The position numbers were made by a program, and so were the translations under genes. A stretch of DNA of 64,000 bases from Tetrapyrgos nigripes. Taxonomy: Eukaryota; Basidiomycota; Agaricomycetes; Agaricales; Campanellaceae. Location of the stretch: the NCBI GenBank assembly GCA_013368315.1, contig JAACJM010000082.1, positions 62,001-126,000 on the forward strand. Reading direction: 5' to 3'. This document shows, piece by piece, positions 1 through 64,000 of this stretch (positions are counted from its first letter, which is position 1; the number at the start of each line of letters is the position of its first letter). The notes beneath the pieces are model-generated. The model worked only from the letters and a program-made list of their open reading frames with translations, searched no databases and had not been told where the DNA came from.

Positions 1-1105
1 ATTGAGCATGACCGACGCAGGGACTTTGAGGGATGTAGAGCCGATGGGCAGTGAGAGGATGGAGCGAAGGTGATTGGAGTATTGAGAAGTCTCGCAGGCC
101 TCAATGGTATAGTGACCAGAGTTATGAGGACGAGGGGCAATTTCGTTGATAGTAATAGTCCCTAGAGAAGCAAATTATTTAGGACTGCATCAATTCTGTA
201 AGACAATAAGCTCACCATCCTCCAACAAGAACATTTCTACACCAAAGACACCTGCTCCTTCGAAAGTTCGTACAGCGTTTCTAGCAATCTCCTCAGCACG
301 TCTACACAGCCCTGCGTCGGCAGTCCGTAGTGGTGCAAACACCAGATGACAGATATTGTCTTTGTGTACGGTCTCAACAACAGGGTAAGAAGCGACTTCG
401 CCAGACACTGAGCGTACAACCATAACAGCCAGCTCCTTCGTGAATGGAAGGAACTTTTCAGCATAAAGTGGACGCGAGCCAGAGCCTAAAGCCGCTATAG
501 CCTTGTCGACATCTGACAGAGAATGCAAGAGGAAGTTGCCTCGACCATCATAGGCTTGAGTACGGGATTTGAGCATGAGAGGTAGACCGAGCTTTTCAGT
601 AGCATGTTTGATTGATTCTGGTGCAGAATCCACAGACATGAATTCGCCCAGAGGGGTGGAATGTTTGCCCAAATGTTCCTTCTGGAGAAATTTATCTTGG
701 ATGATCCTAATCGTCTCTGGCGCCGGATGAATCTCTACGTTGGGATGGCTTTTCTTGACAGCATCGAGAGCGTCGACATCGACGTGTTCTATCTCGACAG
801 TCAAGACATCGACTCTGGACGCGAGTTCGGCGATTTTTTGTTGGTCTTTGAATGAGCCATCGATGTGTTGGGAAGAAGAGAAGACTTGTTTAGCTGGAGC
901 GTCTTCACCAACGTCAAGAATGACGGTCTGGATGTTGAGAAGAGAAGCAGCAGAGGCGAGCATACGGCCCAGCTGGCCACCACCTATGTTGATTCAGTGG
1001 AAAGCATTCCGAAATAAAATAATCTGAAAAACTGTCAGAGTTTCATTGCATTGGATAGAAAAGGGACGTACGCTCACCCAAAATTCCTACTACTTTATCG
1101 CTCAT
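1..1105 (-). CDS. ADE2: Phosphoribosylaminoimidazole carboxylase, N-terminal part (cut by window edge)
   Basis: This is the purine-pathway enzyme that carboxylates aminoimidazole ribonucleotide (AIR) to CAIR in the cytosol. Only the PurK-like ATP-grasp half is in the window; fungal ADE2 proteins continue into a PurE domain. I read three exons: 1105-1078, 983-216 and 161-1, with introns of 94 bp (984-1077) and 54 bp (162-215). Both introns have GTGAG donors and TAG acceptors. Exon 1 begins MSDKVVGILG and splices into GGQLGRMLASAA, the nucleotide-binding Gly-rich loop. Exon 2 carries the ATP-grasp core (KSRTQAYDGRGNF, then ELAVMVVRS). Exon 3 gives NEIAPRPHNSGHYTIEACE and LPIGSTSLKVPASVMLN, both typical of ADE2. 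The gene is divergent from RSA3 with 96 bp between starts. Identity is certain; the C-terminus lies outside the window. Confidence 0.95.
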
Positions 1106-1201
1106 CGTGGTATCGGAAAGAGCTGTGTGTACCTTCAGGGTTCTAGCCAAACACCACCTAAAATTTGAAAATCCCAGAAAAGGAAATCTGTCTCTTTCAC
1201 A
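1106..1201. promoter_or_regulatory. Shared ADE2/RSA3 divergent promoter
   Basis: These 96 bp separate the start codons of ADE2 (minus) and RSA3 (plus), so both must share 5' control sequence here. No clear TATA box is visible. The region is inferred from position only. Confidence 0.5.
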
Positions 1202-1901
1202 ATGTCTTCCACCGTTAAACCGGCATTACCTCGAAAACGAAACAGAAAACGCAAGAGAAGAGTGGAATTCTCTTCATCTTCTTCCTCGTCCTCCTCTTCG
1301 GAATCTTCAGATGATTCGGGTGATGAAAAGACAGCGACAGTAACTATAACAGCGCCAAAACAGCAGGTCAAAGCAAAAGCCGACGAACCCTCCGAATCTA
1401 ACGAAACTTCATCCTCTTCTTCTGAATCCTCTTCGTCATCTGACTCGGATTTCGATGATGATAGACCCGTCAAAAACACGACTGTAGACGCCGATGCAAA
1501 TAAAACGCGTCCTTCGCGCGTTCCCGTTCCTCGTGAACCGTCCCCACCACCGCCCTCTGCTGCTATTCCATCCTTTATTCCGGAAAGCGGAACTGGAGGT
1601 ACAGACGAGCAGGAAATGAAGGAAAAGTTTAGAAAGTTTTGGATGAGTTCTGTTGCAGATGGGTTTAAAGATGAGTTGGAGGAGATTCGGAAGGTGTGTC
1701 TTTCTATGTTGTTTTTTTTCTTTATTCACTCTGCCTTCGGCTGACACTGATCCATCTACACAGGAACCTAATTTAACAACCACAAAGTTATCCCTTCTTA
1801 TCGACTCCCTTGCTTCTGGAGCAGAAGTTTTTTCTTCCTCTAATACCTCCGGAGCTAGTAGTGTCCAGCGTATAAACGAGATGGAAATAGTATTGGGATA
1901 A
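1202..1901 (+). CDS. RSA3: Ribosome assembly protein 3 family
   Basis: This is probably the nucleolar factor for 60S pre-ribosome assembly (Rsa3 family). I read two exons, 1202-1693 and 1764-1901, with a 70-bp phase-0 intron (GTGTGT donor, CACAG acceptor), giving 209 residues. The N-terminus holds a basic patch (RKRNRKRKRR) followed by two acidic serine tracts, a common pattern in nucleolar proteins. The family region is near the C-terminus: FRKFWMSSVADGFKDELEEI, then across the splice LTTTKLSLLIDSLASGAE. That matches the Rsa3 arrangement of an FRKF(Y/W)M block followed by a leucine-rich 'LLIDSL..GA' block. Without splicing the frame runs into a stop soon after the donor, which supports the intron. 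The stop is TAA at 1899-1901, and the gene converges on the acyl-CoA dehydrogenase gene. Confidence 0.8.
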
Positions 1902-2131
1902 AGCATACTTTTGAGACGTCTATCTTTTTCAGCAGATCACTTTTTAGCCAATCCTTTTTGGGCTGGGTACTCGCCGACGGTTGCCTCCAGACCCTGGCGA
2001 AATGTCCTGGTACCGACAGAAAAATGGACAGCCCAGAGACATTGGGATGTTCTGCGTAGCACAGTCGACGGAATGCTACCCTCCAATAATGAATACTAGA
2101 CTAAATTACATCCTGTACCAGTGGTATTTAA

Positions 2132-3771
2132 TCAAGGTGTATACTCTTTCTGAATAAACCTCGCGATTGTCTGTAACTGAATGTTGGAGGTACCCTCGTA
2201 GATTGCGCCCTTGAGTAGAAAGAGAATGTCAGCCAGAAACAGAAAATAACAAACGGCTAAGGCCTCACAATCTTGGAATCTCTCCAGAACTTCTCAACAC
2301 CAGTCTCCCTCGTGAACCCAAGTCCACCCATCCACTCGATTGCCTGGCCACTGACACTCTGTGCGACCTGACTCGAGTACCATTTGGCCATAGCCGCCTC
2401 CTTCACGAATGGCAGACCGTTATCCTTCCGCCTCGCAGCGTTGTAAGTCAGAAGCCTAGCCGCCTCGATCTCAGTTGCAGCTTCAGCGAATTGGAAGCCC
2501 ATTCCTTGGAAGTGACCGACGGGTTGACCGAATTGGGTACGGGTGTAGGTGTAGGGTACGGAAAGGTTGAATGCGCCTTGTGCAAGACCCAACATCTGAG
2601 CAGCGATACCGATACGGCCTGAGTAGTTTAAGATATATGAGTACTTGGTATAGTCTGACTATGGGTTATGTCGTACCTTCATTCAGAATTTCGATGGCAA
2701 TCTTGTAACCCTTGCCCTCTCCTCCAATGATGTTCGCTTTGGGAATCCTGACCCCGTCAAAGTTGAGTGTACATGTCGATGAGGCACGTATACCCAGTTT
2801 CTGCTCCTTCTTGGCAATTTCGATGCCCATATCTTTAGTCGCAATGAAACAAGTTATGCCCTTGTAACCTTTTGACGGGTCAATCTGCAATGCGGTTAGA
2901 ACAAGAAGGTTGAGTATACAAGGTGAACGTACGTTGGCGAAAATGAGGAAGATATCAGCTTCGTAAGAGTTGGTAATCCACATCTTGGTTCCGTTGAGAA
3001 TATAATCATCTCCATCTTTTTGGGCTTTGGTCTGAAGAGCGAATGCATCGGAACCAGAAGCTGGTTCGGAAAGACAGAAAGAGCCCAACTTGTACTCGGT
3101 GTCAGCAAAGTCGGGTCAGCAGCTGTCAACAACTCTTACCTTTTCACTGCTCAACAAAGGTAACCACTTTGCCTTTTGCTCTTCAGTACCGTATGTCCTC
3201 AACACGGTGTTGACCAGGGTGTTGTGTACGTCACACATCACTGACACGGACGGATCTACTTTGGCAAGCTCTTCGATGGCTATAATGGCGGCAGTGAAAG
3301 AGGACTCAGATCCACCGTATTCTGCCGAAGTCTCAATACCCATGAGCTACAGAAGGCATGAATATGAGAGAGTGTCAAGGTTTGAGAGAATGCAAAGACA
3401 TACACCCTGCTCAAATAGGCCTTGAATAATTGAGGGGTCCATCTGCTCCTTCTCGTCCATCTCGCGGACTTTGGGTTGCACGACCTCAGCTGCGAAACGG
3501 CGTACTAGAAACGATGTAAATGACCTGTTTCGTTGTTCGGGTAGGATGACATACCAGTCTCGCGAATCATCTCTTCTTCCTCAGTGAAGACATCGAGAGA
3601 AGCAAGCTTGGGGACGTCCTCTGAACGACGGTACCGCGTCGCAGAAAATGTTCTGGCAAAGAACGTCAGCCAAGACAGGGGTAGATTGACAAACTGCCCT
3701 AACCTTGCAGCATTTATTGATGAGCGGGACGCGACAGCTCTGGAAGAACGAGACAAGGCGTTTCTAAACAT
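2132..3771 (-). CDS. Short/branched-chain acyl-CoA dehydrogenase, mitochondrial
   Basis: This is an FAD enzyme of mitochondrial branched-chain amino acid or short acyl-CoA oxidation. Exons by frame and splice sites are 3771-3555, 3504-3404, 3346-3140, about 3088-2933 (or from 3094), 2884-2677, 2618-2269 and 2209-2132. A further 51-bp intron (3703-3653) may lie inside exon 1; it keeps the frame, so it is optional (about 438 or 421 residues). The N-terminus [18 protein letters not shown] is basic and Ser-rich, as in matrix targeting peptides. Family signatures are [63 protein letters not shown] and [11 protein letters not shown]. The Glu of YEGTS is the expected catalytic base. The set fits the ACADSB subgroup best; substrate is inferred from family. 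Divergent from BIG1. Confidence 0.92.
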
Positions 3772-3898
3772 TGTTGAGGAGGAGGAAAAGAGAGAACGGA
3801 AATCAGGTGCGTACGGGTCTCGGAAGCACCTTCGGCCCTCGGGAGGCGAGCCAGGACTCCGAGTTTCCCACAGTAGTCCTTGCTCAACGTCCTCAACG
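3772..3898. promoter_or_regulatory. Shared promoter between acyl-CoA dehydrogenase and BIG1-like genes
   Basis: This 127-bp gap lies between two divergent start codons (3771 minus, 3899 plus). No recognisable element is seen. It is inferred as a bidirectional promoter from gene order. Confidence 0.45.
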
Positions 3899-4929
3899 AT
3901 GACCCGCCTTCCTCTTCTCTTGTCTCTCTCGCCGCTGGCTTTGGCTTTCTCGAATACTTCGCCTTTGGTAGCATGGTCTTCTCATAGGTAGTGGTTTCTT
4001 CTGCTGTACACGATTCGTCGTTGTTGACTGGTGTACTTCAGCTCGAGTGTCCTCGACCGGTTACCTTCCACTGTTGCCGATAAACACCATTCTCTTCAGC
4101 TTTTGGAAACTATTCTACTCAATGAGGATGTTTGCGAACACGAAGCAATTGTACTGATTGGCCAGCCAGGGGTATGCATGTCGTCCGTTCTTTCTTCCAT
4201 GTCATTCATACTCACCATCTCATTTTGCTTTGCTAGCTCCATGCTTCAGATCTCCGCAACCTTCCTTCCAATTCGCACGTGGCCCGCTCACTGTCTTCTG
4301 CACCCTCCTCTCGCCAATACGCTTATGTGCCTTTACCTCTACCTGTTGACGCATCTTCCATCTCCGCAGTTGCAGAAGCAGTCTCAGAAAAATGTGGATC
4401 TAGACTCGTCAATATGATGCTTGGACAAGAAGGAGTTGCCTTTTCTAAAGATGAAAAGACCATCATTATACTCGGTATGCCAGAACTGGAATTGGACGGT
4501 GACAGGAAGGGTAGAGTTATGGAACACGGTCAGTTTGTAACGAATTTCTCATTGCTCGTTTCTCTGATGTTGTCCATAGATATGGTTTTATCCACCACCC
4601 TTTCCTCTCTACCATTCACCAGCCACCTCACCATCTTCACTGGCTCCCCTGCGAGCTCCAGCCTGAGCTTCTCCAAACGTCAAGAAGGCTCCTCCTTGGT
4701 TCTCGGTTCCGCTTTAACCGACCCTTCCGTCTCAGCTGCAAAGAAAGGCGGAATACTCCACAACTACCAACTGTTAACTCCAGCTTTGATCACGACTTTG
4801 CTTGTTGTGTTGTTCATTCTTTTACCGGTTATGTACTTTGGGATTTCTGCGCTTGCGAGTATTCAAAATCCTATCAGGTTGGAGGCGGCGCCTAAAGGGT
4901 ATAATGCTGCGGAGAGGAAGAACCAGTGA
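3899..4929 (+). CDS. BIG1: BIG1/VOA1-like ER membrane protein
   Basis: This is probably a type I ER membrane protein of the Big1/Voa1 (V-ATPase accessory S1-like) group, linked in yeasts to cell-wall beta-1,6-glucan and V-ATPase assembly. Exons are 3899-3987, 4042-4171, 4237-4528 and 4580-4929, with introns of 54, 65 and 51 bp, all GT-AG. The protein opens with a signal peptide (MTRLPLLLSLSPLALAFS) followed directly by NTSPLVAWSS, the hallmark of Big1 proteins. A luminal domain follows. A single C-terminal membrane span (ALITTLLVVLFILLPVMYF) is preceded by NYQLLTP and followed by SALASIQNPIRLE, typical of the Ac45/VOA1 transmembrane family. The tail ends RKNQ, loosely like a dilysine ER signal. 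Big1 versus Voa1 cannot be separated without alignment. Confidence 0.8.
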
Positions 4930-5144
4930 AGGGTGTTTGCGCAGTTTTGTTGGAAAGATGGAGGGTTGTGCATTCTGCGTAGTAGAGGGGTCTATTAACG
5001 CGCATGGACGCTAATCCCAGTGATAGTACAGATTTTCTAATGTGTTTCTTTGCACTGAATACCATGCATTTATTGGTCGCAAAATCAAGAGGCTAATTTA
5101 CAGCTATATGCATTGCTATTGTACAAGTGAGTGTAGAACAAAAA

Positions 5145-6721
5145 TCATATCTTAGAGTCGCCTGCTTCGTCCAAGCATCGAAGTTTGAGGAATACATCGG
5201 TGCCTGTGAAACTTCGTCAATAACGGGTTATACCGTACAGACCGGTTACTCACCCCATCCTTCTAATGAGACTAGTTCCAGTGAACCTCCAAAGTACCTG
5301 ACCATTGGCCGTGAGCAAACTGCCTCGCAAGAACATATTACACTTACTTTGCATACAGCCTACTCATTGGCAAGCCATAGCCCAACCCTGCTATAGTTCC
5401 CAGCCCAGTCTGCAAACCTTTCCCAGTAATCTCACCAAAAAGGTTTCCTCCACCGGCTGCACCTCCACCGGCAATCGCTGCGATGCCTCCAACGTGTTGA
5501 GCGGCATAAGGACCACCGCCATCACCCGAATCACCGTCGTACGAGTCGGATGCGGAATCGCTCTCAGCGTTACGGCCGGCAGTGGTAAATGCGTAAGAGA
5601 AGATTTTGGGAATGTTGGACGGGGGTACACCACCGCCTTGGTCCCGGATACGGATGGAGTAAAAATTGGAAAGTGTAGAAGAAGAATTGGGGATGTTAGG
5701 TGGAGGGGAGAGAGTGATCCTAATGGGAGGTAGGGCATTGGAGTGTGAGCCCGATTGAGGGCTAGAGCGGTGGTAGTTTTCGACTGTAGCACGGAAGGAG
5801 TTTTTGAGAATTTCGGTGAGGATATATTCCAGATGGACTGAGACGTATCTATGTGGGGTATGAGAAAGATGGAGAAGAAGAATGAGTTTACGACGCACGC
5901 AAAAGTGGAATCGGGATGTCCGTCAAGTATTATTGAAGGACTGGCACCTAGGGTAGCCTCACAAAGTTCTGATACAAAGGACGAGCACATCTTGACCATT
6001 TCAGCGGGAGAGCAAGACATGTTGACGACACCGAAACCGCTGGTATTTTCCTCTTGGAAGGCTCTTGACAGGGCGACATGCTGCTCAGCAATGAGTCGAA
6101 CAGAGATACGGCTTCGGATGGCACCATCGAGGAATTCGTTGATCTGTTCAGAAGACAGGTATCGAGAGCATTCTTGAAATCTAAAGAAGAATTAGAGAAG
6201 AAAGGAACGAGAGAGTTGGGCTTTGCATACCCCTTGGCCATGGTGGGTATGTCATTTGCATGGATCTCGACCAGCTCCTCGAGCATCTCTGCGAATCTGG
6301 CATTCTCTTCAACTGTCTTTGGAGTTGGATAAGTTGAAAACCAGAGGAAGCTCTGTTTGTACGATGCTAGTATACTAGAGACATAACTGTAGAGCAGTTT
6401 TGTCAAGCGTGTCTGGTTCTAGTGGACGGCGACATACGGGTTTGTACCAACGATGAAAGGTAAGGCTTCTATTGATCTCACTCTGGTTGCTAGACGTTTA
6501 GGGATTTCTTCGAGTGCATACGAGACGGATGCAAGGAGAGACTCTGGTGTCAGTGGTCGGCCGAAAGAGAGCAATGCGGATAGATTAAGAGGTCGAGGCG
6601 GTGAAGAGGCATGTCTGTCGAGAAGTTCAGTGACTTGACGAGGATTTGCAGCAGGAGCTCGACGAGGCGCTATGTATCCACGGCGGAAGGAGATGAGTGG
6701 ACGGAACAGACGTGAACGCAT
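5145..6721 (-). CDS. Mitochondrial PDK/BCKDK-family protein kinase
   Basis: This is a GHKL-fold Ser kinase that would phosphorylate pyruvate or branched-chain 2-oxoacid dehydrogenase in the matrix. Six exons fit every reading frame: 6721-6438, 6386-6231, 6180-5899, 5848-5348, 5297-5254 and 5203-5145, with introns of 49-51 bp, giving 441 residues. The start chosen gives the basic presequence MRSRLFRPLISFRRGY. Family motifs in order are LSFGRPLTPESLLAS, LPFIVGTNPYV, EIHANDIPTMAKGFQE (across a splice), INEFLDGAIRSRISVRLIAE, the N-box LEYILTEILKNSFRAT, IRIRDQGGGV, and the G-box GLGYGLPMSRLYAKYFGGSL. Between the D-box and G-box sits a long Asp/Ser- then Gly/Ala-rich insert, so the ATP lid looks expanded. 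Which dehydrogenase is the substrate cannot be told from sequence. Confidence 0.9.
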
Positions 6722-7106
6722 GTCATTTATGAATATTCTGCTAACACTCATACGTCGGTAAGTATGTAGAGACGTCAACGTCTTCAAATGATTTGTTCTC
6801 AAAATGCAATGATGCAGTATATGTACTGCGGCCGTGGACGGAAAGATGTCTGATGATTTCCTATCATTGAGCGTTGCCAGCGCCTAGCATCATTTTTGCA
6901 GTGGATTCTACACTGTGAATTAAGGGCTGGAAGCAATTTGCTTGAAACCGGACACTGGCGTGAGCGAATCTCTAACTCCGCTCCGGCTATCGCTTCCTGT
7001 AGGCGACGCGTTTTCACGTTCTTTTCGTTTCATGTGCATCGTTGGAGGTCAGTTATCCTCTGCATTTCCGTCATTACAGCTGGGCTGAAAAGAACATTAT
7101 AGCACA
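6722..7106. promoter_or_regulatory. Divergent intergenic region, kinase / PEX3
   Basis: These 385 bp lie between the minus-strand kinase start and the plus-strand PEX3 start. No convincing ORF or TATA box is seen; it should hold both promoters. Confidence 0.45.
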
Positions 7107-10100
7107 ATGCCGCCGTCTTCATCAACTTCCTCAGCTTCCTCTTCCACAGTTCTTACAACCGTAACTTCTGCCGCTTCCAAAGCCACTCTATTTGTAGTTG
7201 GCCTATACCTTGTTCGCGGATACATCACTGAGCGTCTTGAAGACGTTAAAGAGAAGCTTGAATCAGACCGGACTGCTGGGGACATCTTGAAGAGAAGGTT
7301 CGAGCAAACGCAGGAGGATGTGGGGTATACCGTCATGGCCATGCTGCCCAGCTTAGCCGAGGGAATAATAGAGGAGATGGACGTCGAGGAAGTGACAAAG
7401 GAACTCAAGGGCTTGGGAAAAGAGAAAGCGAAAGAGAAGGAGAGACAGAGTGGCACGTCCAGCCTCGCAGAGGATTCTCAACTCAGCACATCCGGTTTAC
7501 GCGGCTGGGTCGATACTTCGAAACAGCATTCTCATTCTCAGTCCCAATCCTCCAACGAAAACTCCAACGAAGAATCCGAACTGAGCTCTAGCTTCGTCAG
7601 TGCAGGCTCCAACTACGGTTACACCACGTCCTCTATTGCCGCATCTGCCTCAGCCTCGAATCTCTCCGTCGTCTCATCCTCTGCACTGTCAGTCAAATCT
7701 GGAGGCGACGAGTCGGATGCTGGGAGCGTGAGCGGCCTTTCTGACGTCGCTGGTCGAAACCTTCTCGGCCCATACGGCTATAGCAATGCAGATCTTCTCA
7801 ACGCGTCAGTTTCTTCCTTCGCTTCGCTTGGATCGTCTCTCGACTCCAGCGTTTTCCTCCAAAACCTTCCACCGACGCGTCCCCTTAACATTTCTTCCGG
7901 CAAAACCAATACGCCCAAGTCCAAATCCGCGCTATGGTTACATCTCCTTCGATTAACATTAACCCGCACCCTTCTTACTTCCTACACCATCTCTCTCCTC
8001 TCTCTCTTCACTACTCTCCAACTTACCCTGCTCGCCCGTGCCAAGTATGTGCGCGGGATCATGCAGAAGGCAAAAGAAGAGGAAGTTCGCGAAAGAATTG
8101 AAGAGAACGTGAGGAACGAATTTAGCTTTGGGGGCGTCTTGATGAAGATGATTAGAGGGAGATTGGGCATGGGTTCTGGGAGCCTGGATTGGGGTAAACC
8201 AGAGGAATTGTATGCAGATGGGTTTGGTGACGATGATGCCGAGCTGTCTTTCTTGCATAGACTGGGGCCCAAGTCCGGAGCTGGAGGTCTTATACACGCT
8301 GCTCCCGATACAGCTTTTGAGGCTCTCTCGACTAAATATCTCACTCTTTCCTATCACTTCCTTCACGTTGGGTGGCGTGACCTCTCCGATGTTGTTCGGG
8401 AAGCTGTGATCGCCACTCTATCTGAATTCTACGTTCATGATGAGGAGAAAGGTAGAGAAGAGAAGGTTACGCTCAAAACCAAACTCTCCCCTGAAGACTT
8501 CCGTCGGCTTATACGGGCCATTCGTCGTCGCATTGAGGGCCGTCTTTGGGATTTGCCTGGTGATGCGGATGGAGGCGAGACCTCAGGACACTTGGACAAT
8601 ACGAAGTGGATCTGGACAAAAGAGAGGATAGATAGGGAAACGGAGAAGAGAGAAATGTTTTGTGGGGCGCTGTTACCCAAGACTCAGGAGGAAGTAAAGA
8701 GGGCACTTGAGGAAGGCGGATGGAGGGGAGATGGCGTGGAATATCCTGGTTATCCTGATGAATGGGCGGGTGGAGGGTACAAGGATGAGGAGGAGGATGA
8801 ACGAAGGAACATCCTGAGCGAAGAAGCCGGCATGGATTCAGCGTCCGTGAACGAAGATTCTGCCTACTCACTAGCTCACTCCGTCTCTGATAGAGAATCT
8901 ACAGTGGACAATAGCGAAGCGGAGGAACCTTCGTCTGCCCAGACATCATCCGAGTTATCTCAAGCTTCTGAAGACTCTTCTCAGCTGTCGTCGCAAGACC
9001 AGTTCCAGACATCTCATTTAGGGCTAAGGGGTGCTTCTTCTACTACGCCGTTACCTCCATCCAACTCTCATCCGCTACCAGTGCCTCCCAATCGTAGCTC
9101 AATCGGTCTCCGTCCTTTACCTTCGCCTACACCGCCTCTTCGTACGTCCACTCCGCCTATCCGTCCCCTTCCTTCCATCCCTCCTCCAGCGTACTCGGCA
9201 GAGTCGAATGAATTTGTAAGGCCTGAGGAGGATGCATGGCCTAACGATCGTTCACGGTACTCTGTGGTCTCTCTCTCGGATATGGCTTCTCCCGGTCCTG
9301 AGGAAGGTGTAGTGACGAAATTTGAGGATATTGCACCAACACGTCGAATGCCACCCGTTCTTTCAAAGAATGACTCCAGGCCACCTACCAGGCCCCCGTC
9401 ATCTCTAGCATCGGTTTCCCGACCATCGTCTAGACAGGGTTCGGTAGCGTCACCTACAAGCACGAATGGAAATGGGAAGAGGGATACCTTACGCCCTTCA
9501 GAAGCCATAGGGCCACAGTCTAGTCAAACCAATCCTACTGCATCATCTGGTCCGCAATCCAGACCCCAATCTCGTGCATCGACTGCGCCGTCTGTCTCCT
9601 CTCATGCATCTCAATCAGGAAAGCAAAAAGTGGAACCCGTGATGACGCCTCCGCCACCAGCGACTAATACTTCACTGTCCCTGCCTTATCCATATGCAAG
9701 TGGGCCCTATGACTTTGGACATGACAATGGCAGTTCGATCGCAGTTCTTCATCCTTTCTCCGAATCTCATCTTTCTCGTCGAACGTCAAACTCTCATATG
9801 TATCCTCCTGGTTCATTCGCCGGATTTAACGGTCGGAGGACAGCACCTTCTCCCCGAGATCCTGACCCCGCCTTCACTGCGCTCCTGGCTGAAACACGGT
9901 CACATATTATGGGTGCGGATTTTGCATATGTTTTGGGAAAGGCAGTGGGCGAGGTTCTGAAAGGAGTGGTTGGCGAGGAAGATGGACAGGAAGGAGTGAA
10001 GGTGAAGGGTGTTTTGCACAGTTGCTTTACCAGCCACCCTGCAGGTCATTCTGGGACAAAAGATGCAGTGCACGAGAAGGAGAAAGACAAGGCTAGGCTG

Positions 10101-10232
10101 GCTGCTCTTCTGCCGCCTCTTGCGCGCTGGTCCAAAGATTCCTTGGTTGGTCTTCCTAATGTGGTTGTTGATAATTTGCTGGGAATGAGAGAAGTGAAGG
10201 CATGGGAGGGAGTTGTGTTTGGAGAGCTCTAA
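7107..10232 (+). CDS. PEX3: Peroxin-3, unusually long
   Basis: Pex3 is the peroxisomal membrane anchor that recruits Pex19 and starts peroxisome membrane assembly. This is one uninterrupted ORF of 1041 codons with A at -3 of its ATG. Residues 26-46 form the membrane anchor (ATLFVVGLYLVRGYITERL), followed by the Pex3 signature LKRRFEQTQEDVGYTVMAML. Around residues 271-315 lies the core helix block, LWLHLLRLTLTRTLLTSYT and then LLSLFTTLQLTLLARAKYV. Residues about 580-900 are Ser/Pro-rich low complexity, and a conserved-looking C-terminal helix region follows (LAALLPPLARWSKDSL). Typical Pex3 proteins have roughly 350-550 residues, so this copy is about twice that because of inserts. No splice sites are needed and the frame stays open, so the inserts look translated. 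Identity is secure. Confidence 0.9.
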   Translation: MPPSSSTSSASSSTVLTTVTSAASKATLFVVGLYLVRGYITERLEDVKEKLESDRTAGDILKRRFEQTQEDVGYTVMAMLPSLAEGIIEEMDVEEVTKELKGLGKEKAKEKERQSGTSSLAEDSQLSTSGLRGWVDTSKQHSHSQSQSSNENSNEESELSSSFVSAGSNYGYTTSSIAASASASNLSVVSSSALSVKSGGDESDAGSVSGLSDVAGRNLLGPYGYSNADLLNASVSSFASLGSSLDSSVFLQNLPPTRPLNISSGKTNTPKSKSALWLHLLRLTLTRTLLTSYTISLLSLFTTLQLTLLARAKYVRGIMQKAKEEEVRERIEENVRNEFSFGGVLMKMIRGRLGMGSGSLDWGKPEELYADGFGDDDAELSFLHRLGPKSGAGGLIHAAPDTAFEALSTKYLTLSYHFLHVGWRDLSDVVREAVIATLSEFYVHDEEKGREEKVTLKTKLSPEDFRRLIRAIRRRIEGRLWDLPGDADGGETSGHLDNTKWIWTKERIDRETEKREMFCGALLPKTQEEVKRALEEGGWRGDGVEYPGYPDEWAGGGYKDEEEDERRNILSEEAGMDSASVNEDSAYSLAHSVSDRESTVDNSEAEEPSSAQTSSELSQASEDSSQLSSQDQFQTSHLGLRGASSTTPLPPSNSHPLPVPPNRSSIGLRPLPSPTPPLRTSTPPIRPLPSIPPPAYSAESNEFVRPEEDAWPNDRSRYSVVSLSDMASPGPEEGVVTKFEDIAPTRRMPPVLSKNDSRPPTRPPSSLASVSRPSSRQGSVASPTSTNGNGKRDTLRPSEAIGPQSSQTNPTASSGPQSRPQSRASTAPSVSSHASQSGKQKVEPVMTPPPPATNTSLSLPYPYASGPYDFGHDNGSSIAVLHPFSESHLSRRTSNSHMYPPGSFAGFNGRRTAPSPRDPDPAFTALLAETRSHIMGADFAYVLGKAVGEVLKGVVGEEDGQEGVKVKGVLHSCFTSHPAGHSGTKDAVHEKEKDKARLAALLPPLARWSKDSLVGLPNVVVDNLLGMREVKAWEGVVFGEL

Positions 10233-11036
10233 AATCTACTTGATTCCCTATTTAACATTATCATAATCTGTGTAATTCTGTTGCGGCATGGATAAAGTTT
10301 TTATTGCTGTCTGTGGAAAAGCTCACCTGATGCAAGTTGAAAATCACACTATAGCAGAGATGCTTGTCCAAGTAGGGCCCATGAGGAAACCCAGCTGAGT
10401 TGCAGAGATGGGAGTAGCATCAGGAAAACCATCCATGGATAATTTCATGATAAGTTATGCATACCTAGGAGTAATTTGTGTAATCTTGTTGGTGGTCTCC
10501 AATTGGTACCTAAATGGGATACACAGAATGAGTATGTGCTCCTCAGTCTGGACACTTGTAACGGTCAAATGGATGAGAAGTTAAGGGGTAGAGGCCATTG
10601 GCAAACAAAGACATACATAAATAATAAGAAGTATAATAGAACTAAGAATAGCCATTTCTGAGACTGCCACAAGCAAGTGTTTACTATGAAGTTTTCAATT
10701 TTGGACATGTATCATGAATGTATAACATAGATAAAAGGAAAAGTGAAGTCCATAGAGCACAGTGAGCAATTTCAGTGCCCATATCAGACAATACTTAATC
10801 CAGACAATAAACTGAAATACATAAATTTTTTGCTTGTGAGCACCTGTGAGCCCTTGTGAGTGGTCATATATAGCCACCATATCCTTTTCAAATTTGCCTA
10901 AATCCATAGCAACCAATTTCATAACTGGTGTTCTAAAACTCTGATATTAAAATTCAATTGATGCTATCTCCTCAATAACTCTCCTCCTTCCAATTGTTGG
11001 CCTGAAAGCCACTGTGGCCACTGGCAGCCACTCCAC
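10233..11036. other. AT-rich intergenic DNA after PEX3
   Basis: I see no gene, tRNA or clear transposon here. The sequence is AT-rich with only short ORFs, and it marks the change from the gene-dense segment to repeat DNA. Confidence 0.5.
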
Positions 11037-11429
11037 TGTCATGAACTGCTACAGTTCTCTGTCCTCCTTCTTCTACTTCATTATTGAACCCATTTTCTGA
11101 TCATTTGTCTACTGCATTTCCTCAATAAACCTTTTAAACCTTATGTTACTGACTTTGAACCTTATAAAACCTGTCAAACTTTATAATAACTATCAATCTT
11201 CCATTCTATTGATCCTATCTATCTCCTACATTTCTCCACTTTCTCCTGTTTCTCCTATCTTTTTCCTCCTATATAAACCACTAGACATTCTAGTTAGTTC
11301 TTTAGTTCGTTCATTTCGTCTCTGCTTCGTATTACTACACAGTGTAGAGCCTAGTCAGCTTACTCGTCTCTTTTCCTCTACCTCTATCTCTACTTGGGTG
11401 GTTATTTGAGTGTATCAACAACCTTGACA
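11037..11429 (+). mobile_element. Solo LTR S1 (Ty3/Gypsy type)
   Basis: A 393-bp LTR begins TGTCATGAACTGC and ends CCTTGACA, with matching TGTCA/TGACA ends. It is flanked on both sides by TCCAC, an exact 5-bp target duplication (11032-11036 and 11430-11434). Its second half has TATA-like CCTATATAAACC and a stretch resembling the R/U5 part of the E1 and E2 LTRs (TTCGTTCATTTCGTCTC, then CTTGGGTGGTTA). No internal coding region remains, so it is a product of LTR-LTR recombination. The start also closely resembles solo LTR S3. Confidence 0.85.
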
Positions 11430-12540
11430 TCCACTATCTATGCAGCCAGTCTGCTGAATCAGACAGGTGTTAAGTCTGGGGAGATCCTAGTGCTAGGAAA
11501 CACTATGGACCTGGGCAGAGGTCTATGGGAATGAATGGAATGATGATGAATCCAGACAGAACCGGATAGGAAAGGAATAAATAGGAGAAGAGAAGATCCA
11601 GTCAGAACAACTGGGAAGTTGAGACAGAAAGTTAATGGCACTATTAGTAGTTGTCTAATGGAGAGACCAGCTAAATCAATTTTAGACTTAAGCTATCTAC
11701 TACAAAGTTGTTAGCTTAAGTACTACATCAGAAGTGTACACCAGATGCAGTAATACTTTGGAAAAGTCTGGAAAATATCACCGAACATGCTTTGCAAAAG
11801 TTCTGGTGAATTTTTAGCAGGTCTCTGGGCTGAGTTTCTCCTTCCAAATATAGTATGGCTGGGCCTGGTGGCCAATTTTTTGGATTAATGAAGCGAGTAA
11901 AACTCCTGGCATCCTGGCATTGCACCTGGGAGTGTGTTTTGAGTTACTTTTGCAAAAATAAGCACAATTTTCCTACCAGACAACCCAATGGGCGGGATTG
12001 GATAGAGCAGTGGGCAGGGTCTTGGCAGGTTTTTCCCATGGCTCCTCGGGGGTGCATTTTGCAAATGTGAGCAATTTGGGCAGCATAAACCCCAATATGT
12101 CCACATTAGCAAAAGTGGGTGGGATTGGATGGAACAGTGAGCAGGGCCTTAGGGGCAGGTCAGGCAGATTTTTCCCACAGCCCCTAGAAAGTGAAGGTGT
12201 TCAATAAGGCCCAGAATCTGCAATTGAGATAGGGGTAAGACTGTGGCTGGCTCAGAAAATGCAAAATAAATTTCCAGAACTAGTAGGTAAGGAGGTGTAT
12301 TTTGGGGCACTAAACATAAATATTGAGTTATATTTGCAATATCTGCAGTGGTTGCAAAGATATGGGCAAAATACTGTCCAAATATAGTCAAAGAGCAGAA
12401 TAGGTACTGGCCATTGCATCAAATCAGCTCTGATCTTTGTGTAGGCTGGTATCATGGTGCATTTATGCACTCTGAAACTGAGGATATAGTTTATTTTCTC
12501 AGGGAATCAAATTCTGAGCAGCTATTCCCAAATTAATATT
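11430..12540. other. Repeat-derived DNA with a short duplicated block
   Basis: No gene is recognised. A block starting GGCGGGATTGGATAGAGCAG near 11991 recurs diverged near 12118 (GGTGGGATTGGATGGAACAG). Both continue with a GCAGGG...TTTTTCCCA stretch, so this is an old duplication about 127 bp apart. Confidence 0.45.
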
Positions 12541-13215
12541 TAAAAATGTCAAAAATTGGGATAGCTGTGGACACTGCATGCTATTTCATCTAGTATGGGT
12601 ATAGATATGTCTACTAGGATATTTTGGGTCACTAAATTTGAATATGCACTCAGATAGTCCATATCTCTCACGGTTCTTCTGCTATTTGATACTTACCCCT
12701 AAACATAGGTACCTGTAGCACCAGCAAATATGTATAGTGTAAAATTGCGTGGGTGGGTAAATAAGTGTTATTATGTTCTCCCAACAGAAATATGTAGTCA
12801 TATTTGTTATATATTTAAATTCCAAGACTATTTATGAATTATTTCTGAAAATGGCAAAATTTTGGGATGACCATGGACACTGCATACTCTGACATTCAAT
12901 ATAGCATATTTTGTGTTGCTAAATCTGAATATCTACTCAGATAGTCAATATCTCTCACAGCTCTTCCACTATTTAATACTTACCCCTAAACATAGGTGCC
13001 TGTGGCACCAGCAAATATGTATAGTATAAAATTGTGGGGGGTGAGTAAATAAGTGTTATTAAGTGCTCCCAACACAAATATGCATTCATATCTGTTATAT
13101 CTTTGAGTTCCAAGATTCTATTTATGAATTATTTCTGAAAATGGCAAAATTTTGGGATGACTATGGACACTGCATACTCTGACATTCAATATAGCTTTGG
13201 ATATATCTACTGGGG
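12541..13215. repeat. Diverged tandem repeat, unit about 290-305 bp
   Basis: The phrase AAATTTTGGGATGAC...TGGACACTGCAT occurs near 12546 (diverged), 12851 and 13141. The text between is also repeated: ACTTACCCCTAAACATAGGT and GCACCAGCAAATATGTATAG each occur twice. About two full units and part of a third are present. Function is unknown. Confidence 0.8.
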
Positions 13216-13339
13216 TATTTAGGGCAGTGACGAGAATTTACTGTGTCGCCTCAGTGCTATGCCAGCGTGCCACTGCTGTGTCGTACATTTAGCTGAGCTC
13301 CACCTCAGGCACGCAGATCTTTGGTCTCAAGCCAGATCA

Positions 13340-13790
13340 GGACACGTCATTGACCTCGTCTGTGAGTCATGAACCGTCGATCACAACTCCTTTCACATTT
13401 CCTCCCTGTTCTGCATGGCTACAGAACATGTAAGTTGGAATCTAAGCGTAGTTGAAGGCATAGTGACTACTGTAAGTACTATCTTTATTTTGAATATAAT
13501 TTCAATTTGACTCCACGATATGTGGACATCGCACCCTGATGTTCAGGGCTATCTTAAGTATACAACTTATGAGTTGTTGAACCATCACCCATGATTCCTT
13601 TCATTTTGTCACCATTCTGAATGGTTGTAGAGCATGTGAGTCAGAATCATGAAGTAAGCACCAATCTCGCATACCTTATTTTTATTTTTATTTCCAATTT
13701 CACTCTATGCTGCACAACATGACATTTGGGACTATGTTAAGCATTCAAATTGATGGCATTGGGCCATAGTATTTAATAGGCTCATAACCG
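13340..13790. repeat. Old tandem duplication, unit about 208 bp
   Basis: Around 13371 and 13579 the same order of blocks appears, diverged: GAACC(G/A)TC, then TTTCA(C)ATTT..., then a GGCT/GGTT...AGA(A/G)CATGT(A/G)AGT(T/C)(G/A)GAATC stretch, then an ATTTCAATTTGACTC-like stretch. Both copies lack coding potential. Confidence 0.6.
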
Positions 13791-14650
13791 TCGTTGTGCT
13801 GCTTTTCCCCACTCCCCAAAAACAAAGTCTTTGTCTGCTTTTGCAAAAATCTAGCCTGCAGGTCCTAGCTAGCCTTACATTTAGCTTTACACATTTATGT
13901 ATTTTTAACATTCAAACATCTACAGGTTCTGTGCACACAATATGGACCTAAGCTGAATATTAAATGCAACTGACTGGGATCCAAGAGTGAGATATAATAA
14001 AATTTTTGACTCTGTGTGCTAGAATAGATGCAAGCATGGTTATAGAAGATACCTCACAGCCCTCTTCTCTGCCTACATATTTCACCAGTGGCAACAGTAA
14101 TACTACACACTCTTGTGAGAATTATGACATTACATTTGTGTTTATATATTGACCTATTTAAATAAATTTAATCATAGCTAATAATGCCATTCTTCACCCT
14201 CAAATGCACAAGATACCAATGTACAAAAATGGTTTGTGAACATCAAAAATTATAACTATGGATAATCAGGGAAACTCATGGCTTTTGGACTAGTTCCCAC
14301 CAGTATCAGTCACAATGCATTGCAACACTTGGGTCAAGATTCCCAGCCCATCAAGCTGTCCTTAGATGCCATGCACACTGATGTTGTATAGATTCAATTG
14401 TATCGTCAAGGTATGTATTTTCTGTACAAAATAATCAACTTATCATATACTTATTTTGTGAAATCAGGGCTTTATACCTCAACTCAAAATTCCATCACAC
14501 CAATTCTCAAAATCCAGTTGTTAATCCACCAAATCCATCCAATATAATTTGTCAAAAGCCTATTATCAATCCTCCAGAGCCTCGTATGTCTCAATCTAGA
14601 GTAATTTCCATTTTGATAGCTCCTGATCATCACACATATTATATATGATA
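13791..14650. other. AT-rich DNA without recognisable features
   Basis: Only short random ORFs occur. The following transposase-like relic may extend into the right end of this stretch. Confidence 0.4.
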
Positions 14651-14899
14651 TAGACAATGTGAATGTGCTAGGTTCAATACCAATCCTGGCTCACAAGAGC
14701 CCCCAAAAACAGTCCCACCACATAGTATGTAGTCTTTTTCTCTTTGGCAGGAAAGATGTTAGTAGATGTGGTCAGTCAGTCAGCCAAAACAAACATACCA
14801 CCTGTCAGCACCAAATCAGGACTGACATTCACATGGGCACCAATTGACCTCACTGCATTTGTTCCCTTGCATCCACAACCTGCTCCTGAATGTTGACAA

Positions 14900-17800
14900 A
14901 ACCAAGACACTGGTGCTATGTTCACTTCTCTGGATCACGTGGAATGGAATGGCTGGCCCAATGGCCTCTTTGTCCTTGACTGTACTCATGCACAATATGA
15001 AGCCACCAAGAAACTGATGGTGCACTGGGCATGTAACTGCAAAGGCTCTTATGATGCTGATACGGTTACAGGTGGATGGGAGAGTGTTTCAGTGCACTCA
15101 AGAATCTTGCAAGGTTATCACATGGCTACAGACACACAAAGACATCCCATGGCAGCTTAAAAACTGCCAGTGCTCATGTGGTGCTTCTCTTTCCCATGTG
15201 AAGTGCCCTTCCATTGCATATATCATCACCTGGGGACAAGTGGATGGTGATATATCAATGGACTGCCCCATACACATAGCCGTCATTCCTGAGTTCTGCA
15301 TCTGACTGCCAAAGAGGAAGCTGATATTGGAGAGCTTGTTGAAAACAATGCCACCAAAAAACCTCTTGAGCTTCTTGTTGCCCAAAAGACTGCAACTGGA
15401 TATAAGCCTGGAGCCACATCTATGGCTCATGCAGCCAACAACCCTGCATCTTGGAGATACTGCTGGTGTGAAATACGAGGTGCTTTGAAATTGGAAAATG
15501 GTCATACTTTCCTTGCTCAGTTCCAGGCCTGGAAACAATGCTATGAAGGATATGTTTATATGCTTGTCTGCACTGTTGGTTTTGAACCAATAACTGTCAT
15601 TTCATTCAATACAGACTGGATGTGAGACCAGCTCCTTCCAAAAGATGCACTCACACTCATCTGGCACCATTGGAGGGGCTTCTCACTGATGGTGCTCATA
15701 AATTCTGGTCTGCTCCAAATGCAATCCTGATCATCACTTCTGCATTCTCACCTGTTTCTAATCTTTGGGTTCCTGGAATGTTCAGCTTTGCAGATGGTGC
15801 TACAATGGAGCACTATAAATATCATTTCATTGCTGTTTTCCAAAGTATTGCTGCAATGTTTGCTATGGTAAGTCAGATCCACTATTTTTATATAGTGTAA
15901 TAGCTGAAGTTCAACACAGGTCGTGGACTTCAGTGATGCTCAGTGCCTAGGATTTGTGAATGCCTTTGCTGACTTCCTGTTCCAAGTTAAAAATGAGCAG
16001 TGGTCTATCAAAGAGCTTCAGCAGGTTGCACAAACCTTGTTGAAAGGTTGTGAGTACCATTATGACAAATTGATGACTCGTGTTGCACGTATTGGAGAGG
16101 TTGTACCATCTGACACCAAGGCAACCTTCAAAAAACTATGCAGAACACTCAGAACAACCAATGATGAAGATGAGTACAAGACCACTATTGCAGTGCTTTG
16201 TCAGACCTGGCCCAAAGTAACGCCTTGGCTTGATTGGTGGCAAGCACCAGAACATGCCAGAATGATCTTTCCTGCATGCAGAACAATGGATGCAAATCTT
16301 GCTGCTAGACTTCCAAGCACTACAAATGCTGAAGAGGCACTGCATCCCATCATCTAGCAAATTGCAGGAAAAAGCAACGATTTAGTTGCAGGTTTTGATG
16401 GCCTAGTTCAGGTGGAAAAGTATCATCACAATTTGCATGATGTAGCATCATGTATGTATCTCTATCTTCTCTACTTTTTCAAGATATTTACCATTGCTAC
16501 AGATGGTATGCCAATCTGATATGGTACATCTAAACATCAAAAACAACAACTGTTCCAACTCAGTCCAAACCCACAGTTCCTGTCTCTTCCCCATTCAAGT
16601 GAGACCAAACCACTATGAAGGAGGGCAGAGGGCCAGACACCCAAGCAGATCTGTGAGCTGGTCTCAAGAAGTCAGTCAAGCAAGCTAGAACTAAAAAGTG
16701 CAAAATTGCCTTTGCAGATCCTCTCCTTCTAAGAAGACTCAACAGACCTCAGGCCAAATCACCCTTGTCACTTCTCCCTCTAAGTCTCAACCATTGCCAA
16801 CCTTCTTGAGTCACACTATTGACATCAAGCAGGTCGAGCTTCCATCTTTTTCTTGGAATCAAAATTCTTGCCGGCTGGATGCAAGTCTTCATGCACTGTC
16901 TAGTGCTTTTCTGCTCCATCCTCAAGCCTGGCAGGACTTTTCTAACCTTGTTGCTGTTGAGTCATGAAGTGATTTCCCTTCCCATGCCTTTCAACTGCGT
17001 GCCATACTCCATGCACAGAGGCAGTGGCTGGTCTCTGCATTTCAAGGCTCTGATCATGGTCATGCAAAGCAATTGAAAACACTGCGAGATACCTTCCGAG
17101 TGTATTTATCTGAAAACAGCCTGCTAGATTATGGCATACATGAGTATCAATCTGCCTGGGTATGATCTCACTACTCATATGTACACAAGGTTTCTGATGA
17201 CAGTGACTATAGGAGCTGGTATAATTCTGTGGCAGCTTGCTTGCGATCTTAATCTTCCTATAGCTGTTTCTTCTCTGTGGTGAAACAGACTCTTTGGAGC
17301 TGTAAAACTTCAAACAACACACACTACAGAGTTGAGAAACTGCAAATTCAGTGTATTCCAAGTGGGCCATTTGTCCAGGACCGTCCTCTCTATAATGGAA
17401 AAATCAAAAATTGGATGCAGCAGCTTACCCAGCTTCAGAAGGCTATGAAAACAGATCCATATGGATACTGCTGGTGGAACAAAAACATTGGAGATGAGCA
17501 CATTTACTTTTGTCCTGCAGGAGCCTTGGAGATGGAATTCTGGATGTCCATTCCAGTTGTGTTGATCATTGAATCAGGTGCAGAGCATAAAAAGGCACCA
17601 CCTAATTGGGACTATCCAAGGCTGATTTATCCTAAGACAGCAAAGGATGGAGAGCTGCATGGGATGGTTTATGAGATGGCTAGCCAAATCTTTTCAAATC
17701 AGACTCATTTCATTTGCCATAGTCTTGTTGCAACATCGACTCGTAATTCTGCATGGTCAAGCAGGGTTATAGCCAGTATAATAAAGCAGGGGCTGAATGG
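14900..17800 (+). pseudogene. MULE-like transposase relic with C-terminal ubiquitin-peptidase-like part
   Basis: This is a broken protein-coding region read in pieces on the plus strand. A cysteine-rich N-terminal part (WACNCKGSYDADTVTGGW, CQCSCGASLSHVKCPSIAY) is followed by a transposase-like block (VVDFSDAQCLGFVNAFADFL, LDWWQAPEHARMIFPACRTM, RLPSTTNAEEALHPII). Further on, SFSWNQNSCRLDASLHALSS resembles the catalytic Cys region of C19-type peptidases, which basidiomycete transposase-like proteins sometimes carry at the C-terminus. A canonical 52-bp intron (15868-15919, GTAAGT...ACACAG) joins MFAM to VVDF exactly, and a second likely intron starts near 16451. Several stops and frame changes break the rest. 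Family placement comes from remembered motif order and needs a profile search; the element's ends were not found. Confidence 0.5.
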
Positions 17801-17817
17801 TTGATGTATGGCCCACA

Positions 17818-17917
17818 GCCAGAGTGTCCAGAGTGCACCTAATTTGCATGCAGAGTGTGTCTGGAAGGCATGCAAGTCACGTCTGAGGTGCATGCAGGTT
17901 GCATCCAGAGTACACGC
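17818..17917. repeat. Minisatellite A, left remnant
   Basis: Degenerate units of about 22-24 bp rich in GTGCATGCAGGTTGCATCCAG-like sequence. The array stops exactly at the E1 LTR and resumes at 25664 on the other side. Confidence 0.8.
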
Positions 17918-18391
17918 TGTCAAGAACGTTGTCACTCAGCGAAACCACCCAAGTCACACAATGAACAAGATAGATTTGGCGAGTTACAATGAGACGATAT
18001 AGAGAGAATGAGAAAGGCGAGAGAGGAGATCGAGTAGCTGGCTATGCTCGACACTGCACTGTACTAGGAGTGGAGTGGAGACGAAGTGAACAGACTAAGG
18101 AACCTAGCTACGAGATCTATGATATATATAGAGAAGAAGTGAATATGTGAGAATGTCCATGGAGCCTAGGGATTGGAGGAGATAAGAATGTGAGTCAAGT
18201 AAGAAATATGTATGTGAGAATGTCCATGGAGATAAAGGGAATGGAGAAGTGAGTCATAGATCCAAGAGACGATGATGAGAAGTAATCAGTATTTACGGGT
18301 TTATGGAAGGTGATAGAATGATGAACAGAAGTGAATAGACAGTAGAGGGGAATAGAGAGAAAATGGAGGAGACGGGAGGCGATTCATGACA
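17918..18391 (-). repeat. E1 3' LTR
   Basis: 474 bp, paired with 25190-25663. Differences between the two are all transitions, eight of nine at CpG/TpG/CpA positions. The U3 side touches the polypurine tract. Confidence 0.95.
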
Positions 18392-18405
18392 CTACCCCCC
18401 CTTTA
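18392..18405 (-). promoter_or_regulatory. E1 polypurine tract
   Basis: On the minus strand the tract reads AAAGGGGGGTAG directly before the 3' LTR. It would prime plus-strand DNA synthesis. The ORF3 stop codon TAA runs into it. E2 and E3 have the same tract at the same place. Confidence 0.85.
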
Positions 18406-18945
18406 GGTCGAGCTTTCACGGGAGCTCGGAAGCCAACTGACCCACTGCTTTGTCCACTGCTTCCTGATTTCCTTGTTGAGGCCCCGTATAGTCGGCCAAG
18501 TTTCTGGCAAGTCATGGGGAAAGTTACCCCATCCTGTTAGGGCTGACTCACGCCCTTCCCATCCCCCTTCCCATGTGCCCCATCTGTCACTGTTGCCAGT
18601 CGCTGTACCCCACTCGGCAGTGTCGTCAACATTGTCTAAGTGCATAGTCCCTCCCCATGCACTCGCATCCCCCCAACCCAGGTTGTTTCGTTTGTTGAGT
18701 CGTAAGCTAGACCGGTAGGTCATACATCTCGACCGGTGTCCTTCTCCCATCCTACATCGTTTCGATGAGTCCTGTCCTGGCCAGATGCACTGGTTACACC
18801 CGCTGTGTCTTCCCGTGTGCCCTTCGTCTAATCTGCAGCGCCGGCCTGAGCGTTGGCCGTATCTACAGCCTCCGGTGTTGTCCGTCAACGGGTCGATTGT
18901 TGTCGTGGTAGTGGTGGTGACTGTGATAGCGATGGGTGTAGACAT
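18403..18945 (-). CDS. E1 ORF3: conserved Cys/His-rich protein after pol
   Basis: An intact 180-codon ORF lies between the chromodomain end and the 3' LTR, starting 157 bp after the pol stop. The ORF can be extended in frame to 19020, but the start at 18945 (MSTPIAITV) matches the starts in E2 and E3. After a Thr-rich N-terminus, residues 27-74 follow the spacing C-x9-C-x5-H-x3-H-x2-C-x2-C-x10-C-x5-H-x3-C, which suggests two zinc sites. Then comes SLRLNKRNNLGWGDASAWGG, and a Trp-rich C-terminus ending WTKQWVSWLP. No signal peptide or membrane segment is visible, so it does not look like an envelope gene. The stop codon abuts the polypurine tract. E3, with clearly different gag and pol, has the same ORF at the same spot. 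I do not recognise a described family; nucleic-acid or chromatin binding is only a guess. Confidence 0.8.
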   Translation of the reverse strand: MSTPIAITVTTTTTTTIDPLTDNTGGCRYGQRSGRRCRLDEGHTGRHSGCNQCIWPGQDSSKRCRMGEGHRSRCMTYRSSLRLNKRNNLGWGDASAWGGTMHLDNVDDTAEWGTATGNSDRWGTWEGGWEGRESALTGWGNFPHDLPETWPTIRGLNKEIRKQWTKQWVSWLPSSRESST

Positions 18946-19102
18946 GCTGGAGTGTGGTGTGTGGGTAGGGAGGTGTTTTGGTAGGATGTGGTTGAGCTCT
19001 GTTCTGTCGTTTGGGTTCAACGTAGTCGCCTTTTAAGGAGGCCATGTCCGCGGTAGTGTGGAGCGGTTAAGTTCGTACGGTAGATTGTGCCAGTAGACGC
19101 CG

Positions 19103-22100
19103 TTAGTGTCGGTAAGCTTGGGGATGTTTCCGGTGGAATTCTTCGATCATGTCTTTTACCTTGGTCAGGTTTGACGTGGGTACCCAAGTATTTTCCGAGT
19201 CGGGATAGTCCAACCATTTGATGAGGTATTGAGTTCCTTTTCTATTCCTGGTTGGTTTGGAGTCCAGTATCATTTCGACATCGTATTCTTCGTCTGCGTC
19301 TAGTAGTTCCGTGGGAGGCTCGGGGTAGTTTGGTCCGTGGGCATCTGTTTCTATGTACGGCGTTAACAGGGAAGCGTGAAAGATGGGGTGTATTCGCCAG
19401 GTTGTCGGTAATTTCAATTTGTAGTTGACCTGGCTGATTACTTCAATGATCTCGAATGGCCCATGACGACGATTGGACAACTTAGCTTTTGGTCTCGTTG
19501 TCTTCAGGTTTTTTCTGTCGAGTAGCACCCTATCTCCGACTTTGTATCCTGTCCAGGAAATGGAGTGGTTACCATGCTATGCTTTCATCGTTTCGGCAGC
19601 CGACGTCAGGCTTGCTTTGAGTTCATCCCTGAGTTGGTTGAGGTTTTCGAGTCGCTCTTCCACTGTCGGTAAGTTAGAGGTTGGGTTAAATGATGGGAAG
19701 AAACGTGGTTGGTATCCATGTAAGAGTTCGAAGGGGGATTTTCCTGTCGCCGAATGTATCCTGGTGTTATGGCTGAATTCGGCGTATGGTAGATAGTCCA
19801 CCCAGTCTTCTTGTCGATAGTTGCAAAAGATCCGTAAGAACTGTTCCAATTCCTGATTGTATCGCTCCAATTCTCTGTCGGTCTGTGGGTGATAAGCGGT
19901 ACTAAGGGCTGAGGTTATGCCTAGCTTCTCATGGACCGCGGCCATGACCTTGCTAGCGAACTGCGGACCCCAGTCGGATATCATCTTATCCTATAACCCG
20001 TATCGCCGCCAAGTGTTGTTAAGTAGCAGGTTTACTGTCTCGTCACTGTCAGTTGTTTTTGTACACGGCGATATGACGACCGTTTTTGTTGACTTGTCAA
20101 CTGTGATGTGGATTGCGTTGAACCCCTTGCATTCGGGGAGATCCGTGATGAAGTCGGTGGTAATAGTCCCAAACGGATGTTCTGGAATTTCGGTGGGAAT
20201 CAAGGGGATCCGAGCGGGGTGGTTGTTGGTTTTCGTCACCTGGCATTTGGCACAGCCAGTTACGTAGTCTTTGACAAAGACTGACATTCCTGGCCACCAG
20301 AATTCTCTGCTGACTAATTCGTAAGTTTTGTATCGTCCGGGGTGTCCCGCTGCCAGGGAGTCATGGTGTAGTTTTACGATATCCCGTCGGAGGTTGTTGT
20401 CTGCTGGTACATAGATTTTGCCTCGGAACAGGATGATTCCATCTTCGTAATTCCATTCCTGTAGGTTTTTTACCAGCGAACGTGGTCCGTTTCGTAAGAT
20501 GATGTCTAAGGCACTTACTACCTCCAGGTCTCTCTTGGGGCATTCCTTGATTCTCCGTCGTAGTTCTACGTCTCCTATGGCGGTTACCGTTCCTTGCCTA
20601 GTTGCTCGAATTTGAAAGAATTTGGGGTCGAGAAGGATTCTGTCGGTATTGTCATTCTCGGTCCCGATTTTGTGATCTGGTCGTCTAGACAGCGGGTCAG
20701 CTTTATTCAGACTTCCAGGTTTATGTTGGAGGGAGAACTCAAATCGTGTAAGGAACAATGCCCATCGCACCTGTCGCCGACTGAGTTTTTGGGCAGTCTG
20801 GAAATATTCCAAGTTCCGGTGATCGGTGAAGATTTCGATAGAATGGGGGGCTCCCTCCAAATAGTGTCTCCATGCTTCCAGTGCCCGTATGATCACCAAT
20901 AGTTCCTTGTCGTGGATGTCGTAATTCCGTTCAGTCTCTGAGAGGGATTTGGAGATGTAGGCGACTGGGTGCCATCGATTGTCTTCCCCAGTTTGCATAA
21001 GTATTCCCCCCGTTGTGTAGTCTGATGCGTCTACTTCTACTCGGTACGGCTTTGTGTGGTCTGGCATCAGTAGAACGGGTTTGGATGTGAAGGCCGTTTT
21101 GAGGGATTGGAACACTTTTTCGGCCTCTGTTCCCCAGTTCCAGTGGTTATCCTTCCTTGTCAGATCGAAGAGAGGGCGTGCAATTTTCGAAAAGTCTTTG
21201 ATGAAGCGTCTGTAGAAGTTTCCGAATCCTAGGAAGGCCTGAACTTCCTTCACTGTTTTGGGGGTTGGCCATTCAAGCACTCCTTCTACCTTGACTGGGT
21301 CCATTGACAAGGTATCGTGAGAGACAATCAGTCCCAAGAAGTCGACTTTGTCTGCTTCGAATATGCATTTCTCAGGTTTGGCGTATAGGTCGTTGTCCTG
21401 TAGTTGTTGTAGGACTGTTCGGACTAGTTCTCGATGTTCATCTAGGTCACAAGTGAATATTAAAATATCATCCATATAGACGACGATCTTCCCTTGGTCA
21501 ATGAGATCCTTGAAGATAGTGTTCATCATTGCCTGAAAGGTCGCCAGTGAGTTTATTAATCCAAAAAACATGACCGTTGGTTCAAATAGTCCTCGGTTGG
21601 TTTTGAAGGCAGCTTTCCATTCGTCCCCTTCCTTGATACGGATATTATTGTATCCCCACCGTAGGTCGATTTTACTGAACACGTATGCGTTTTTGAGTTT
21701 GTCAATTAGTTCTGGGATGAGGGGTAATGGGTATGCGTTTTTCACAGTGCCCTTATTGAGCGTTCTGTAATCCTGTACTGGGCATAGCTTTCCGTCCTTT
21801 TTCTTAACAAAGAAGAAGGGACTTGCCATTGGGGACTTTGATGGTTTAATATATCCTTTTTCAAGGTTTTCGTTCAAGGAGTCGAGTTCGGATTGTTCAT
21901 TCGGAGAGAGAGGGTATGTTTTACATGTGCGTGGTTGGAAGCCGTCTTGTAGTTCGATCACGTGATCCCAATCACTTCATTGGGGTAGGCGTTCTGAAGT
22001 TTTCTTGTCGAACACCGACAAGTATTCGTGGTATTGTTTGGGTATTTGTTCTTGTAAAGAGGTCGCTGAGTTCGTGGATTCATTTTTAGTGTTTTGCTGC

Positions 22101-23017
22101 GCTTTGGTAAAGGCGGCTCAGATACTCAGCTTGTTTCCTGGCGATTCTTCGTCAGGGTCGGTGGGGGTGTCTAGATATTCCATAATGAGTTCACTCCATT
22201 GCCCCGGGACATTCCATTGTCCAGTCGTATCTTCTGAGGTGAGCATTGCTCCTAAGTTGATCCGTTGTAGTCGGATCTTTCTAGGTCGCTGCGATCGACG
22301 TTGTCCCGCTATCTTGGGTTGCGGCATTGTTTTGTGAGGACCTACGATGTCTTTGAATGTTACGTGGTAGTCTCTGTGATGTGTTCTGGGGTCGACTATT
22401 TCAGGTCCTTTCACTTTTGGAGGGGGAATTTTCGACTTAGCTTTGGGTTGTACTGGGGTCCTTTTTTGTGTACAAGCACTAGGGCATCGCGTTAGGTCGA
22501 TCTCCGATGTTGTCCAGTCGATCTCCAGATTGTGGTGTCGTAACCAATCGGTACCTAAGATGATATCGTGATCCCCGATATCTGTGATGTAAAATTCGGC
22601 AGTTTCTTCATGGTGAGATTGGCGATTCTGGGTGTAGATTCGTAGTTTTTGAACGGTGTAGTGTTTTACCCATCCCATTACGTTTTCTGATCCGTTGACG
22701 TTTCAAACTGGAAATGGTTTCTCTAGGGGAATACGACTGAGATGATGTTTTTGGGCGAAGGCATCATTGATGATGATTCCTTCTGCTCCACTGTCTAGTA
22801 GAGCGGTTGCGTCGATTTTTCGTCCAGTTATTTTCCTGATCAGTTCGGTTTTAAGCTCTATTGATGGGGTCTGTTGATTTCGAGTGATTGCCGTGATTCT
22901 TAATTCAGATAGGGATTGTGGCTTACGAAAGGGTATAGGGCTTGTGTATTGCCTGTGTTTTACTGGTATGTATGTCCATGTCCCTCCTCCTGACGACGTA
23001 GCAGGGGAGGTATTCAA
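19103..23017 (-). pseudogene. E1 pol (protease-RT-RNase H-integrase-chromodomain), interrupted
   Basis: Read in one frame, -1 relative to gag, with in-frame stops at 22703-22705, 22118-22120, 21977-21979, 19991-19993 and 19577-19579. Domains in order are aspartic protease (LLDSGAEGIIIND), reverse transcriptase ([40 protein letters not shown] near 21465), RNase H ([30 protein letters not shown]), integrase (zinc region HHDSLAAGHPGRYKTYELV...CAKC; core TTDFITDLPECKGFN and HPQTDRELERYNQELEQFL) and a C-terminal chromodomain (EYDVEMILDSK, YLIKWLDYPDSENTWVP). The chromodomain places it among chromoviruses. Three of the stops sit where E2 keeps an arginine CGA codon or where CGA is expected. The natural end is TAA at 19103-19105. 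Confidence 0.9.
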
Positions 23018-24648
23018 AAATCCGCTTCTGTTACGAACTTCTTCAGTAGTCCTTCCTTCTCTTCTCCTGATAATGCTCCGATTCTGGTCGTGAGTTCTGA
23101 GATGTTGTCTGTCATAGTGTTGGCCCCGGGGTCCGAGGTTTCTGTGGCGATTGTGGTTTTCTTTATGGATGGTCTCCAGGTCGTATTGTTGGGGGTGGTC
23201 GAAGGCGTATTAGGAAACGTAGGGCAGTCGTTACCCATATGTCCCTGTCCTCGACACCTGAAGCATCGCCCTTCCTTCCTCATCTTTTCCCTTTCTTGGG
23301 GAGTCAGTTTCGGTGGATATTTAGTAATTGAAGATGCACCTGGGACGTTGTCTTGAAAAGCGTTTACTTCCATGCTTCTTGTTCGACCAATTCTTGTACT
23401 CTGTGACCCCCTTCCTGACTGTCCTTCCTCCCTTCGAGGTTTACTCCATGAGTTTTTTTCCTCCTGCCTTTCTAACCAAATCATGTGTTGTTTTACTGCT
23501 GCCTTCTGTAGTGCCGCGAGGTTTCTAGGCTGAGTGGGTAGGTAGGAGATCCGGTCTACCAGTCCTCGGGGGAGTCCCTTTCAATACCATTTCATTAACG
23601 CCTTGTCATTATAGCCAGTATCGTCAGCGTATTGTTTGAATTGGGAGTTGTACTTATCTATATCCGTCAGGGCTCCCTCCATTTTGATGTGCTCTATTTT
23701 GGTTTGGGCTAGGGTTTCTCGAGCTGCGGGTTTGAAATCTCACAGAAACTCTCGTTTTACTTCGTATAGAGTCCAGAGTTTTTTCGTTTTCGGTTTCGAA
23801 GCAGAGGAATCCTCGTCGGTACTCGTATATTCTTTGTCACTATCACTAAAATCGTCTTCTTCTTCGAAGACCTTCTTCATCATACTGCGCGCCCATCGTT
23901 TTGCTTCATCTCCTGAGAACAGTGTGAGGAAGAATGATATCTTCTCATCTTCGGTAGGATAGATTTGATCGTTGAGCCGGAGGTAGTTGTTAAATTCAGC
24001 CATCCAATCCTTTGTTTGGTTTCGGTCTCCTGTGAACTTTTCTGGCTTCACTCCTCGTTCCTTGTTAGTCATATTAGGAAAGACCGAGGACTGAGCGTCC
24101 TGAGCCTCGTCGTCAGGTGGTGCGGCGTCTCGGGGAGCTTGGGTTCCTCCCGCAGCAGTGGTGGCCAAGGCAGGGTTTTCAGACATTCTGAGAGCGGCGT
24201 GAATGGAGTGGAAGTCGATTGGGAGTGTGGGATTGATTGAGATGGGTTCTTGGGCCGCACTGGGAGTACTGTCTGTTGGGGATCTGTTGTGAGGGGAATG
24301 GGGTTCTGAGGAATGTTCGTGAGAAGGAGTTGGTGACGGGGTTGTGACAGGATTTGGGTTTTCTGTGGTTGGTTCTGATGGTAGTGATTCGAAGAGTGAG
24401 ACTGGTTCGATACCGACTGCCTGTTCTTCAATTGAAAGGGGTCGGTTGTTTATGGAAAGTCGATTGGGACACGGATGGGTTGTACAGAGCTCCCACCAGT
24501 TTTGGTGTGAGAAGTAACAATCTTGTTGTCTTTGGGGAACGTGTGCATGAGGTCGTCTGAGACAAACGATTACGGGGGAGGAAACACGGCTAGGATTTTG
24601 TGAGGCTGTGCGTGATCTAGTGGTTCTTGGAATTCCACTTTCGCTCAT
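23014..24648 (-). pseudogene. E1 gag, interrupted
   Basis: Structural polyprotein frame. It begins at the ATG of 24648, whose ATGA overlaps the stop of the leader ORF. Residues 44-60 hold C-x3-H-x6-C-x4-C-P (DCYFSH...WWELCTTHPCP). A Pro/Ser/Thr-rich stretch follows, then a second methionine (MSENPALATT, 24186) and the retrotransposon gag core (ERGVKPEKFTGDRNQTKDWM, LFSGDEAKRWA). Near the end is a CCHC knuckle, CFRCRGQGHMGNDC. In-frame TGA stops lie at 23740-23742 and 23581-23583; the second is CGA in E2. It ends GAT TTT TGA, where the pol frame opens at -1. Confidence 0.85.
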
Positions 24649-25181
24649 TCACTTGTTTCGGGATCCGGAAATAAAAGATCCCACTGTTCTCCTGAGACGT
24701 CTTCCCAAGAGGTCAGTGATCTATAATAGCTGATTATCCTAGGGATTCGGGTTTGAAGATATTCGTGGTATTCCTCTTGGCTGAACTCGAAGATGTCGCT
24801 ATCTTCGTAGTCGGCGTGACTGAACCAATATGGGAGGGTCGTCTCTCCTAGTTGAATGAGGTAACACGTATCTGCAATTGCAACGTAGCGTGGAGAGGTG
24901 TTTTCAGGTGATATCTTTATTCGGAGGTATTCGGAGATGGTCACTTCACCTGGGTTCCACGATCTCTTGTTGAGTATGATCCAGTAGTCGTCGAGTGCGA
25001 TAGCGTGCTCGTATACTGTTGTTTCGAGTTCTTCTCGGTAGTTTACGAAGTACTTTGATTTTTCGATAGAGAAGAGATAGCATGGTGGAGGTCAGGTCCG
25101 TAAGTTGTCAATAAGGGGTTCGAAGTTAAGAGCCAGTGTGTTTTATCGAGGGTCTGTTTGTGAGGTGGGTGTAAGAGAGTC
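24645..25181 (-). pseudogene. E1 leader ORF upstream of gag
   Basis: An open stretch between the 5' LTR and gag, with no ATG in its frame. It is conserved with E2 (27552-28100): EYLRIKISPENTSPRYV and LPYWFSHADYEDS are nearly identical in both. In E1 it is broken by TGA at 25092-25094, where E2 has CGA. It ends in TGA overlapping the gag ATG (ATGA). The product is not recognised. Confidence 0.6.
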
Positions 25182-25189
25182 TGTTCAAG

Positions 25190-25663
25190 TGTCAAGAACG
25201 TTGTCACTCAGCGAAACCACCCAAGTCACACAATGAACAAGATAGATTCGGCGAGTTACAATGAGACGATATAGAGAGAATGAGAAAGGCGAGAGAGGAG
25301 ATCGAGTAGCTGGCTATGCTCGACACTGCACTGTACTAGGAGCGGAGTGGAGACAAAGTGAACAGACTAAGGAACCTAGCTACGAGATCTACGATATATA
25401 TAGAGAAGAAGTGAATATGTGAGAATGTCCATGGAGCCTAGGGATCGGAGGAGATAAGAATGTGAGTCAAGTAAGAAATATGTACGTGAGAATGTCCATG
25501 GAGATAAAGGGAACGGAGAAGTGAGTCATAGATCCAAGAGACAATGATGAGAAGTAATCAGTATTTACGGGTTTATGGAAGGTGATAGAATGATGAACAG
25601 AAGTGAATAGACAGTAGAGGGGAATAGAGAGAAAATGAAGGAGACGGGAGGCGATTCATGACA
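25190..25663 (-). repeat. E1 5' LTR
   Basis: 474 bp, paired with 17918-18391. On the element strand it begins TGTCATGAATCGCC and ends CGTTCTTGACA, followed by CTTGAACAGACTC, which is identical after the E2 5' LTR and should include the primer-binding region. No match to a common tRNA 3' end is obvious, so the priming mode is open. Confidence 0.95.
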
Positions 25664-25935
25664 CACGCAGGTTGCATCCAGAGTGCACCCAGTTTGCATC
25701 CAGAGTGCATGCAAGTTCTGTCTGTGGTGCATGCAGGTTGCATCCAGAGTGCACCCAGTTTGCATGCATGCAAGTTGCATCTGGGGTGCATGCAGGTTGC
25801 ATCCAGAGTGTGTCCAGAGTGTGCACAAGTTGTGTCTGGGGTATGTGCAGGTTGTGTCCAGAGTGCACCCAATTTGTGCACAGAGTGCATCTAGAGGGTG
25901 TACAAGTTGCATCTGAGGTGTGTGCAGGTTGCATC
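25664..25935. repeat. Minisatellite A, right part
   Basis: About 270 bp of degenerate 22-24-bp units, with TGCAGGTTGCATCCAGAGTG recurring four or more times in full or varied form. It is continuous with 17818-17917 once E1 and one CACGC are removed. ORFs seen across it in several frames are repeat artefacts. Confidence 0.85.
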
Positions 25936-26920
25936 CCTGTATTACCCATGTAATCCAACTTGTCTTACAGCAGTCTTACAGCATTGCTCTGAAAAATTCT
26001 TCTCTCTGTAATACATCTGTAATACAAGGTGGATTACTTATTGAATGACTCGTTGTAAGGTCACTGTAATACCTCTGTATGGCAGATGATTTACAGGAAT
26101 TTGCCTCCAATGTCCTTTTTCCTACTACATCGCCAGTTTTCTCCAACTGCCAATTCATTTCAGAAGGCTTCCACCAGTGCTACTGATAGTTCTCATGGTG
26201 TCACCACTCATGCCACCACTTGGTCAAGAGCATTGATACCTCTTCTCAAGAGAACCTCAAACACTGGGTGCAAATTAGCATAAATCCTCTGCTTTATGGG
26301 AATATTATGAAGGATTTATTTTGAACCACTCAATCAGTAAGTCAGCAGGTCATACAGTAGTATTACTGAAATGAACTTTCAGTGTGACATCTTATCACAA
26401 TAAAACATACTGTAATACATTTTGGTGTGACTTAATAATACAAGATAGAATTACAGGAGACTTTCAGTGTGACACAAAGTCACAGTATGTTAAGCAGTAA
26501 TACTGCAAGGATATACAGAGGATTTACAATGACATGGAAATTGTAACATTCTGAAAAGCAACAGTGATTTGTAGTGTATTAACAATAGATTTACAGTATG
26601 ACTTTAAGGTCATGGTAATACACCAGTAATGTAACTTGTATTACTGGGGAATTACTGGAAAGCACACTGAAATTGAGTGCAAGTAATTCCTATAACAAGA
26701 GTATTATAGTGTGACAAGAAGGTCCCTGTAATACATAGTAGAAAAAGATTCAATAATTCTCCTGTAAATCAGGAAAATTTACAGGTGATTTAAAAAAGAA
26801 GGATGGCATGTTTGACACAGAGCAAAGAATAGTAGTTTGGATTTGGGATGTGAAAACAGACTGGAATCATTCAGTGAGGGGATAGGTTCAATAATTGCAA
26901 ATAAAGGGTCAGAAAAACAA
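25936..26920. other. Non-coding stretch rich in CTGTAATAC/TTACAG motifs
   Basis: The motif CTGTAATAC or its variants (CAGTAATAC, TTTACAGG, GTAATACAC) recurs more than ten times, in both orientations. Such clustering resembles sub-terminal transposase-binding repeats of non-autonomous DNA transposons, but I found no terminal inverted repeats. No protein-coding region is supported. Confidence 0.4.
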
Positions 26921-26924
26921 AAGT

Positions 26925-27074
26925 GCATTCCAGGACAATTCTATGTCCATGACAACTGTGGGAATGCACATTCAGGGTGCATGACACCTCCACAAAGTGT
27001 GGATTCCTTGTGTGTGAATGCATTCTAGGTGCATTCCAGGTGCAGGACAACTCTGTGCATTCCAGGTGCACAAC
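26925..27074. repeat. Minisatellite B, left part
   Basis: About two units of the roughly 63-bp repeat that contains GTGTGGATTCCTTGTG and GCATTCTAGGTGCATTCCAG. The array stops exactly at the E2 5' LTR and resumes at 34637. Confidence 0.8.
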
Positions 27075-27546
27075 TGTCATGAATCACCTCTCGCCTCCTT
27101 CATTTCTTCTTCATTTCCTTCTATTACCTATTCACTTCCGTTCTATCACTTTCCATAAACCCATAAACACTAATTACTTCTCATCATCGTCCATCCCAAT
27201 CTATGACTCACTTCTCCATCCCCTTTATCTCCATGGACATTCTCACACATATACTTCTTTACTTGACTCATATTCTTATCTCCTCCAATCCCTAGGCTCC
27301 ATGGACATTCTCACATATTCATTTCTCTCTTATATATATCGTAGATCTTGTAGCTAGATTCCTTAGTCTGTTCACTTCGTCTCCACTCCGCTCCTAGTAC
27401 AGTGCAGTGTCGAGCATAGTCAGCTACTCGTTCTTCTCTTGTCTTCATTATCTCTCTACATCTCTCTCATCCCTCATATCCTGTCAATCTATCTTGTTCA
27501 TTGTGTGACTTGGGTGGTTAATTGCTAAGTGAAAACGTTCTTGACA
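27075..27546 (+). repeat. E2 5' LTR
   Basis: 472 bp, TGTCATGAATCACC to CGTTCTTGACA, paired with 34165-34636. A TATA-like TCTTATATATATCG lies near 27329. Confidence 0.95.
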
Positions 27547-27551
27547 CTTGA

Positions 27552-28100
27552 ACAGACTCTCTTACACCCACCTCACAAACAGACCTTGCACAGAAATCCC
27601 TGACAAACACACTGGCCCTTAACTTCGAACCCTTCCTTGACAACCTACAAACCCGACCCCCACCGATATATCCCTTCCCCATCGAAGAATCAGAAGGCTT
27701 CATAAACTACCTAGAAGAACTCAAAACAACAGTACGCGAACATGCTATCGCACTAAACAACTACTGGATCATACTCAACAAAAGATTGTGGGTCTCAGGT
27801 GAAGTGACCGTCCTTGAATACCTCCGAATAAAGATATCACCTGAAAACACGTCTCCACGCTATGTTACAATTGCAGATACGTGTTACTTTGTCCAACTAG
27901 GAGATACAACTCTTCCATATTGGTTCAGTCACGCCGACTATGAAGATAGTGCCATCTCCGAATTCTGTCAAGAGGAATACCACGAATGTCTCCAAACTCG
28001 AGTTCCTAAAGTAAACGACTACTACAGGTCGCTAGCCTCTTGGGAAGACATCTCAGGTGAACAGTGGGATCACTTGTTTTCGGAATCCGAAAACGAGTGA
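27552..28100 (+). CDS. E2 leader ORF upstream of gag, no ATG
   Basis: An open frame of about 182 codons runs from just after the LTR to a TGA at 28098-28100. That stop is followed at once by an ATG (TGAATG) which opens the gag-side frame. No ATG occurs in the frame itself, so initiation must be non-AUG, spliced in from elsewhere, or lost. The sequence is conserved with E1 (YLRIKISPENTSPRYV, PYWFSHADYEDS, SGEQWD), which argues for translation at some time. The product is not recognised. It could also be an extension of Gag joined by splicing. Confidence 0.45.
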   Translation, partial: TDSLTPTSQTDLAQKSLTNTLALNFEPFLDNLQTRPPPIYPFPIEESEGFINYLEELKTTVREHAIALNNYWIILNKRLWVSGEVTVLEYLRIKISPENTSPRYVTIADTCYFVQLGDTTLPYWFSHADYEDSAISEFCQEEYHECLQTRVPKVNDYYRSLASWEDISGEQWDHLFSESENE

Positions 28101-29701
28101 ATGAGCGGAAGCGAAATCCCTAGAATCACTAGATCTCGTACAGCCTCACAAAATCCCAGTCACACTTCCTCTCCCTACATTGTTTGTCTCTGACGTCCTC
28201 ACGCACATTTTCCCCGAAACCAACAAGACTGCTACTTCTCGCACGAAAACCGGTGGGAATTTTGCGCAACCCATCCGTGTCCCAACTGACTCTCCATAAA
28301 TAATTGACCCCTCTCAATTGAAGAACAAACAGTCAGTATCGAACTAGTCCTACTCTTCCAATCACTTCCATTAGAACCTACCACAGAAAACCTGAATCCT
28401 GTCAGAACCCCATCATCAACTCCGTCTCACGAACCGAACCCAGACAACGAAACTTCTCCAGAACCCCAAGTTCCTCTCAACAGATCCCCAACGGACAGTA
28501 CTCCATCTCAGTCAATCCCTCACAACCAATCGACTTCCACTCCCTTCACACTGCCCTCGAAATGTCCAAAAATCCTGCCTCAGCCACAGCTGCTGCGGGA
28601 GGAACCGAAGTACCCCATGACACCGCACCATTTGACGATGACGCGCATTCTTCAGCCCTTCCTAACATGACGACCAAAGAACGAGGAGTAAAACCAGAGA
28701 AGTTCACAGGAGACAGAAACCAAACAAGGGATTGGATAGCCAAATTTAACAACTATCTCCGGCTCAATGACCAAGTCTATCCCACTGAAGACGAAAAGAT
28801 ATTGTTCTTCCTCACGCTATTCTCAGGAGAAGAAGCGAAACGATGGGCTCATAACATGATGGTAAAGGTTTTCGAGGAAGAAGATGATTTCAGTGATAGT
28901 GATGAAGAATATACAAGTACCGACAAAGACTCCTCTGCCTCGAAACCGAAAATGAAGGAAAAGTCCTGGACTCTACGTGAAGTGAAGCGAGAGTTCCTAC
29001 AAGACTTCAAACCCTCAGCTCGGGAAACCGAGGCCCAAACCAAAATAGAACATATTAGGATGGAAGGAACCCTGGCCGATATTGATAAGTACAACTCCCA
29101 ATTCAAACGATACGCTGACGATACTGGCTATAACGACAAGGCGTTAATGAAGTACTATCGAAAAGGACTTCCCCGAGGGTTAGTCGACTGGATCTCCTAC
29201 CTATCAACTCAACCCAAAAGTCTCGCGGCATTGCAAAAAGCTGCGGTCAAACAACACAGGAAGAGAAAACCTCATGGAGCAAGCCTAGAAGAGAGGAAGG
29301 ACAGCCAGGTAGGAGGTCACAGGGTACAGGAAGTGGTCGAACGAGAAGTATGGAAGTAAACACCTTCCAAGATAACGCTCCAGGTGCATCTTCAATCACT
29401 AAATATCCACCGAAACTGACCCCCCAAGAAAGGGATAAAATGAGGAAAGAAGGACGATGCTTCAGATGCCGGGGACAGGAACACATGGGAAATGATTGCC
29501 CTACATTCCCTAGTACGACTCCGACGACTCCCAACAACACGACCTGGAAACCTTCTGTAAAAAACCGCAGCTGTCATGGAAACCTCGAACCCCAACACGA
29601 CCACAGATAATATCTCGGAACTTACAACTAAAATCGGAGCACTATCGGGGAAAGAGAAGGAAGAACTACTAAAGAAGTTCGTAACAGAATCGGATTTTTG
29701 A
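28101..29701 (+). pseudogene. E2 gag, broken
   Basis: The 5' part repeats the Cys motif of E1 gag (CYFSH...WEFCATHPCP, 28230-28283) but is interrupted by TGA and shifts frame before 28562. The core gag region is open from 28562 (MSKNPASATAAAGG, ERGVKPEKFTGDRNQTRDW) to 29359. A frameshift then moves the CCHC knuckle (CFRCRGQEHMGNDC, near 29458) to another frame. It ends at the same GAT TTT TGA junction as E1 (29693-29701). Confidence 0.85.
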
Positions 29702-32700
29702 ATACCTCCCTGCCACGTTGTCGGGAGGAGGAACATGGACATATATACCAGTAAAACACAGGCAATACACGAGCCTTACACCCTTTCATAAGCCACGATC
29801 CCCATCTGAATTAAGAATCACGGCAATCACTTGAAACTAACAGACCCCTTCAATAGAGCTTAAAACTGAATTGATCGGGAAAATAACTGGACGAAAAATC
29901 GACGCAACCACTTTGCTAGACAGTGGAGCGGAAGGAATCATCATCAACGACGCCTTCACCCAAAAACATCACCTCAACCGTACTCCCCTAGAAAAACCAT
30001 TTCCAGTTCGAAATGTCGACGGATCAGAAAACGTGATGGGATGGGTAAAACACTACACCATTCAAAAACTACGAATCTACAACCAAGACCATCAATCCCA
30101 CCACGAGGAAACCGCCGAGTTTTACATGATATCATCTTGGGAACCAACTGGTTACGACATCATAATCTGGAAATCGATTGGGCAACATCAGAAATCAACC
30201 TAACATGGTGCCCCGATGCTTGTACACTGGATAAAGTTCCAGTACGAACCAAAGCTAAGTCGAAAACCTATCCTACGAAAACGAAACAACCTGAAGTAGT
30301 CAATCCTAGAACACACCATTGAGATTATCAAGTGACATTCAAAGACATCATAGGACCTTATAAAACTACACCACAGTCAAAGATAGCTGGACAACGTCGA
30401 TCACAACGATCTAGAAATATACAACTACAACGAATCGACTTAGGAGTGATGCTCACCTCAGAGGATACAACCGGACAATGGGATGTTCCAGGACAATGGA
30501 GTGAACTCGTTATGGAATACCTGGATACCCTGAGCGACCCCGACGAAGATCTATCAGGAACCAAGCTGAGTATCCAAGCTGCCTTCTCCAAAGCATGTCA
30601 AAATACTGAAAACAAATCCATGAACTCGCTGACCCCATTAAAAGGACAAATACCCAAACATTATCACGAATATTTATCGGTATTCAACAAAAAGACTTCA
30701 GAACGATTACCCCAACGAAGTGACTGGGACCACGCAATCGAGTTACAAGATGGTTTCCAACCACGCACATGTAAAACATATCCTCTTTCCCCAAACGAAC
30801 AATCCGAACTCGACTCCTTCCTGAATGAGAATCTCGAAAAAGGATATATTAAACCATCAAAATCTCCAATGGCAAGTCCCTTCTTCTTTGTTAAGAAAAA
30901 GAACGGAAAGCTACGTCCGGTACAGGATTACAGGGCACTCAATAAGGGTACCATGAAAAACGCATATCCACTACCCCTCATCCCAGAACTAATCGACAAA
31001 CTCAAGAACGCATACATATTCAGTAAAATCGATCTACGGTGGGGATACAATAACATCCGTATCAAAGAGGGGGACGAGTGGAAAGCCACCTTCAAAACCA
31101 ACCAAGGGCTATTCGAACCAACCGTCATGTTCTTTGGATTAATGAACTCACCAGCAACCTTCCAAGCGATGATGAACACTATTTTCAAGGATCTAATTGA
31201 CCAAAGGAAGATCGTCGTTTATATGGATGACATTTTAATATTCACCCATGACCTAGGAGAACATCGAGAACGAGTCCAAACAGTCCTACACAGGACAACG
31301 ACCTATACACCAAACCCGAAAAATGTGTATTCGAAGCAGACAAGGTCGACTTTTTGAGACTGATTGTCTCTCATGACACTTTGGCAATGGACCCAGCCAA
31401 GGTAGCGGGAGTACTTGAATGGCCAACGCCCAAAACAGTAAAGGAAATACAGGCCTTCTTGGGATTCAGAAATTTCTATAAACGTTTCATCAAAGACTTT
31501 TCAAAAATCGCACGACCCCTCTTCGACCTAACAAGGAAAGACAACCGCTGGAACTGGGGAACAGAGGCCGAAAAAGCCTTCCAATCCCTCAAAACGGCTT
31601 TCACATCCAAACCCGTTCTACTGATGCCGGACCACACAAAGCCATATCGGGTAGAAGTAGACGCTTCAGAAGACGATCGATGGCACCCAGTCGCATACAT
31701 TTCCAAATCCCTCTCCGAGACCAAATGAAACTACGACATCCATGACAAAGAACTGCTGGCGATTATACAAGCTCTAGAGGCATGGAGGCACTATTTAGAG
31801 GGAGCTCCCCATCCCATCGAAATCTTCACCGACCATAGGAACTTGGAATATTTCCAGACTGCCCAAAAGCTCAGCCGACGACAAGCACGATGGGCATTAT
31901 TCCTCACATGATTTGAGTTCTCTCTCCTACATAAACCAGGAAGTCTCAACCAAGCTGACCCGCTGTCTAGACGACCAGATCACAAAATTGGAACAGAGAA
32001 CGACAACACCGACAGGATCCTCCGAATCCAAGCAACTAGACAAGGGACAGTAACCACTATAGGAGACATAGAACTACAACGGAGAATCAAGGAATGCCCG
32101 AAAAAGGACTTAGAGGTAGTAAGTGCGTTAGATGTCATTCTACGGTAAAGAATCTACAGGAATGGAACTACGAAGATGGAATCATCTTATTCCGAGGCAA
32201 AATCTATGTACCAGCAGACAACGATCTCTGACAGGAGGTTGTAAAACTACACCACGACTCCTTGGCAGCAGGACACCCCGGACGATACAAAACTTACGAA
32301 CTGGTCAGTAGGGAGTTCTGGTGGCTGGGAATGTCAGTTTTTGTCAGAGACTACGTAACCGGCTGCGCCAAATGTCAAGCGACGAAAACCAACAATCATC
32401 CTACTCGGATCCCCTTAATTCCCACTGAAATCCCAGAACGTCCCTTTGGGACTATTACCACTGACTTCATCACTGATCTCCCCAAATGTAAAGGGTTCAA
32501 CGCAATCCACGTCACAGTTGACAAGTCAACGAAAACGGTCATTATATCACCGTGTACAAAAACAATTGACAGTGACGGCACAGTCAATCTTCTATTAGAC
32601 AACACTTGGTGACGTTACGGACTATGGGACAAAATGATATCGGACCGAGGACCGCAGTTCGTTAGCAAGGTCATGGCCGCGGTCCACGAGAAGTTAGGCA

Positions 32701-33571
32701 TAACTTCAGCCCTCAGTACCGCCTACCACCCACAGACTGACGGAGAGTCGGAGCGATACAACCAAGAACTAGAACAGTTCCTACGCATCTTCTGTAACTA
32801 CCAACAAGAAGACTGGGTAGACTATCTACCTTATGCCGAGTTTAGTCATAATACTAGAATCCATTCAGCAACAGGAAAATCCCCATTCGAACTCCTACAC
32901 AGATACCAACCACGTTTCTTCCCATCATTCAATCCAACCTCTAATCTACCAACGGTAGAGAAACGACTCGAAAACCTCGCCCAACTCAGGGATGAACTCA
33001 AAGCAAGCCTGACGTCAGCAGCCGAAACAATGAAGACACACAGCATGGAAACCCTTCCATATCCTGGACAGGGTACAAGGTCGGGGATAAAGTACTACTT
33101 GACGGGAAAAACCTAATGACAACAAGACCCAAAGCTAAGTTGTCCGATTGTCGTCATGGCCCATTCGAAATCATTGAAGTAATTAGCCAGGTCAATTACA
33201 AGCTGAAATTACCAACGACCTGGCGTATACACCCTGTGTTCCACACATCCCTACTAACGCCATACGTTGAAACGGACGCTCACGGACCAAACTACCCTGA
33301 ACCCCCCACGGAGCTACTAGATGTGGACGAAGAATATGATGTCAAAATGATACTAGACTCGAAACTGACCAGAAACAGGAAAGGGACTCAGTACCTCATC
33401 AAATGGTTGGATTACCCCGACTCAGAGAATACTTGGATACCTACGTCAAACCTGACCAAGGTAAAAGACATGATCGAAGAATTTCATCAGAAACATCCCC
33501 GGCGTCTACTGTCACAACCTAACAGACGGCGATTTGGCTGCCTTCCACTACCACAAACAAGAACTCGTTAA
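29698..33571 (+). pseudogene. E2 pol, broken
   Basis: It opens in the -1 frame at the gag stop. Domains match E1: protease (LLDSGAEGIIIND), reverse transcriptase ([23 protein letters not shown] near 31219), RNase H, integrase (HHDSLAAGHPGRYKTYELV, HPQTDGESERYNQELEQF) and chromodomain (YLIKWLDYPDSENTW). Breaks include a 1-bp deletion near 29709, TGA at 29832-29834, a 7-bp deletion near 31285 that shifts RT, and TGA at 31726, 31909, 32229 and 32610. At 29832, 31909 and 32229 E1 keeps CGA. A short deletion removes the normal pol stop, so the frame runs on to 33571. Confidence 0.88.
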
Positions 33572-33657
33572 AAGGCAGACACATTGAAACCAAAACGACA
33601 GAACAGAGTTCAACCACATCCTACCAAACCTCCCCACCCACACACCACACCTCTACC

Positions 33658-34153
33658 ATGACCACACCCATTGCCATCACAGTCTCAACTCATACCACAA
33701 CGACGATCGACCCACTATCAGACAACACTGGACGCTGCAGATACGGCCTACAGTCAGGCCGGTGTTGTAGATTAAACAACAGACACAAATCAATGCATCT
33801 GGCCAGGACGTGAGTCATCGAAACAATGCAGATTAGGGGCAGGACACCGGGCAAGATACACTACCTACCGATCTAGCCTCCGACCAAATGAGCAGAATAA
33901 CTTAGGATGGGGAGATGCGAGCATATGGGGAGGAAGCACTCAATTAAACTATGTCAACAACAACAACGGATGGGGTACATGGGAAGGAACAGGATGGGGG
34001 GAACGTGAGCCAGACCTAACAGGATGGGGCACCTTTTCCAACGACTTACTGGAAACTTGGCCGACTATACATGGTTTGGACAAAAGGATCAGGAAGCAGT
34101 GGACGAAGCAGTGGACCAATCAGCTTCCGAGCTCCAGTGAAAGCTCAACCTAG
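33658..34153 (+). pseudogene. E2 ORF3 remnant
   Basis: It starts ATG (MTTPIAITV) at the position of the E1 ORF3 start and keeps the first Cys motif (GRCRYG...CCRL). It then loses bases and shifts frame. The last codons (QWTNQLPSSSESST, then TAG at 34151-34153) align with the E1 C-terminus and again end directly at the polypurine tract. Confidence 0.7.
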
Positions 34154-34164
34154 AAGGGGGGTAG
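34152..34164 (+). promoter_or_regulatory. E2 polypurine tract
   Basis: AGAAGGGGGGTAG directly before the 3' LTR, the plus-strand primer site. The ORF3 stop TAG overlaps its first bases. Confidence 0.85.
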
Positions 34165-34636
34165 TGTCATGAATCACCTCTCGCCTCCTTCATTTCTTCT
34201 TCATTTCCTTCTATTACCTATTCACTTCCGTTCTATCACTTTCCATAAACCCATAAACACTAATTACTTCTCATCATCGTCCATCCCGATCTATGACTCA
34301 CTTCTCCATCCCCTTTATCTCCATGGACATTCTCACACATATACTTCTTTACTTGACTCATATTCTTATCTCCTCCAATCCCTAGGCTTCATGGACATTC
34401 TCACATATTCATTTCTCTCTTATATATATCGTAGATCTCGTAGCTAGATTCCTTAGTCTGTTCACTTCGTCTCCACTCCGCTCCTAGTACAGTGCAGTGT
34501 CGAGCATAGTCAGCTACTCGTTCTTCTCTTGTCTTCATTATCTCTCTACATCTCTCTCATCCCCCATATCCTGTCAATCTATCTTGTTCATTGTGTGACT
34601 TGGGTGGTTAATTGCTAACTGACAACGTTCTTGACA
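34165..34636 (+). repeat. E2 3' LTR
   Basis: 472 bp, paired with 27075-27546, ending CGTTCTTGACA before the ACAAC target duplication. Confidence 0.95.
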
Positions 34637-36000
34637 ACAACACCTCCATGAAGTGTGGATTCCTTGTGTATGAATGCATTCTAGATGCATTCCAGGTGCA
34701 CGACATCTCTGTGAAGTTTGGATTCCTTGTGCATGAATGCATTCTAGGTGCATTCCAGGAGTGTGGATTCCTGGTTCGTGAATGGATTCTAGGTGCATTC
34801 CAGATGCACAACACCTGGTGCATGAATGCATTCTATGTGCATCCTAGGTGCATTCCAGATGCACAACAGCTCCACGAAGTGTGGATTCCTTGTGCACGAC
34901 ACCTTAACAAAGTGGGGATTCCTGGTTCATGAGTGCATTCTAGGTGCATTCCAGGTGCACGACACCTCCACAAAGTGTGGATTCCTTGTGCATAAATGCA
35001 TTGTGGGTGTATTTTGTGTGTGAATGAATTCCAAGTGTATTCCAGGTGCACGACACCTCCACAAAGTGTGGATTCCTTTTTCAGGTGCATGACAACTCCA
35101 TGAAGTGTGGATTCCTGGTTTGTGAATGCATTCTAGGTGAATTTCAGGTGCACGAGACCTCTATGAAGTGTGGATTCCTTGTGTGTGAATGGATTCTAGA
35201 TGCATTCCAGGTGCATGACAGCTCCATGAAGTGTGGATTCCTGGTTCAGAAATGCATTCTAGGTGCATTCCAGATGCATGACACCTCTGCAAAGTGTAGA
35301 TTCCATGTGTGTGAATGCATTCTAGGTGCATTCTAGGTGCACAACACCTTCATGAAGTGTGGATTCCTGGTTCAGGAATGCATTCCACATGCATTCCAGA
35401 TGCACAACACCTCCACAAAGTGAGGATTCCTTGTGTGTGAATGCATTGGAGGTGTATTCATGAAGTGGCATTCCAGGTGCACAACACCTCCACAAAATGT
35501 GGATTCCAGGTGCAGGACACCTCCACAAAGTGTGGATTCCTTGTGCATGAATGCATTCTAGGTGCATTCCAGGTGCACAACATCTCCACAAAGTGTGGAT
35601 TCCTACATGCATTCAAGATGCACAACACCTCCACAAAGTGAGGATTCCTTGTGTGTGAACGCATTCGAGGTGTATTCCAGAAGTGGCATTCCAGGTGCAC
35701 AACACTTCCACGAAATGTGGATTCCAGATGCAGGACACCTCTCTGGATTCCTAGGTGAATTCCTGAAGTGTGGATTCCTAGATCATGAATGCATTCTAGG
35801 TGCATTCCAGGTGCACGACACCTCCACAAAGTGTGGATTCCTTGTTGCATTCTAGGTGCACAATACCTCCACAAAGTGTGGATTTCTTGTTGCATTCTAG
35901 ATGCACACAAAGTGTGGATTCCTTGTGCTGAGAATGCATTCACAGACAAGGAATCCACACTTCATGGAGGTGTCATGCACCTGGAATGCACCTAGAATGT
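34637..36000. repeat. Minisatellite B, main array
   Basis: About 1.36 kb of a degenerate repeat of roughly 63 bp. Each unit reads approximately GTGTGGATTCCTTGTG, GAATGCATTCTAGGTG, CATTCCAGGTGCACGACACC, TCCACAAA. Units vary in length by loss of blocks. The last unit (about 35935-36000) is in the opposite orientation, giving an inverted end. Apparent ORFs on both strands arise from the repeat period and are not genes. Confidence 0.9.
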
Positions 36001-36376
36001 CACCTTTGACCCAAAGGAAATCTACTCACAATGCCTGAACCTTACTGAAGACATTGTGTGATGACAGTCAAGTGTTCTTGTCCAACTGTGAACAGGTCAC
36101 ATCTCTCTCAATACCCACCAACACCATATCAACTGCACTGATGCTGTCTATCCTGATGTATCCCACAGCCTAGAGATGACAACTATGAACATTTAAGAGA
36201 TGATGAAGACCTACCACCCAATCTAAAGGTGGAATTGCAAACTGATGGTGTCAATGAGCCATATGAAATAGGAGATTTCAAAGATCAGATTGATCCTCAA
36301 CATGGATATAGTCTGAAGTGAAGTATAATGACTTTAAAGAAATAAAGAGCACCTATTTATATAAAAATGCAAATGC
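36001..36376 (+). pseudogene. Old Gypsy relic R1, left fragment
   Basis: Degenerate text that can be read as NLKVELQTDGVNEPYEIGDF and DQIDPQHGYSLK. This resembles the region before integrase in basidiomycete Gypsy polyproteins. It is cut at 36376 by the E3 5' LTR and appears to continue at 43228. Assignment rests on remembered family patterns. Confidence 0.45.
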
Positions 36377-36834
36377 TGTCATGAAGTCTATATTTGGTAC
36401 TATTTATTTCCTTCTATCTCTGCATCCTCAGATCTCCATACCACTCCTCAGACCTTTTCACCTTATGACTCATATTCCATATGCTACACACCGGACCTTT
36501 CATTTCTCCGATACAGCTTATTGTATAGCTGCTCATACAACTTCCATTACAGCTTCACTCCACAGCTTTCCCTTTACATATATAACCTGTAGCCTGACAC
36601 CTGGTTTCCCATCTTGACCTCTTCGTCGTTGGGACCAGGTGTGTATTTCCTTTTGATATAGTTTCTTTCACCTTTGCTAACGAGCACTGTAGTTCTAGTT
36701 CTTACTGCTGCTTGTTAGGTATTTAATACATTCTTCGTCGTTGGGACCAGTTCTAGTTCTTACTGCTGCTTGTTAGTCGAGTCAAGCCCGTAGCTCCTCG
36801 TTATCGCTATCTAAGCGCTCGCCTCTTTGTGACA
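36377..36834 (+). repeat. E3 5' LTR
   Basis: TGTCATGAAGTC to TTTGTGACA. It contains ACATATATAACC (TATA-like, near 36575) and an internal duplication: CTTCGTCGTTGGGACCA and TAGTTCTTACTGCTGCTTGT each occur twice, about 110 and 80 bp apart. Confidence 0.9.
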
Positions 36835-36869
36835 TTAGGTCAAGATCCCTCACTGCATCAGCGGCCTCT

Positions 36870-37328
36870 GTATAGGTCGTCCTTGCAGGTACTGCTCTCA
36901 CCACGTCTGGGAGATACGCCGCACCGTCCTCTGTTTCTGAATCCTCTGCATCTGCATCTGCATCCCCGTCCCCAGTCGCATCACCCCAGCTTTCCCCCGA
37001 ACCAGGCTTTGATTGTTCAAGCTATCTGCACGGCTTTGATATCTACAATCGCACTGACTGCCACCACCATCATCTCGAAGAATATTGGGACTGTGAAACA
37101 CAGCCCTGCCCACACACCTACAGCAACCCGCTTCCCAGTCTTGCACTCTTCGTAGACGAATTAGGAGAGAGCCATCTCATTATCCCCACTCGTCGCACCT
37201 TCCATCCAGTTTTCACTACCAGTCCTGAACCCTCCAGTCCTTTGCCCCCTGTATCTCCTGTTCCATCGTCAGCTGTACCAACAGCCCGCCCCAGTCCCAC
37301 TCAGTCCCATTCACTCCCCAATCCCTGA
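36870..37328 (+). pseudogene. E3 leader ORF with conserved Cys motif
   Basis: An open frame of about 152 codons without ATG ends in TGA seven bases before the gag ATG. It carries C-x3-H-x6-C-x4-C-P (CHHHHLEEYWDCETQPCP, 37059-37112), the same spacing as in the gag-side frame of E1 and E2. The rest is Ser/Pro-rich. In E1 the equivalent part is fused in frame to gag. Here the TGA may be a mutation, which would make this the N-terminal part of Gag. Confidence 0.5.
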
Positions 37329-37335
37329 CATCGAC

Positions 37336-38489
37336 ATGTCCTCCGCTGCCCTCGAAAACCTCCTTCAGGCTCTGATTAACAACCAGAACCAACTGCAACA
37401 GGCAATCACCAGCCTGGCCAATAGACCTGTCCACAAGGCCTCAGATAAAACTCCCAAGCCTGCTCCATTCAAAGGCGAACCTGCCAAGCTCAACTCATTC
37501 CTATCCCTCTTCATTCTCTGGGCTGGAGAACAGAAACGGCTCAAACTCGATAACGGGAAACTCGATCCACAGAAGTGTATTGCTGAAGCGCTTCTCATGA
37601 TGGAAGGACCCGCTGCAGAATGGGCCACAGAATACGCCCGTCATATCAGCAGAGTCCGAGCAGAAGAAACTGGAGCAGTCTTCCCCTGGGAAGGGAACTG
37701 GGATAACTTCACCCATGCACTAAAAGTTTGGTTCGGAGTAGCAAACGAACAACAGTTGGCGCAGAACAAGCTTGAGGTGCTGAAGCAGGGAGATAAGATG
37801 GTTTCAGAGTTCTCTCAGGTTTTCAAACAGTGGGCGGAGAAGACTGGATTCTCAGACAAGGACCTCCAGTACAAGTTCCAAAAGCGCCTTCATAAGGACC
37901 TACTGCTCCCATTGGCAAATGTAGAGCTAGGCCAGAAGGAAGCCCCCAAGAACCTGGACGAGTTAATCAACAGAGCACTCCACGTCAAACAAACCCTGGC
38001 TGAATTCCTGGGGAAACCCATCACTAGGCCTGCCACTTCTCTCTCCTGATTCTCCTCTGCACAAGACCCTAATGCCATGGATGTCGACGCCTCGTGTACT
38101 GAGCGTCTCCAGGGTAACGGACGCAGCTTTGGGGACTATCAGAAGGCGATGCAAGGGTGCTGTTACGGCTGCGGATCCAGGGACCACCTGAAACGAGACG
38201 GAAATCATGGGCACGATAAATGCGACTACTGTGAGAGGGCGGGTCACCGTGGCTCGGTCTGTCAAGACCGATACATGGGACGACCTAGAGGAGGAGGCCA
38301 AAACCAGCAATGGGTGGCCGCTACTGTTAACGACAACTTCAGTCTCTTCCCGGACGATCTGCCCTCTCCTGCCCCGCTATCACTGCCTCCTCAGCTTCCG
38401 AATCCTCACCTGCGCTCAATGCTTTGCAAAAGTCCATTGCTGATCAAACCGCTCTACTACGTAACATCGCGGCCCAACCAGGTTTTTAA
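37336..38489 (+). pseudogene. E3 gag, nearly intact
   Basis: It starts MSSAALENLLQAL, with a coiled-coil-like N-terminus. The gag core follows (PAPFKGEPAKLNSFLSLFIL, AAEWATEYARHI, WDNFTHALKVWFGVANEQQL). An in-frame TGA lies at 38047-38049. Next come MDVDA and two knuckle-like motifs: CYGCGSRDHLKRD, which lacks the last Cys, and CDYCERAGHRGSVC, which is complete. A frameshift near 38375 is needed to reach the likely C-terminus (ALQKSIADQTALLRNIAAQPGF) and the stop TAA at 38487-38489. Confidence 0.8.
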
Positions 38490-41400
38490 AACGGGTGTCC
38501 GTTCCCACTATGATGTGAACACCCCTAACTACCCACATGTTTTCCTGCTCCTTGTACGATTCTATTCCCTCATGTACCATATCCAATATTTCCGAAATAG
38601 AATCTGATGCTTCTCACTTTTGTATATGTGTGAAACTCTGAGAAAGACAGAACAAAACAGTGGTAGTAGCGATGGTTGACAGTGGAGCCACAGGCCTGTT
38701 CCTGGGACAATCATTTGTAAAGCAACACCGAATCCAAACACATCCTCTCCGCAAAGCCCTAGACGTCTACAACATCGATGGCACCCTTAACCGAGCAGGG
38801 CACATAGATTGGTTCTGCCGACTGGCGATGACAGCAGACAGACAGGAGACATGGTTAGACTTTCTAGTAATGGACTTGGGCGGAGAAGATGTTATTCTGG
38901 GTCTTCCTTGGCTATGTAAAGTGAACCCACGAATTGACTGGACGAGTGGTCAATTACAAATTCCTAGAGCACAACCTCCATCGGTAGAAGAGATTCCAGA
39001 TCAGGATCAGTTTGTTGCCTCAAGTCTTGAACCTGCTCCAAAAGGAAACATTATCCTTGAGAGCGTCGATTCGGAATCAGCCTAGTCGACCCCACAGGAA
39101 ACACACATCTCCACAGACCAAACCCCAGATCCGGTAACAGAACAGGGGGAAGAGAAGGAACCCCCAGTCTATCGCATTCAGGCTAATCGACATCTCAGGC
39201 GCTCCTAGAAGAAAACAGGGATCATTGCCAACACTGGAGAGGAGGTCTGGTGCACAAGTGGGGTTCACTTACTCACAGCAGTTAGCAGAAGAGACAAACT
39301 GATCGAAGCCAAAACAGTCATTTGAAGAGATAGTACCCCCTCAGTACCGAGATTACGCTCAGGTCTTCTCTGAAACCGAATCAGAACACCTTCCCGCATA
39401 CAAACCTTGGGACCATGCTATTGATCTGGTACCCGGAGCACCTGCCACCCTATGTACCAAAATCTATCCAATGTCTATCAACGAACAGCAGGAGCTTGAT
39501 CGTTTCCTTGAAGAGAACATCTGCAAAGACTACATCCGACCATCCAAATCTCCCCTATCCTCTCCAGTCTTCTTCATTAAGAAGAAAGACAGAAAACTTT
39601 GATTCATCCAGGATTACCGACGGCTAAACGAGTACACTGTGAAGAACCGCTACCCTCTGCCCCTTGTCGCAGACATAGTCAGCTGACTGCAAGGAGCCAA
39701 GTATTTCACCAAGTTTGATGTACGTTGGGGGTATAATAATGTTCAGATCAAGAAGGGAGACGAATGGAAGGTGGCATTTGCAACGAACTGAGGGCTCTTT
39801 GAGCCAACCGTCATGTTCTTTGGGTTAACAAACTCTCCAGCAACCTTCCAAAGCCTCATGAATTCCATCTTCTCCAATTTGATTGCTGCAGGAAAAGTGG
39901 CTGTTTATCTGGATGATATCCTGATCTTCAGGGGGAATCTGGAAGAACACCAAAAGGTGGTCCAGGAGGTACTAGCAAGGCTGAAGAAGCATGACCTGTA
40001 TCTAAGACCAGAGAAGTGTGAGTTCGAGCGAGAGGAGATAGAGTATCTTGGTCTGATTATCCGAGAAGGACAAGTCAGTATGGAGCCGGTGAAAGTAGAA
40101 GCAGTACGTCATTGGCCAATTCCCTGTAACGTCCAAGATGTTCGAGCATTCTTGGGTTTCGCGAACTTCTACTGACGATTCATCGAACACTTCGCTAAAA
40201 CGGCTCATCCTCTGAACGACCTCACCTGCAAAGACATCTTGTTTAACTGGGGAACTCACCAACAAGAAGCCTTCGACTCTCTCCAAACAGCCTTCACATC
40301 TGGTCACTGGACCGCCCTACCCGTGTTGAAGTGGACGTGTCGGGCTTTGCAACGGGCGGAGCCCTGATGCAGATGCTCGAAGACGGTCTTTGGCATCCGG
40401 TAGCGTTCCGTTCAGCATCTATGCAGCCAGCGGAACAAAACTATGAGATTTATGACCGAGAGATGTTAGCTATCATCAAAGCCCTGAAGGACTGGCAAAG
40501 CTTCCTGGAAGGACTGCCACAGCTGTTCGAAATCATCACAGACCACTCCAATCTAGAGTTCTGGAGAACGGCACAAGATCTTAGCCCTTTGGCTATCACG
40601 CTTTGATTTCAAACTTATACACTGGCCCAGCAAAGCAAACAATCTAGAAACCACGGTACTCAAGCCAGAGCATTTCGTAAGACTTGCTGCTACTACCCTA
40701 ATCAACCCCCTAGAAGAACAAATTCAACAGGCATTGGGAAGAGAAGTAGAAGTCTTGAAAGAACTAGAACAGCTGAAAAAGGATGGACTACAGCGACTGG
40801 CGAACGGGTTACCTGAATGGGAAGAGGATAACGGGCTAGTGTATCACAAGGGTCGAGTCTACATTCCCCCAAATGAAGAGCTGCGGAGGGCGATAGTGAA
40901 GCAGTGTCACGACGAGCCATCAGCAGGACACCCAGGACTACACAGGACACTTGACTTGGTAACCTCACACTTCTGGTGGCCCACCGTTCGCTCCTTCATA
41001 GAAAAGTACGTGGAGGGATGCGATCGATGTGCCAGGAAGAAGCTACAACGTCACCCACAAGCAGTGATCCAACCATTGGATGTTCCCTTAGGACTCTGGG
41101 AGGAAGTCGGAGTCGACCTTATTACACAATTGCCACCTTCACAAGGTTACGATGCGATCCTGGTCTGCACAGATCTCTACGGAAAACAAGTCCATACCCT
41201 TCTCTGCATGTCTAACATTACCGCTGCTGAAGTCGCTGACTTATACTACCGAGAAATCTTCCGCCTACACGGTCTTCCACTCTGTTTTGTATCAGACCGT
41301 GGCCCCCAGTTCGCCGCCCAAGCCATGTGCGCTCTCTTGGACCGACTTGGGATCAAGTCAAGCCTCTCCTCAGGTTACTGACCTCAGATGAACTGTCAGA

Positions 41401-42133
41401 CGGAACGAGCGAACCAAGAGGTTGAGAAATACCTACGTCTCTACACAAACTTATAGACAGGATGACTGGATAGAACACCTTCCCATGGCCGAGTTCATTC
41501 TAAACTCCCGTACACACTCCGCACACAACATGGCCCCCTTTGAGGTGACCTATGGCTACCTCCCCTGTTCAACATACCAGTCGGTCGATGCACAGGTATT
41601 CCAGATGTCAAAGACCGTCTAAAGATCCTGAGAGAAGTCCGGAAAGATGCTGGAGCAGCGTTACATCTGGCTAAACAGCGCATGAAAGAGGGATATGAGA
41701 GAGGGAAACGAAAAGGACATCAGTTCAAGGTTGGAGACTACGTCTGGCTGAGTGTGGAAGACATCGACTTAAAGCTCTCGAGCAACAAGTTGGGTGACCG
41801 ACAGCTAGGCCCATACGCGATTTTGGAAAAGATCGGCGACATGGACTATCGGTTGGACCTTCCCGAATCCCTATTCCATGTTGACAAACTGTACCCCTAC
41901 AAGGGTAACACAGTGAACGGACTCTTACCCGAAGAGCCGGAACCAATGTACCTCGAAGGGGAGGACGAGCCTGAGTATGAGGTGGACACTCTCCTGGACA
42001 GCAGAGTACGATGGAGGCGAATGGAGTACCTTGTCAAGTGGAAAGGTTATGGGAGCCAGCTCCGAACCTCAAAAATGCGAAGCAGAAAATCACTGCATTC
42101 CACAAAAAACACCCCGAGGCGACACGGATTTAG
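38486..42133 (+). pseudogene. E3 pol, broken
   Basis: Opens in the -1 frame at GGT TTT TAA. Domains are protease (VAMVDSGATGLFLGQSF), reverse transcriptase ([41 protein letters not shown] near 39903), RNase H (GGALMQMLEDGLWHPVAFRS, TDHSNLEFWRTAQDLS), integrase (CHDEPSAGHPGLHRTLDLV, CDRC, VGVDLITQLPPSQGYDAILV) and chromodomain ([27 protein letters not shown]). A small deletion follows in the chromodomain, and the C-terminus is [15 protein letters not shown] with TAG at 42131-42133. TGA stops at 39600, 39684, 39789 and 40173 fall where arginine is expected. Another stop is at 41379 and frameshifts occur near 40300, 40590 and 41600. Confidence 0.88.
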
Positions 42134-42288
42134 CAAGCAACAGCGTCTGCGGTCACCAGCCGCTTGCGGGCAACGCACTGGGCGACACGTCAGCACTAAC
42201 TATGTCTATAAAAGCAAGCCATCCCAGAACAAGAAAAACAGAGTTCAATCACATTCTACCAAGCCAACGATCACTCTTACCCACCACT

Positions 42289-42779
42289 ATGTCTACTGCT
42301 ACCACTGCCCCCACTACACAAAACTCATTGGTCGCTCAACCAACCAACAAAGGACGATGCACATATGCACGACGCTCAGACCGACAATGCCGACTGGCCA
42401 AAAACCACCAAGGGCTGCATGACGGTTGCAAACGCTGCACATGGAGAGGAGAGGACAACACGAACAGCCGATGTATACTAGGAGTCGGGCATGGAGCTAG
42501 ATGTGTCGTGCATCAGACGTCTCTCCGAGCAGAGCACAGAGGGAATCTTGGATGGGGCACCAGCACAGTATGGGGATTGAGGATAATGATGATGGATGGA
42601 ATGCACCAGGTTGGGGAGCTGCAGCCAACGTCACCAGATGGTGGTCTCCAGACCCGCGGCCAAACTTGCCCGACTACTGGCCAGGGCAACGGGGGTTGGA
42701 CACTCAAATCCGCAATCAATAGAAGAGACAGTGGACCGAGTGGCTTCCAAAAGTATTCATCGAGGACGATGAAGTTTAG
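42289..42779 (+). pseudogene. E3 ORF3: Cys/His-rich protein, one frameshift
   Basis: It starts [13 protein letters not shown], 155 bp after the pol stop. The Cys/His block has the spacing C-x9-C-x5-H-x3-H-x2-C-x2-C-x11-C-x5-H-x3-C (begins [15 protein letters not shown], ends HGARC). SLRAEHRGNLGWG follows, as in E1. A frameshift near 42580 moves the remainder to the next frame, which reads GWNAPGWGAAANVTRWW, then IRNQ, TAG, KRQWTEWLP and a final TAG at 42777-42779 touching the polypurine tract. Homology to E1 ORF3 is clear at both ends. The gene is damaged in this copy. Confidence 0.75.
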
Positions 42780-42790
42780 GAGGGGGGTAA
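42778..42790 (+). promoter_or_regulatory. E3 polypurine tract
   Basis: AGGAGGGGGGTAA directly before the 3' LTR. It overlaps the end of the ORF3 stop codon, as in E1 and E2. Confidence 0.85.
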
Positions 42791-43227
42791 TGTCATGAAG
42801 TCTATATTTGGTACTATTTATTTCGGATCTCCATACCACTCCTCAGACCTTTACACCTTATGACTCATATTCCATATGCTACACACCAGACCTTTCATTT
42901 CTCCGATACAGCTTATTGTATAGCCGCTCGTACAACTTCTGTTACAGCTTCACTCCACAGCTTTCCCTTTACATATATAACCTGTAGCCTGACACCTGGT
43001 TTCCCATCTTGACCTCTTCGTCGTTGGGACCATGTGTGTATTCCCTTTTGTTATAGTTTCTTTCACCTTTGCTAACGAGCACTGTAGTTCTAGTTCTTAC
43101 TGCTGCTTGTTAGGTATTTAATACATTCTTCGTCGTTGGGACCAGTTCTAGTTCTTACTGCTGCTTGTTAGTCGAGTCAAGCCCATAGCTCCTCGTTATC
43201 GCTATCTAAGCGCTCGCCTCTTTGTCA
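42791..43227 (+). repeat. E3 3' LTR
   Basis: TGTCATGAAGTC to CTCTTTGTCA. Compared with the 5' copy it lacks about 19 bp near its start and GA at its end. The internal duplicated blocks are present here too. Confidence 0.9.
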
Positions 43228-44880
43228 TTACACCTCAGCCAGAAAGCTGCCTGGAACATCAAACTGAGGAAATCTATGAAGAGAAGCACCATTTGAATGC
43301 AGGAAAGAATCAAGATGAGCAACTTACTAAAGTGTGAGAATGGCTGAAGAATACACTAGCCAAGCCTCAAGGCTTGAACCACAAACAACTGCTAGTCACT
43401 TCTTTCTTCACAAAGGGCAGCTGTATCAAAAACTCGTTGTAGATAAAACTCATTGGATGTCAGTGCTATGATCTACATATGATTGTCTGGGTCACTGTGA
43501 TTTCTTTGCTACAAAATTGTTGATTGAAGAATACAAAAGAGATGTGAGCTGGTATGTAAAAACCTAGAAGAAATTGATTAGAATACCTCTGATGGTTACT
43601 GCTACCCTATCCATCTTCCAAGTAATGCATGCCAATTCTATGGACATGACATCCTCAAATGGATACAAATACATAGTACATGGATGGTGTGCTCTCATGA
43701 GTTGGATGGAGGGTAGGCCATTAAAAACTGAAACTGGCTTTACAAGGAAATCATCTGTCAATTGTAATGGACAATGGTGCACCTTTCAAGAAGGCCTTGG
43801 CTTGGTTAGAGCAAAAATATGACATTAAGAGAGTTCTGATCTCACCTTATAACTCCCCAACTGAATGAATGTACAAGGCTGTTGATGGTGTTGCACATAA
43901 ATGGTAATGTGGGCAGACTGGGTGACTGTTTGAAAACAACTCAGATGTTCACCTTTCTTTGCCCTAACAGGTGCCCATCCTGTCCTACCACTTGTCATCT
44001 TGACTGCCACTTGGTTAGTGAAAATCCCAGTGTCATGACAGTATTATTTCAGGATATTTTCATTTATTTTCAGTTTCTTTTCTTCATCAGTCACTGCCTT
44101 TTGATCATTGTTTCATTCATCCTTTGCCCTATCTTCTGTTCATCTTTCTTTGATCATCTATGCACAGCTTGTTCATGATACATTTCTTACAGGAGCAATA
44201 GGCTGTACTTTGATTGTTTTGGACAGTTCTTTGATACCTCTTTTTGCTTTGCTCAGTTATTATCTTGTCTTCTGTTCTGTGTATATAAACCTAGAGTAGT
44301 AGCTCTCTAGTCCCCATCTCGACCTTTTGCCTTGGGACTAGGTGAGCATCTCATGTATCTCTCATCTTTACTTAATATTAACTTCATCTTGGGACTAGTT
44401 TCTCATTGTCTTCTGTCTACTGTTGCTCTGTCTATGCCAAGTGTGTGCTCTACACCACACCCAGGCAGAGTGTTGACAACAGATGAATTAATTGCTTACC
44501 ATGCTCAAGCACTAGCATGCCACTCTGACTATGTATCTGAAATCATGTGGAAAGTAGATCAGAAGAAAAGAGCAGATACTTTAAGATGTCAGTGTATGCA
44601 CACTGCAACCATAAAGAATTTTGATTTTGAACCTGGAAGCTTCTGGTTATTGACAAAGGCATTGGTGGAAAAATGGAACCACAATACCTTGGCCCAATGA
44701 TTATTGTTAGAAGAACAAGGGGAGGGTCCTACATTGTATATGCAAACCCACAAACAGTGTATATATTAGTACTACACTATTTAACCAGTCTATCATCTAC
44801 ACTCTACTGTCCACCATCTACACACCATCAACATAGATATCATGTAATCTTGCTACAGTAGTGTATTAGGCTGTGGGTTT
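43228..44880 (+). pseudogene. Old Gypsy relic R1, integrase part (split by a solo LTR)
   Basis: Degenerate integrase text is readable in pieces: HFFLHKGQLYQKLVVDKTHW, DCLGHCDFFATKLLIEE, IRIPLMVTATLSIFQVMHAN, NGYKYIVHGWCALMSW, VMDNGAPFKKALAWLEQKY. After the inserted LTR it goes on with GRVLTTDELIAYHAQALACH, ATIKNFDFEPGSFWLLTKAL and YLGPMIIVRRTRGGSYIV. This is the order of a zinc region, catalytic core and C-terminal domain in basidiomycete Gypsy integrases. Many stops are present. The solo LTR at 44031-44459 splits the codons between KIP and GRV cleanly. Confidence 0.7.
44031..44459 (+). mobile_element. Solo LTR S2 inside relic R1
   Basis: A 429-bp LTR begins TGTCATGACAG and ends CTACACCACA, with an exact 5-bp target duplication CCCAG (44026-44030 and 44460-44464). 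It contains GTGTATATAAACC (TATA-like) and the text CCATCTCGACCTTTTGCCTT, which resembles part of the E3 LTR. Removing it with one CCCAG restores the integrase reading frame of R1 across the site. Confidence 0.88.
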
Positions 44881-46074
44881 AAGACCTCATATAAATACTC
44901 ATATAAGTACCTTAAGCACCTGTAGAAATACTTATATAAGTACTGCTCATTCTCATAGAAGTCTAAGTACTAAATACCAGGTCTTTTGCTCCTTCATGCT
45001 AGAGTAGTAAGGCTTCAGAAAAAGCCTGGCATGAAGAGAATCCATGAAGGACTCATCAAAATACAGCCTGTCCTCTCCCCCTCCCTCCTCCCCCTCCCCA
45101 CACACACACCTACCTCCCCGACTGAGGTCTTTTTTACCTTCATCCTGTAGTGCTAAAGCATCAAATAGAGCCCAGGATGAGGGAAATCCATACTCACCAA
45201 CATACAGCCTACCTTCCTCCTGTCCCCCCTACACACAGACCTACTTCTCCAACAGGACAAGCCACCCTGGGGTCTTTTCTGCTCTTATTCTACTGTCTAA
45301 CAGCTTTAAAAAAAGCCCAAAAATGGCACAAATAAGTAGAAAACTCATCTAGATCTTGCATGAAGAAACACTCAGAAACACAGAGGTATTATGAGTCATG
45401 TGATCATACAGATTTGAATCTGTGTAATCACATGACCTATCACATTGTGAACATACACACAGTGTTCTTCTCTTGTCTTCTTTTCTCTCATCTCTACCTA
45501 CCTCATTCCTTGTCTATTTCCTGTTGTTTAAGAACTCTTCATGTGGGGATCTGTACTATATCTCAAAGCAATCACCCTCTCTCATATCAACCTCTCTTCT
45601 TCACTCTTCCTCTGGACTCCTGCATTCCTAAGTTCATGATAATTCTGCCTCTAGCATCAGTCAAGGGGATATAAAGGAGCAGTGTGACAAATAAAATTGT
45701 TATTGAAGCAGGATAGTGAGTCGGCAATATGATTTTTAGTGCCTGGAATATGGAATACTCAATTAAGAGATCAAACTGCAGTCATGGGAGAGGCTTTGAG
45801 AGAATTGAACGAGTTCACAGTATTTGAATTGTCTGTGAAGATGACTATATGGGATAGAGATGGGAAAGATGATTGCAATAAGGCCCCTGGTGCCTCTATT
45901 TCTGAAGTTATTCCAATGATCAACATTAAAACTATCTCCAATGTGCCACAGGGGATGCATCAGTGACCTTCTGTATGCCTCTGACACATCTGATTTCTAC
46001 ACCACTAATTCTCCATCGAATCAAAGCTGCTCCGAGATCATGAAGGCTGTCCAGAAGAACTGATACCTTGCTCT
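44881..46074. other. Repeat-derived DNA, no clear gene
   Basis: The left end has several ATAAGTAC/CTTATATAAGTAC palindromic bits. Around 45010-45090 and 45150-45230 a short pattern (ATCCATGAAGG or ATCCATACTCACC, then ACAGCCT(G/A)(T/C)C) is duplicated. ORFs are short and unrecognised. Confidence 0.4.
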
Positions 46075-46519
46075 TGTCAATCATAGAGTTGACAGGAAAA
46101 GGCTTGGCACTGTGATGGTATGTAGTTTGTCAGAATTGGGTTTAGGAGCAACAACAGATACTACATGCATCTCTAGGAGGAGTTTGGGAAAAGAATGAGA
46201 AAAACAGAGTTTACTAATCTCAATGTCGTGTTGTTTGTATGCAAACTTGAGATGAACTGGATCCTTCAAAGGGTAGGAACAGTCTAGAGTGTGTAGTAGT
46301 AGTATGAAGCAGAGAAAAAGTGAACAAACTGGAGAATTAGTTACAAAGAAAAGTTTAAGGCTACAAGAAAGAGTTTATGAAAATAGAACAATGGCCATAT
46401 GATGTATCATCTGAGTATAAATCAATGAGGAAAGGTGATAGAAGAATGATGAAGGAATTCCAGGTTTAAAGATGAAGAAACGGTTGAAAGAGAACAAAGA
46501 ACTGTAGCAATTCATGACA
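46075..46519 (-). mobile_element. Solo LTR S3 (minus orientation)
   Basis: A 445-bp LTR. On the minus strand it begins TGTCATGAATTGCTACAG and ends GATTGACA. The exact 5-bp target duplication is GCTCT (46070-46074 and 46520-46524). Its start closely matches S1, so both come from one family for which no full-length copy is seen here. Confidence 0.85.
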
Positions 46520-47120
46520 GCTCTGGCCCTTCTTCTATCTCTTTCAGACCTTGTTCCAAAAGACCAATCAGGTCAGACAGATTTTCTGGTAAGTCAATTC
46601 TATGTCATACCTCATAAGGAATCACTCCCAGTAGGAAGTCATGTATTTACTACGCATTTAGATACATTTTACCATTTTTAAAGAAAAATGAAACATGGAA
46701 AATTTCTGAATGCAAGTCAGGTCATTTACAGACATTTATATCCATTTCTATCGCTCTACATTGCAAATAAAATACCTCTCTACTGTTTCTAGTAGCACTG
46801 CAAATATAATATAGATCAGCCATAAGAACAAAGTTAAGATGATAACAACACTTACACTGGACTTAGACTTGCTGTGTTGCACTGTTCTTGAGCTTCTCTC
46901 AACTTGTGTTTAAGCAACTGTGTAATTATAGGCTTCAGCAGATGATGCCGTCAAGATTATACTATACACTCACCTCCTTCTGTTTAGCTGTTAACTTCTT
47001 CCAATGATTGTCAAAATTGTTTTTGATTTTCCCATCATTGTCATGTAGCCACTCTTCCTTGACAACAAATGCATAGAAATGTTAGAAATCTCAGGTAGGC
47101 AGTAGTAAAAAATAATAGAC

Positions 47121-48467
47121 TCACTTCAAAGTCATTTTCCTCTTCAGAGCAGTAGATTGATCACTAGAAAAGGCTAATGATGTTAGAAGAGCTACACACC
47201 TATCAACAGCCTCATTGGTAGCAGGAGTTGATGAACCTAATGGAGCGGGACCAGCAGAGGTGGACTGCATAGAACTGTTGGGGTTATTTGGTAAAGCGTC
47301 ACTGGCCACTGATGGGGAAATGACAGGGTTGAGTGAGGGAGCTGAGTTGGAATTATCAGGAACAGTAGGAGGAGTAGGCGGGGCAGATAAAATGGTGAAC
47401 GTGTTCGGAGTAGTAATACCTGCCCTAGCAAGAGCATTATAGAGCACAGCACCACTAGTTAACAAAACAAGTCAGCTAGATATTGAAAAAAAAGAAAGGA
47501 CACATACCTGTCTTCACCAAGGTTGTCAATTACATTAGGCTAAGAATAAAAGTTAGACTGACATAGAAGCAATGCAGGCAGCGAAGAGAAGGAACATTAC
47601 CAATTGACTAACAGGCAACTCAGTGTTATCTCCTTCCTGACCAGGCTGTCTCAGCCTGTCACTGCTTCTTTGAGGGTGGTTCCTCCAAATCTGATTCCGA
47701 GTCCGAGTCCAAGTCTGACTTGGAATCACTACTAGAACTGTTGCTTGGAGGCATTTTCTTCTTGGTTTTCTTTCTGCCTTTGTTCTTCCTGCCATATTTT
47801 CATGAAGAGTATTGATCTTGAAGTATCCGTCGCATAGCTGAAAGAAGGAAAATTGTGGATTGTTGAGAAGACGACTGTAGATGTATTGCTGGACCAGATC
47901 TGTAGCACTTCACCAAGACTTTGGGGCTTGCTCGCCAACCAGGATTGTCTCCTTGCCACTAGAAACTGAAGTGCTATCTGCTTGTTATAGATATGGATGA
48001 TGGCGGGATGGCCACAGTCCTTGCGCTTGGTTGCAGAGCCATTTGTTCCGCCCTTCGTGCTGTCCTTGTGGTCTGTCCATTCCTTTTCGGTCCAGTGGGA
48101 GACTTTTGGATAGTCCTTGCAATTGAGTGGTTCAGGTAGAGCTTGAGTAGGAGGAAGGGAGTTTCTTGAAGTGGTAGTGGCAGAAAGTGTTGAGATGGTC
48201 TGCAAAAGTTTCTCATAGTTCATTCTAGTGTCAAAGATGTAGAAGAAATTAGTATGACCAACTCAAAGTGATACCAAAGACTACGTACCTTGACTCCTCC
48301 AATTTGGATGAAAGGCTGGCATTCTCCTTCTTTAACTGATCATTTTCACATTCAAAGTAGGTCCAATCCTTGTCTAAACGAGTTTTCTCTAGCTCTGACT
48401 CTATCCATGCTACATTCTTGGAAGCCATGAGCTCGTCGGCGCTTGCACTATTGATAATTGGGTATCT
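47121..48467 (-). CDS. Hypothetical multi-exon gene, probably transposon-linked
   Basis: Several open segments join at good splice sites on the minus strand. One runs from 48467 (after TTTTACAG) to 48289 and codes a Glu/Lys-rich coiled coil (NVAWIESELEKTRLDKDW, ENDQLKKENASLSSKLEESR). The next begins at 48224 (MNYEKLLQTISTLS) and holds YPKVSHWTEKEWTDHKD and a likely C-terminal basic run followed by an acidic Ser tail (SNSSSSDSKSDLDSDSESD). A further exon pair joins PNVIDNLGED to SGAVLYNALARAG (junction near 47510/47456). One internal frame change could not be resolved. The WTEKEW block resembles hypothetical proteins repeated in agaricomycete genomes. No function can be given. Confidence 0.35.
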
Positions 48468-48629
48468 CTGTAAAAGTAGAGTGAGTACTAGACATTTCCA
48501 AATCTTAGAGAAACTTGCGTTGAAGGATGGTCCATATATGTTGGACTCAGGTGAGGAGCCAGATGATATAGAGCCACTGTGGGAGCAGGGGTACAAGTTG
48601 CAGTGGTGCTCAGGGCTTTCAAGGTTCAA

Positions 48630-49260
48630 GAGAAGAATGATTTAGGTTCTTGGCAATAGGATTCGTTGGGCAGTTTGTCGAGTCTGAGAAGAAATGCCAG
48701 TCATTACCTTGATAATAGTCTTAATAATAGTCTTGATGGTACCAAGTGTGTAGCCTGCTAGACCCATTATTATAAGGAGAGTCCTTTTCAGAATGAGTGT
48801 TTCCAGTAGCTGGGATACTCATTTCAGCAACGGTGTGGTTGTAGACAGGAAGGCAAGTTTGAAAAGCACAGCCTCAATATTTCCTCATATTACTAGTACT
48901 ACAATTCGTCTACCTCTCCATCTATCTCAAACTCTATCTCTCTGCCAAGCTCCCACGACTTCATAAAAGATTTCTCAACCAGAAAGTAAACCCCTTCCTC
49001 AACCTCACTCTAAAGTCAGGGACCATAGCAACCACAGAGTCAATTGACTTTGCATTGTCTCCCTGAGAGCGACATAGATAGACGGTATTCTCTGAATCTT
49101 TGAAGAGAATAATGAAACGAGACAGAGTGGGAAGAGGTTGGGAAGCTTGTCAAATTTCATGTAAAAGAAGATTATGACCTTGTCATAAAATATTTCTTCT
49201 TCAGAGCGTATCTAGACAACTATAAGTTGCTATAGATGATCATGAGAATAATATAACTTA
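48630..49260. other. No feature recognised
   Basis: Only short ORFs are present, and no LTR ends, tRNA or repeat structure could be supported. Confidence 0.4.
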
Positions 49261-49299
49261 TCTTTACTATTTAAGTATTTCTTAACTTCTGTTTTGAAC

Positions 49300-50470
49300 A
49301 GGACTCATGCCAACGAGACCAAGCTATCAGTCCATTTGGAAGGTGAAGCTTGGACCAACATGAGACAGCCTGAGGCCAATGATCCCTGCATGTTTCGAAG
49401 TTTGGCCATTTCTGCTCAATCCAGTAGGAAAGTACAGCCTCAGCTTCAGGTGTAGAGAGTGGTTAAGGTGTTTCTTGTCGTAGAGGAAGGAGAAAGTAAC
49501 CATCTGAAAGATCCAGAGAATTCTTGGGTGCACAGTTTTTCTTGACACCAATGGGTAAGTGAGGATGCATAGCGGCCAGAGAGTTAAGCTGAACGCAAAG
49601 AAGTGCAATAACTCCAATGTTTGCATAAGGATCTCTATTCTGGCGAATCTCATCACCAAGACTACCTATGAGCGTTTCCATAGTCCATTGAGCATAGCAT
49701 GCATACTCACACATATTGTTTGTAAAGAACAAAATAGAGGCGATCACTGTTGCATTGATAATACAGCTGTTCATATCCTTTGACATATTTTGCCATTAGG
49801 AGTTCAGCTTTCTAGAGTTGCTCTTAGGTAATGTTGGTGGTCATGAGGATCTTCATTGCAGTGACAAAGAAGCACAAGTTTTGCCAATATGAATAAGAGA
49901 GGATTTCACGGAGAAATGCAGGGAGAAGCCCATAGAGCCAGATGGCGTACTCCCAGGCCTTGTAACTGAAATTGATTTTCTAGGCAATGTTCTGAGAAAC
50001 GTGGTCAAATGAGGAGATGGAGTAGCCATTGTGACAGCCTCACCATGAGCATCCCATTGTTTTCCAACCAAAACAGCCCAGGTCCAGGTCTCCCTTGATC
50101 TATCCTCTCCATATGCCTTCATCATCCCTTGGAACAATTCAGCCTTCAAAACACCCATGTTGAGAGTAGACCAGTGCATTGTGTCGAGAACAAAGCAGCT
50201 GGGAACACCAAATGTCTTGGGAATAGCGCTCACAATCATTTGTTTGACAATGCCAGTTTGCAATCTGTGTTCCTTGTACTGTGTAGGGTTTCTGGAGCCA
50301 AGTAGTAGCTGGAGGTTCTTCTCATAACACTCTGGAATTCTTTTCTGGTACTTTGCAAGATGGGCAAAGGATATATCGCTGTGATCTGATCTCTGAACAG
50401 TATAGTCATTCAGCTTGAGCATGACTAGATAATAATGTCCATCACCCTCTTGACGTCTTCCAGGCATAGC
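49300..50470 (-). pseudogene. Tnp2/Plavaka-type transposase relic
   Basis: The longest open part (50467-49853) reads MPGRRQEGDGHYYLVMLKLN, HSDISFAHLAKYQKRIPECY, EHRLQTGIVKQMIVSAI, FGVPSCFVLDTMHWSTLN, and WTWAVLVGKQWDAHGEAV. A second part (49786-49463) has CYAQWTMETLIGSLGDEIRQ. This motif order, with a CF..D.MH block and the YAQWTMET helix, is typical of the C-terminal half of Tnp2-family transposases common in agaricomycetes. The frame breaks after TMATP and again near 49463. Element ends were not found. Confidence 0.65.
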
Positions 50471-51080
50471 ACAATGGAGTCAGCAACCTTGCTTCTCCGC
50501 AAGCTTGGCCATGACAGGTGCATCACCTGATTCATACACATCAAAAGGAATGGACTTGGCAATGGGCCTCTTGAGATAAGCCTTACTGTGTATCCTTTTG
50601 CTTCTTCTTAGGCTGTGGATCTGAGCTCACATTGGATTTTCTAGTGGCTAGAGCAGCAGGTACAGGCAAGCCTCGAGAAACAAGTAGAGCAGAGCTTGGT
50701 GGTACTCATCTGGTACTTAATTCAATCCAAATGAGGGCATGATGGAAGTAAAAAGACAAGAAGGTCAGCTAACTTTCTAAAATAGAGTCTTTCTATGTCG
50801 TCTTCAAGTCTTCTTCAATCATATCCTCTTCAAATTTCTGATTAGTGTCTAAATAAACTGAGGTCCATGTAAATTGAAGACAGCCTCGTTGATTGAAATG
50901 GATAAGAAATCATAAGAAATTAAAAAAAGTATATAAATGCATAATAAATACTTGACTTTCTACTGGGAATCACCCTGAATGCACTGATTTTAGATCAGTA
51001 AACAGCACCATTCATTTTGGCTACAATCAGGTGAATAACTGACCCACATCTGTACAGTGGAGGAAAGATGTCTGAGGAAT
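50471..51080. other. No feature recognised
   Basis: Probably flanking remains of the Tnp2 element; no coding or repeat structure could be supported. Confidence 0.35.
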
Positions 51081-52275
51081 TGCCTCTGCTGCTCATCACT
51101 CAAGGAGGATTAGCCACAACGTGGGCCGAAGCCCAAATACATTCTGCAGATTGAGTAGCACTAATACAGATGTACTGACTATGTGTTTAACTTAAGTACA
51201 TAAGAACAGTGGGAGAGGAGGGTGGGTGCCAAAAAATGCATCCTACTGGCTGGATCTACAAGAGAGATCCAAAGGGGAGTGTTAGTACAGCTGTAGAGCG
51301 ATGTAACTGCGTTGATAACACACTGGGAGCGAGATATCCAACCCACAAACACACTAGGACAGAGTAGTGAAGTGTGTGGCTGATATCTCTACGCTCTAGG
51401 AGTGTTAGCAACGCTTAAACAGACTGTAGAAGCGAAGCTTACCAGCTACAGTGTACACAGAGTGAGCTACAAGGGAGCTGTGCACTGTACTGTGACTGCA
51501 GACTGGAGTGGCAGTGGTTAGAACAGTCTAAACCACCAAAAAGCGCACTAGATGTCCTCACCAAACTTGCTTTCTTGTGGGGAAGAGGTAGGAGATGAGG
51601 GGAGAAAGCAAGCAGCAATCAGATCATCAAAACTTCGCCCATCAACAGGCCTCTGCTCACACATGTGGCACCTCCTGATGGATTTATCAGATCTGATGAC
51701 TGGGTGAGATCTAGCCTGGACCAGGGCAGACTGGATCACAGGAAGCGCAGGAAGCGGAGAGAATGCACCAGATGCAGTCTGGACACTTGGATATAAAAGG
51801 TATGTGAAAGGGAAAGCAGAATGGAGTAAAGTCATGAAAGGAGATAACTGATCAAAAGAGATCTGTAACTTAAAGTGAACATTGCGAAGGCAGATATTAA
51901 CCGATTTGGCCAAAAATGAAACGGGAGATGGATAATAACGTACGAAAGGCTTTGTAGAAGTAGTAGGTCAAACGGGTAAGTATAGCGATCGCGATGCACA
52001 ACTGTACACTAAAAGTCTCAACTCAAAGAGTTAGAACTTTTAAGAAAACATGTATGTAGATGCACCATATGGAGGTGTATGGACCCCCAGCGCTGTTGAA
52101 GGGTTGGGGGCAATGTAAACAATGTTATTTGAACAGGAGAAGCGTACGGTACAAGTAGGAAATGAACAGTGAAGAAATCAAAGATGAAGTGCAATTGGCA
52201 AAAGGAGAACATTAGCAATAACTTGGAGATGTGGTCTCCAAGTTATTGCTAGTTATCTGGTTGTGTGCAGAGGCC
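51081..52275. repeat. Dispersed repeat X, copy 1
   Basis: About 1.2 kb, nearly identical to 55717-56888. It begins TGCCTCTGCTGCTCATCACTC and ends near GTGTGCAGAGGC, so GCCTCTGC/GCAGAGGC may be short inverted ends. It contains AAAGGGGAGTGTTAGTACAG, GGATATAAAAGGTATG (TATA-like, near 51790) and a 16-bp perfect palindrome near its end (AGCAATAACTTGGAGA and its complement around a 5-base loop, 52210-52246). A minus-strand ORF of 121 codons (51548-51913) is broken in copy 2 by a 22-bp deletion. The repeat class is not settled. Confidence 0.8.
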
Positions 52276-52729
52276 TTGGAATCTGCATTCATGTCGAGCA
52301 TAGAGGTGGCCAAAGTGGTCACCATTCAATAGTGTACTAGTGCAAGCTGGAGTGACTTGAAGTTGGAGGCAGGCATGCTGCCAAGCTTGAATGCATGTTG
52401 AACTGTTGGATTAGAGGAAGAGCTCACTATCACCAAATCTAAACATAGGATCAAAAGCAAGGTGTGCAATATCAATATATATCAGGGTTCACAGGCCACT
52501 GGGCCAAATCAAAGGAGTGTGTATGTATATATGTATTCTGAGATAGTACTGCTAGAGCTTGAGAATCACCAGTCCCAGAGGTATTATCTGGGCCAGGGCA
52601 TTCCATAGCTTGAGGGCCAGCAGAGACATCTATCCTCATGACATCACCTATGACCACCTTTCACATTAACCACCGACATGTCTTTGCTGCCTCACAAACC
52701 CTAAAAATGACACATGAGGTGCATGATAA

Positions 52730-53030
52730 TGTACAAAAGGTTGTGTAGAAGTAGCAGGTCAAACAACTAAAGTTCTTAATTCAAAGAGTTAGAGGGGGTA
52801 TGAACCCCCAGCACTGTTGAAGGCTTGGAGGCAATGTGAACAATGATATCTGAATGGGAGAAATGTATGATACCAGTAGAAAATGAACAGTGAATAAATC
52901 AGAGATGAAGTGCAATTAAGCAAAATAAGAACATTAGCAATAACTTCTGCTCATCACTCGAGGAGAATTAGCCACAACACAGGCCAAAGCCCAAATACAT
53001 TTTGCAGATCAAGTAGCACTATGCTAATGA
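52730..53030. repeat. Dispersed repeat X, diverged permuted fragment
   Basis: Bases 52730-52948 match the 3' part of repeat X (GTAGAAGTAG(C/T)AGGTCAAAC, CCCCAGC(A/G)CTGTTGAAG, GAACATTAGCAATAACTT). Bases 52948-53030 then match its 5' start (CTGCTCATCACTC, TTAGCCACAAC, CCCAAATACATT). The 3' part therefore joins directly to a 5' part. Confidence 0.7.
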
Positions 53031-55716
53031 ATGCTGTTGAGAAGAGGAAGGAACCTACCATCCTTTGAGATGCCTCTACTGTTAGTCTAACTCTTTTGGT
53101 GACTGACTTGGGGTACGAAGGCGATGAGTGGGAGTTGATGGACAAACCTTTGTGACATTTGTGATGTCTATTTTAGAATGACATGAGAGTGCACTTGCTA
53201 AATCAGGCTATCCAGCAATTAGTGGTCAAAAAACGAAGCAGTGGTTTGGCAGCTCTGTGATAGTAGAGGTTTATTTCTTCCTTTCCTCCCAACCACCACC
53301 ACAGGTAAGACTTTTTTTCCTTTGCATTTGGAACCTCTGGAGGTCTGTGTTTTTTTTTTCTGTCATAATGGTTGGTGCACTTCAGATTACTGCTGGCCAC
53401 ACAATATATCTTTAATAAATCTTTGCTGTTCCTTTGAGCTTGAGTTGAGTATGTAAAATTCTGTACTATTGGATTGAAACAATCATGGGGAATGGTAACT
53501 ATAGGGCAATGTAAAAGCTAGTAAAACAAAGTTGGAAACTTGACATTGTTACAGGCCCTTATGTGGCTAGAATACCTGTGCACAGTGAGCTGGGCCACTG
53601 CAGTTGGGACAAGACTGGGCTGTTAGCTACCTCAGTGTTCAAGTTAAATGTTTATTGTTTAGTGTAGTCTAAACACAAAGAGGGACAATGACTGACCAGA
53701 ATGGACTCCAAGTCACATGTTTGGGATGACAATGTCTCAAAAGTCAAACATGCTTAATCTCATTGTCTTGTCTCCAAGGATGCTTGGACCATTTTATCTT
53801 CTTACATTTTCTTTTTCTTGATTCATCACTTATTATTCTTTGTTATTTTTTTTTTTTTGATTTCAAAAATAATGCTGACTTCAATGATAGTTTTCTTCAC
53901 ATGGCACATAGAAAGATGGTAAGTTCACTCTTTCAAGTCCATTACAGTAGTACTAGTATGAGTAGTTACTTCTTTATTGTCAGTGTAAAAGTACAGTAAA
54001 AGGTCCTGGAAATCACTGTCGCTGGATGGTAAATGCCTGATGTATGAACACATCACTATGGGCCTTCTGTTGGCAGTCTCTGGAGTGCTGTGAAAAAAGG
54101 GATACTGCCAGTGTCAGTAGAAGGTCAAACTCAGGTGGATATTTGATGTACATAGTCTCTCTAGAGTGTGAAAAAAGAAATACTTCTGCCAGTGCTGGGA
54201 GAAGGTTGAAATTGGGTGGATGTTTGATGTTATAATCTTTTGTCATCTTTCTTCACATTCACTGATATTTTTTTATTGATACACTCTACTCATTTCTTGA
54301 TTACCCTAGGGTTCCAGTGGGTGTTTCCTGTGAGTTTTTAGTTCTAGTCTTTATATGTTTATTCTGACAATAGCAACAGCAAAGAGGCATCCCAGAAGGA
54401 AAAATGTCAGTATAGATTCCTTCACTTCTCCAGGAAAAAAAACTATGACAAACATAACCTCTATCCAAAGCAGCCTGTTACTGCTTTCTACCTCAGTAAG
54501 TTGAGATCTTTGTGTTGATGCATTTTTTACTCCTCTAATAATTCAATTGCAGGCAATGAAGCCACTCTGACCAGAGTAGTCCCTGCTGATGATTGTTCAC
54601 CATTCAAATGTCCTTGTGATGACCCAGGTCACCTCTGTTTTGATGTCTTGGTCCTTTTGGCAATCTTAGCAGAAGAGCGATGGTCCTCTTCTGCTATGGG
54701 CCTAAAAAGGCTGAATGATGGCCCTGATCCCAATTGTGGGAAGGGGAAAAGCACTGGTGGCACTAAAAGCTGAGCAGGCAGAGAGTATGGAAGAAGTAAA
54801 TGACCAGGAGATGGATGCTGTTAAAAGAATACAGTTGGTTCTGATGAGGAGAATGTTGTTAATCTCCAGCTTTATCTAAAGGGAAAGAAAAGGCAGAAAA
54901 TGATGGTGAGGACATAGAGGAGAAGGTGGGGAGGAAGTCATTGGAGACGATGGTTGCAGAGATGATTGTGGTGAGGAAGTCAGTGGAGACAAAGACAGGA
55001 AAGAAGACAAGGACTGGGAGAAAGTTGAGAAGCACAAAGAAGGGGAGGACTGGAATGCGGAGCAAGACAGGGACAAGGAGATGCAGAATACTATTTATCT
55101 CTTGCATAAACTAGCTTTTACTCCAGCTTCATCTAAAGGGAAGGAAAAGGCTATTAAAACTTTGCAATGTCATTGGGGTCATTGCAGAAAGGATCCTACA
55201 GAACAGCTTCCTCAAAAATATGATTCTCTATGGGGACAAGCAGCTGACACCATGACTGTATTCAGGAAATACATTCAGGTAGAGTCCTTCAAACCAATGC
55301 ACCAGTCTTTGCTCAAGTTGGGCTCCAAAATGTGGAAGACCATCCCAGATTCTCCCAAAATTGTAATATTGGTTACATGATATAATCAAAGTGAGGGAAT
55401 TACTCACTTCTGAAGAGCAGGCAAATACTGCCACTGTGCCAATGGGTTTGCGTCAGCAATAGTTATATCCTCCCTCACAAAGTATCATTGATGTCATGGC
55501 AAGGGTAGGGCCTCACCAATGACAGGTATCGGGGAGAAAAACTGCTTATCCTACTGGATACATATTCCCTTGAATACCTGATACATGCCACTCAAGAAGG
55601 GTGGACTATGCCAGAGTTAGACTCCAAAAATATATCTCTAGTAAGTATTTGTGCATTTGAAAAATAGATTTCAATGCTAATCATTATTTGTTATAGGTGG
55701 GAAGCCATGGCTATCA
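53031..55716. other. Repeat-derived DNA, no recognised gene
   Basis: Short ORFs only. A frame near 54540-54690 (CPCDDPGHLCFDVLVLL) and one at 55081-55380 (FRKYIQVESFKPMHQSLLKL) look like old coding scraps, but I do not recognise them. Confidence 0.4.
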
Positions 55717-56888
55717 TGCCTCTGCTGCTCATCACTCAAGGAGGATTAGCCACAACACGGGCTGATGCCCAAATACATTCTGCAGATTGAGTAGCACTAA
55801 ATACAGATGTACTGACTATGTGTTTAAAGTACATAAGAATAGTGGGAGAGGAGGGTGGGTGCCAAAAAAAGCGTCCTACTGGCTGGATCTACAAGAGAGA
55901 TCCAAAGGGGAGTGTTAGTACAGCTGTAGAGCGATGTAACTGCGTTGATAACGCACTGGGAGCGAGATATCCAACCCACAAACACACTAGGACAGAGTAG
56001 TGAAGTGTGTGGCTGATATCTGTACGCTCTAGGAGTGTTAGCAACGCTTAAACAGACTGTAGAAGCGAAGCTTACCAGCTACAGTGTACACAGAGTGAGC
56101 TACAAGGGAGCTGTGCACTGTACTGTGACTGCAGACTGGAGTGGCAGTGGTTAGAACAGTCTAAACCACCAAAAAGCGCAATAGATGTTCTCACCAAACT
56201 TGCTTTCTTGTGGGGAAGAGGTAGGAGATGAAGAGAGAAAGCAAGCAGCAATCAGATCATCAAAACTTTGCCCATCAACAGGCCTCTGCTCACACATGTG
56301 GCACCTGCTGATGGGTGAGATCTAGCCTGGACCAGGGCAGACTGGGTCACAGGAAGCGCAGGAAGCGGAGAGAATGCACCAGATGCAGTCTGGACACTTG
56401 GATATAAAAGGTATGTGAAAGGGAAAGCAGAATGGAGTAAAGTCATGAAAGGAGATAACTGATCAAAAGAGATCTGTAACTTAAAGTGAACATTGCGAAG
56501 GCAGATATTAACCGATTTGGCCAAACATGAAAGAGGAGATAGATAATAACGTACGAAAGGCTTTGTAGAAGTAGTAGGTCAAACGGGTAAGTATAGCGAT
56601 CGCAATGCACAAGTGTACACTAAAAGTCTCAACTCAAAGAGTTAGAACTTTTAAGAAAACATGTATGTAGATGCACCATATGGAGGTGTATGGACCCCCA
56701 GCGCTGTTGAAGGGTTGGGGGCAATGTAAACAATGCTATTTGAACAGGAGAAGCGTATGATACAAGTAGGAAATGAACAGTGAAGAAATCAAGGATGAAG
56801 TGCAATTTGGCAGAAGGAGAACATTAGCAATAACTTGGTGGTCTCCAAGTCATTGCTAGTTATCTGGCTGTATGCAGAGGCCTTCAAA
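55717..56888. repeat. Dispersed repeat X, copy 2
   Basis: Second near-identical copy of 51081-52275 in the same orientation. The main differences are a 22-bp deletion near 56312 (CTGATG microhomology at the break) and a shortened palindrome (AGCAATAACTTGGTGGTC). After the repeat the text CTTGGAATC(C)GCATTCATGTCGA is shared with copy 1. Confidence 0.8.
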
Positions 56889-57545
56889 AATGCTCCCTAC
56901 CCTTGGAATCCGCATTCATGTCGATCATATCCTGTTTTAAAATGCCAACATTGCCACTAACAAAGCCAGCCCATCCCACTGCCCAAATTTCTTCCTTTTT
57001 CTACTTTCCACATACTTCAAGATACTCACTACTTCACTCCTGTGTATATCTCATGTCAGCTCTTTTGGCTTTGCAAAAACATTGATTTTTGATATATGCT
57101 CCTTACTGGCACTCAAGTCACACACTTTACCTTCCACATTTTCTGTTTCATCTCTGGTATATCTAATCTCAATGTCCACATTCCCTCTCAGTTTCCTGTC
57201 TTCTATCAACCATCACCCTTCAACTACCAGTTCTCACAACTCCCTCTCTCGAACATGTCTTGCCTCATTTCTCCATTCCTTGACCCTGACTTATTTCAGT
57301 GATAGTGTCACAGTGTGACTCTAATGCTCCTCAGGATACCCATAGATAACCCAACCCTGATTTCTAGTGTCACTATGTGACATGGTGACACAGCTGATTC
57401 TCACTCCAGTCACATCCTTCTCCTGTCCCATTCAGTGGCATCTCTGAGTGCTCATTTCCAGGAATGTAGGCTGCCCTTAATAACATTGAACGAGTAAGTT
57501 TCTTTTCCCAGTGTTCTCCCTCCTTCTTTCTTCTTCCTTGTCACT
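56889..57545. other. No gene recognised; GTGTCAC/GTGACAC cluster
   Basis: Around 57300-57400 the motif GTGTCAC, GTGACA or GTGACAC occurs several times, including AGTGTCACTATGTGACA. Otherwise only short ORFs. Confidence 0.35.
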
Positions 57546-58164
57546 CATCTTCATCAATATGTCCCTCTTTTTGCTCAATTTCAGCAGTTTCAACAATTCT
57601 TGAATGCTCAGAACACTTCCTTGTCTATTCCACTTAATCTATCTCAGCCTAACATTCTTCTCCAATTCAATATACCTGCTCATTCTCAAGCATCATCTCT
57701 TCCTCTGTCCTCTGGCACTCCTCCATCTCAACCTCTGTCTTCCTCATCTACATCTCAGCCACCTCCTTCAACCACACCAATCTTTCAGTCTCAGGAATTT
57801 GATTGGACACCCTTCTCCCAATACTCCTTCTATCACTCCAATGAGAGATGGTGGTTTCAGAAATCTCATACTCCAAGTTCACACTAACAGAATGGAAGAA
57901 GCTGCTTGTCACCAAAATCCTCAGCGAGCTCTGCTAGCTAGATTGCCTGCCATGTCCTCTGGGCGAGAAGGAGGCAGAGGAGGGACTAGAGCAGCAGTGC
58001 CTTCTAAGAGAGGAAGAGGAGCCAGAACAGGAACAGCAGAGAATCATCCTGGACTGTATGATCATTTAGCACTACAGGATGAAGGTGAGAAAGGCACTAT
58101 GGCTATAGCTTTTGTTGGAGAGGTAGGTCTGTGTGGGAGAAGAGAAGGGCAGGCTGTATGTTGA
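57546..58164 (+). other. Hypothetical open stretch, Ser/Pro-rich then Gly/Arg-rich
   Basis: Two overlapping open frames: 57600-57887 (SSLPLSSGTPPSQPLSSSS) and the frame ending at 58164 (SSGREGGRGGTRAAVPSKRG). The Gln/Pro/Ser then RGG-like composition looks protein-like, but no family is recognised and no start or splice pattern is secure. It may be a transposon-derived scrap. Confidence 0.25.
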
Positions 58165-60357
58165 TGAGTCCTCTATCTGTAGTGATATCACCCTACCTTT
58201 CCAGTCACCCTCTGTCCTCTCCTCTTCCACTTACTTACCATTAACCTACTTATCATGATGTTCATACTTTTTAAGTCTCACTCTTCAATATGCCCAGGAG
58301 AGTCACTGTTCCAGAATTCCCTGTTATTGGCCATCCTTCTTTTCATGAGAAATTGTCTCAGATGATCTGCCAGATCATTAGTGGTTTTTTTACCCTATGT
58401 GTCTGTTTAGCATAATTCATTGGCTGTATAAATTCATAGAAGCCCATCTAACTATCTAACTATGCAAATCTAACTAACAAATCTAACTAACGAGCAGCAA
58501 TCCAAGCATCCATGTACTTGTTCACTGGCCTCAATCTTGATGAGTCATTGACAGCACAAACACTATTGAGAATTGTCCAGGGGGGTCCCCTGGATATTTG
58601 TTGGTCAAAGGGCCCAGAGGACAAATTTAATGTGGGAATGGCTGAGAATGTGGCCAATGACTTTCCAGAACTCAACCAAGTAAGCTCAACTACTCTTGCA
58701 ATTGAGCAACCAAGCAGGCCAAAAGGAAAAGCTGAGTCATTGCTTTTGTCTCATCCTCAATGTCTTTACATGCTTTAGTCATTTTCCCAGTCTCACCATG
58801 CTGGTAAGTTCGTTCAACTCTGGACTTTGTACATCAGTATATACTCTGGATTCTGGACATCAGTACATACTCTCAAATGTGTACTTCTAATTCAGACTGA
58901 ATGTCAGGGTGGCTTCCACGCCCTCTGCCTTTGAGCTCTCCATCCCATTGTATTCTCTCTTTCATGGCCTTGCTTCACCATGTCAACATTGTGGCATATC
59001 TCCAATCAATCTATATGACTTCTTCATTCCTCTGTTCATGCTGTAACCACCTAACCCAAGGCCTTCAAGATTGGCCTCATGACTAAGGGAATGGGCTAGG
59101 AAATGCCTGAGTGAACAATTCAAGTCAAGTTATGCACATTTGAGGATAGCCAGTGAGTCAGTCTGCTGCTTCTTGTTTCCTCATACACTGATTGGACATC
59201 CTAGAGTGCAGCTCTTTGAGCTCACAAATGTCATTGACCATCTTACATGAAGTCAAGGTTGTCTTGGCATCCCTGAAGAAGTTAGATTGTCAATATGGCC
59301 CTTGAGTAGTCTTAGTTGTAGCTTTATTGTACTTTTATTCAGAAAAAGGGTCAGACTGCCAGGGAACGTATGTCTGTCAGCCAATCAAACTAGGCCAGCT
59401 CACAATTGAAAGAATTATGCCCCTCAACTTCAATTCATCTGAGCACAGAATAATAACTGTGATACAAAGATATACATATGTAAAATGTGCAGAGACAACT
59501 CAGCTAAAGGGTATCAGACTCAAAATGAAGATTAGACATTGTCAAACACAATGACTAACTCTGGGGGCCTGTCTTACAGTGGTTCCTGAATATAATGAGA
59601 CTCACTGCAGAATTTTTTTTGCAACAGTGTAACATGTAACACATACAGGTACCTTATTTAGTAATCCATGCTGGACATAGGTAGCCAGTGTTGACATGGG
59701 ATAATGTTGCTTTCCTTGTCTGTCACTCAATGCAATGCATATAAATTCATCATATTATCATTTATAACTATACAGGATGTTCGCTATAGAGCACAACCAG
59801 CAACAAGGGGATACATGAGCTAGCTAACTAACTAATTAAATAAGTGACTTACAAGTGGTAAAGTTGTTGCCTGTACAAGAGAATGAGGTGAGCTTGTAAG
59901 TAATAGATTGATAGTAGACCACATACAACATCCAGAACATTGTATCTGGATTCTGAATCTCATCAACACTGTAAGATGAATCATTCATGAGCCAGTACAG
60001 TCAGTGCATAACATGAACCATAACTTGCATAGATTGCAAAGTTCTGTAATACCATCAGCACCATTGAAAACAGGTGGGGAGACATACTGTAGAGAATCAT
60101 CTAGAGGGGTCTTTGTGGCATGCAAAGTTGAAGATGAGATATTGGTAGCAGGAGCATGAGCAGCAGTGTCAGTGAGAACCATCAGTCTTGATAAGGTACA
60201 ACTCACCTAGGATCAGATCTGTAGCATGGTTAGACATGTAGTTTAGGACATGAATCATGAGGTAACATACCTCTCTGATGAAATGTCCTGGCTTTCTGTC
60301 AGTGGTTGAAACAACATGCTAGTGATGAGTTGAGATCAAACAGGACCTAAAAGAAAG
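58165..60357. other. Repeat-derived DNA, no recognised gene
   Basis: A short plus-strand ORF (58512-58778; LDICWSKGPEDKFNVGMAEN) is the only protein-like text. No element ends were found. Confidence 0.35.
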
Positions 60358-60850
60358 ATTGTCCAAACCCACAAAGGATTATAGCTGGGAGCTGGATGGC
60401 ACCAACAGGGAGATGTTAGCTATTGTAGAGGCATTGAAGGACTGAAGACACTACTTGGAGGGGACACCAGAAGGGTTTGAAATTGTCACAGATCATTCAA
60501 ACTTGGAGTTCTGGCAAACAGCTCAGGACCTTAGTTGAGGACAAGTGCAGTGGGCCCTTTGGCTCTCTTGTTTCAACTTCCAATTGGTTCATTGAGGAGG
60601 GAAATCCAACACACAAGCAGATGCACTCTAATGCATGTCAGAACACCAAGTAGCTGACAAAGAGGACAACATACAACAAACAGTCCTTAAACCAGCTCAT
60701 TTTGTGACCATAGCAGCTGTTGAATAGTATTGAAAAACCTGCTGGAGGAGAGGTCCTCATACATAAAGGATCCGAAAGAGAAGCAGAGGTATTGAAGGGA
60801 CTTGGAGAGTTGAAGGTCACCATGATTATCCTCCAGAAACTCCCAGAGTT
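60358..60850 (+). pseudogene. Old Gypsy RNase H relic R2
   Basis: Readable as YSWELDGTNREMLAIVEALK, HYLEGTPEGFEIVTDHSNLE, FWQTAQDLS, VQWALWLSCFNFQLVH and SNTQADAL, followed by VADKEDNIQQTVLKPAHFVT. This is the RNase H region and its junction with integrase, close to E3 in sequence. In-frame TGA stops stand where Arg or Trp is expected (after AQDLS, after LVH, after ALKD). Both flanks of the parent element are lost. Confidence 0.75.
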
Positions 60851-61260
60851 ATACTCTTACATGACAACCAGTGGCAGCAGCACTGATGCCAATAAAAAGG
60901 ACAAGGGAAAGTAGCAGCCACGTCATGGACAGTGTGCTGGAAAATGGGTCAGAGCCAAGCAGCAGCAAGCTCATCAGGTGCAAGGAGACATCTCTCCTAT
61001 GGTCCATCAGACCATTGTTGTTGACAAGCCTAGCACCAAGGATGTATATCTTCCATTTTTTGTGGAATCTGAAAAGAAACTCAATGCATTCTTTCCTGCT
61101 ATTAAACAGGCTTTGAATCTGGCCAGTGACATCAGCATCAAGCCCACTAGGAAGTGTGTCTCCATACTTGAAGATGTTGTCATGGCTGATCTCAAGCCAT
61201 CTACCCTTGGAATCCACATTCATGTTGATCAACACTTCCAGAGGGACTAGTGAGCATCTC
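60851..61260 (+). other. Hypothetical open frame recurring as fragments
   Basis: The plus ORF 60978-61250 reads DVYLPFFVESEKKLNAFFPA, ISIKPTRKCVSILEDVVMAD and STLGIHIHVDQHFQ. Its CTTGGAATCCACATTCATGT block is also found just after both long copies of repeat X (near 52276 and 56901). It therefore belongs to an unidentified repeated sequence. Confidence 0.35.
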
Positions 61261-62270
61261 CTCTAAGTGACATGTCCTTTGAGGTAATCAATGGTGGCTT
61301 GGTTGTTGTGATCAGCAGTGTTAGCAGAAGAAGATCCTGAGCCTGATGTCTTAGTCATCAGTGTGTCTCCATTGTCATCATTCTTTTTCTTCTTAAACCT
61401 CCTCATCACCTCAACCCCTTCTTCACTTCACCTTCCTTCTCAGCATCTCACTTTCTCTTCTCCCTGCTTCCTCTGCTGCATGCTTCTCTCCCAGAACCTC
61501 AAATGATTCAACAAAACCCCTTGAATCCATTCCATGTTGGCACTAGTCAAACCCAATGAAGTAAGGTTGAGGGAGTTGGACTGGGTAGTGGCTAGAAGAG
61601 GTGGCATAATGTCATTGAGGGAAACCTGTTCACCTGGGGCAACAACGGCATTGCTGTTTGCACTAGTGGTAGTGAGTCTAGTGCCACCTTGAGAATTTCA
61701 GGCCTCAGTGAAGTTTGAGTATGAGAGAGGAGTAGCATGGGGTTCCTTACAGAGTTCACCATGTAGATACACATTGTGAGCAACATATAGCTCAACCATG
61801 TCATGAGGAACTTGGTTAAGGTTACTGTCTGGCCTGGCAATAACGATGTAGGAAGGACAATGGTAGATGTTTAGTGGACATCAAAAAGAAATAAGTAACT
61901 GTATAGTTGTAGCTGCAAGTAGTATAAAAGGACCAGATATTACATACTGTAGAGTATTGGATCTCGCTAGCAATAGTAGATAATGTGAAACACATGAAAC
62001 ATGGACTAAAGCTTCTAAACAACTCTCTATGAGTATAAACATTGTGTTGGAGATAATAGAGTTTAAATTGAACATTTTGTCGTTATAACTGTGATCTTTG
62101 TGTTAGTTAACCTTCTGGTCTATTAAGTGTTTGATTTGGGACTTGTTGATCTCCTTGGTGTTAAACTTGTGTTTATTGTGTCACGTGCTAGGTGCTAATC
62201 AAAAGTACTTATAGTACAAGTAAACTGGGAGTTTGAGTACTCTGACTACTCAGAACACTCGTCTCATTTA
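61261..62270. other. Probable LTR or leader of an older Gypsy element
   Basis: No gene. Near 62180 TCACGTGCTAGGTGCTA faces a later CCTAGCACCTA (62309), an inverted pair that may lie in an LTR or leader upstream of the next gag frame. Boundaries could not be set. Confidence 0.3.
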
Positions 62271-62279
62271 CATTTGTAT

Positions 62280-63038
62280 ACAGTTTTGTGTTTGGGTGTA
62301 GTTCCTAGCACCTATTATACTGGAGCTGGGCACTGTGAGGGTGTTCCATTTCTCAGTTTAACTTACTACTATAAGCACACTCGAGCTAATGCTCACAATC
62401 AAAAGCTGTCAGAGCTCAGAGGTCTCGAAAAAGACAATCAGTTACTCTGTGCAAGCAAATACTGGAAGCCTGATACAGATCCTTCCAGTAGAAAACCTCC
62501 TAAGCAGAACAATGTTCAAGTTTCATCATCAGCATCTAGTTTTGCTAGGCTGATTGAATCAAACACGTCTCCTGTTTACAATCCATACCCTACAAAACCT
62601 CCAGCAAGAGAAAAGACAAGAGAATTGACCAGAAAGGCAGCTGGAAAGAAGCCAAAGGACAAACCCCAGAGACCTAGTTTAACGGGAACAGTTGGACCTT
62701 TGGAAACTGCTAGCTACCTTCAAGAAACTCTTTCCCCTCTCTCACCACTAGACGAAATCTATTTAGAGAATTTCTACACACCACCGACGAATATAGATAC
62801 AATGGTGGAAGATACAAGAGTACAGACTAGCATACCTGGTCTAAAAGTGTCACCTGCAGTGTTGAGATCAATGCAGAAGGACAAACTATCAAAACCCAAA
62901 AAGACGGTGCCTTCCTTTGACAAAGAAGAGCCAGAATTGCTCAAAAGGTACTTTGTTGAGTTGGAGAGTCTTTTTGAAGACAACGACATCAATCTTGATG
63001 AAGCAAAGATCCTCCTAGCAATGAAGTACATGGAGTAT
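62280..63038 (+). pseudogene. Gag-like N-terminal part, cut by an LTR
   Basis: Open frame with KPPAREKTRELTRKAAGKKP, SYLQETLSPLSPLDEIYLEN, then VPSFDKEEPELLKRYFVELE and LFEDNDINLDEAKILLAMKY. This is the usual start of Gypsy Gag proteins in basidiomycetes (basic linker, then 'P.F....PE.L..YF.ELE'). It ends after KYMEY, where a new LTR (63039) interrupts it. The frame upstream of about 62400 probably lies in the leader or LTR. Confidence 0.6.
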
Positions 63039-63470
63039 TGTAGTACCATGTTTTTGGTACTAAATAAGTTTCCCTACTCATGACCTTAACGCAACGCGTC
63101 TGTTTTGCATAATCGTCATTGGTTCGTGTTCCGATATTTAGTTCTTATTTTACTTATTACATTTTGGATCATATCTTACATATTTTCTTTTCTTATGCGT
63201 TTCTTCTTCTTACATGTTTCTACACCTTTTCTTCATACAAGTTTTATTTTACATCCTTAGTTTCACTATGAATTTGTTACTTAGTTATCATATCTACTTG
63301 CCTCGCACTTGGCATTATGTAGAGTATAAATACTACAGTACTTACTACAATAAAGTCAGTTTACCCAGTAACTCAAAGTCTCAGTCCATCTCCAAGTTCT
63401 ACAGCCTTATCTTTTCGCCTTAACTGTCCTCCAGTCCACTCCGTCGATTCCCAGTTAAAGTCTGGAATTT
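63039..63470 (+). mobile_element. Probable 5' LTR of element E4 (right end uncertain)
   Basis: It begins TGTAGTACCATG exactly where the host gag frame breaks. TAGTACCA and TGGTACTA form an inverted pair at its start. A TATA-like GAGTATAAATAC (63322) and AATAAAG (63349) follow, as in an LTR. The 3' end of the LTR, the target duplication and most of the element lie outside or could not be fixed. Confidence 0.5.
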
Positions 63471-63709
63471 CGTGAAGTCTTCAGTATCGCATTTAGCCCT
63501 AGCGTCCAGCCACTTACCATTTTATCAGCCACATTTCCCTCAGATCTTCATATTTACCTCTCCCTCGACACTCGGGATTCTCTGGCTTTATCTCAGGCCT
63601 TTGAGCGTCTCGAGCAGCTTTAATTAGCTGCAGATCATTTGTGAGGTTCCAAACTTGAAGATTTCTCCTTCTACAGCCACACCCGTCGTTCTCCGCCTTC
63701 ATCGTCACC

Positions 63710-64000
63710 ATGAGTGGTCATAACACTCCCACTCGTCACAACTCCACTTCTGGCACTACTGCCAACCCTTCCCAATTGAATTCTTCCACTTCCCAACCTT
63801 CCAATCAGTCCAGTATCACCTCTTCCAGCTCTATCCCTCAGCCTACTTGTTCAACACCTCCTATCGTCCCTGCCACTGGTCCTACTAGTCGTAACTTCCT
63901 ATCGCTTCCTCCTAAAGGACATCGCGAAGCTCCTTTGAAGTTTAAAGGAGATTATAGGAAGACATGCACCTTTGTAGCCCATCTCGAACAACTCTTCATC
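63710..64000 (+). CDS. E4 gag, 5' part (runs off the window)
   Basis: An uninterrupted frame of 97 codons starts at ATG 63710 (CACCATGAG context) and reaches the window edge. A Ser/Thr/Pro/Asn-rich N-terminus (MSGHNTPTRHNSTSGTT) is followed by FLSLPPKGHREAPLKFKGDY and TCTFVAHLEQLFI, the start of a retrotransposon Gag core. It is the first gag frame in this window without a break over its visible length, so E4 may be the youngest element. Confidence 0.7.
   Translation, partial: MSGHNTPTRHNSTSGTTANPSQLNSSTSQPSNQSSITSSSSIPQPTCSTPPIVPATGPTSRNFLSLPPKGHREAPLKFKGDYRKTCTFVAHLEQLFI

Follow-up and report, generated by a model that had tools for sequence, protein, structure and literature searches.

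A third gene with tandem Cys/His fingers and a WG/GW tail, behind a putative promoter of its own, in chromodomain retrotransposons of Tetrapyrgos nigripes

Where LTR retrotransposons have a third gene, it is usually either env-like or unexplained. In a 64,000-nucleotide stretch of the Tetrapyrgos nigripes genome (the window), three elements, E1, E2 and E3, carry an open reading frame or its remains (ORF3) between the chromodomain and the 3' LTR, which raises the question of whether this is a gene and what it would do for the element. E1 occupies 17918..25664 on the minus strand. Its LTRs (17918-18392 and 25190-25664) are 98.1% identical to each other (98.7% for the pair of E2, 97.3% for that of E3), and CACGC stands on both sides of the element, which we read as a 5-bp target site duplication. 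The Pfam domains of its pol follow the gypsy order (RVT_1, RT_RNaseH, Integrase_H2C2, SH3_Tf2-1 and a C-terminal Chromo). By domain order as well as by the paired LTRs with their duplication, E1 is a Ty3/gypsy chromovirus. Also on the minus strand, its pol ends at 19103..19528 with SH3_Tf2-1 (PF24626), the chromodomain (PF00385) and a TAA stop. At the stop lies a 16-nt box (19088..19103, one mismatch), a candidate upstream element of an ORF3 promoter, followed by a TATA-like box, TTAAAAG (19030..19036, -91 from the ATG), of a putative internal promoter, and by a block resembling a start site and 5'UTR, which begins with ACAGA and is conserved between copies (18980..19007). ORF3 was present where an earlier note on this DNA had placed it (18403..18945, 180 aa plus stop), filling the gap between pol and the polypurine tract; the tract (18393..18403) separates its stop from the 3' LTR. 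From its sequence, ORF3 is composed of a tandem Cys/His finger block at residues 27-74 (18724..18867) and an acidic WG/GW repeat tail at about residues 88-140 (18526..18684).

The earlier note had described the frame in all three elements, and this stood for E1, where it is open, and for E2, where a broken remnant was recognised (33658..34153, plus strand), but in E3 (42289..42779, plus strand; locus L031) the copy in the window is not intact, with a frameshift after NLGWGTSTVWG. The rest of the layout agreed with what had been claimed: ORF3 starts 157 bp after the pol stop in E1 and 155 bp after it in E3, and its stop codon, read from the sequence, touches the polypurine tract in all three elements (TAA in E1, TAG in E2 and E3). 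On the plus strand, E2 and E3 have their own copies of the 16-nt box (33499..33514, one mismatch, and 42140..42155, three mismatches, respectively), and E3 has a TATA box, TATAAAAG (42207..42214), 31 nt before ACAGA. As had been proposed, the protein is not env-like, since the highest 19-residue Kyte-Doolittle mean among 52 copies of at least 160 aa was 0.78, with none above the 1.6 of a membrane span. The gag and pol of E1 are present in the window as six fragments; the openness of ORF3 beside them was rejected as standalone evidence because ORF3 is short, and the real support comes from the set of genomic copies.

The earlier note had made its case depend on homologues beyond this locus and on dN/dS away from 1. 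Genome searches with the E1 ORF3 (best 150 of 521 candidates) and the E3 ORF3 (best 150 of 470) found relatives at no fewer than 227 distinct places in T. nigripes (at least 77 E1-type places from the first query and at least 150 from the second). An ORF3 match lay 142-290 bp downstream of the chromodomain in 62 out of 65 E1-type chromodomain matches (the first 65 of the best 150); two of the other three have ORF3 (C133 and C302), and C163 has none among the matches listed. The proposed Cys/His spacing, C-x9-C-x5-H-x3-H-x2-C-x2-C-x10/11-C-x5-H-x3-C, was intact in 66 of the 69 genomic copies with ORF3 open for at least 100 aa, when x9-x11 was allowed in the sixth gap. As ratios of sums by dS class, dN/dS was well below 1 throughout: 0.13-0.22 for 26 E1-type copies, a set in which dN is biased downward because the copies were ranked by protein similarity, 0.21-0.26 for 19 G2 copies and 0.27 for the only E3-type pair (frameshifted L031, L032, L034, L075, L083 and L085 and copies shorter than 160 aa were excluded). 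Above dS 0.1 the finger block had values of 0.09-0.17 (the small number of closest pairs gave 0.29 and 0.38) and the tail, in E1 and G2, had values of 0.18-0.33 (two close pairs gave 0.54 and the E3 pair 0.43). The N-terminus of the G2 proteins was weakly constrained (0.35-0.67, and 1.49 in five close pairs). With the spacer as a control for the ranking bias and L020 left out, the excess of third-position differences in 29 E1-type copies was 5.99-fold in pol and 3.15-fold in ORF3, against 0.76 and 1.02 in the two parts of the spacer. By these comparisons ORF3 is almost certainly a real accessory gene under selection, and they support the earlier interpretation of a conserved, non-env-like third gene after pol.

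No relative of ORF3 was found outside the T. nigripes genome among 5.8 billion predicted proteins; the only match, P0002, is from this same genome and is therefore not an outside relative. The annotated protein P0002 (D9758_002048, contig C10) combines the tail of an ORF3 with a Tc1-like transposase domain, either as a gene model drawn over two elements or as a real fusion. The Pfam search gave no match below E 0.1 (weak matches to DUF3716, E 0.92 in 1/19, and to two other weak families were set aside), the NCBIfam search gave none, and PDB sequences gave none up to E 10. The earlier note knew of no retroelement family with this protein, and our searches bear this out; nor did any Pfam or NCBIfam profile name ORF3 as an integrase tail or a host gene fragment, an outcome it had allowed for. 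We found no description of the gene in the literature within our reach, most subscription papers lying beyond it, nor in the available text of a fungal LTR survey (PMC3248453).

The finger block comprises two tandem units, C-x9/10-C-x5-H-x3-H/C, that resemble a duplication: when the other residues were shuffled 2000 times, the observed score was reached by 0-18 shuffles in 4 out of 5 copies and by 311 in the E3-type L033. Residues 1-100 have a net charge of +4 to +11 and residues 100-160 one of -9 to -2 in 44 of the 45 copies, the exception being the frameshifted L031 (+2). The C-x9-C-x5-H-x3-H pattern presumably resembles that of small Cys/His proteins of actinobacterial phages; the matches of ORF3 to PHROGs profiles were weak (best E 0.019, 3 of 19 members). 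An AlphaFold2 model of the E1 protein, based on three sequences, was uninformative (mean pLDDT 33). The basic tandem fingers are predicted to hold zinc and probably bind nucleic acid. Their target may be the 16-nt box itself, so that the gene would regulate itself, although we consider this step somewhat doubtful. The box lies at the pol stop or closely behind it; of 77 loci, 69 have it with 0-2 mismatches and five with 3-4, and in three none was found; the LTRs of E1, E2 and E3 do not contain it (best 6-8 mismatches).

The tail brings the number of WG/GW dipeptides to 4-11 per ORF3 copy (45 copies), which in some G2 copies is only mildly above chance (as many as 38 of 500 shuffles have at least the observed count). 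Among the 115 stop-to-stop reading frames of at least 100 aa in the window, only the ORF3s of E1 and E2 reach 8 WG/GW per 100 aa. The tail Trp and their adjacent Gly were conserved at 0.985 and 0.947, respectively, against 0.755 for the other tail columns (0 of 10000 permutations), and a second set gave 0.853 and 0.948 against 0.673 (9 of 10000). The tail therefore shows what defines an Argonaute hook at the sequence level, namely several WG/GW dipeptides conserved above their surroundings. Such motifs bind AGO1 in the viral suppressor SPMMV P1, and the Trp is needed for binding and suppression, according to the available text of PMC2904775; in that text P1 shares with ORF3 the several WG/GW motifs in one protein, but it belongs to a plant RNA virus, and the ORF3 tail is called a hook from its sequence. 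The host has parts of an RNAi machinery, with at least 21 PIWI-domain matches on 10 contigs and two Dicer-dimer matches in the genome. We suggest that the acidic, mostly disordered tail most likely hooks Argonaute and thereby titrates or blocks the silencing of the element by its host, an assignment that we make tentatively and at somewhat less than an even chance. If the tail does bind Argonaute, ORF3 would be a retrotransposon-borne silencing antagonist.

The best of the alternatives, which we still find rather unlikely, is that ORF3 is a transactivator whose fingers bind element DNA and whose tail, acidic and rich in Trp, serves for activation, in the manner of foamy virus Tas with its internal promoter. 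The division into basic residues 1-100 and acidic residues 100-160 would suit it, as would a conserved box upstream of the gene's own TATA, and WG/GW repeats in such a tail are equally compatible with an activation domain. A group of chromodomain relatives at 80-87% identity bears on this reading from both sides. Three of them (L089-L091) carry an ORF3 whose fingers lack one Cys, while L092 and others have an ORF3 without the finger block that keeps its WG repeats; at least 59 fingerless matched stretches occur in the genome, and this type also had no match in the set of 5.8 billion proteins. In one lineage, 6 out of 6 copies lack both the fingers and an intact box and keep the repeats: all six loci show 4-7 mismatches to the box, versus 0-1 in 3 out of 3 for the finger-bearing L089-L091 (random 150-nt stretches have a best of 5-9). 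That the box has decayed where the fingers are missing suggests, for this single lineage, that the two are linked, as a transactivator would have it. Yet a protein with WG repeats is retained at the same six loci, where third positions show an excess of 2.21 and the first 115 codons contain 3-8 WG/GW dipeptides, and this counts against a transactivator. So does the conserved Gly beside Trp, which an acidic-aromatic domain would not need, and as the LTRs of the three window elements lack the box, there is no support for their activation through it. The transactivator and Argonaute-hook readings could both be true.

On the reading that we prefer, ORF3 would be an accessory regulatory gene whose portable unit sits behind pol and ahead of the polypurine tract, and the E3 family, which occurs with and without a promoter and ORF3 unit of about 0.6 kb, bears on its portability. 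In L099 and L100 of this family, the pol stop is followed directly by TTCATCGAGGACGATGAAG and then by the polypurine tract and the LTR, and the distance from a pol-end marker to TTCATCGAGGACGATGAAG is 44 nt; measured in five copies that have the unit, it is 622-705 nt. This resident sequence before the tract, which directly follows pol in unit-less copies, also encodes the last residues of E3-type ORF3 (IEDDEV, stop; 42756..42779, plus strand, in E3). We compared 64 of the best 150 integrase matches (shorter or more distant ones dropped) with 46 of the best 150 ORF3 matches and found an ORF3 match downstream in 7 out of 52 integrase matches at 79% identity or more and in 0 out of 12 at 65-77%; the remaining ORF3 matches of the E3 query, compared with the integrase set by eye, gave no further match. 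The distant copy L101, from the 65-77% class, has no unit either, and the sequence behind its pol stop is almost the same, so that absence looks ancestral in the family. Over the integrase end and chromodomain, identity is 73% for E1-G2, 47% for E3-G2 and 40% for E1-E3 (10/13 copies), whereas over the ORF3 finger region it is highest for E3-G2 (70%), followed by E1-G2 (55%) and E1-E3 (49%). Given the presence and absence of the unit, the unit-less outgroup and these conflicting relationships, the E3 family probably captured the unit from another chromovirus family, a G2-like element being the donor on the simplest reading; its loss from most E3-family copies is less likely. The unit-less majority in this family (7 out of 52 with the unit) also weighs against ORF3 as a second nucleocapsid- or particle-associated protein that would aid packaging or reverse transcription, with the Trp-rich end mediating assembly. 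The Cys/His block, the basic character and the Gag zinc knuckle that the host chromovirus also has speak for such a protein, but the spacing is unlike that of the C-x2-C-x4-H-x4-C knuckle, there was no zf-CCHC match in Pfam, the fingerless lineage persists and nucleocapsid is normally made from gag RNA, so we regard it as quite improbable.

The unit would supply its own Pol II promoter, formed by the 16-nt box, the TATA box and the start block. In 62 out of 77 loci there is a TATA-like motif 75-105 nt upstream of the ATG, where shuffles average 0.28 loci and reach at most 2 (50 rounds). After TATAAAAG, the ACAGA-like block follows at exactly 31 nt in 24 out of 36 loci and at 30-32 nt in 28, and is absent in five. 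In E1-type copies the box is TTAAAAG, which is not a canonical TATA, and ACAGA stands 29 and 34 nt further on in many copies. The fingerless loci have a TATA-like box 36-39 nt before a conserved ATG in 4 out of 6 cases (it was not found in L097 and L098), so near that a spacing of 31 nt, if it applies there, would leave a leader only a few nt long. We rejected a coding extension upstream of the ATG (TE[LF]NHILP), since the copies do not preserve its frame and its codon positions carry no signal. The conserved spacer is probably an internal promoter of ORF3, in which case the protein would be translated from a short mRNA of its own and not from the gag-pol RNA. Env-like third ORFs are usually spliced and the ACAG could serve as an acceptor, but an ORF3 mRNA spliced from the LTR transcript at this block, with no internal promoter, is very unlikely, because splicing would not require the 30-32 nt spacing from TATAAAAG to the block, which is kept in 28 out of 36 loci although the distance to the ATG varies.

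The WG/GW tail that persists without fingers, the promoter-like spacer and the E3 family with and without the unit had been missed in the earlier reading. With these included, the reading that we prefer for the whole, at a little under an even chance, is a self-promoted accessory regulator that probably acts against silencing through an Argonaute hook. A wider version, in which the unit (own promoter, self-regulating fingers, Argonaute-hook tail) is a self-contained anti-silencing device spreading between distant retrotransposon families of one genome, as a counterpart of the CaMV 19S/P6 unit, we consider unlikely. In CaMV, the 19S promoter with its TATA box, in a 106-bp spacer, drives P6/TAV behind the RT gene, and P6 interferes with antiviral silencing (available text of PMC5902531). 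The likeness, as far as that text goes, lies in a regulatory gene that follows the RT gene and has a promoter of its own, here putative, in the spacer; P6, however, is also a translation transactivator, and Pfam and PDB sequence searches found no homology to ORF3. The internal promoter of foamy viruses drives the accessory regulators Tas and Bet, Tas being a DNA-binding transactivator (available text of PMC8670036), and the shared feature there is a second promoter, in our case putative, inside a retroelement for an accessory regulator. Foamy viruses differ in that their promoter lies in env, which the ORF3 elements lack, and the same searches found no homology. In bdelloid rotifers, LTR retrotransposons have diverse third ORFs that are shared as modules among unrelated retroelements; unlike ORF3, these are env-like, GDSL esterases or DEDDy exonucleases, none with fingers and WG repeats in the part of the description available (PMC5408684). 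Plant Retand elements carry extra TRP28 ORFs between pol and the 3' LTR, possibly DNA-binding and regulatory; in the available text (PMC11963269) they share the position of ORF3 but are antisense, lie in a non-chromovirus and encode another domain. Should the ORF3 tail bind Argonaute, this would show that such genes can pass between families as promoter-gene units, as in pararetroviruses. This one genome offers natural comparisons: some families have the unit and others lack it, one lineage is fingerless, the box decays where the fingers are missing, and selection can be measured on hundreds of copies.

Some minor observations concern the copies and their surroundings. Five ORF3 fragments, each on a different contig (C3, C22, C58, C168 and C172), have equal score, identity and length (75%, residues 1-127) and are perhaps part of a larger, recently spread repeat. 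The premature stops of decayed copies are, by impression, mostly TGA, as expected from C-to-T changes at CGA codons (methylation or RIP-like mutation). In the window, a tandem array with 63-bp spacing (34564-35842) adjoins E2, and related repeats flank E1 (17829-17920 and 25668-25950), so E1 and E2 may occupy the same repeat type. Finally, 51081-56836 contains direct repeats about 98% identical and 4.6 kb apart (51194-51493 with 55827-56126; 51701-52000 with 56312-56611), perhaps the LTRs of another element.
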